Positions 1 through 32,906 are shown, numbered from the stretch's first letter. The stretch: DNA of 32,906 bases from Terriglobia bacterium (GCA_016650235.1 JAENWC010000259.1:1-32906), one strand, 5' to 3'. Numbers and translations: made by a program. The notes: generated by a model not told the origin, from the letters alone.

Positions 1-131
1 TTCCGAAAGTGTACCGGCTCCAACGCTGGGTTGGAGCGCTTCAGTAGGAAGGAGTTCACGACGAACCGTTCTCCAAACACCGAGAGCGCGGACCGACAGG
101 TGTTGGCGACCGAATCGAGGGATTGCTCCTC
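1..131. repeat. 131-bp direct repeat, copy at the window edge
   Basis: Bases 1-131 are identical to 439-569. The offset is 438 bp, exactly 146 codons, so the VirB4-like reading frame stays open through both. The copy is cut by the window edge, so its real length is unknown. The join just downstream on the minus strand (LLPKEEQSL) is not what the family normally shows, whereas the other copy sits in a normal context. An assembly end-artefact or a real in-frame duplication would both explain it. Confidence 0.95.
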
Positions 132-728
132 TTTCGGAAGCAGCTTGGCGTGAAGACAATCCGCCGTCTGCTCTATGAAACTGTTGGTCGCTTGGTGAAG
201 CAGGCGGAGCGACCGGGTTACCTCAGCTTCGAGTGACCGGATTCGAGTCTGGGTACCCAATGCAGTTTTGAATGTCTCGAACGGGTTTCTCCAAAAAGAC
301 GCGAGTCGGTCAGCAGCGCGGGGACTCTTCCATTCGGGTTTGATCGTTATGGTGAGAAAGGCGTCGTAAACATAGAGCGCCGTCCCTTTCTGCAGGAGGA
401 GAGCATGGCGGTTCTTGCTGGCCTCTTCAGCCACACGGTTCCGAAAGTGTACCGGCTCCAACGCTGGGTTGGAGCGCTTCAGTAGGAAGGAGTTCACGAC
501 GAACCGTTCTCCAAACACCGAGAGCGCGGACCGACAGGTGTTGGCGACCGAATCGAGGGATTGCTCCTCCCTGCATTCCGGGTCGTCTCCTCGAATCGCA
601 ACGACTAGAAGCAGCCCGCCGTCCTTCGTTTGAACGGCGTGATTGTCAACTGGACCCAGGAGGTTGATGAGCGAACTGAAGGCCCGGCTATCCGCGTTGT
701 CTTTGAAGAGTGTTTTGAGATCAACCAC
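1..728 (-). CDS. VirB4/TrbE-like conjugation ATPase, N-terminal part (runs off the window)
   Basis: The reading frame is open on the minus strand from a GTG at 728 to the window edge, 242 codons. Its GTG overlaps the stop of the VirB3-like gene and has a GGGAG five to six bases upstream, so translation is probably coupled. The visible part matches the N-terminal domain of VirB4/TrbE/CagE ATPases, with a block reading LDSVANTCRSALSVFGERF followed by LLKR. The Walker A and B motifs would lie beyond the window. VirB4 ATPases energise type IV secretion and pilus assembly at the inner membrane. The gene order VirB2, VirB3, VirB4 supports the call. A 131-bp segment occurs twice in frame (1-131 and 439-569), which is abnormal for this family. 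Confidence 0.8.
   Translation of the reverse strand, partial: MVDLKTLFKDNADSRAFSSLINLLGPVDNHAVQTKDGGLLLVVAIRGDDPECREEQSLDSVANTCRSALSVFGERFVVNSFLLKRSNPALEPVHFRNRVAEEASKNRHALLLQKGTALYVYDAFLTITIKPEWKSPRAADRLASFWRNPFETFKTALGTQTRIRSLEAEVTRSLRLLHQATNSFIEQTADCLHAKLLPKEEQSLDSVANTCRSALSVFGERFVVNSFLLKRSNPALEPVHFR
439..569. repeat. 131-bp direct repeat, internal copy in the VirB4-like gene
   Basis: This is the partner of the repeat at 1-131, with 131 of 131 bases identical. It encodes the block EEQSLDSVANTC onward to LEPVHFR, in the expected position for a VirB4 N-terminal domain. Confidence 0.95.
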
Positions 729-993
729 GCTTGTCTCCCTCTTTCAAAGCGGGGTCATAGCGAGTTCCGAATCGATTGCTGTTCATCAGAATCCGTAAGA
801 TTTGCGGATCGGTTTGCGTTGCGGCGCGAGCGAACGCCCAGAGCACGCCGAACAACATGACCGCTGGGACGAGTGCCTCCGTGAGGTGGAAGAGCAGAAA
901 CGACACCACCAGAATGAAAAAGAATAGTCTCCGCTCCACGCCGAGTAACGTCATGGGCTTGTTTAGCGTCCGATAGACGGGACGGGTTTCCAT
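721..993 (-). CDS. VirB3/TrbD-like type IV secretion protein
   Basis: This 90-residue protein has the VirB3/TrbD pattern: a short start containing PVYRTLNKPMTLLGVERR, then one long hydrophobic hairpin (about residues 23-58) and a charged C-terminus. Proteins of this family sit in the inner membrane next to VirB4 and are needed for pilus assembly. It lies 9 bp downstream of the VirB2-like gene, and its stop overlaps the GTG start of the VirB4-like gene, forming a compact conjugation operon. Its length is normal for the family. Confidence 0.8.
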   Translation of the reverse strand: METRPVYRTLNKPMTLLGVERRLFFFILVVSFLLFHLTEALVPAVMLFGVLWAFARAATQTDPQILRILMNSNRFGTRYDPALKEGDKRG

Positions 994-1002
994 AATGCGA
1001 CC

Positions 1003-1449
1003 TCAGACAAAGAGCCAGGTCATGAACTGCGCGGCTCCTAGTGCCATGCCCAAGCCGAAAATGAGGCCACCCAGTGTGCGCTTCCCGCCTCCATCGCTGA
1101 AGGCCAAGCCGAGGCCGCCAACGACAATGGCCACGAGGCTGAAACCGCGGGCGATAGGTCCGCTAAATTCATTTGCCAGTATTGTGGCCACGTTGCCCCA
1201 GGGGCTAGATTGGGCAGCGAGTTGAAAGGGAATGACCGCGATCAGCAGCAGTGCCGACTTAAGGGATCGCACCGGAGCTGACCGCGATGGAGAAAGGATG
1301 CAGCGCTGAAGCCGTTGACGATGTTTCTCATCAATTACTCCGTGACCCAATGTGTTAGGTTTGTGCCGTTCTTCGGGTTGTCCAGAGAGGCGGGCTGTAG
1401 TGTACGTAACAAGCAACACCCATGTGCTTAGAGGGCGAACGTATTTCAT
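1003..1449 (-). CDS. VirB2/TrbC-like pilin
   Basis: The C-terminal 90 residues are a typical VirB2/TrbC pilin: a signal peptide (SLKSALLLIAVIPFQLAAQ), then two hydrophobic segments separated by a short polar turn (SDGGGKR). Such pilins form the conjugative pilus. The start is uncertain. The ATG at 1449 has a good ribosome-binding site (AAAAGGAG) but puts about 58 unusual, charged residues before the signal peptide. A GTG at 1272 would begin just at the signal peptide but has no clear ribosome-binding site. A lost upstream stop codon or a frameshift near the start is possible. The VirB3- and VirB4-like genes follow directly. Confidence 0.7.
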   Translation of the reverse strand: MKYVRPLSTWVLLVTYTTARLSGQPEERHKPNTLGHGVIDEKHRQRLQRCILSPSRSAPVRSLKSALLLIAVIPFQLAAQSSPWGNVATILANEFSGPIARGFSLVAIVVGGLGLAFSDGGGKRTLGGLIFGLGMALGAAQFMTWLFV

Positions 1450-1570
1450 GATTGGCTCCTTTTCTGAAGCGGCCTCTGCGACTTCTTTTCTAGAGGCTCG
1501 CCGCAGAGTAAGAATGAAATACCCCAGCCGCTAAAAGAAGTCCTCGCTCGGTACTCGGCGTGGGCGCTGT

Positions 1571-1603
1571 CTGTACTGCGCTGTACTGCACACGTACGGT
1601 ACA
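1571..1603. promoter_or_regulatory. Cluster of GTAC motifs, possible operator
   Basis: CTGTACTGC occurs at 1571 and again at 1581, one helical turn apart. Two more GTAC sites follow at about 1594 and 1599, making an inverted TGTAC...GTACA arrangement. The cluster lies between the minus-strand pilin operon and a plus-strand small gene, where a regulator of the element could act. No regulator is identified. Confidence 0.3.
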
Positions 1604-1867
1604 ATGCCTAAAACAATGAAAAATCAAGATGAACGGGCTTTGGTCGCCCGATTCCATGTGCTCTTCGAGAGGAAGAAAAAGATGTTGGCCCTCTTGGATT
1701 ACTTGTTCGGGGTCTGGGAGTCTGGTGACCGACGGACATTGCACGAGGCCGATATCATGCCTCTGGTATTTCCCCCAGAAGCATCTCCTACGGTACACAC
1801 TTGCCACTTCCCGAATATCGTTGTCATGCCGCATATTTGGAGCGGAGGCCCGGATGCCCTCGACTGA
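1604..1867 (+). CDS. Hypothetical protein upstream of the integrase remnant
   Basis: I do not recognise this 87-residue protein. The N-terminal half is rich in charged residues and looks helical (ERALVARFHVLFERKKKML). The C-terminal half has several His and Pro residues. The main support is context: its stop at 1865-1867 overlaps by 14 bases the ATG at 1854 of the recombinase-like gene, which has its own GGAGG, so the two look translationally coupled. Its own ribosome-binding site is weak. An ATG at 1616 is an alternative start. A remnant of a longer gene is possible. Confidence 0.4.
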   Translation: MPKTMKNQDERALVARFHVLFERKKKMLALLDYLFGVWESGDRRTLHEADIMPLVFPPEASPTVHTCHFPNIVVMPHIWSGGPDALD

Positions 1868-2426
1868 AAACCAAGGTTCACCAACGAATTCTGCGATGAC
1901 GCAACGAACGCTCTTGACCGCCGGTGAGGTTGCTAGTCACCTTCGATGTTCAAAGGCTCTCCGCATCAAATGGGCGCAAGTCGATTTAGCGAGTTCGTGT
2001 ATTTGGATGGAGGGCAAGAAGGCCAACCGGAAGCCGGAACCCGTGGCCGTGCCGATCTATGGTGACATGCGGATGTACTTCGAAGTGCAACCGCAAACCA
2101 GTGAGTACCTGTTTGCGCGTGGGTCAAACCAGATCAAAGACTTTCGGATGAGTTGGATGCTGGCCTGCCAAGCCGCAGGCGTTCCGGGACTTCTATTTCA
2201 CGACCTTCGAAGAACGGCGGTCAGGAATCTGCGGCGAGCCGGGGTGGCCGAATCGATCATTATGAAGATCACCGGGCACCGTACGCGAGGCGTGTTCGAG
2301 CGGTACAACATCACCGATCAGAGCGACACGCTGGAAGCCGGGAAGATGGCGGAAGCGTTCCTCACGCGAGCACACACCCAGAACTCGTCACAAAGTACGT
2401 CACAAAGCAAACGGCAACTGAACTGA
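1854..2426 (+). pseudogene. Truncated tyrosine recombinase joined to an excisionase-like HTH start
   Basis: The ATG at 1854 has GGAGG five bases upstream. About 20 residues (LLTAGEVASHLRCSKA) resemble the start of a helix-turn-helix excisionase-type domain. They run directly into the C-terminal catalytic domain of a phage-type integrase, beginning at KWAQVDL. Visible catalytic positions are a lysine-rich beta-hairpin (KKANRK), the HDLRR motif, TGHRT and the nucleophile region ERYNITD. The core-binding domain and the first catalytic arginine (the usual GMRRGE block) are missing, so strand exchange is unlikely. A deletion joining an xis-like gene to int would explain it. The gene lies just outside the 3' end of tRNA-Leu, a classic integration site. 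A short SSQSTSQSK tail ends the protein. Confidence 0.7.
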
Positions 2427-2437
2427 AGGAGGAGCGT

Positions 2438-2485
2438 ATGGCGATGACTACCGCAAGAGTAAACGCCACTTTATCAACCCGATAG
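2438..2485 (+). other. Very short ORF with a strong ribosome-binding site
   Basis: The ATG at 2438 follows AAGGAGGAGCGT, one of the strongest ribosome-binding sites in the window, but the frame stops after 15 codons inside the hairpin at 2461-2495. It may be the start of a gene cut off at the element boundary, or a chance occurrence. Confidence 0.25.
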
Positions 2486-2495
2486 AGTGGCGTTT
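2461..2495. terminator. Hairpin between integrase remnant and tRNA-Leu
   Basis: Arms of 15 bases (2461-2475 and 2481-2495) pair with one mismatch around a five-base loop, AACCC. The arms begin and end with AAA/TTT, so the hairpin could terminate transcription in both directions. There is no long T-run, so strength is uncertain. It sits just past the tRNA 3' end, where an attachment site is also expected. Confidence 0.55.
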
Positions 2496-2499
2496 GATA

Positions 2500-2586
2500 T
2501 GGTGCGGAGAGGGGGACTTGAACCCCCACGAGATTGCTCCCGCTAGCACCTCAAGCTAGTGCGTCTGCCAATTCCGCCACCTCCGC
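2500..2586 (-). tRNA. tRNA-Leu (anticodon GAG)
   Basis: The minus strand folds as a class II tRNA. The acceptor stem is GCGGAGG with its partner TCTCCGC, the discriminator is A at 2503, and CCA is encoded at 2500-2502. The anticodon loop is TTGAGGT on a CTAGC stem, giving GAG, which reads CUC/CUU leucine codons. There is a variable arm, and the T-loop reads GTTCAAGTCC. It follows secG by 14 bp in the same direction. In E. coli the GAG leucine tRNA also follows secG. A mobile-element integrase remnant lies at its 3' side. Confidence 0.95.
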
Positions 2587-2600
2587 ACTGTGGGGAAAAC

Positions 2601-3062
2601 CTACTTCTTTGCCGGCGCGCCCTTTTGCGCGGGCGCCGGTGGCGTCGCCACCGGAGGCGGGCCCGGCGCAATGTCGAGCGGGATCGTCACCGACTTGGAC
2701 GGGTCGGCGCCTTCCGGCGTCAACGTCATCGTCGGACGATTCGCGGGATCCTTAATATCAAACGGCTTCTGTTCCTGCTTCGTTGGCGCAGGCGCTGCTA
2801 CCTTTTCCAGCACCGTCGAGGCTGTTCCCGCCCGCCGCGAGGCCGCGATCGACAACGACAGCGAGGTCACCATGAACACAGCCGCCGCGATTGTGGTCGC
2901 CTTGGTAAGCACCGTGGCCGATCCGCGCGGGCCAAAGGCCGTCTGCGATCCCATGCCTCCGAATGCCCCTGCCAGATCCGCCGCTTTGCCGCTTTGCAGC
3001 AGCACGACGATGATCAGAAACAGGCAAACTATTACATGAATGATGGTCAGCAGTATTAACAT
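2601..3062 (-). CDS. secG: SecG, protein-export translocase subunit
   Basis: SecG is the small membrane subunit of the SecYEG channel and assists SecA-driven protein export. The 153-residue protein starts with a first membrane segment (about residues 3-22), the cytoplasmic loop carrying the conserved [10 protein letters not shown] and GAFGG blocks, and a second segment (about 55-72). The rest is a long Pro/Ala-rich tail ending [12 protein letters not shown], longer than in E. coli SecG. The start ATG at 3062 fits the family directly. A possible promoter lies at 3116-3144. The tRNA-Leu follows and is probably cotranscribed or separately promoted. Confidence 0.93.
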
Positions 3063-3115
3063 ACACGTATTCCCGAGGGTGTCAGCAGGGACGAAACCGG
3101 AGCTTTACCTCACCC

Positions 3116-3144
3116 AATATAGCACATCAATCCCGCCTCAAAAA
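3116..3144 (-). promoter_or_regulatory. Candidate promoter for secG
   Basis: On the minus strand a TATATT (-10 like) at 3116-3121 is preceded by TTTTTG at 3139-3144 with a 17-base spacer. The -10 is good and the -35 poor. It lies about 54 bp upstream of the secG start. There is no experimental support. Confidence 0.35.
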
Positions 3145-3216
3145 AACTCGAATCGCCCCTAGCCCGGCACAGCAGGAATCCTCCGTGCCGAGGTAGAAGT
3201 ACTTGGCGTCCGCCCT

Positions 3217-3299
3217 TGCGTCTTTGCGGCTTTGCGTGAGACCCTTCCGCCGCCCCATCTCCTCAATAAGCCGCGGTTCTGGAAAGCCGCAAACACGCA
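3217..3299. repeat. Inverted repeat in the secG-HAD intergenic region
   Basis: The arm at 3217-3233 (TGCGTCTTTGCGGCTTT) pairs with 3283-3299 at 16 of 17 positions, with a 49-bp loop. The 3063-3357 gap otherwise holds no gene I can support; a 62-codon minus-strand frame there has no ribosome-binding site and no recognisable content. The element may be a small hairpin-type intergenic repeat. Confidence 0.5.
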
Positions 3300-3357
3300 G
3301 TGCTCTCAGTTCCAACCAAGCGCGCCTGGAAACATGCAGGATCCAGATATAGAGGCG

Positions 3358-4041
3358 CTAAAAAACCCCCCGCAGCAGCGCGAACCGGTCCAGCACCTTC
3401 AACCGCTCATGCTGCTCGGGCACCTCCATGTGCTCCAAGTGCCATGTGTGGGGGTGCGGAATATACACCGCCCCCAGCCCCGCCTCCAGCGCCGGATTGA
3501 TGTCCGATTTGGGCGAATTCCCGATCATCCAGCACTCCTCATGCTTCACTCCGCGCTCGGCTGCCAGCACCCGGTAGCAGGCCGCATCCTTCTCTCGAAC
3601 CACCCGTATATGACCAAAATGGCGCCCCAGCCCGGACCGCTCAATCTTGCCCTCCTGCTCGGCCGGATTCCCCTTCGTGCACAACAATAATTCATGCCGC
3701 TCGCTCAGGTAGGCCAGCGTCTCCTCCACTCCCTCGATCAATTCCATCGGATGATCGGCCAGTTCAGCGCCCAACCGGTCCAGCGCCTCCTCATCGGCAT
3801 CGGTCACCGGATGCTGGCGCAATCGATTGAGGCACTCCCGCACGTTGCGCATGAAATTGGCCGACCCGTAGCCATGGATCCGGTTGTTGATGTGCTCAAT
3901 CTCATCCAGTGTCTCGCGCACCTGACTGGCCGGCAACGTGGAATGATTCAGGATGCCAACAAACTTCTCGAAAGTCCGCTCGAAGAAGATGTTGTTCTCC
4001 CAAAGCGTATCATCCGCGTCGATCCATAACTCCTGCCTCAT
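3358..4041 (-). CDS. HAD-superfamily hydrolase
   Basis: This 227-residue protein has the haloacid dehalogenase motifs in order: motif I DADDT at residues 8-12 (nucleophile and acid aspartates), motif II threonine in LLCTKG (about residue 120), a lysine in the REKDAACY region (about 150), and motif IV as GNSPKSDINPA (about 173-183). Helical cap residues lie between motifs I and II. Such enzymes are usually phosphatases; the substrate cannot be read from sequence. It is the last gene of a minus-strand group, 30 bp after the S9 peptidase, with a strong AGGAGG upstream of its ATG. Confidence 0.85.
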   Translation of the reverse strand: MRQELWIDADDTLWENNIFFERTFEKFVGILNHSTLPASQVRETLDEIEHINNRIHGYGSANFMRNVRECLNRLRQHPVTDADEEALDRLGAELADHPMELIEGVEETLAYLSERHELLLCTKGNPAEQEGKIERSGLGRHFGHIRVVREKDAACYRVLAAERGVKHEECWMIGNSPKSDINPALEAGLGAVYIPHPHTWHLEHMEVPEQHERLKVLDRFALLRGVF

Positions 4042-4071
4042 TCCCCCGGCCTCCTGCTTGGCTAGCCCGTG

Positions 4072-6267
4072 CTACTTCAGGCTCCGCTCCAGAAAATTTG
4101 TCATCATCTCGATCATATGCCGGTGCGCCGGGCCGGACACGGCATGGCTTTTTTGCGGATAGATCTGAAATTCAAACTGCTTGCCGGCGCGCTGCAAGGC
4201 ATCCATCATGCGCAGCGTATGTTGGAATAATACGTTGTCATCTTCGAAGTTGTGCACCAGCAGAAGCTTTCCTTTGAGTTGGGAGGCATAGTGTACGGGT
4301 GAACCTGCCTTATAACCTTCCTCATTCTCCGATGGCAGCCCAAGGTAGCGCTCCGTATAAATGGTGTCGTAGTGACGCCAGTCGGTAACCGGGGCGCCTG
4401 AGATGCCGGCGTGAAAAGTCTCCGGCGCGTGGAACAGTCCATACAGAGTCATGAAGCCGCCATAGCTCCAGCCGTGGAGCCCAACGCGGGCCGCATCGAC
4501 AAAGCCGAGAGAGATGAGATGCTTTACGCCTTCCACCTGATCGGCTAACTCACGCTGCCCGAAACGCCGGTGCAATGGTTTCTCCCACACGTGGCCTCTT
4601 CCGGCCGATCCGCGTCCATCCATCTGCCAGATGACGAAACCGCGGTGCGCCAGCGCCTGATCCCAGTCGGCGCCGCGCCAGGACTCGCGCACGGTTTGTG
4701 CTTGCGGTCCTCCATAAACCATGACCACCGCCGGGTATTTCATGTCCTGCTGGAAGCCTGCGGGTTTGATCAGCCGCGCGTGAAACTCCGCGCCATCGCC
4801 GCCGCGGAAACGGATGAGTTCAGTCGGCAGAATCTCGAACTGCTGCTGCAGTTTCCTGTTGCGTTCACTGAGTACCGCCACCTCCGATCCATCGCTCAAA
4901 TGGAGGGAAGTGCGCGGTGGATCCACAAGGCTGGAGTGCGTGTCGGTGTAGGAGGCGCAATCGGGCGACATATGGATGGTGTGCGTTCCCGGTAGGGATG
5001 TGATCTTACGTTTGCCCGATCCATCCAGTCCCACACGATACAAGTGCCGCTCCAGCGGGCTGGCCTCGGTGGACATGTAGTAGGCCGCGCGTTGCCGCTG
5101 GTCCACGCATGCCAGATCGGTCACTTCCCATTCACCGGTTGTGAGCCGCTTGGGCTCGCCACCCAGCAGCGGGTACAGATAGAGATGCCGGTAGCCATCG
5201 CGCTCACTGCCCCACAGAAGTTCCTGCTTGGCGGCAAGGAATCGGGAATCGTCTCTCACATTGATCCAGGCGGAATCTGATTCCTCCAAGATACACGCGC
5301 AAGACGCAGCCTGCTTCGAGGCCCTTTGCGCTTCCAACTTTTGCGCTTTGCCGCTCGATGCATCGAAGGTTTGTAACCACAGCCGGTTCTGAATTCGCGT
5401 CAGGCGTTGCAGTGCCACAGCGCTGCTGTCCGGCATCCATTCCAGACGCGCGAGCAGACCGTCGGATGGTTCCCCCAACTCGAGCCATTTCGTTTTCCCG
5501 CCGCTGGCGGGGAGCACACCGGCCCGAACATTGGAGTTCGGAGTGCCCGCTTGGGGATAGCGCTGCGGTTCCGCCACTGGACGAATCTTCAAGAGATCGG
5601 CGTGGGGATAGATCATGATCGGGCTGGTGTCGAATTGAAGGTATGCGATGCGGCGGGAATCGGGCGACCACCAGTGGGCTGTGCCGAGATCCAGCTCTTC
5701 CGGATAGACCCAGTCGAGTTCCCCGTTGAGGCGGGTCGGGGATCCATCGGATGTGAGCCGTGTCCGCTTGCCGCTTGCGATCTCGAGAACCCATAGATCG
5801 TGCTCCAGCCGGAAACTGACCCGGCGCGCGTCCGGGGACAGCTTCGGATCCATCTCCGCCTCCGCGGTCCTGGTCAACTGCTTCCAATTGGAAGCGGCCA
5901 TGTCAAAGAGGAACAGATCGCCTTTGATCTGCAACAGCAACTGTCCGCCCGAACTGCTCCACTGCACCGGTTGCTCCCTGGCGCGGCGATTGGTCCACTC
6001 GAACGCCTCCGGTTGCGGCGTTGCCACGGCAGCCTCCTCCATCAGCCTGGTATCGACCAGTTCCTTCTCCTTTCGCGACGCAATGTCATAGAGGAGCAGT
6101 CGAGTGCCCTGCCGCCTGAGAAAGCTTTTTGAATCCGGAGACCAGATGGGATTGAAAGTGACCGGGCGTCCGCCCGCGGAGATGGATTCCAGTGTTACCG
6201 GCTTCTTGTCGCCGGCCAGCAGCGCGTGTGCGACCAGGAGCGGGAGAGCAAGCCGGTAGAGCGACAT
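4072..6267 (-). CDS. Prolyl oligopeptidase family S9 (DPP-IV-like) peptidase, exported
   Basis: The 731-residue protein begins with a signal peptide (LYRLALPLLVAHALLAG). A beta-propeller region follows (about residues 30-480), including DWVYPEELDLG, the glutamate-containing segment that binds the substrate N-terminus in DPP-IV enzymes. The C-terminal alpha/beta hydrolase domain carries the serine motif GWSYGG (Ser601), the aspartate region EDDNV (676-677) and His708 in KSHAV, so the catalytic triad is present. It probably removes dipeptides from peptides in the periplasm. It starts 8 bp after the methyltransferase-like gene with an AAGG upstream. Residues about 301-315 (EAQRASKQAASCA) are an extra peptide encoded by a copy of the 35-bp dispersed element. 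Confidence 0.9.
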   Translation of the reverse strand: MSLYRLALPLLVAHALLAGDKKPVTLESISAGGRPVTFNPIWSPDSKSFLRRQGTRLLLYDIASRKEKELVDTRLMEEAAVATPQPEAFEWTNRRAREQPVQWSSSGGQLLLQIKGDLFLFDMAASNWKQLTRTAEAEMDPKLSPDARRVSFRLEHDLWVLEIASGKRTRLTSDGSPTRLNGELDWVYPEELDLGTAHWWSPDSRRIAYLQFDTSPIMIYPHADLLKIRPVAEPQRYPQAGTPNSNVRAGVLPASGGKTKWLELGEPSDGLLARLEWMPDSSAVALQRLTRIQNRLWLQTFDASSGKAQKLEAQRASKQAASCACILEESDSAWINVRDDSRFLAAKQELLWGSERDGYRHLYLYPLLGGEPKRLTTGEWEVTDLACVDQRQRAAYYMSTEASPLERHLYRVGLDGSGKRKITSLPGTHTIHMSPDCASYTDTHSSLVDPPRTSLHLSDGSEVAVLSERNRKLQQQFEILPTELIRFRGGDGAEFHARLIKPAGFQQDMKYPAVVMVYGGPQAQTVRESWRGADWDQALAHRGFVIWQMDGRGSAGRGHVWEKPLHRRFGQRELADQVEGVKHLISLGFVDAARVGLHGWSYGGFMTLYGLFHAPETFHAGISGAPVTDWRHYDTIYTERYLGLPSENEEGYKAGSPVHYASQLKGKLLLVHNFEDDNVLFQHTLRMMDALQRAGKQFEFQIYPQKSHAVSGPAHRHMIEMMTNFLERSLK
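5297..5331 (+). repeat. 35-bp dispersed element, copy inside the S9 peptidase gene
   Basis: It begins GCGCAA and ends TTTGCGC, with 31 of 35 bases identical to the copy at 32735-32769. The host gene runs on the opposite strand and reads it as AQRASKQAASCA without a frame break. Confidence 0.85.
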
Positions 6268-6275
6268 ACTCTGCC

Positions 6276-6986
6276 TTACTTCTTACGAAAAAGGGCCAGG
6301 TACTGGCGATTAGGCGTAAAGACCCCGGTGGAGATCAACTGGAACCCGTTGGCTTCCAATTCCTTGATCACATCCGGTTCATCCAGGCGTATGTGCTTGG
6401 GGTCGCGGAAGCCGGACTGGTAGAAATCGACGATCGCCAGCCGTCCATCGGGTTTCAGACCTTTCGCAATTCCTGCCAGCATCTCGGCGGGATAGTCGAA
6501 GTGGTGGTAGACGTCAAGCACCAGCGCCAGATCGATGGAGGCGGCAGGCAAGTGTGGATCCTTTTCGGTGCCCTGGACAAAGGCGACATTGTCCAGTCCT
6601 TTGGCCGTGGCGTTCTCTCTGGCTCTTGCCAGGAAGTCAGGGAAGATATCCTCGGCCACAATTTTGCCCGCCGGTCCGACGGCTGCATGGAGGAAGGGCA
6701 GCATGTACCCGACCCCGGTGCCGATATCGGCCACGGTCATGCCGGCTTTGAGCTTCAGGTTTTCCACAAGATCCTTGGGCTTCTGCGTGGTTTCGCGATC
6801 GTGAGCAGACAAGGTCTGTCCCACGCGTTCACGGCCCTCTTTGGTCTTGTATCCCGAATTGGCGTAGTCGGCCGCTTGCGGAAAAACCGCCGTGCAGGCA
6901 AAGAAAAATAAGACAAGGTTCTTCATAAGCGCCAAGGGCGCCTGCCGCTCCGCTGAACTGGAAAGGGTCTCTGGACTTGGTTTCAT
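6276..6986 (-). CDS. Class I SAM-dependent methyltransferase with a predicted signal peptide
   Basis: The SAM-binding motif I is clear as VADIGTGVGYM, followed by an acidic motif (VAEDIFP) and the LALVLDVYHHF segment of Rossmann-fold methyltransferases. The substrate is unknown. The ATG at 6986 overlaps the hom stop codon as ATGA with GGAGA upstream, so coupled translation is likely. A second Met, 20 residues in, starts MKNLVLFFFACTAVFPQA, a good signal peptide. Export of a SAM-dependent enzyme is odd, because SAM is cytoplasmic. The enzyme might work before export, or the hydrophobic stretch might be an anchor. The sequence between the two Met codons resembles a degraded copy of the 35-bp dispersed element. 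The S9 peptidase follows 8 bp later. Confidence 0.8.
   Translation of the reverse strand: MKPSPETLSSSAERQAPLALMKNLVLFFFACTAVFPQAADYANSGYKTKEGRERVGQTLSAHDRETTQKPKDLVENLKLKAGMTVADIGTGVGYMLPFLHAAVGPAGKIVAEDIFPDFLARARENATAKGLDNVAFVQGTEKDPHLPAASIDLALVLDVYHHFDYPAEMLAGIAKGLKPDGRLAIVDFYQSGFRDPKHIRLDEPDVIKELEANGFQLISTGVFTPNRQYLALFRKK
6929..6960 (-). repeat. Possible degraded copy of the 35-bp dispersed element
   Basis: On the minus strand this stretch contains GCGGAGC and GCGCCCTTGGCGC, similar to the outer parts of the 35-bp element but about three bases shorter and without the left GCGCAAA end. The match is weak. Confidence 0.25.
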
Positions 6987-8287
6987 AATGATGTCTCCAT
7001 GGGTAATGCGAGTGGGGGTTCAATCAGAAAGTCGAGCGTCGACATGGTCTGCACCGCATCGCGCACATCCTTCTCGGAAGTCGGTTCGAGAGTGATGACA
7101 AAGGGCAGGTCCTCCTTGCCCTCGCCGGGCAACTGCAGCACCGCATCGAGGCTGATTTTCTTTTCAGCCAGGATGCCGGCCAGAGCGGCAATAATTCCGG
7201 GACGGTCCCTGACACGGAAGCGAAGATACCAGGCGCGCGTTTGCCGCGTAATGGGAATGGGGCGATACTCGCCGAGCCGCGCGTGAGCGAATGGGGAGAC
7301 ACGCTCCGGACTACCGCTGCGGATCTCACGCGCCACGCGCATCAAATCGCTCACCACAGCCACGCCGGTGGGGTGCGGACCGGCTCCGCGGCCGTAGTAG
7401 AACGTGTCCTGACCGTAATGGCCCCGTATCCAGATCGCGTTGTAAGCGCCCTGCACGCTGGCCAGAATAGTGGACTGCGGAATTAGAGCCGGACGCACAC
7501 TGAGCAGGAGACCTTCGCTGGTAAGGCGGGCGGCGCAGATGAGCCTGATGGTGTGGTTCAGTTTGTGCGCGTACTGAAAGTCGAACGGCGAGATGCGCCG
7601 GATGCCTTCGGTGTAGATGTCCGACGGAGTGATCCTTTCGCCAAAGGCGAGCGCCGTCAGGATGGCAAGCTTGGAGCGCGCATCGAAACCGTCGATATCG
7701 GCGCCGGGATCGGCCTCGGCGTATCCAAGCCGTTGCGCCTCCGCGAGAACGACTCCAAAGTCAGTCCCATTGCGTTCGATCTCGGTGAGGATGTAGTTGC
7801 TGGTTCCGTTCAGGATGCCGTACAGAGCGGATATGCGGTCCGCGGCAATCCCCTCGCGCAGCACGCTGTGAATGGGGATGCCTCCGGCCACGCTGGCCTC
7901 CATGGCGAGGTTGGTTCCGGCGGCAATGGCGCGATCCCAAACTTCAGCGCCTTGCAGGGCCATCAGCTCTTTGTTCGCTGTAACCACCGACTTGCCGGCC
8001 GCCAGAGCCGCGTTGATGATCTCGGCGGCGACACCGGTTCCGCCCACCAGTTCGGCTACGATATCCACATCGGCGGCGTTGACCACCTCCCGCCAATCCG
8101 TGGTGCGCCGCACAGGACCTAACGATTCCGGTAGCTGCTTCGTCTCAACGGTGCGGCTGCAGACGGCGGTAACACGCAGCCGGAAACCGAGCTTTTCCGC
8201 AATGCGAACAGCATCCTCAGCCAATATCGATAAAGTTCCCGAGCCGACGTTACCCAGACCGACAACGCCGACGTTAACTTCCAGCAT
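6983..8287 (-). CDS. hom: Homoserine dehydrogenase with ACT domain
   Basis: Hom reduces aspartate semialdehyde to homoserine with NAD(P)H, a step towards threonine and methionine. The 434-residue protein has the dinucleotide-binding GLGNVGSG at about residue 11, the ELVGG and VVTANKELMA blocks of the substrate domain, the signature DIDGFDARSKLAIL (catalytic Asp and Lys), and a C-terminal ACT domain beginning RDRPGIIAALAGIL (about 358 onward), which usually gives feedback control by threonine. The monofunctional length is normal. Only 27 bp separate its ATG from a divergent gene, so its promoter must overlap that gene or its own start region. It heads a four-gene operon. Confidence 0.95.
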   Translation of the reverse strand: MLEVNVGVVGLGNVGSGTLSILAEDAVRIAEKLGFRLRVTAVCSRTVETKQLPESLGPVRRTTDWREVVNAADVDIVAELVGGTGVAAEIINAALAAGKSVVTANKELMALQGAEVWDRAIAAGTNLAMEASVAGGIPIHSVLREGIAADRISALYGILNGTSNYILTEIERNGTDFGVVLAEAQRLGYAEADPGADIDGFDARSKLAILTALAFGERITPSDIYTEGIRRISPFDFQYAHKLNHTIRLICAARLTSEGLLLSVRPALIPQSTILASVQGAYNAIWIRGHYGQDTFYYGRGAGPHPTGVAVVSDLMRVAREIRSGSPERVSPFAHARLGEYRPIPITRQTRAWYLRFRVRDRPGIIAALAGILAEKKISLDAVLQLPGEGKEDLPFVITLEPTSEKDVRDAVQTMSTLDFLIEPPLALPMETSL

Positions 8288-8314
8288 AAACGGCTATGAT
8301 AACAATACTGAGCT

Positions 8315-8626
8315 ATGCGACACCTAATCCAAACCCTTTGCTGGCTGAGCGTCGCGGCCGCTTTGACGGCGGTATCTTCCGGCCAAAGACAATTCTCCGA
8401 TGAGGAGAAATCGCCCAAACTCAAACAGGAACAACTGGAACGGTTGCTCAAGGAAGACCACAAGAAATCTTTGGAAGACGCCTCGGAACTGGTTAAGTTG
8501 AGTGAAGAGCTGAAGATCGAGCTGGAGAAAACCGACCGTCACGTACTCTCGGTAACGGCGCTGAAGAAGACGGAAGAGATAGAGAAACTCGCCAAACGCA
8601 TTCGCTCCCGCATGCGCCGCTATTGA
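8315..8626 (+). CDS. Small secreted coiled-coil protein of unknown function
   Basis: This 103-residue protein starts with a signal peptide (LIQTLCWLSVAAALTAVSSGQ). The mature part is almost entirely charged heptad-like helix rich in Glu and Lys (KLKQEQLERLLKEDHKKSLE), ending in a basic tail, RIRSRMRRY. I do not recognise a family with a known function. It is probably a periplasmic helical protein. It is divergent from hom with 27 bp between the start codons, and pyrR follows about 100 bp downstream. Confidence 0.7.
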   Translation: MRHLIQTLCWLSVAAALTAVSSGQRQFSDEEKSPKLKQEQLERLLKEDHKKSLEDASELVKLSEELKIELEKTDRHVLSVTALKKTEEIEKLAKRIRSRMRRY

Positions 8627-8690
8627 CACGCCGCCATTGTGCAGGTATTCGCCGTGGACGGCTGTGTTACCATTTCTTGGAACCGTTCTA

Positions 8691-8705
8691 GGGCCGGGAC
8701 GGCCC
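8691..8705 (+). promoter_or_regulatory. Small GC hairpin upstream of pyrR
   Basis: GGGCCG (8691-8696) pairs perfectly with CGGCCC (8700-8705) over a three-base loop, 20 bp before the pyrR ATG. It could affect pyrR translation or act in attenuation. I do not see the Bacillus-type PyrR-binding loop, so any role is a guess. Confidence 0.3.
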
Positions 8706-8724
8706 ATTGCGGACCACCAATGCC

Positions 8725-9279
8725 ATGCCTGCCACACGCGAAAAAGCCCAACTGATGAGCGCCTCCGAGATCGACCGCACACTGGTGCGGCTGGCGCACG
8801 AGATCCTCGAAAAAACCGAGGACCTCGACAAGCTGGCATTCATCGGCATACGCCGCCGGGGCGTACCGCTGGCGCAGCGGCTGGCAGCCAAGATTGAAGC
8901 ACTGGAAGGACGGCAAGTGCCAGTGGGTATTCTGGACATCAATCTCTACCGTGACGACCTGTCCACGGTGGCCAACCAGCCCATCGTCAATGCAACCGAG
9001 ATCAGCTTTGCCGTCACCGGCAAAGACGTAATCCTAATGGACGATGTGCTGTACACGGGGCGCACCATCCGCGCGGCGCTGGATGCGCTGTTTGATCATG
9101 GGCGTCCGGCGCGAGTGCAACTGCTGGTGCTGATCGACCGCGGCCACCGTGAACTCCCCATCGAAGCCCGCTACATTGGCCGTGTTGTGCAAACCAGCTC
9201 GCAAGAGATCATCGAGGTCAAGCTCCGCGAGATCGACGGCATGGAGAAAGTCCTATTGGTCGAGGTGGAATCGAACTGA
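8725..9279 (+). CDS. pyrR: PyrR, pyrimidine operon regulator / uracil phosphoribosyltransferase
   Basis: PyrR binds pyr mRNA in response to UMP and in many bacteria also has uracil phosphoribosyltransferase activity. The PRPP-binding loop VILMDDVLYTGRTIRAALDAL is intact, as are the N-terminal ALSASEI-like segment (LMSASEIDRTLVRLAHEI) and the FIGIRRRGVPLAQRL block. I start at ATG 8725 because it fits the family; an in-frame TTG at 8707 would add six residues. It is the first gene of pyrR-pyrB-pyrC, with 7 bp to pyrB. Confidence 0.93.
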   Translation: MPATREKAQLMSASEIDRTLVRLAHEILEKTEDLDKLAFIGIRRRGVPLAQRLAAKIEALEGRQVPVGILDINLYRDDLSTVANQPIVNATEISFAVTGKDVILMDDVLYTGRTIRAALDALFDHGRPARVQLLVLIDRGHRELPIEARYIGRVVQTSSQEIIEVKLREIDGMEKVLLVEVESN

Positions 9280-9286
9280 GATTCCA

Positions 9287-10204
9287 ATGACAGCCACCGT
9301 CAAGGGATTATTGGGAATCGAGGAGATGGGCCGTCAGGAGATCCAGGCGATCCTGGATCGCGCCAAGGATTTTCAGTACCACCAGCACGAACCGGTAAAG
9401 AAGTTCACCATCCTGCAAGGGAAGATGATCGTCAACCTGTTTTTCGAGTCCTCCACGAGAACGCGGACCAGTTTTGAGATTGCCGCGAAACGTTTAGGGG
9501 CCGACTCGGTTTCCATCACCGCGTCCGGGTCCAGCGTATCCAAGGGCGAGTCGCTGGTGGACACTCTGAACACGCTGGCCGCCATGCGGCCGAGCGCCAT
9601 TGTGATGCGCCACGCAGCCTCCGGCGCGCCCCACTTTCTGGCGCGGTACCTGGAGATTCCCATCATCAATGCGGGCGACGGAACGCACGAGCATCCCACC
9701 CAGGCATTGCTCGATGCCCGAACCATTCTCGACCGGCGGCCGAGTCTGGAAGGCCTGCGCGTGGCCATCATCGGGGACATCGCACACAGCCGCGTAGCCC
9801 GTTCCAACGCGCATCTGCTTTCGAAGTTCGGCGCACAGGTGGTCTTATGCGGACCTCCGACGCTGCTGCCGCGCGAGTTGGCCCAGCTTGCGCCCAACAT
9901 CTCCCTGTCCTACGACATGAACGAGGCCATTGCCGGGGCCGATGTGATCATGATGCTCCGCGTGCAACTGGAGCGCCAGCACGAGGTGCTGTTCCCGGCG
10001 AGCGAATACTTCAAGTTCTACGGCCTCCGGCTGGAACACATTGAACAGGCCAAACCGGACGTGATCGTGATGCACCCTGGCCCCATCAACCGCGGCCGCG
10101 AGCTGGCTTCCGAGGTGGCCGATTCGCAGAGCTCGGTGATCCTGAACCAGGTGGAGAATGGCGTGGCCGTAAGAATGGCCGTGCTGGAACGGGTCTTGCA
10201 GTAG
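9287..10204 (+). CDS. pyrB: Aspartate carbamoyltransferase, catalytic chain
   Basis: PyrB joins carbamoyl phosphate to aspartate, the first committed step of pyrimidine synthesis. The 305-residue protein has the carbamoyl-phosphate motif FFESSTRTRTSFE, the KGES loop, DGTHEHPTQALLD, and the aspartate-binding HPGPINRG near the C-terminus. The start at ATG 9287 lies 7 bp after the pyrR stop. A longer in-frame extension into pyrR exists but would be atypical. No pyrI gene for a regulatory chain is adjacent. pyrC follows with one base between. Confidence 0.96.
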   Translation: MTATVKGLLGIEEMGRQEIQAILDRAKDFQYHQHEPVKKFTILQGKMIVNLFFESSTRTRTSFEIAAKRLGADSVSITASGSSVSKGESLVDTLNTLAAMRPSAIVMRHAASGAPHFLARYLEIPIINAGDGTHEHPTQALLDARTILDRRPSLEGLRVAIIGDIAHSRVARSNAHLLSKFGAQVVLCGPPTLLPRELAQLAPNISLSYDMNEAIAGADVIMMLRVQLERQHEVLFPASEYFKFYGLRLEHIEQAKPDVIVMHPGPINRGRELASEVADSQSSVILNQVENGVAVRMAVLERVLQ

Positions 10205-10205
10205 C

Positions 10206-11537
10206 ATGTCTTCACTTTTTTCGAACACGCGCAAAACGGAGCCAGCTTCGCGGCCCTTCGCGCTTCTCATCAAGAATGGCCGGCTGATGGACCCGGCAAC
10301 CGGTAGGGACGATGTGACTGACGTCGCCGTGGTCGATGGCCGCATAGCGGCGATTGGGGAAAACTTGTCCGGCGCCGGAGCGGAGGTATTTGACGCAAGC
10401 GGCTTGGTAGTGGCGCCCGGATTCATCGACATGCACGTGCATCTGCGGGAACCAGGCTTCGAGCATGCCGAAACTATCGAGACGGGCGGGAAGGCGGCGG
10501 CGGCCGGCGGATTTACCGCTATCTGCTGCATGCCGAACACGAAGCCGATCAATGACAACGCTACCGTCACCAGCTACATCGTTGAACGGGCCCGGCATCT
10601 GTCGCCGGTGAAGGTATTGCCGATCGGGGCCATCACCAAAAACAGCGCTGGGGAGGAACTGGCTTCCATCGGGGCGATGAAGCAGGCCGGTGTTGTGGCG
10701 ATTTCGGACGACGGCCGCCCGGTGATGAACTCGCGTGTAATGCGGCGGGCCATGGAACTGGCCGTTGGCTGGAATCTTCCGGTGATTGACCACTGCGAAG
10801 ACCTCAACCTGAGCGCGGGCGGGGACATGCATGAAGGACGCACGTCGGTCTCGCGCGGGCTGCGCGGGATTCCATCGGCTTCTGAAGACGTGATGGTAGC
10901 TCGGGACATCCTGCTGGCCGAACTTACGGGGGCGCGCTATCACGTCGCGCATATCTCCACTTCAAACGCCGTGGCGATGGTTGCGTTCGCCCGCGCCCGC
11001 GGTCTGAAAGTGAGTTGCGAGGTGACCCCACACCACTTTGCTCTAACTGATTCGGATATGGGTCCCTACGACAGCAACTTCAAGATGAAGCCGCCGCTGC
11101 GCGGCAAGCGGGATCTGGACGCGGTGACCAAGGGCCTGATCTCGGGAGCCATTGAGGTGATTGCCACCGATCACGCGCCTCACCCGGGCAGCGAGAAGAT
11201 GCAGGAGTTCGAGCGATGCCCGTTCGGCATTACCGGACTCGAGACGGCCCTCGCCTTGTCTCTCGAACAACTGGTTCATACCGGCCACATCTCACTCATG
11301 CGGCTCATAGAATTGTTCACCACCGGCCCTGCCCGCGTGCTTGGCCTCGACCTTGGCCGGCTTCGAGTGGCTGGCGAGGCGGATATCACCATCTTTGACC
11401 CCACCCGTCCCTGGACTTACGACGTTAACCGGACGCTCTCCAAGAGCAAGAACTCCCCGTTCCATATGAGGAATTTCAAAGGAGCGCCCGTGGCCACTAT
11501 CGTCGCAGGCAAGATCGTCTGGCGGCTGGACGCGTAG
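10206..11537 (+). CDS. pyrC: Dihydroorotase
   Basis: PyrC cyclises carbamoyl aspartate to dihydroorotate. The 443-residue protein is a class I-type amidohydrolase with the zinc motif DMHVHLREPG, PNTKPINDN, DHCED, VAHIST and the late DHAPH motif. The family part begins at about LLIKNGRLMDPATG (residue 20). The preceding residues (SNTRKTEPASRPFA) are an extension encoded by a copy of the 35-bp dispersed element at 10229-10263. The start is 1 bp after the pyrB stop, so the cistrons are coupled. Partial resemblance to the same element recurs just after the stop codon. Confidence 0.95.
   Translation: MSSLFSNTRKTEPASRPFALLIKNGRLMDPATGRDDVTDVAVVDGRIAAIGENLSGAGAEVFDASGLVVAPGFIDMHVHLREPGFEHAETIETGGKAAAAGGFTAICCMPNTKPINDNATVTSYIVERARHLSPVKVLPIGAITKNSAGEELASIGAMKQAGVVAISDDGRPVMNSRVMRRAMELAVGWNLPVIDHCEDLNLSAGGDMHEGRTSVSRGLRGIPSASEDVMVARDILLAELTGARYHVAHISTSNAVAMVAFARARGLKVSCEVTPHHFALTDSDMGPYDSNFKMKPPLRGKRDLDAVTKGLISGAIEVIATDHAPHPGSEKMQEFERCPFGITGLETALALSLEQLVHTGHISLMRLIELFTTGPARVLGLDLGRLRVAGEADITIFDPTRPWTYDVNRTLSKSKNSPFHMRNFKGAPVATIVAGKIVWRLDA
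10229..10263 (+). repeat. 35-bp dispersed element, copy at the pyrC N-terminus
   Basis: It begins GCGCAAAACGGAGCC and ends CGCGC, with 32 of 35 bases identical to the copy at 32735-32769. It lies on the coding strand of pyrC and is read as RKTEPASRPFA, just before the first conserved residues of the enzyme. Confidence 0.85.
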
Positions 11538-11947
11538 AAACGCAAAGGGCGCTCGCCGCGCCACCGAATTCCAGAGGAACACGCGGCTTAGTGCTCGGTT
11601 TCAGAAGTTCGCTCACGTATTCACGGAGCCGATAGGGGAACACTTGGCTATACTTGGCGACAAGTCAGGAGCTATTTCTGAGAACGCCGTTTGGGGACCG
11701 CCAGCGGCACAAGTCCAGGATGACAAACTATACGTCCAAAGCATCTCTCCTCTGAATTCTTCGCCACAGGCCTGTCGTCCCAAGGTGGATCACGCAGATC
11801 TCTGAGTGAACGGAAACTCCGGGAAAGAGAATGGAGCGATATGAGCGCCTTACAAGTATCGGTTCTATCGCGTGATGTCGGTAGCAAGAGCATTAGCCTA
11901 ACGAGGCCTTGAAGGGCTATCAAATTCTGATAGACTTGAGGGGGTTT
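11538..11947. other. Gene-free stretch between pyrC and the methyltransferase island
   Basis: No convincing gene is present. Right after the pyrC stop, at about 11540-11562, a minus-strand stretch with ACGCAAAGGGC looks like half of the 35-bp dispersed element. A minus-strand frame at 11672-11923 has no domain and no ribosome-binding site. The stretch probably marks the left border of an inserted cassette; I see no att-like repeat shared with the right border. Confidence 0.5.
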
Positions 11948-12211
11948 GTGAACAGAAACATGATCTATAACCGATCACAGGCGATTGAAAAGCGGTTGCG
12001 CGACATCATAGATCTAGTCAGTTGCGGGCGGCACTCCACCCCCACCCTTGCGCGAGCACTGAAGGTTTCCGAGCCGACTGTATCGAGGTGTTTGACGGCT
12101 CTCCGTCAACGTGGCTATTTGATCAGGCCAGTCAAGGATGAAAGCGGCTGGTCTTACGAAGTGACAGCTAAGCCTAGAAACGCTTCGTTTGCGAACGACG
12201 GTCCACGATGA
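11948..12211 (+). CDS. Winged-helix DNA-binding protein, probable regulator of the methyltransferase cassette
   Basis: The protein is about 87 residues. The HTH is plain: TPTLARALKVSEPTVSRCL, followed by a wing (ALRQRGYLIRPVKDESGWSYEV), as in MarR/DeoR-like and ArsR-like folds. It may bind the cassette promoter and limit expression, as control proteins do in restriction-modification systems; that is inference. The start is uncertain. The GTG at 11948 follows GAGGGGG closely, ATG 11960 is also possible, and an in-frame ATG at 11909 is less likely. Its stop overlaps the methyltransferase start as ATGA, so the two are cotranslated. Confidence 0.7.
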   Translation: MNRNMIYNRSQAIEKRLRDIIDLVSCGRHSTPTLARALKVSEPTVSRCLTALRQRGYLIRPVKDESGWSYEVTAKPRNASFANDGPR

Positions 12212-15200
12212 ACCTTGCAACGCACAAAGACTGGCAAAAGGAGTTTGGCATCGAACGGGCCGCTATGACGGTCTTCTTTGGAAGCAAAGCGGAGTTGCAC
12301 GCGCAAGGAGTTGTTGTGTCACAAGGGCACATCCTACGCCGTGCCTTTGACATGCTGAAGCTCGACGGGATTCTCTGCGGCGAGAACGCTCCGCTCGTTT
12401 ACTTCAAACTGGTGAAAAGAATCGAAATTGCTGAGGTTGCCCGACTTCATCGCAAGTTCTGGAACCACGGCGGCGCGCCTATCCTAGTGCTCGTCGCGCC
12501 GGATCAGGTTCATGATTATTCGGGTCTCATACGGCCACTCCCAGAAGCAGACCTCAGTGGCACCGTTCCTGGCCTTGTGGAAATTCTGAATCGGGCCTCC
12601 GCCGAAATCCGAGAGTTCTTGCCTGCCGTCGAATCCGGCGAGTTCTTCCGGCGGCATAAGCAATTATTCAATCCGGCGCACCGCGTGGATCGGGTCTTGC
12701 TCGACAATCTTCAGGCGACCCGGGAAAAACTCGTCGCCAAATCCATCGGGAAACTCGACCCCAAAGTACTGGATGCCTTGCTCTGTCGGCTCGTGTTTGC
12801 GTGTTACCTCTTCGACCGTGAGGTGGTGGGTGAAACCTACTTGCGAGCCATCGGCTTACGGCGCGCAAGCCACCTTCGGGATGTGCTCGCCATACAACCA
12901 AGGACCAAGGCCAAACAGTACCTCTACGAGCTCTTCCGGAAGCTTGGCAATGACTTCAACGGCGACCTGTTCAGCGACGACATTGACGAGGAAGCCCGAC
13001 TGGTGGACTCCTCTTATATCGAGCCTTTGGACGATTTCTTCCGAGCGACCGACGTTCTGAGTGGGCAGGGTTCAATCTGGCCCTACGACTTCGCGGCCAT
13101 CCCCATCGAGGCTATCAGCGCGATCTACGAGCGGTTCCTGAACGGCTCCGACAAGCTCGAAGGCTCGTTCTACACGCCGCGGTTTCTCGCGGAACTCGTC
13201 CTCGACGTGGCGCTCGCCAAGATGCCCTCCTTGCTTGGCCATCGCTATCTCGACCCTGCCTGTGGGTCGGGCATCTTCCTTGTCGGTTTGTTCAACCGAA
13301 TGGCCGAAGAGTGGAAGCAGGAGAACCCCGAGGCCCGAAATGACCGCCGAGCGCGGGAACTGAGGAAGATTCTTTGCAGCAGGCTCTACGGTGTCGATAT
13401 CAATCCCACGGCGTGCAGGATCACTGCGTTCAGCCTTTACTTGGCTTACCTGGATCAACTTACGCCACGGGACATTCAGGAACTGCGGCAGAACGGACAC
13501 AAGCTGCCTACGCTTGTCCATTACCAGGAAAACACCACGCGTGGGGAGATCGAAGGAAATATCTGGTGTGGGGATTTCTTCGCTGAAGGCGCCAAGTACC
13601 CCGCTGATGCCGACCTGGTCATCGGTAACCCACCATGGGGTAGCTTAGCGGTTGAGGGCACGCCAGCCGCCAAGTGGTGTGCGCATCCCGATCATCAATG
13701 CCCGGTCCCAGACAAGCAGATCTCGGCGGCGTTCGTTTGGAAAGCGGCGCACCACGTCGCCGACAGTGGAAGAATTTGTCTCGTGCTGCCGCACGGCACC
13801 CTGTTCAATCACAGTACGAAAGCCCTGGAGTTTCAGCGAACACTGTTCGAGCGCCACGCGGTTGACGTTGTACTCAATCTCGTAGACTTCCAGTTCTTTC
13901 TCTTCGAAGAGGCTCGCCATCCAGCCGTTGTCATTGCTTTTCAGAAGAGCCCTCCTGTCACCGAGCAGCATTCTATCGACTACTGGACGCCAAAATCAGA
14001 TTGGTCGGTCATGCGTGCTGACATCATTGCGATTGCGCCTGAAGACCGCTGGTCGGTAACGGTGGGCCATGTACTTCGTGATTTGGCTGGAGTGGATGCC
14101 CCTCAAGTTTGGAAGCAACGACATTGGGGGACACCAAGGGATTGGAGGTTGCTTGACCGGCTATCCATATATCCTCGATTACGCGACCATGTCCGGCATG
14201 TGAAAGAGAAAGGGACACAGAAGCCTTGGCTCGTGGCTGTCGGCTTCAAACCGGTCGTCGGGAAGAACGGTCCGGCCAAGTCAGATCCAATTCAGCTTCC
14301 TACGAATTTGTTCATCGAAGCGACATCGTCTAGTCTCAATCTCTTCCTGCTTCCCGGCGACTGCACCAAACTGCCAGCTCCGGAGATAGCCATGAGTCGT
14401 GGATCAACTAGCACGGCAGTATTCCGGGCTCCCCATGTTCTCGTAGCGAAAGGATTCACTAGCACTGCGTTTGCTGATTTCGATGTCTCCTTCCAAGATG
14501 CCGTCCGAGGGATCAGTGGGCCCAAAGAAGATCGCGGCCTGCTTATGTTTTTGGCCGCCTATTTGCGGTCAACCGTGGCGAAGTACTTCCTATTTCAGAC
14601 ATCCTCCAACTGGGGAGTAAGTAGGCAAGAAGTTCATGTAGAGGAACTGCTCCGATTGCCGTTCCCGCTGCCTGACGTGACGCCAACTCCCCGGCGTGCC
14701 TGGGAAATCGTCGAGGAGGTCGGGGAGATCGTTACTTCGGCGGCGGAAAAAGCGGGTGAAGATTTCACTGACCGTGAGAGTCTTGTACGGGCCGCCAGCG
14801 ATTCTATTGAGACTTTGATCGACGAATATTTCGACATCCTCCCGATGGAGAAAGCCCTGATCGACGACACGGTGCGAGTCATCATCCCCAGCGTCCGCCC
14901 GACGAGGAAGCGGCGGGTCATTCCTACGATCGCCCCGAGCAACCAGCAACAGCGGGACGACTATACGAAATGCCTCTGCGATACCCTAAATGGGTGGGCG
15001 AAGAGCGGTCCGTTCGTCGTTCAGGGCCGTGCAACAGCCTCCGCGGAACTCGGGATTGGCGTTACAGTCCTCCAAAAGACTCGCTCTGGCAAGGTAGCAT
15101 CTGGGCCACCACAGGATTTGAGCGATCTGTTGGCTGCGCTGGACCGCCTCCGCAAGGTCACGTCACAGAAGTTCAACACCTTCGAACTGAGCCGCGGCGC

Positions 15201-15339
15201 TAAAGTATTCGACCGCGACTGCCTATATGTGGTGAAACCAATCGGGCAACGATTCTGGACGCAAACGGCCGCCCTGAATGACGCTGATGAGATTGCGGGC
15301 ACGATCCTTATGCACACGCCGCAGAGGGTGGCGTGGTAA
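12208..15339 (+). CDS. Type IIG-like (Eco57I-type) N6-adenine DNA methyltransferase
   Basis: The 1043-residue protein has methyltransferase motif I DPACGSGIF (Asp349) and the catalytic motif IV NPPW (Asn474), the gamma-class order, plus FYTPRFLAELVLD just before motif I. The N-terminal about 300 residues (LRRAFDMLKLDGILC, YFKLVKRIE, LHRKFWN, LVLVAPDQVHDYSGL) match the N-terminal region seen in large Eco57I-like restriction-methylation proteins. Residues about 540-830 would include the target-recognition region, with the typical SSNWGVSRQEVHVEELLRLP-like segment. No helicase motif is seen. It should methylate adenine in a specific DNA site. It overlaps the upstream HTH gene by 4 bp and the downstream nuclease by 7 bp. 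Flanking gene-free DNA suggests acquisition by transfer. Confidence 0.85.
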   Translation: MNLATHKDWQKEFGIERAAMTVFFGSKAELHAQGVVVSQGHILRRAFDMLKLDGILCGENAPLVYFKLVKRIEIAEVARLHRKFWNHGGAPILVLVAPDQVHDYSGLIRPLPEADLSGTVPGLVEILNRASAEIREFLPAVESGEFFRRHKQLFNPAHRVDRVLLDNLQATREKLVAKSIGKLDPKVLDALLCRLVFACYLFDREVVGETYLRAIGLRRASHLRDVLAIQPRTKAKQYLYELFRKLGNDFNGDLFSDDIDEEARLVDSSYIEPLDDFFRATDVLSGQGSIWPYDFAAIPIEAISAIYERFLNGSDKLEGSFYTPRFLAELVLDVALAKMPSLLGHRYLDPACGSGIFLVGLFNRMAEEWKQENPEARNDRRARELRKILCSRLYGVDINPTACRITAFSLYLAYLDQLTPRDIQELRQNGHKLPTLVHYQENTTRGEIEGNIWCGDFFAEGAKYPADADLVIGNPPWGSLAVEGTPAAKWCAHPDHQCPVPDKQISAAFVWKAAHHVADSGRICLVLPHGTLFNHSTKALEFQRTLFERHAVDVVLNLVDFQFFLFEEARHPAVVIAFQKSPPVTEQHSIDYWTPKSDWSVMRADIIAIAPEDRWSVTVGHVLRDLAGVDAPQVWKQRHWGTPRDWRLLDRLSIYPRLRDHVRHVKEKGTQKPWLVAVGFKPVVGKNGPAKSDPIQLPTNLFIEATSSSLNLFLLPGDCTKLPAPEIAMSRGSTSTAVFRAPHVLVAKGFTSTAFADFDVSFQDAVRGISGPKEDRGLLMFLAAYLRSTVAKYFLFQTSSNWGVSRQEVHVEELLRLPFPLPDVTPTPRRAWEIVEEVGEIVTSAAEKAGEDFTDRESLVRAASDSIETLIDEYFDILPMEKALIDDTVRVIIPSVRPTRKRRVIPTIAPSNQQQRDDYTKCLCDTLNGWAKSGPFVVQGRATASAELGIGVTVLQKTRSGKVASGPPQDLSDLLAALDRLRKVTSQKFNTFELSRGAKVFDRDCLYVVKPIGQRFWTQTAALNDADEIAGTILMHTPQRVAW

Positions 15340-16010
15340 TCGGTACACCTGCAGAATGGGCCGACCTAATCGACCCAATGGTTCCAGTCATCCTTAGCTT
15401 GGTAGTGGAAAGTTGGGAAGACATGCTGCAACCTGCATCGGATGAGACGGAAGATCACATCACGATTTCATTGTATCGGATCCTCAGGCAGAACAAAGCG
15501 GCTCGCGAACTGCCGTTTCGGATCAATATACAACGCTTCGAGCTTGATGCATTATCTGACAAGGAACATGGCCGGCAAGACATTGTGTTTGAGCCCCTAC
15601 ATCCTTGTGAGGATATCTACTTTTGTCTGGAAAGCAAGCGATTGAACGTCGTCAAAGATGGCAAGCCACGGGCGTATGCCTCTGAATATGTCACGCACGG
15701 CATGTTGAGGTTCGTCACTGGCCAGTATTCTAAGGCAGTCCGACATGGTGGAATGCTCGGGTACGTGCTCGACGGCAACATCTCTGGTGCCATAACCAAT
15801 GTCGAAGCAAACATTCGAAAGCGGCACTTCGCGTTGTGCATGGTCCCGCCGGGCGGGTTCGTGCCTTCATCAGCACTGGCGGATCATGCGCGCGCAAGGG
15901 AGACGCACCACCAGCGTGCCCATGAGGCCAGTCTTTTCCGCATTCATCACCTATTCATGGCTGCTGGTCGTCCCGCTAGGCCCCTCGGTTGGTTAACGCC
16001 CGACCCGTAG
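15333..16010 (+). CDS. Probable PD-(D/E)XK nuclease of the methyltransferase cassette
   Basis: I recognise no named family, but residues 83-102 fit a PD-(D/E)XK nuclease core: Asp83 in RQDIVFEP, a spacer strand, then Glu100-Ser-Lys102 in FCLESKRLNV. Downstream is a helix with YVTHGMLRFVTGQYSK, and the C-terminus FRIHHLFMA looks like a natural family end followed by a short tail. The 225-residue protein starts at a GTG that overlaps the methyltransferase gene by 7 bp, so the two are coupled. It would be the restriction subunit or a partner nuclease cutting unmodified DNA; that role is inference. Confidence 0.65.
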   Translation: MVIGTPAEWADLIDPMVPVILSLVVESWEDMLQPASDETEDHITISLYRILRQNKAARELPFRINIQRFELDALSDKEHGRQDIVFEPLHPCEDIYFCLESKRLNVVKDGKPRAYASEYVTHGMLRFVTGQYSKAVRHGGMLGYVLDGNISGAITNVEANIRKRHFALCMVPPGGFVPSSALADHARARETHHQRAHEASLFRIHHLFMAAGRPARPLGWLTPDP

Positions 16011-16569
16011 AATAGAAGTGCCCAAGGCGTTAGACCAATCTGGGAAGTTTGTCCGAATGACTCGCGATAAACGCTAGAAACCTATCTGGAGTGACCCCGC
16101 GCCGTGTTGCACGGGCGTGACGAAACGTCGACCGCCGGGTCACTTCGGATAGGGACGTTTGAAGGAAGCCTCTCGCGGTTGCGGCGGGCGCGGCACTTAT
16201 GGATTTTCAATTGCAACCGAATGATAACAGGAGCCTTGGCGGAATGCTCCCCCTCGTTGCTGCGGGGCCAACGCGGTGCCGACCATCACCAGCATGGTAG
16301 TCCCGCAAGCGGCAGAAGGCAAGTTCAACAGTTCAACGACGTCCTGCTCAACTACCGGCACGCGTAGCGTCCGCCGCGAGAGCGGCTTCGTTCATACGCC
16401 GTAGTCCAGATCGAACTGCCCTGTGGGCAGCGGAACGCCGCAATGAAGCGCTTCGTACCCCCCTGGCATCGCTAGCAAATACGTGGACGAACTTCTGAAA
16501 CGTAGATATTAGGTTCGCGGCGCGCGACTCCATTTTGCGCGGCATTTTTAAAAGACATACCATAAGGCT
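16011..16569. other. Gene-free stretch right of the nuclease cassette
   Basis: About 560 bp has no frame with a ribosome-binding site or recognisable domain. Two short frames (16104-16367 plus, 16348-16563 minus) look random in composition. It may hold decayed insertion debris and the promoter of the following membrane protein gene. Confidence 0.5.
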
Positions 16570-19308
16570 GTGGAATACGACGCGCTCCCCGGAAAACGAA
16601 AACCCGCCAATTGGCGATATCTCCTTCTCTTCCTGATCCTGCTGCTGGCCGGTGCGCGCACCGTTGCCAGCACCGTCATCGAGTATCAGTGGTGGAAAGA
16701 GATGGGCCAGGTGCCGGTGTGGTTCAGTCTGCTGGCCTATGGCGTGGCCCCAGTTGCCGCCACATCTCTGATCGGCTTCGCCCTGTTGTGGGTTGCTCTG
16801 GCGCGCGGAGTGAAGTTCGGCGGGTACGGACTCAGCCAGACGCCGATGGTGGCCAGGGTCGGCACGCTGGTTGTCTTTGCCCTCGGCGTTTTCATTGCCA
16901 TGGCTTCCATCGACACAGACGTCGTGATCCGGTTTTTTGGCAGCAGCGGCGCGACGTCCCCCACTGCGGCCTGGGCCGATCCGATTTTCAAGCTCCCGCT
17001 TTCCTTTTACCTGTTTGACCTTCCCTTTTACAACTTGATCCGGGGCTACATCTTGACTATCTCCCTTGCCGCTGCCGTGGTCTTTTGGCTATCGGCGCGC
17101 GCGAGCCAGTTGCGGGAAAGCATCCAAGCGGTCCAGCAAAGCGGCGAGTTCGATCTGCGCATGCTGCGTCTGGAAGGCGGCATCGAGTCCTTATTCCTGA
17201 AGGGCACCGTCATCGTGTTCCTGATCTCACTCGCGGTGAAGTTTTACCTGGACCGCTACCTGATGCTGTTCAACGACCATGGCTTCATGGTGGGCGTCGA
17301 TTATGTGGACCAGAACATACGGCTGCCGTTGCAGTGGGCCGCCATCGCGGCCTGCCTCCTCGCCATTCTCCTGATCTTCGCCAGGAAGTGGCGTTGGCTC
17401 CCCGCTCTGCTGGTGGTGTACGCGCTCCAGATCATCGCCCCGAGCGCCGTTTCGGCGCTCTACGTGCGTCCGAATGAAATCTCCATACAGCGCCCCTATA
17501 TCGAGAAACACATTGACGCCACCCGCCATGCCTATGCGTTGACTTCCCGCGTAAAGGAAACCGAATTCGCGGCAAGGATGGATGCTCGCATTGACCCGGC
17601 CAAGCACAAAGCTATCTTTGATAACGTGCGCCTGTGGGACTGGCGCGCATTCCACGACACCGTGACTCAGATACAGGCCTTGCGCCCCTATTACGTTTTC
17701 GCCGATAGCGATGTGGACCGGTACACCATCGACGGCCAGTTGCGCCAGGTGATGCTCACCCCGCGCGAGTTGGATATCCGCCAGTTGCCCGACGCCCGCA
17801 CGCGATGGATCAACCCGCATTTCATCTACACGCATGGTTACGGCATGGTGATGGCCGAGGCGAACCGCATCACTCCCGACGGCTTGCCGCATCTGTTGGT
17901 CCAGGACGCGCCAGCCAAGGTTGTGGCGTCCGGACTACAACTCACCCGGCCGGAGATCTACTACGGCGAAGTGGTCCATGAGCCCGTTTTTGTGCGCACC
18001 GCCGAGAAGGAATTCAGCTACCCGTCCGGAAACGCGGGCGTGTTCACTCAATACGATGGACCCGGCGGCTTCCCCATTTCATCCATCTTCATGCGATTGA
18101 TGGCGGCGCTGCGCGAGGCCGACCCGAACATCCTGCTCACTTCCATCCTCACGCCGGAAAGCCGTATGATGATCCGGCGCAACGTCCGGAACCGGTTGAA
18201 TTCCCTGGCCGATTTCGTGATCTGGGACGAGGATCCCTATCTGGTTCTCAACGACGACGGGAAATTGATCTGGACCGTCGACGGCTACACGACGGCGATG
18301 GCTCATCCCTACTCGAAAATCTCTTCGAGCCCTGAAACCGGGCGGATGAATTATATCCGGAACTCCGTAAAGGCGACGCTGGATGCCTATACCGGCGAGG
18401 CGATTCTGTACATCTTCGACCCTTCGGATCCGATCATCCTCGCCTACCAGCATTTATTCCCCACGCTCTTCCAGCCGGCCTCAGCGATGCCGGCCTCGAT
18501 GCGCCGGCACGCGCGCTACCCGGAGACGTTTTTCCGGGTGCAATCCGAGATCTACCGCGTCTACCACATGACCGATCCGCAGGCCTTCTACAACAAGGAG
18601 GACGTATGGGACATCGCCCGGAACATCTACGGCAAGGAAGGCACCCCGCAGAGTGTACAACCCACTTATGTGGTGGCGACGCTGCCGGGCGAGAAAGACC
18701 CGGAGTTTTTGTTGATCCTTCCGTTCACCCCGCGTAGCAAGGACAACTTGATCGGACTGATGGTGGCGCGCTGCGATGGCGACAAGCTGGGAGAGTTGCA
18801 TTTCCTGCAGCTATCCAAGCAGCAGTTGATTTTCGGGCCGATGCAGATCGAGGCCAGGATCAATCAGGATCAGGTGATTTCGAAAGATTTGACGTTATGG
18901 AACCAGCAAGGCTCTCAAGTGTTGCGAGGCCAGATGCTGGTGTTGCCGGTGGAGGACACCTTCTTGTACGTAGAACCCATTTACATACAAGCCTCCGAGG
19001 CGCGCATGCCGCAGTTGAAGAAAGTGGTGCTGGCGATGGGGGATAAGCTCATCTACCGCGACACTTATGCGGAGGCGCTGGCGGAATTGGCTGGGCTGCC
19101 GGCGGCGCCGGCGCAACAGGGCACTACCACTTCATCGGGCGCTGCGCCGGCCGCACCCGCCGCGGGAGCTCCGCCGGCGACGACGGATGCACGCGTGGAA
19201 CAGATCCGGCAGCACCTGCGCCGCTATCGCGACCTCGCCGCGCAGGGCAAGTGGGCCGAGGCAGGCAAGGAACTGGAAGCGATCGAGGGGATTGCCAAGA
19301 GCAGGTAG
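16570..19308 (+). CDS. UPF0182 family membrane protein
   Basis: The 912-residue protein matches UPF0182 (COG1615), whose function is unknown. About seven membrane segments fill the first 300 residues, with family-like EYQWWKEMGQ, DRYLMLFNDHGFMVGVDYVDQNIRLP and VRPNEISIQRPYIEKHI. A large domain follows (about 310-840), with ANPHFIYTHGYGMVMA-like NPHFIYTHGYGM and YVEPIYIQA near its end. The C-terminus is Ala/Pro-rich, then a predicted helix, VEQIRQHLRRYRDLAAQGKW. The start GTG at 16570 has a weak TAAGG very close. The hicB gene follows 4 bp later, but that pairing is probably incidental. Confidence 0.9.
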   Translation: MEYDALPGKRKPANWRYLLLFLILLLAGARTVASTVIEYQWWKEMGQVPVWFSLLAYGVAPVAATSLIGFALLWVALARGVKFGGYGLSQTPMVARVGTLVVFALGVFIAMASIDTDVVIRFFGSSGATSPTAAWADPIFKLPLSFYLFDLPFYNLIRGYILTISLAAAVVFWLSARASQLRESIQAVQQSGEFDLRMLRLEGGIESLFLKGTVIVFLISLAVKFYLDRYLMLFNDHGFMVGVDYVDQNIRLPLQWAAIAACLLAILLIFARKWRWLPALLVVYALQIIAPSAVSALYVRPNEISIQRPYIEKHIDATRHAYALTSRVKETEFAARMDARIDPAKHKAIFDNVRLWDWRAFHDTVTQIQALRPYYVFADSDVDRYTIDGQLRQVMLTPRELDIRQLPDARTRWINPHFIYTHGYGMVMAEANRITPDGLPHLLVQDAPAKVVASGLQLTRPEIYYGEVVHEPVFVRTAEKEFSYPSGNAGVFTQYDGPGGFPISSIFMRLMAALREADPNILLTSILTPESRMMIRRNVRNRLNSLADFVIWDEDPYLVLNDDGKLIWTVDGYTTAMAHPYSKISSSPETGRMNYIRNSVKATLDAYTGEAILYIFDPSDPIILAYQHLFPTLFQPASAMPASMRRHARYPETFFRVQSEIYRVYHMTDPQAFYNKEDVWDIARNIYGKEGTPQSVQPTYVVATLPGEKDPEFLLILPFTPRSKDNLIGLMVARCDGDKLGELHFLQLSKQQLIFGPMQIEARINQDQVISKDLTLWNQQGSQVLRGQMLVLPVEDTFLYVEPIYIQASEARMPQLKKVVLAMGDKLIYRDTYAEALAELAGLPAAPAQQGTTTSSGAAPAAPAAGAPPATTDARVEQIRQHLRRYRDLAAQGKWAEAGKELEAIEGIAKSR

Positions 19309-19312
19309 ATTC

Positions 19313-19519
19313 ATGTCGATACGCTTCAAGCTTGAGTATTGGAAAGATGGGCCGTGGTTGGTGGGACGGTTGCCTCAAGTGCCTGGAGTTTTTAGTCAGG
19401 GTGCGACGCTGGAAGAATTGGAAGACAACATTCGCGACGCCTATCGGATGATGGTGGAAGAAGAAGCTATTCCCATCAGTGTCCCCGTGCAAACCAAGGA
19501 GATCGAAGTTCCCGCGTGA
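19313..19519 (+). CDS. HicB-like antitoxin
   Basis: This 68-residue protein has the HicB antitoxin fold: FKLEYWKDGPWLVGRLPQVPG (a partial RNase H-like beta-sheet) and ATLEELEDNIRDAYRMMVEEE. HicB proteins bind and neutralise HicA mRNA interferases. The ATG at 19313 is 4 bp after the UPF0182 stop, and the stop overlaps the hicA start as GTGA, the usual hicBA coupling. An extra DNA-binding domain is absent, as in many short HicB proteins. Confidence 0.85.
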   Translation: MSIRFKLEYWKDGPWLVGRLPQVPGVFSQGATLEELEDNIRDAYRMMVEEEAIPISVPVQTKEIEVPA

Positions 19520-19686
19520 AGCGCCTTGAATTCGTGCGCGAACTGGAACGTTTCGGGTGCGAGCTAAAACGGTCCGGTGGACCCCACGACGTCTATTACA
19601 ATGGCGCAGCCAACCGTTCCGCGCTTGTACCGAAACCTGAAGTTCACCAGCCTTGCGAGCGCCCCAACCAGCCCCGGCTGATGTAG
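19516..19686 (+). pseudogene. HicA-like toxin, C-terminally altered or truncated
   Basis: The GTG at 19516 overlaps hicB as GTGA. Residues 1-43 look like HicA: VKRLEFVRELERFGCELKR, then GGPHDVYY with the active-site histidine, and ANRSALVPKP. After PEVHQP the sequence no longer resembles the family helix (the usual glycine/leucine-rich LARKILKDLGI-type end) and stops after 56 codons. The last 43 bp overlap the oppositely oriented ctaF 3' end. It is probably a decayed toxin whose end was replaced, though a short active form is not excluded. Confidence 0.7.
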
Positions 19687-19946
19687 TCACTCGACAGCAA
19701 GATGAGCATGATCACCAGCCACAGAATGCCCGCGGCTACGGTCAGCCTGGTCATGGGGCGGGCGTGCCGGACCTCCATGAAGAACCAGATCACTACACCG
19801 GCTTTGCAGCCGGCAATGGCCAGCGCGACTACCGTGTTCAGCCCCCCCAGATCCACGGTAGCGGCGGCAACCGTGAGGGCCGTGAGCGCCATCAGCGTGC
19901 CGAACACGGCAAAGTAGGTTTTCTTGGGGGTAACGTGCGAGCTCAT
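19644..19946 (-). CDS. ctaF: Cytochrome c oxidase subunit IV (CtaF/CoxD type)
   Basis: This 100-residue membrane protein has three hydrophobic segments and the pattern of prokaryotic oxidase subunit [44 protein letters not shown] and a final helix, [12 protein letters not shown]. It is an accessory subunit of the caa3 oxidase. Its ATG overlaps the ctaE stop as ATGA, so it is translationally coupled and last in the operon. The 3' end overlaps the truncated hicA on the other strand. Confidence 0.9.
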
Positions 19947-20599
19947 TGGTGCAACCCCAGCAGGTACAGCAGCGGGAACAGAAAGATCCATACGATGTCG
20001 ACGAAGTGCCAGTAGAGTCCCATGATTTCGATGGGACCAAAGTAGTGGGCGTGGTAGCGTTCGCGCCGCGCCTGCACCATGAAATAGATCAGCAGCCCTC
20101 CGCCCACCACCATGTGCAAAGCGTGCATGCCCGTCATGGCGAAATAGAGGCAGAAGAACATCTGGACGGCGGGGTCGGTGGCTCCGTGCGCGGAAAACCA
20201 CGGTCCCGGGATAAGGCCTTCCACATATTTGTGGTGATATTCGAAGGCCTTCACCACCAGGAAGAGGTTACCGAGCATGAAGGTGACCAGGAGATAGTTG
20301 AATACAGTTTTGTTCTTGCCCATCTGCGCGGCGCGAACCCCGAGCGCCATCGTCAAGGAAGAAAAGATGAGCACCACAGTATTGAAGCCGCCGAGCCGGA
20401 TGTCGAGGTGATGGCTGGCGGCGGCAAAGGCCTCCGGGTAGTGGGAACGATAGATGGCATAGGCGGCAAACAGGCCGCCGAAGAACATGATCTCCTGGGC
20501 CAGAAACAGCCACATGCCGAGCGTGGTGGCATCGAGCTGCTGGTCGAGGTCGTCGAACTGGTGCGCCAGGCCGGGCGCGTGAGCGGCGTGGTCTGACAT
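19943..20599 (-). CDS. ctaE: Cytochrome c oxidase subunit III
   Basis: The 218-residue protein has the subunit III pattern: [21 protein letters not shown], then [38 protein letters not shown] and a final [20 protein letters not shown]. About five membrane segments are seen, as in bacterial enzymes lacking the first two helices of the mitochondrial form. It supports the catalytic core of the heme-copper oxidase. It starts 3 bp after ctaD and overlaps ctaF. Confidence 0.95.
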
Positions 20600-20602
20600 G
20601 GG

Positions 20603-22252
20603 CTAGTGCGACTCCTCCGTTTCTTGTTCCTGGGCGTATGCGTAAGCCTCTTCGGTGACCACCGGAGTTTCTTCGAAGTTGAACGTGGTGGGGGGCGAAG
20701 GCGTGGTCCACTCCAAGCCCTTGGCGCCCCACGGATTGGGCGGGGCCAGCTTGCCGTAGCGCCAGGACCAGGTCAGATAGATCATCGGGATCAGGTAGCC
20801 GAGCCCCAATATCGATGCGCCCGCCGAGGACATCACGTTGAAGACCTGGAACTCTTCCGGGTAGGCATGATAGCGGCGCGGCATCCCAAGGTAGCCCACC
20901 AGAAACTGCGGGAAGAAGGTGAGGTTGAAACCAACAAAAAGCACCAGGGCGGAAAAGCGCGCCCAGCCTTCCGGATACAGGCGGCCGGTGATCTTGGGCC
21001 ACCAGAAGTGTATGCCGCCCAGATACCCCATGACGGCGCCTCCGACCATGATGTAGTGGAAGTGCGCGACGATAAAGTAGGTGTCGTGCAAGTGCACATC
21101 GAGGCCCAGGTTGGCCACAATCAAACCGGTGAGACCGCCGATGGTGAACAGCCCAATGAAGCCGAATACGTACAGCATAGGCGTGTGATAGGAGATGGAC
21201 CCCTTATACATGGTGGCCGTCCAGTTGAACACCTTGATGGCCGAGGGAATGCCGACCAGGAAGCTGAGGAAGGAAAAGATCATGCCCGCGTAGATGGATT
21301 GGCCGGACACGAACATGTGGTGTCCCCAAACCAGGAACCCGAAAACGGCGATGGCGACGCTGGACATCGCGATGAATTTGTACCCGAACACTTTCTTGCG
21401 TGAAAAGCAAGTGACCAGTTCACTGACCACACCCATGGAGGGCAGGATCATGATGTAGACGGCCGGGTGCGAGTAGAACCAGAACAGATGCTGGAAGAGA
21501 ATGGGGTCGCCGCCGAGCTTGGGATCGAAGAAACCGAACCCGAAGCCGCGTTCCAGCGCCACCAGAAGAATTGTGATGGCAATCACCGGAGTCCCCAGCA
21601 CCTGAATCACGCTGGTGGCATAGTGCGCCCAGACAAACAGCGGCAGGCGGAACCAGGTGAGGCCCGGCGCGCGCATCTTGTGTATGGTGACGATGAAGTT
21701 GAGTCCAGTGAGGATGGAGGAAAAGCCGTTGATGAAGATGCCCACCGCCATCACCATCACGTGCGAGTTGGAATAAGTGGTGGAGTAGGGCGTGTACATG
21801 GTCCAGCCGGTGTCCACTCCGCCAGCCACCATCGCGTACAGCGTCAGCATGCCGCCCGCCATGTAGATGTACCAGCTCAAGAGGTTGAGGCGGGGAAAGG
21901 CGAGGTCTCGCGCGCCGATCATTAAGGGGATGAGGAAATTTCCCAAAACGGCGGGGATCGATGGGATCAGGAAGAAGAACACCATCATGACCCCGTGCAT
22001 GGTGAAACTCTTGTTGTAGTTTTCGGCGGACATCAGGTCACCGGCCGGGGTGACCAGTTCCAGCCGCAGCATCACCGCATAGAAGCCGCCAATGAAGAAG
22101 AAGAGCGTGATGGAGGCCAGGTAGAGCAGCGCGATGCGCTTGTGGTCGAGCGTGAACATCCAGGAACGGAAACCGTAATTGGCGTTCAAATAATGTGTAG
22201 GGGTTTCCGCCGGGGGCGGAGCCGATGGAGGAGGAGCAAGCGCGGCGTTCAT
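20603..22252 (-). CDS. ctaD: Cytochrome c oxidase subunit I (heme-copper, A2 type)
   Basis: The 549-residue catalytic subunit reduces oxygen at a heme a3-CuB centre and pumps protons. Visible ligands are the low-spin heme histidine in [10 protein letters not shown], the CuB/Tyr block YSHPAVY, the CuB His-His pair in WGHHMF, and the heme histidines in [14 protein letters not shown]. About twelve membrane helices are present. In YSHPAVY the D-channel glutamate of A1 enzymes is absent and the preceding Tyr-Ser is present, the mark of type A2 oxidases. The Pro-rich N-terminus ([13 protein letters not shown]) is a soluble leader. The start overlaps ctaC by 4 bp, and the gene ends 3 bp before ctaE. 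Confidence 0.97.
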
Positions 22253-23202
22253 TGTGGCGTATTCATCCTCTCTTGTCTGGCTATTGACTTGATGTAGGCG
22301 ATGACTTGCATCAGGCCCTCCTCGGAAATCTGCCCCTGAAAGGTGGGCATCTGAGTACGGTAACCAGCCACCGTTTTGGCGCTTGGCTTGAGAATCGATT
22401 CACGCAGATAAACCTCATCGGCCACCACCTTGACTCCGTTTTCCAGTTGCACTGTGGATCCGAAAACGCCTTCCAGAACCGGGCCGCGGCCCGGGGAATC
22501 CGCCCGGTGGCAGGTGAAGCAGCCAAGGCGCTGGAAGAGCCGCTCGCCGGCCTGCGCCATGGTCTCGCCGCGCGGCGCGCCGCTGAGCCAGGCTTCGTAA
22601 TCGGGCTCGGAAAGAACGTGGACCCAGCCGATCATGCCCGAGTGCTGGTTGCCGCAATACTCGGCGCAAAAAAGATGATACTTGCCGGGCTTGGTCGGCT
22701 CAAACCACATGCTGCTGTAAATGCCGGGCACTACATCCTTCTTGACGCGAAACGCCGGGATATAGAAGCTGTGAATCACGTCCTCGGTGGCCATGGTGAG
22801 CTTGACGGCGCGGCCCACCGGAACATGGAGTTCGTTGATCTCACGCTGTCCTTCGGGATGCTGCAGCTTCCACATCCATTGTTTACCGGTGACAAAAATC
22901 TCCATGGCCCCTTCCGGTGGATGAAAATTTCTAAAGAAAAGACTCGTGCCCCAGCCGAACATCACCATCGTGATGAGGAACGGGATCACCGACCAGGTGA
23001 TTTCCAAGGCAAGAGATCCATGAATGGGCTTAGGCACCTCATCCAGTGATTTGCGGCTATACCGCAAGGCGAAATAGAAGATTGCCGCAAAGATCCCGGC
23101 GGAAAAGAACACACTGATAGCGATGACGAACCAGTAGAGCGCGTCTACGCCGCCGGCAACCGTCGATGCCGCTTCAGGAAATAACGGGAAGCCTGTCCAC
23201 AT
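22249..23202 (-). CDS. ctaC: Cytochrome c oxidase subunit II with fused cytochrome c (caa3 type)
   Basis: The protein has two N-terminal membrane segments, a cupredoxin domain with the CuA site [12 protein letters not shown] (plus VIHSFYIP), and a C-terminal cytochrome c domain with one CxxCH (GCFTCH) and a later axial methionine in TQMPTF. This fusion defines caa3 oxidases: electrons pass through the heme c to CuA. I start at the Met of [13 protein letters not shown], with GGAAAG seven bases upstream; an in-frame ATG at 23217 would add five residues. The gene overlaps the end of sco by about 29 bp and ctaD by 4 bp. Confidence 0.95.
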
Positions 23203-24010
23203 GTTGATACTTTCCATTCCGGCTACGGCGATGCATGATCCACCAGAAGGCGCACAGCGCCAAAACGGTGGCCACGCCGCCGGCCCGGATGAGATTCATC
23301 ACGACCATGCCGTACTTGCCGGTGGCCGGATCATAGTGATAGCAAAACAACAGAATCTGATCCACGGTATTGCCGATCCTGCCCTTGCCCGCCTCCACGA
23401 GGCCGAGCCGCAGATCGCGCGCCGAGTATTCGATTCCATAAAAATAACGGGCCAGCCGGCCCTCCGGCGTCAGCACCATAATGCCGCTGGCATGCACCCA
23501 CTGGCCGGAACTGGGATCCATTTGATAGCGGTAGCCCGCCGCTTTGGTCAGTTTCTGAATATTCTCTTCCGAGCCGGTGAGGAAATGCCACCCGTGGGCA
23601 GCGGCCGGCCGGCGGTACTTTCCCAGGTACTCCGCTTTCTTGGCGGCCGCCATCGCCGGGGTATCCTTCGGGTTGAAACTCACGGTAAGAATGTCGAACT
23701 CCTTGCCGGCCGTGAGCGGCATTGCGCGCAAGGCCCGCAGCAATCCGTTCAACTCCATCGTGCAAAGCATCGGGCATTCGTAATAGACCAGCGCCAGCAC
23801 CGCCGGACGTCCATTCATGAACGCGCGCAATGGCTTGCGCACGCCGGATTCATCGGTGAATTCCAGATCGAGCGGCGCCAGCGAGTTCAACTTCTGGTCA
23901 ATGCCGACACCGCGCAAAGCCTGGGGCATATTGGCATCGGGGTTCACGTTCTCAACACCGGCAAGGGCAGAGGCGGCCAAAAGCAAGTGCAAACTGAAAC
24001 GCAAATTCAT
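23174..24010 (-). CDS. SCO1/SenC-family copper chaperone for oxidase assembly
   Basis: SCO proteins deliver copper to the CuA site. The 278-residue protein has a signal peptide, a thioredoxin-like domain with the copper motif CPMLC (CxxxC, in YYECPMLCTMEL), the conserved histidine in QWVHASGI, and a C-terminal membrane segment (AGGVATVLALCAFWWIM) that would anchor it. It starts at an ATGA overlap with the upstream small membrane protein and overlaps ctaC. Position directly before ctaC fits its role. Confidence 0.92.
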   Translation of the reverse strand: MNLRFSLHLLLAASALAGVENVNPDANMPQALRGVGIDQKLNSLAPLDLEFTDESGVRKPLRAFMNGRPAVLALVYYECPMLCTMELNGLLRALRAMPLTAGKEFDILTVSFNPKDTPAMAAAKKAEYLGKYRRPAAAHGWHFLTGSEENIQKLTKAAGYRYQMDPSSGQWVHASGIMVLTPEGRLARYFYGIEYSARDLRLGLVEAGKGRIGNTVDQILLFCYHYDPATGKYGMVVMNLIRAGGVATVLALCAFWWIMHRRSRNGKYQHVDRLPVIS

Positions 24011-24378
24011 TTCTTGGCCTCCCGTGCGGACTTGGCTGGCGTCAATCCCCGTTCGGCAACCAGATCCATGGCGCGCTCCACCGGAATGCGTACGATCCCC
24101 GCGCTCTTATCCACCCATCCATAGCTGGAGATGGCTTGTAGCTGCCTGGCTCGCAGTGCAGCCAAGTCCTCCGAGTTGCCGATCTGCAGCCTGGGCGCAG
24201 GCGGAATCACGCGCCGGACCTCCATGGGAGTAGCCGGAGTTTCCGGCCGATCCGTCTTTGCCAGAAAAAGAAACAGCCCCCACATGGCGGCCATGGAGAT
24301 CGCAATCAGAGCAAAAAGGCCCGCAAGGAAACCGCTGATGCTCGCGACATTGGCGTCGGTTTTTTCATGACCAGTCAT
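24007..24378 (-). CDS. Single-pass membrane protein of unknown function in the respiratory operon
   Basis: From ATG 24378 the protein has about 123 residues: a short cytoplasmic start, one membrane helix (GFLAGLFALIAISMAAMWGLFLFLA), then a soluble part with PPAPRLQIGNSEDLAALRARQL and a C-terminal block SYGWVDKSAGIVRIPVERAM. Conserved-looking aromatic and Arg residues suggest a real family, perhaps an assembly or accessory factor of the alternative complex III-caa3 pair; I cannot assign a function. It starts 4 bp after actF and overlaps sco by 4 bp. An in-frame ATG 10 codons upstream inside actF is less likely. Confidence 0.75.
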   Translation of the reverse strand: MTGHEKTDANVASISGFLAGLFALIAISMAAMWGLFLFLAKTDRPETPATPMEVRRVIPPAPRLQIGNSEDLAALRARQLQAISSYGWVDKSAGIVRIPVERAMDLVAERGLTPAKSAREAKK

Positions 24379-24382
24379 ACGA

Positions 24383-25564
24383 TTAGTGTCCTCCTTCGAC
24401 CGCCGCATGCGGCGCTTCGATCAGATGCGCCTCCACCGGCTCTATGGGGCGGTTCGACAATTGGCTCAGAAAATAAGCAACCCATATGCCGCCGACTCCC
24501 ACCGGCAGCGTCAGGTCCAACCAATGCAGGGAAATGCGTTCGCCATGGAAACTGGGGGTGACCATCCAGATGAGATCCACCAGTCGCATGAACATCATCA
24601 GCATGGCTACCCGCGCCAGCACTTGCGCCTTCTTCTTGATCACCCGCAGCAGCAGCAAAATGAAAGGCAAAGCAAAGTGAAACAACAGCAGGGCGACTGC
24701 GATTACGCCCCAACTGCCGTGGAACCGGTGCAGGTAGAAGGGAATCTCCTCGGGCAGATTTCCAGACCAGATGATCAGGAACTGAGAAAAGGCAACGTAG
24801 GCCCAAAGCATAACGAAGGCGAACATCAGGTTGCCCAAGTCGTGAAAGTGGCTCGGTTTTAGCAACGCAGCCATAGGCTGAGCCTGCGCCAGACGCGACA
24901 ACATGATCACGACAAAGCTGAGCGTGGTCAGCGCGCCGCCCACCATGAACATGACTCCATAGATGGTGGAGAACCAGTGCGGATCCAGTGACATCACCCA
25001 GTCCACCGAAGCAAACGAGACGGTCAGGCCGTAGACGAGGATCCCGATGCCGCTCACCGTTTGCAGTTTCCCCTTCCAGCCGTTGGTCTTGTCCCGCTCC
25101 TGCGCGGTCGAGTACTTGTTCAACAGAAACGCCAGCAACATCCAGGCCGCAAAATAGAATGCGGTCCGGCCCAGAAAGAATCCGGTGTTCAGATAGGCCG
25201 CCTTGTGTTGCAGAAGCTTGTCGTGAGCCACCACATCGGGCCGCGCCCAGATATAGAGCCTGGGCAGATTCAATAGCACAGGGGCCAGCAGGAGCAAAAC
25301 CAGTAAAAACGTGCGAGTCCCCGCCTCGAGCATCCGCCGGATCACGATGCCCCATTCACCACCCACCAGATGATGGAGCATCAGCAACGCAAGGCAGCCG
25401 GTGGGAATCGCGGCCCAGTAAAGATAGGCCACCAGGTAGGACCGGAAGAATTGCTCGGGGTCGGCCATGAGCCCGGGGGCGGAGGCGGCCAGCGCTATGC
25501 CGCCTACGAGCAGGGCTTTCCTGCGCATCCCGGCGAGATCCATGCTTGCCGCCAGGCTTCCCAT
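24383..25564 (-). CDS. actF: Alternative complex III membrane subunit ActF
   Basis: The 393-residue, strongly hydrophobic protein has about ten membrane helices. Its pattern matches the ActF subunit of the quinol:electron acceptor oxidoreductase: FFRSYLVAYLYWAAIPTGCLALLMLHHLVGG, FASVDWVMSLDPHWFSTIYGVMF, FHDLGNLMFAFVMLWAYVAFSQFLIIW. ActF is a smaller relative of ActC and has no cofactor of its own. Its ATG shares one base with the actE stop (TGATG), and the small membrane protein gene follows 4 bp later. Confidence 0.92.
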   Translation of the reverse strand: MGSLAASMDLAGMRRKALLVGGIALAASAPGLMADPEQFFRSYLVAYLYWAAIPTGCLALLMLHHLVGGEWGIVIRRMLEAGTRTFLLVLLLLAPVLLNLPRLYIWARPDVVAHDKLLQHKAAYLNTGFFLGRTAFYFAAWMLLAFLLNKYSTAQERDKTNGWKGKLQTVSGIGILVYGLTVSFASVDWVMSLDPHWFSTIYGVMFMVGGALTTLSFVVIMLSRLAQAQPMAALLKPSHFHDLGNLMFAFVMLWAYVAFSQFLIIWSGNLPEEIPFYLHRFHGSWGVIAVALLLFHFALPFILLLLRVIKKKAQVLARVAMLMMFMRLVDLIWMVTPSFHGERISLHWLDLTLPVGVGGIWVAYFLSQLSNRPIEPVEAHLIEAPHAAVEGGH

Positions 25565-26151
25565 CAGCGTCCCTCCAGCTTCGAACGGTCACCGGCGGGG
25601 ACATCGTCGATGGTTGCGTTTTGGCTCAACTGCAATGCTCTGACATAGGCAACGATGGCCCAGCGGTCCTCTACAGGCACGCGCGATGCATAGCCAGCCA
25701 TCGCTCCAAACCCATTCGTGATCACGTCGAAATAGTGTCCCACCGGCTGCCGGCGCAGGCGGTCCAGATGGTAGGACGGCGGTTGACGGAAGCCGCGCTG
25801 CACCACCATGCCATCTCCATCGCCGAGTTGCCCATGGCAAATGCTGCAATAGATATCGAAGCGCTGCCGCCCGCGCTCGAGCATTTTCCGCGTCACCGGC
25901 ATCGGGATCGTGTCAATCAGCGCGCCGCCTTCCCTGCCCTTGTAAAGACGCTTGTCGAGCCGCAGCCCGCCGCGCGCCACCGTATCCGCAATCCTGGGGC
26001 GCGAGGCGCGGCCATCGCCGAAGAATTCTGAAGCCGCCAGCGGGCGGTAGCGCGGCGGATCATGCATATCCTGGCGGCAGGAGGCCAGCAGCAGAACCGA
26101 GGCGGTCAGGAAAAAGGATCTAGCGTTCAACCTCGTTGACCTCCTTGGCAT
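25564..26151 (-). CDS. actE: Alternative complex III cytochrome c subunit ActE
   Basis: This is a single-heme lipoprotein of about 195 residues. The N-terminus (ARSFFLTASVLLLASC) carries a lipobox cysteine. The heme site is FDIYCSICHG (CxxCH), followed by a class I cytochrome c fold with GDGDGMVV and a late MAGYASRVP methionine. It passes electrons out of the complex, probably to the caa3 cytochrome domain. I chose the ATG that gives this signal peptide, which has AAGGAGG-like bases nearby. It overlaps the end of actD by about 32 bp and touches actF. Confidence 0.9.
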   Translation of the reverse strand: MPRRSTRLNARSFFLTASVLLLASCRQDMHDPPRYRPLAASEFFGDGRASRPRIADTVARGGLRLDKRLYKGREGGALIDTIPMPVTRKMLERGRQRFDIYCSICHGQLGDGDGMVVQRGFRQPPSYHLDRLRRQPVGHYFDVITNGFGAMAGYASRVPVEDRWAIVAYVRALQLSQNATIDDVPAGDRSKLEGR

Positions 26152-26671
26152 GAAGCGATTCCAGAAATTTTCTGGTTGCCTCGACTTGGAACAACGGGTC
26201 GGCGGATTCGATACAGAGGAAGAACTTGTCGCGCGTGGCCAGCGCAAATCCAGGGACTGAAAACACCGGGTGATGCGGCCGCGGCAATCCATTGAGCGCC
26301 AGCATCCCGAATACGGCCGCAAAAGCGGCGCACAGGATGGTGGTCTCGAAGGCCGGCGGAATAAAAGCGGGCCAGCTATAGTTAGGCCGCCCGCCGATGT
26401 TCATCGGATATGCATGGACGGCCATCCAGTACATCAACGAGAAGCCCCCCACGCAACCGAAAATGCCGCCCAGCAAAACGAGCATCGGCATACGCCACTC
26501 ATGAAATCCGAGCGCCTCTTCCAACCCATGGATGGGCATGGGGGAATAGGCGTCCATCTTACGGTAGCCGGCGGCGTGGGACCGCTTCGCCGCCTCGATC
26601 AGATCGTAACGGTTATCAAACTCGGCCATCAGGCCGTACAGACGTCCATGCGCTGCGTGGAAATCGCTCAT
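26120..26671 (-). CDS. actD: Alternative complex III subunit ActD
   Basis: The 183-residue protein matches ActD (DUF3341): a soluble N-terminus beginning GRLYGLMAEFDNRYDLIEAA, the motif YSPMPIHGLEEALG, two membrane helices (about 60-82 and 108-128) and a C-terminal ferredoxin-like part, DKFFLCIESADPLF. It is a structural membrane subunit of the complex. The start overlaps actC by 4 bp as ATGA. Confidence 0.92.
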   Translation of the reverse strand: MSDFHAAHGRLYGLMAEFDNRYDLIEAAKRSHAAGYRKMDAYSPMPIHGLEEALGFHEWRMPMLVLLGGIFGCVGGFSLMYWMAVHAYPMNIGGRPNYSWPAFIPPAFETTILCAAFAAVFGMLALNGLPRPHHPVFSVPGFALATRDKFFLCIESADPLFQVEATRKFLESLHAKEVNEVER

Positions 26672-28068
26672 TTGCGCGGCCTCCCTTCGGCCGGCGGCAC
26701 CATGGTCCGCATCTCGAAGATGGAGATCATCGGCAGCACGCGCAGGAACAGGAACATGAGCGCGAAGAAGAGCCCTAACGTTCCGGCAAAAGTGGACCAG
26801 TCAAAGACTGTGGGCCAATACATGCCCCAGCTTGCCGGCAGGAAGTCGCGGTGGAGGCTGACCGGGATAATGATGAACCGCTCGAGCCACATGCCGATGC
26901 TCACAATAATGGCAACCGTGAACAGAGTGCGCACATTGCGGCGGAACTTTGCGAACCAGAGAACCTGCGGCGCAGCGACGTTGCAGAACAAGAGCGCGTA
27001 GTAGAAATATTTGTAAGGACCCACGAGCCGGTTGGTCATCATGTACATCTCGTACTCGTTGCCGCTGTACCAGGCCATGAACGTCTCCATCATGTAGCCA
27101 TAGGCAACGATGAGGCCGGTGGCGAGCATCACCTTTGCCATGTTGTCCAGGTGGCGCATGGTGATGAAATCTTCCAGCTTATAGGCCGCCCGCAACGGAA
27201 TCGAAAGCACCAGCACCATTGCGAAGCCCGCAAAAATGGCCCCCGCCACAAAGTAAGGAGGAAAGATGGTGGCATGCCAGCCGGGAATGATGCCGGCGGC
27301 GAAGTCGAAGCTGACCACGGTGTGTACGGAGATAACCAGCGGCGTGGCCAGGCCGGCCAGCAGAAGAGAAGCTGTCTCGTAACGGGCCCAGTGTCTGGCC
27401 GATCCGCGCCAACCCATGGCGAGAATGCCATAGAAGATTTTGGCCCCCTTCACACGGGCGCGGTCGCGCAGGGTTGCCAGGTCGGGAATGAGGCCGACGT
27501 ACCAGAACAGCGCGGAAACCGTAGCGTAGGTGGAGATGGCAAAAACGTCCCAGATGAGCGGGCTGCGCACCTGCGGCCAGACGCCCATCGTGTTGGGCAC
27601 CGGGAACATCCAATAGGCCAGCCACGGGCGTCCGGTGTGGAAGATGGGGTAGATACCGGCGCAGGCCACCGCGAACAGCGTCATGGCTTCGGCGAAACGG
27701 TTGATGGAGGTGCGCCAGTCCTGGCGCAGCAGCAGCAGAATGGCGGAGATCAAAGTGCCCGCGTGGCCGATCCCGATCCACCAGACGAAGTTGATGATGT
27801 CCAGTCCCCAGCCAACCGGCTGGTTGATGCCCCAGAGGCCGATTCCTTTAATCACAAGGGCGCCGAGGGAGAACAGCAGGATGTTCAGCACGATGAAGGA
27901 AATGCCAAAGCCGATCCACCACCACCGCGGCGTCTTGCGCGTGAGGACAATGGCGCTGATGTGGTCGGTGACAGTGGAGTAGGAGTGGCCCGGCTCAATG
28001 AGCGGGTGCTCGGCATCCTCTATGGCTACCGCCGGCCGTTCTAGCTCTTTGTCCATTTCTTCAGGCAT
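26668..28068 (-). CDS. actC: Alternative complex III membrane subunit ActC (NrfD-like)
   Basis: The 466-residue protein belongs to the NrfD/PsrC superfamily and has about ten membrane helices, with WWIGIGHAGTLISAILLLLRQ and HTVVSFDFAAGIIPGWHATIFPPYFVAGAIFAG. In this complex it is the likely quinol-binding and proton-translocating subunit. It starts 5 bp after actB and overlaps actD by 4 bp. Confidence 0.94.
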   Translation of the reverse strand: MPEEMDKELERPAVAIEDAEHPLIEPGHSYSTVTDHISAIVLTRKTPRWWWIGFGISFIVLNILLFSLGALVIKGIGLWGINQPVGWGLDIINFVWWIGIGHAGTLISAILLLLRQDWRTSINRFAEAMTLFAVACAGIYPIFHTGRPWLAYWMFPVPNTMGVWPQVRSPLIWDVFAISTYATVSALFWYVGLIPDLATLRDRARVKGAKIFYGILAMGWRGSARHWARYETASLLLAGLATPLVISVHTVVSFDFAAGIIPGWHATIFPPYFVAGAIFAGFAMVLVLSIPLRAAYKLEDFITMRHLDNMAKVMLATGLIVAYGYMMETFMAWYSGNEYEMYMMTNRLVGPYKYFYYALLFCNVAAPQVLWFAKFRRNVRTLFTVAIIVSIGMWLERFIIIPVSLHRDFLPASWGMYWPTVFDWSTFAGTLGLFFALMFLFLRVLPMISIFEMRTMVPPAEGRPRK

Positions 28069-28073
28069 CGCGC

Positions 28074-31000
28074 TTAAGCCTTCTCCAATTCCAGATTTGG
28101 ATTGCGAACCCGTGCCAGGTAGGTTGTCCTGGGGCGCGTGTTGAGGTCCGTCAACAAGCCGTAGTTGCGCGAATCCGCTTTGACCTTGGAGACGCGGCTC
28201 TTGGGGTCATTGAGGTCGCCAAAGGAGATGGCCTGCGCCGGGCAGACCGCCTGGCAGGCGCTCACCACCTCTCCATCGGCGATTCTGCGGTCTTCCTTTT
28301 CCGCCTCGATGCGCGCCAGGTTGATGCGCTGCACGCAGTAGGTGCACTTCTCCATAACCCCGCGCGAGCGAACCGTGACGTCGGGATTGCGCAGCCCATG
28401 CAGGCTCTTGCTCTCCCAATCGCCGTACAGGAAAAAGTTGAACCGGCGCACCTTGTAAGGACAGTTGTTGGCGCAATACCGCGTGCCGACGCAGCGGTTA
28501 TAGGTCATCTGGTTGAGACCTTCGCTGGAATGCGATGTGGCCGCCACCGGGCAAACCACCTCGCAGGGCGCGTTGTCGCACTGCATGCAGGCCACCGGCT
28601 GATGGTGGATGGTTGGGTTGTCCAGACTGCCTTCAAAGTACCGGTCCAGCCGGATCCAATGCATTTCCCTGCCGCGCAGAACTTCGCTCTTGCCCACAAC
28701 CGCGATATTGTTCTCGGCCTGGCAGGCAATGGTGCAGGCGTTGCAGCCGGTGCAGGCGTTGAGATCGATCGCCATGCCCCAGGAGTAGCCCTCGTACTTG
28801 TACTCCGGAAACAGCGAGAGCGGATTCTTCACCGCGTGCTCGCCCTCCTGCGCAAAATCGGGCTTCTTGATGTACTCGGCCAGAGTGGCCGAGCGAATCA
28901 GGTTACGGCCCTCCATGCTGTTGTGTTCCTGTGTGATGGCCAGCAGATGCTTGCCGCCTGTCTTGACCACTTCCACGCCGCTCATCGACCAGAGTTGGGA
29001 CGAGGTACGCAGGCGGTTTGCGTTGGAGCCCACATTGTTTGCGATGCGTCCGCCGCGCCAGCGTCCGTAGCCCAAATGCAGAGTGAGCGATGCATCGGCA
29101 TGACCCGGCACAATGCAGACGGGAGCGCGCAGAACCCGGCCCGAGTGGCGCAACTCCACCACTTCGCCTGTAACCAGGTTCAGCTTCTGCGCCGCGGCCG
29201 GCGACAACAGCACGGCATTGTCCCAGGTGATCTTGGTGATGGGCCGCGGCAGTTCCTGCAGCCATGCGTTATTGGCAAACCGGCCGTCGTAGGCGCTGGG
29301 GTCGGGCCGGAAATTCAGTTCGAAAATTGAAGCGGCCGCGGCCGATGCCAGAACGGCCCCCAAATCCCTGGCGAGCGTAACGCGCTTGCCTGCGCCCGCC
29401 GAAGCGGGAATGAACCCATCGTGAACCTGTTTCTGCCAGGCCTCGTCTAAAGTGAACTGGGGCAAAACGGAGTCTGCTCCGAGGTCCTTTGCGCTTCTGA
29501 AAGAATCCGGAGCGGAGGCGTCTTTGTACCGGGCGCGCCAAAACTCCTTCACCAGGTCGTGTGAGCTGACGCCGGGCCGGCCCGCCAATGCAGAGATCAC
29601 TTCGATAGCGGCGCGTCCGTTGTAGAGCGGGTCGATGAGTGGCTGCTGCACGGTAATGGTCCCATCGTAGGCGCGCGTATCGCCCCAGCTTTCGAGCGGG
29701 TGGGCCTCGTTGATGTGCCAGTGGCAAACGGCGGAGGTCTCGTCATCGTACTCGCCCAGATGAATACGCAGCTTCACTTTGCGCAGAACCTCGGCAAAGT
29801 TCAGATCGGCCGGAGAGGAGTAGAGCGGGTTGCCGCCCAGCATCAGCAAAGTGGAAACCTTGCCGGACTCCATCTCCCGCGCCAACTCGGGAAGCGACTG
29901 CGGGGAGGCGGTTTCAATTGGATCCAGGTAGCTGACCGTTGCGCCGTTGTTGCCGAGCGCAGTATTTATCGCGTGCGCCAGCGCATGCACCGTTGCACTT
30001 TGCTGGGCCCCGGCGGCAACCAGACCAGCGCCCTTGTGCCGCAGCAGATCCGACGCCACCGCCTTCACCCATGCGTGCGCCTGCGATGAGGCCGGCGCGG
30101 ACAGCCCGGAGACTGCGCCTAACTCGGCGGCCAAGGCACGCGCGAATTTTTCGATCTCCGAAACCGGGAGTGCAAGACGATGGTCGGCGATGCCGCCGGT
30201 GATGGAGGGACATGGCTCCACCACATACAGGCGGTTCATTGCCTTAGGTTGGCTCTCCGATGCGCCCCCCACTTTCCGGCGCGCGGCGAAGTCGCGCGAA
30301 TAGCGCACCGCGCCGGGGCCGGAACCAAACAGGTCCGCATCGAGTGAAACGATGACCTCGGCCTTGTCCACGTGATAGACAGGATGCAAGACCTCACCGA
30401 ATGCCAGCCTTGTTCCGTCGTGCACATTCTGCCTGGAGACCGGCTCGAACTGGCACCACTTGGCCTCGGGCAGCTCGGCCAGCAAGGCGCGCAGGGCGGC
30501 CAGCAAAGAGGGTGAGGTGATGGTCTCGGTCAGAATCCGGAACCCGGCTCCGCGGTTCGAAAGCAGCGTCTCGCGCAGCGCCGCCGCCGTAGCAAGAAAA
30601 TGGACCCAGCTTGAGATGCGCCCTTCCCGCGCCACCGCCTGCGAACGGTCCGGATCATACAAAGTGAGAATCGAGGCCTGACGGAAAACATCCGTGGAGC
30701 CAAGACTGGCCGGATGCTCCGGATTTCCTTCCACCTTCGTCGGCCGGCCCATGTGACTTTCCACCAGCACTCCGTCGGAATAGCCCGACACAGGGATCGC
30801 AGTGGCGTAATAAAGAGGCTTGCCCGGAATGAACTCCTCGGGAGCCTTCACGTACGGGACAATGGCCTCCGGCGGCTGTTTGGTACAAGCGGTGAGACCG
30901 GCTAAACCGAGTGTTGCTCCGAGAAGCTCCACGAGCCGGCGGCGGCTGACCGGATCAGTCCAATCGGAGGTGCCCGGCGTGAACTCATGATCCAGGTAGG

Positions 31001-31130
31001 CCTGGAATTCCGGAGTCCGGGCCACCTCTTCCAGACTCCGCCAGAATTGCGGCCCCTGTACGGAGGAGAGCTGAGTCCGGATGGCATCCAGATCCAGCGG
31101 CGCATTCGATTGAATTGGTTGGCTGCTCAT
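28074..31130 (-). CDS. actB: Alternative complex III iron-sulfur subunit ActB (molybdopterin-like plus ferredoxin)
   Basis: The protein is about 1018 residues. A Tat-like segment (SRRRLVELLGATLGLAGLTAC) is near residue 55. A molybdopterin-oxidoreductase-like domain follows; in this family it binds no molybdenum. The C-terminal 240 residues form an iron-sulfur domain with ACTGCNACTIACQAEN, CMQCDNAPCEVVCP, CANNCPYKVRR and KCTYCVQRI...CQAVCPAQAI, enough cysteines for four clusters. I start at ATG 31130 because it overlaps the actA stop as ATGA; an upstream in-frame ATG at 31148 lies within actA. Residues encoded at 29460-29494 (SAKDLGADSVLP) come from a copy of the 35-bp dispersed element. Confidence 0.94.
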   Translation of the reverse strand: MSSQPIQSNAPLDLDAIRTQLSSVQGPQFWRSLEEVARTPEFQAYLDHEFTPGTSDWTDPVSRRRLVELLGATLGLAGLTACTKQPPEAIVPYVKAPEEFIPGKPLYYATAIPVSGYSDGVLVESHMGRPTKVEGNPEHPASLGSTDVFRQASILTLYDPDRSQAVAREGRISSWVHFLATAAALRETLLSNRGAGFRILTETITSPSLLAALRALLAELPEAKWCQFEPVSRQNVHDGTRLAFGEVLHPVYHVDKAEVIVSLDADLFGSGPGAVRYSRDFAARRKVGGASESQPKAMNRLYVVEPCPSITGGIADHRLALPVSEIEKFARALAAELGAVSGLSAPASSQAHAWVKAVASDLLRHKGAGLVAAGAQQSATVHALAHAINTALGNNGATVSYLDPIETASPQSLPELAREMESGKVSTLLMLGGNPLYSSPADLNFAEVLRKVKLRIHLGEYDDETSAVCHWHINEAHPLESWGDTRAYDGTITVQQPLIDPLYNGRAAIEVISALAGRPGVSSHDLVKEFWRARYKDASAPDSFRSAKDLGADSVLPQFTLDEAWQKQVHDGFIPASAGAGKRVTLARDLGAVLASAAAASIFELNFRPDPSAYDGRFANNAWLQELPRPITKITWDNAVLLSPAAAQKLNLVTGEVVELRHSGRVLRAPVCIVPGHADASLTLHLGYGRWRGGRIANNVGSNANRLRTSSQLWSMSGVEVVKTGGKHLLAITQEHNSMEGRNLIRSATLAEYIKKPDFAQEGEHAVKNPLSLFPEYKYEGYSWGMAIDLNACTGCNACTIACQAENNIAVVGKSEVLRGREMHWIRLDRYFEGSLDNPTIHHQPVACMQCDNAPCEVVCPVAATSHSSEGLNQMTYNRCVGTRYCANNCPYKVRRFNFFLYGDWESKSLHGLRNPDVTVRSRGVMEKCTYCVQRINLARIEAEKEDRRIADGEVVSACQAVCPAQAISFGDLNDPKSRVSKVKADSRNYGLLTDLNTRPRTTYLARVRNPNLELEKA
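29460..29494 (+). repeat. 35-bp dispersed element, copy inside actB
   Basis: It contains GCAAAACGGAGTCTGCTCC and ends TTTGCGC, with 30 of 35 bases identical to the copy at 32735-32769. actB runs on the opposite strand and reads it in a different frame (SAKDLGADSVLP) from the S9 peptidase copy. Confidence 0.8.
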
Positions 31131-31777
31131 CGGTGACACACCGAACAATCGGTTAGCTTACGAATTTTGTACTCCTTCACCAGCCGCGCGCCCAGTTGCC
31201 GCTGATCTTCTTTCGGCTGGTAATCCATGCGGAACACCTCTTCCCGCGGCCGTACGTACTTTTCCGGCTCGCGGTGGCACTCCAGGCACCATTCCATATT
31301 CAACGTGTTCTGCTGATACATCAGCGGCATCTGGTCCACGCGGCCATGGCAGGTGGCGCACCCCACGCCTTTTTTGACATGGATGCCGTGGTTGAAGTAA
31401 ACAAATCCAGGCAGATCATGCACCCGCGTCCATCGCAACGATTCGCCCGTCCGGAAACTGGCGCGAACCGGTTCCAGCATCGGCGAATCGGCCCAGATTT
31501 GCGTGTGGCAACTCATGCATGTTTCCGTCGCAGGAATGCCGGCAAACGAAGAGGTCTCCACAGAGGTGTGACAATACCGGCAATCGATCCCGATGCCGCT
31601 CACATGATGCTTATGCGAGAACGGCACAGGCTGCTGGCGCGCCACATTCACGCCTGTCACGTATGGGGAACGGTTGATCTCATTCAGCACGAGAAGCAAA
31701 CCTCCCGCAAAAAAGAGGCCGCCAAAAATGCTGACTCTAGCTATTGTGTTTGTGCTCGGGTGGAAGATCTGAGCCAT
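31127..31777 (-). CDS. actA: Alternative complex III pentaheme cytochrome ActA
   Basis: The 216-residue protein has one N-terminal membrane helix (about 15-31) and five heme motifs, CRYCH, CMSCH, CATCH, CLECH and CSVCH, the usual count for ActA. It anchors on the periplasmic side and takes electrons from the iron-sulfur subunit. It is the first gene of the operon, with a strong AGGGAGGA upstream of the ATG and a likely promoter at 31817-31825. The stop overlaps actB. Confidence 0.95.
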   Translation of the reverse strand: MAQIFHPSTNTIARVSIFGGLFFAGGLLLVLNEINRSPYVTGVNVARQQPVPFSHKHHVSGIGIDCRYCHTSVETSSFAGIPATETCMSCHTQIWADSPMLEPVRASFRTGESLRWTRVHDLPGFVYFNHGIHVKKGVGCATCHGRVDQMPLMYQQNTLNMEWCLECHREPEKYVRPREEVFRMDYQPKEDQRQLGARLVKEYKIRKLTDCSVCHR

Positions 31778-31816
31778 CGTTCCTCCCTAGGCGACGATCC
31801 GAAGTAACAAATTGTG

Positions 31817-31825
31817 ATTATGCCA
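31817..31825 (-). promoter_or_regulatory. Candidate extended -10 promoter of the act-cta operon
   Basis: The minus strand reads TGGCATAAT, an extended -10 form (TGN before CATAAT), 40-48 bp upstream of the actA ATG. The -35 region is weak. The predicted leader is about 30 bases and includes the actA ribosome-binding site. No regulator site is recognised. Confidence 0.45.
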
Positions 31826-31947
31826 CAGCGCCAGAGCTGTAGTCCAGAATCCAGAGATTGCTCTCCCAAAATCTTGTTTTACAGCAGGGTCCGCGGCCGT
31901 GCGAGACACGTAGAGTAATGGGATTGGAGCGGTGATGTGAGATGGCG

Positions 31948-32823
31948 TTATTTGATGGCCTCCGGCTGGGTGATTTGCGCCTCGATGGGTGAGGAAAAGT
32001 CCTCTTTGGAGCGTTTGGTGGCCTCGATGAGGGTGTTGATAGCGAGTGCAGTCCAGGATTTGTTAGTTCGTTTTGCAAGCGCCACGATTTCAGTAGCTTT
32101 GACAGTGGCCGGGAGCGAACCTTTGCCCAATGGTTCGGGCAAAAGGGACTGTACGATGCGGTTGGTTTGCAGGGTACGGAGCTCGCGGAGTGATTTATGG
32201 AAGGAGCTTTGGTAGCGGGAGTGGTAGCGTTCGAGGCGATCGAACTCTTTTTCGCAATCGGGGTCAAAGAGCGGGTCACGGCCCGAGTCCGCCATTCCCA
32301 CTTGCTGGAGTTCGACGCGATGGAGTGTCCAGGCATCGCGAAGGAACTGCTGGAAGAGGGTCTGTTCGAGAGTGCCTTCGGGGCGGACCTCGGCGACGAG
32401 GTCGGACTGAAGTTTGAGGAAGTCGTCTTCCTGGCCTGCCATGACGATGATTTTTTTCGACGAGAATCCATGTTTGAGCGCGTTCATGGAGGAACCAATT
32501 TTGACAGGGTAAAACGGAGCCTGCTGCGCGTCCCTTTGGTCATCTTTTTTGACAGCGCAAAACGGAGCCTGCTGCGCGGCCCTTTGGTCATCTTTGGGAG
32601 CGCAAAACGGAGCCTGCTGCGCGGCCCTTTGGTCATCTTTGGGAGCGCAAAACGGAGCCTGCTTCGCGGCCCTTTGGTCATCTTTGGGAGCGCAAAACGG
32701 AGCCTGCTGCGCGTCCCTTTGGTCATCTTTGGGCGCGCAAAACGGAGCCTGCTGCGCGGCCCTTTGCGCTGGTTCGTTGTCTTCCGGGGTAAGAGGCCCG
32801 GTGAAATTTGTTAGTGCGGACAT
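31948..32823 (-). CDS. NALKHG-type hypothetical protein with a tandem-repeat N-terminus
   Basis: From ATG 32823, with AAAGGAAA upstream, the protein has 291 residues. Residues about 19-110 are six near-identical 15-16 residue repeats of the form QRAAQQAPFCAPKDD, encoded by a 45-bp tandem array. The rest begins SSMNALKHGFSSKK and looks helical (LVAEVRPEGTLEQTLFQQFLRDAWTLHRVE, then YHSRYQSSFHKSLRELRTLQ). From memory, proteins with N-A-L-(K/R)-H-G and this helical part are a multi-copy unknown family in soil Acidobacteria and Planctomycetes; function is not known. In those the region before NALKHG is usually non-repetitive, so the array looks like an expansion. An in-frame ATG at 32862 lacks a ribosome-binding site. 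Confidence 0.7.
   Translation of the reverse strand: MSALTNFTGPLTPEDNEPAQRAAQQAPFCAPKDDQRDAQQAPFCAPKDDQRAAKQAPFCAPKDDQRAAQQAPFCAPKDDQRAAQQAPFCAVKKDDQRDAQQAPFYPVKIGSSMNALKHGFSSKKIIVMAGQEDDFLKLQSDLVAEVRPEGTLEQTLFQQFLRDAWTLHRVELQQVGMADSGRDPLFDPDCEKEFDRLERYHSRYQSSFHKSLRELRTLQTNRIVQSLLPEPLGKGSLPATVKATEIVALAKRTNKSWTALAINTLIEATKRSKEDFSSPIEAQITQPEAIK
32511..32769 (+). repeat. Tandem array of six 45-48 bp units inside the NALKHG-type gene
   Basis: Units start with AAAACGGAGCCTGCT at 32511, 32559, 32604, 32649, 32694 and 32739. Spacing is 48 bp once, then 45 bp four times, all multiples of three. The first 27-31 bases match the 35-bp dispersed element. The remainder (GGTCATCTTTGGGAGCGC) links units. 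It is not CRISPR: there are no unique spacers and it is in coding frame. Confidence 0.95.
32735..32769 (+). repeat. 35-bp dispersed element, complete copy at the end of the array
   Basis: Only the unit nearest the gene start carries both ends, GCGCAAA and TTTGCGC, a 7-bp perfect inverted repeat. It serves as the reference for the copies at 5297, 10229 and 29460. The gene on the other strand reads it as AQRAAQQAPFCA. Confidence 0.85.
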
Positions 32824-32906
32824 TGCGTTATTTCCTTTTCTATTCAAAGTGGGGCGATCCATGCGCCCCGGTTTGAAGGTAGCAGCGCGGGAGTGGAAAA
32901 GCGCAA

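Follow-up and report, generated by a model that had tools for sequence, protein, structure and literature searches.

A candidate two-protein restriction-modification cassette with a separate predicted nuclease, flanked by inverted repeats in a Terriglobia genome

Organisation of the locus

The window, by which we mean the whole 32,906-nucleotide stretch of DNA that was analysed (Terriglobia bacterium, GCA_016650235.1, JAENWC010000259.1:1-32906), contains three ORFs on its + strand that encode a winged helix-turn-helix (wHTH) protein, a large methyltransferase (MTase) and a predicted nuclease (Table 1). Adjacent ORFs overlap, with 4 bp (ATGA) shared between the wHTH and MTase genes and 7 bp between the MTase and nuclease genes. 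For the wHTH gene an alternative TTG start at 11909 would extend the product to 100 aa. The cassette is flanked by gene-free DNA on both sides (11538-11947, 410 bp, upstream; 16011-16569, 559 bp, downstream), and both the overlaps and the flanks of about 410 and 560 bp described in an earlier note on this DNA agree with the measured coordinates. The MTase gene is present as a single copy in its own genome.

Table 1. Coordinates of the cassette, its domains, the bracketing repeats and the flanking genes in the window.
Feature	Position	Strand	Remarks
pyrC, flanking gene	10206-11537		
Left 24-nt inverted repeat	11598..11621	+	repeat homology about 11544-11643
Small winged-HTH regulator	11948..12211	+	87 aa from GTG 11948
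Gamma-class N6-adenine MTase, MmeI-like architecture	12208..15339	+	1043 aa; Pfam, PADLOC, AF2 model
MTase N-terminal domain	12265..12543	+	aa 20-112; position of Type IIG/IIL nuclease domain
Predicted target-recognition region of MTase	14188..14517	+	aa 661-770, beta-rich in AF2 model
PD-(D/E)XK-type nuclease (predicted), separate polypeptide, unannotated family	15333..16010	+	225 aa, GTG start
Right 24-nt inverted repeat	16478..16501	-	repeat homology about 16394-16541
UPF0182 gene (membrane protein), flanking	16570-19308		

The cassette is bracketed by a pair of 24-nt inverted repeats that are complementary at 22 of 24 positions. This repeat occurs 14 times in the genome of the window at up to 3 mismatches (reversed control: 0), was not found in a congener genome and is absent from the relatives except for one weak match. 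On another contig (C77), a facing pair of repeats about 0.8 kb apart surrounds a different small gene with a weak TfoX_N match, and the ends of this element match those in the window separately (left: 77% over 101 bp; right: 74% over 148 bp); the right repeat also matches a copy on contig C343 with 80% identity over 109 bp. The repeat homology around the cassette extends from approximately 11544 to 16541, starting 6 bp after pyrC and ending some 28 bp before the UPF0182 gene, and in a relative from the same family (G406, L138) these two genes lie only about 30 bp apart, which represents an empty site. Given the bracketing repeats and the empty site in the relative, the cassette is most simply explained as the cargo of an inverted-repeat element of about 5.0 kb without a transposase of its own, inserted between pyrC and the UPF0182 gene. 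One cassette in another genome (L092) has tRNA-Phe on one side and a 47-bp copy of the tRNA-Phe 3' end on the other, and neighbours in other genomes include genes of Gabija, Zorya, Wadjet (JetD), Dpd, DRT and Type I restriction-modification (R-M) systems.

Conservation and spread of the MTase-nuclease pair

MTase loci were collected from plasmids, viral contigs and 80 genome contigs representing many phyla. Where a contig extends far enough, an ORF for the nuclease lies directly 3' of the MTase gene, with two exceptions on viral contigs that have room downstream: in L106 the MTase is shortened and no paired nuclease is found, and in L112 the MTase is followed by transposase-like DNA, again with no paired nuclease. 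Three further loci without nuclease (L114-L116) encode distant proteins outside the MTase family. Of 103 loci, 47 have a gap of -4 between MTase stop and nuclease start, and 21 have a gap of -1. In the Acidobacteriota (386-396 genomes), the MTase search and an independent search with a nuclease profile identified the same six genomes, for which the probability of identical sets arising by chance is about 2e-13, and the MTase gene was immediately upstream in all 22 loci that were found with the nuclease profile. The pairing of MTase and nuclease is obligate, and the two adjacent genes are kept together as a unit, as is general for R-M systems. The earlier note had let its reading depend on the co-occurrence of these proteins in other genomes, and the pair indeed recurs at about 100 loci across phyla, strictly conserved with the same order and overlap.

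The pair is found in Planctomycetota, Pseudomonadota, Verrucomicrobiota, Chloroflexota, Cyanobacteriota, ANME archaea and Acidobacteriota, and additionally on many plasmids as well as on proviruses and some viral contigs. Culturable carriers include Singulisphaera acidiphila DSM 18658, Limnoglobus roseus PX52 and Bradyrhizobium elkanii USDA 61. Phyla are mixed in the MTase tree, with the MTase from the window grouping with planctomycetes and a viral contig, which indicates that the unit has often been transferred horizontally.

The regulator position is more variable. The wHTH protein matches Pfam HTH families with an E value of about 3e-5, below the gathering scores, and a wHTH protein of 78-116 aa in a similar gene order occurs in nearly all of the nearest relatives (for example with 51% identity in L023 and 50% in L103). 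In the clade of the window the first gene encodes a small wHTH protein of about 80-115 aa; a second clade (Verrucomicrobiota, desulfobacteria, Lentisphaerota and others) has a LexA-type first gene with LexA DNA-binding and S24 peptidase domains, and an alphaproteobacterial clade has a distinct 158-aa protein in this position. Regulator type follows the MTase tree, with 3 changes compared to 17 in shuffles. In L053, a perfect 20-bp palindrome (TACTACTCATATGAGTAGTA) is located just upstream of the LexA-type gene. The role of these proteins would presumably be timing or damage-linked induction.

Architecture of the large protein

The MTase matches Pfam N6_Mtase (1.9e-19) and Eco57I (6e-14), and over almost its whole length the PADLOC model REase_MTase_IIG (PDLC03623, 1.7e-93). 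An AlphaFold2 (AF2) model built from 81 family members reached a mean pLDDT of 90.7, and its best solved match is MmeI (VIA-align Z 23.4, 578 residues): residues 160-890 of the model align with MmeI 161-895, which comprises connector, MTase and recognition region, so that the predicted recognition region of the window protein falls inside the aligned part. Further structural matches are DrdV, BrxX/PglX, CamA and M.BseCI. Motif I (DPACGSG, 349-355) and motif IV (NPPW, 474-477) are strongly conserved in the family, with no exception in the alignment at N474, P476 and W477; Asn474, which the earlier note had singled out for mutation, thus lies within the invariant NPPW motif. Both a gamma-class MTase and a recognition domain, as in Type IIG enzymes, are therefore present.

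Besides AdoMet-dependent cleavage at a fixed distance from the site, Type IIG enzymes are marked by an N-terminal cleavage domain in the same chain. At this position the AF2 model predicts a domain (residues ~20-112) with the order a-a-b-b-a-b-b, and by secondary structure and manual alignment, which set the register, its ExK position holds a glutamate in none and a lysine in 22 of 81 family members. In genuine Type IIG proteins, retrieved as a reference, one reads '...RPDY...FVEAKKPS...YGW...ILTNFEYLVIYD' at this site, whilst the aligned site of the window MTase reads 'LDGILCGENAPLVYFKLVK...FWNHGGAPILVLVAPDQVHDYS'. Comparison of the 81 N-terminal domains with six Type IIG sequences using hhalign was not significant (P = 0.21), albeit with the expected register at this P value (72-114 against 100-141). 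As significance was not reached, that the domain is a dead nuclease domain is something we infer only: we propose that it may be an inactive nuclease remnant or a docking platform. The idea of two nucleases, one separate and one intact within the MTase chain, was rejected because the ExK glutamate is absent. The nuclease is hence not "added" to a complete Type IIG chain, as the earlier note had put it, because the in-chain ExK site is missing across the whole family, and judging from this alignment the separate nuclease most likely replaces the in-chain one. For the same reason the PADLOC label "Type IIG" misses the separate, unmodelled cutter.

The small protein as a predicted nuclease

The 225-aa protein from the window has no family match in Pfam, PADLOC, NCBIfam or PHROGs, none of its 80 homologues matches Pfam, PHROGs or PADLOC, and comparison with PDB sequences did not retrieve a nuclease. 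Across about 100 diverse homologues seven residues never change (E40, D83, E100, K102, Y119, H193, H206), and Glu100 and Lys102, to which the earlier note had drawn attention, are both among them. Of the seven, E40, D83 and E100-x-K102 are arranged, on sequence grounds, as in the active site of PD-(D/E)XK nucleases. The AF2 model (pLDDT 92.8) gave no significant Foldseek match to the PDB or to viral models. The best VIA-align matches were OkrAI (Z 8.3), BglII (7.5), BamHI (7.5) and BstYI (7.4), values that are moderate, with 7-8 being the range in which, as the aligner warns, a match may reflect a common arrangement. McrC, Can2, MunI and NucC came next, with NucC and Can2 (Z about 5.0-6.2) ranked under the restriction enzymes, and the small subunit of BspD6I (2p14) scored 5.0. 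The list consists consistently of PD-(D/E)XK superfamily members, in agreement with the invariant residues: the core fold with its E...D...(E/D)xK set is recovered at moderate Z, and at the level of sequence profiles no known nuclease family is matched. The enzymes at the top of the list are Type IIP enzymes with palindromic sites of their own, which would fit a self-guided nuclease. Natural fusions of MTase and nuclease were not present among the loci examined.

Which protein finds the site

Identity profiles of the MTase did not reveal a hypervariable recognition region, as whole proteins diverge together. The recognition region is the most divergent part in some otherwise close pairs, and in the group of L058-L061, L080 and L104 it is about 83-96% identical. 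A clean exchange of the recognition domain between close pairs was not found, with a moderate dip seen only for L070 against L072 and L079: here the recognition region is 57-59% identical and the nuclease 79-80%, as elsewhere in the pair. We also analysed co-variation across 74 related sequences, a weak test that is only suggestive because the compared pairs are related: with overall divergence removed, nuclease divergence had a partial r of 0.01 with that of the recognition region (95% interval -0.12 to 0.14), 0.23 with that of the MTase core and 0.27 (0.16 to 0.36) with that of the MTase N-terminal domain, the highest of the regions. The lack of co-variation with the recognition region suggests that the nuclease may be steered by the MTase, which we favour over recognition by the nuclease itself.

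Interpretation of the cassette

We consider it probable that the locus encodes a two-protein R-M system, which comes with a regulator and resides as cargo in a mobile element delimited by inverted repeats. The MTase would recognise its DNA site through the MmeI-like recognition region and methylate an adenine at that site in host DNA, whilst the separate PD-(D/E)XK nuclease would cut unmodified DNA, probably in a complex and with sequence recognition provided by the MTase; the net effect would be that of a Type IIG/IIL enzyme with its cutting function in a second chain. The small wHTH protein, replaced elsewhere by a LexA/S24-type or other protein, would time expression such that methylation precedes cutting, and the whole may serve in phage defence. 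The cassette is real, conserved, widespread and under-annotated, and a function as an R-M variant is strongly suggested. Of the split-cutting restriction system proposed in the earlier note, the general idea is the best reading left, with the pair conserved and the catalytic residues intact; the view of the MTase as an entire Type IIG enzyme to which a nuclease has been added did not hold up, given the missing ExK site, and the note had overlooked that the cassette is bracketed by inverted repeats of a multi-copy family and is an insertion relative to a related genome.

The nuclease could instead act independently, as a Type IIP-like enzyme (BamHI/BglII fold group) that shares its recognition site with the MTase in a conventional Type II R-M system; the MTase would then only protect the host and its N-terminal extension would be a mere structural domain. 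The best structural matches of the nuclease (OkrAI, BglII, BamHI and BstYI) and its length of 225 aa, a usual Type IIP size, are in line with this, and gamma-class MTases with a separate restriction endonuclease (TaqI, SalI, PstI) as well as Type IIH (AhdI) are known arrangements. Against this, no co-variation between nuclease and recognition region is left after correction for overall divergence, and, if MmeI biology applies, DNA marked on one strand by a lone MmeI-type MTase would still be open to attack by a free site-specific nuclease. Conventional Type II gamma-class MTases are, moreover, usually about 400-600 aa in length, whereas the MTase here has about 1040 aa. We therefore regard an independent nuclease as rather unlikely.

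Two other explanations move further from restriction. The MTase could mark self and the nuclease be a suicidal or non-specific effector, released upon failed marking or phage sensing, or the pair could be an addiction module for plasmid maintenance. Many members do reside on plasmids and mobile elements, one clade has LexA/S24-type regulators that suggest a link to DNA damage, and the PDB matches include the activated nucleases NucC and Can2 (Z as given above); yet these are outranked by restriction enzymes, and no gene for a sensor, ATPase or nucleotide signalling is conserved with the pair, which makes an effector or addiction module improbable in our view. That methylation would mainly serve gene regulation, with a nuclease that is degenerate or performs housekeeping DNA processing, could account for a recognition region that is well conserved within clades, unlike in fast-diversifying restriction systems. 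This we judge to be very improbable, as the catalytic residues of the nuclease are all invariant and the spread of the pair is patchy (6 of 386 genomes of the phylum), horizontal and on mobile elements.

Within the preferred reading of a two-protein R-M system, the pair might even represent a separate, widespread R-M class, where an enzyme of the MmeI type no longer has a cutting site of its own and its inactivated N-terminal nuclease domain docks a dedicated nuclease supplied in trans; this more specific proposal is tentative and, on balance, we would not assume it. Were it true, modification and restriction would share one recognition domain and yet be separately expressed and regulated, with LexA-type (DNA-damage) regulation in one clade. 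If the MTase does steer the nuclease, the pair would constitute a natural two-part, re-targetable restriction enzyme and allow a direct test of the relationship between single-chain Type IIG and multi-subunit enzymes, and with the LexA-regulated clade a link between DNA damage and restriction becomes testable. A defence-like pair that ranges from archaea to cyanobacteria is at present half invisible, with the large protein labelled "Type IIG" and the small one "hypothetical protein" in databases, so that defence surveys misclass the system and overlook the cutter.

Comparison with known systems

The fold of the MTase aligns to BrxX of BREX systems (Z about 16.5). The cassette differs from BREX in that PglZ, the BrxC-type ATPase, BrxL and other core genes are absent, and the match to the NCBIfam PglX model is weak (74.5 against a cut-off of 400); neither the PglX scores nor the gene content fit a BREX or BREX-related system. 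As the earlier note had already held, BREX does not fit, and the same holds for Type I and III systems: no helicase adjoins the cassette, and none of its three proteins has a family match to a helicase or translocase motor as in Type I, Type III or ISP R-M systems. The parts that we consulted of a 2026 survey of BREX (PMC12839542) do not describe the MTase-nuclease pair, and no account of a Type IIG system split in this way, with the nuclease in a gene of its own, was found in the literature searched, which did not extend to REBASE and subscription papers.

Among Type II systems, gamma-class MTases with a separate restriction endonuclease are known from TaqI, SalI and PstI, and from the Type IIH system AhdI (PMC3874165; PMC4081073). 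The cassette resembles Type IIH ("Type 1 1/2") and TaqI in its separate nuclease gene next to a gamma-class MTase and in a nuclease of Type IIP-like size and fold class. Unlike in AhdI (2M+2S), separate M and S subunits are not found, with MTase and recognition region forming one chain of ~1040 aa; unlike in TaqI, the MTase is not compact and has a fused recognition region as well as an extra N-terminal domain. Type IIT enzymes (BspD6I, BtsI) share with the arrangement proposed here a small nuclease partner that needs a larger DNA-recognising partner, but there the larger partner is itself a nuclease, whereas here it is a methyltransferase. Haloferax HVO_A0006 is likewise a stand-alone PD-(D/E)XK protein with a connection to mobile elements and to Type IIG biology; it is described as rare and as a fragment derived from the nuclease region of a Type IIG protein (PMC4389544), whilst the cassette is an intact, widely conserved two-gene unit.

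The closest architectural likeness of the MTase is to Type IIG/IIL enzymes (MmeI, DrdV and BpuSI), with which it shares the helical connector, gamma-MTase and recognition region. Type IIG enzymes are defined by an N-terminal cleavage domain in the same chain (PMC3874165; PMC4081073), whereas here the nuclease is encoded by a separate gene and the in-chain ExK glutamate is absent from all 81 proteins. As the aligned N-terminal domain does not fit this definition, classing the cassette as Type IIG would be inappropriate, even if it may function in a similar way.

Repeats and possible integration signatures around the cassette

The cassette in the window is bracketed by a pair of 24-nt inverted repeats (see table), the core of which occurs in 14 copies in the window's genome and in none in the congener, a related genome: the repeat family, with members on contigs C77, C343, C34, C86, C243, C427, C455, C552 and others, and with a left end that differs from its right end, is specific to the window's genome. 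On C77, the same family brackets a second unit of ~0.8 kb containing a different gene, and the repeat-bracketed unit looks like a candidate non-autonomous inverted-repeat element carrying cargo.

At L092, one of the homologous methyltransferase loci from other sources, the cassette has a tRNA-Phe gene on one side and an exact 47-bp copy of the 3' end of that gene on the other, an arrangement that site-specific integration would be expected to leave. In L066, L072 and L077, the two flanks of the cassette share direct repeats that are 126-230 bp long and 84-94% identical; among 144 mismatched flank pairs, none had such repeats.

Positions of the cassette-associated features
Feature	Position	Description
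24-nt inverted repeat pair	window 11598-11621 and 16478-16501	brackets cassette
Methyltransferase C-terminal domain	aa 901-1036; window 14908-15315	predicted a-b-b-a-b-b-a order
L092 cassette stretch	about 4993-10091 of L092 (~5 kb)	tRNA-Phe gene on one side, 47-bp copy on the other

Regulators, C-terminal domain and classification

In one clade (L041, L042, L045-L048, L050-L053, L055, L075, L077), a LexA/S24-type regulator gene lies immediately upstream of the methyltransferase; in L053, the perfect 20-bp palindrome TACTACTCATATGAGTAGTA is found close upstream of the regulator start. The C-terminal domain of the window methyltransferase, with conserved residues W1017, A1022 and D1025, lies outside and C-terminal to the MmeI match. 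Members of the split family, in which methyltransferase and nuclease are two proteins, are matched by PADLOC models PDLC03623 and PDLC03603, both labelled Type IIG; surveys may therefore miscount, in that defence surveys may score one single-chain enzyme where two proteins exist.
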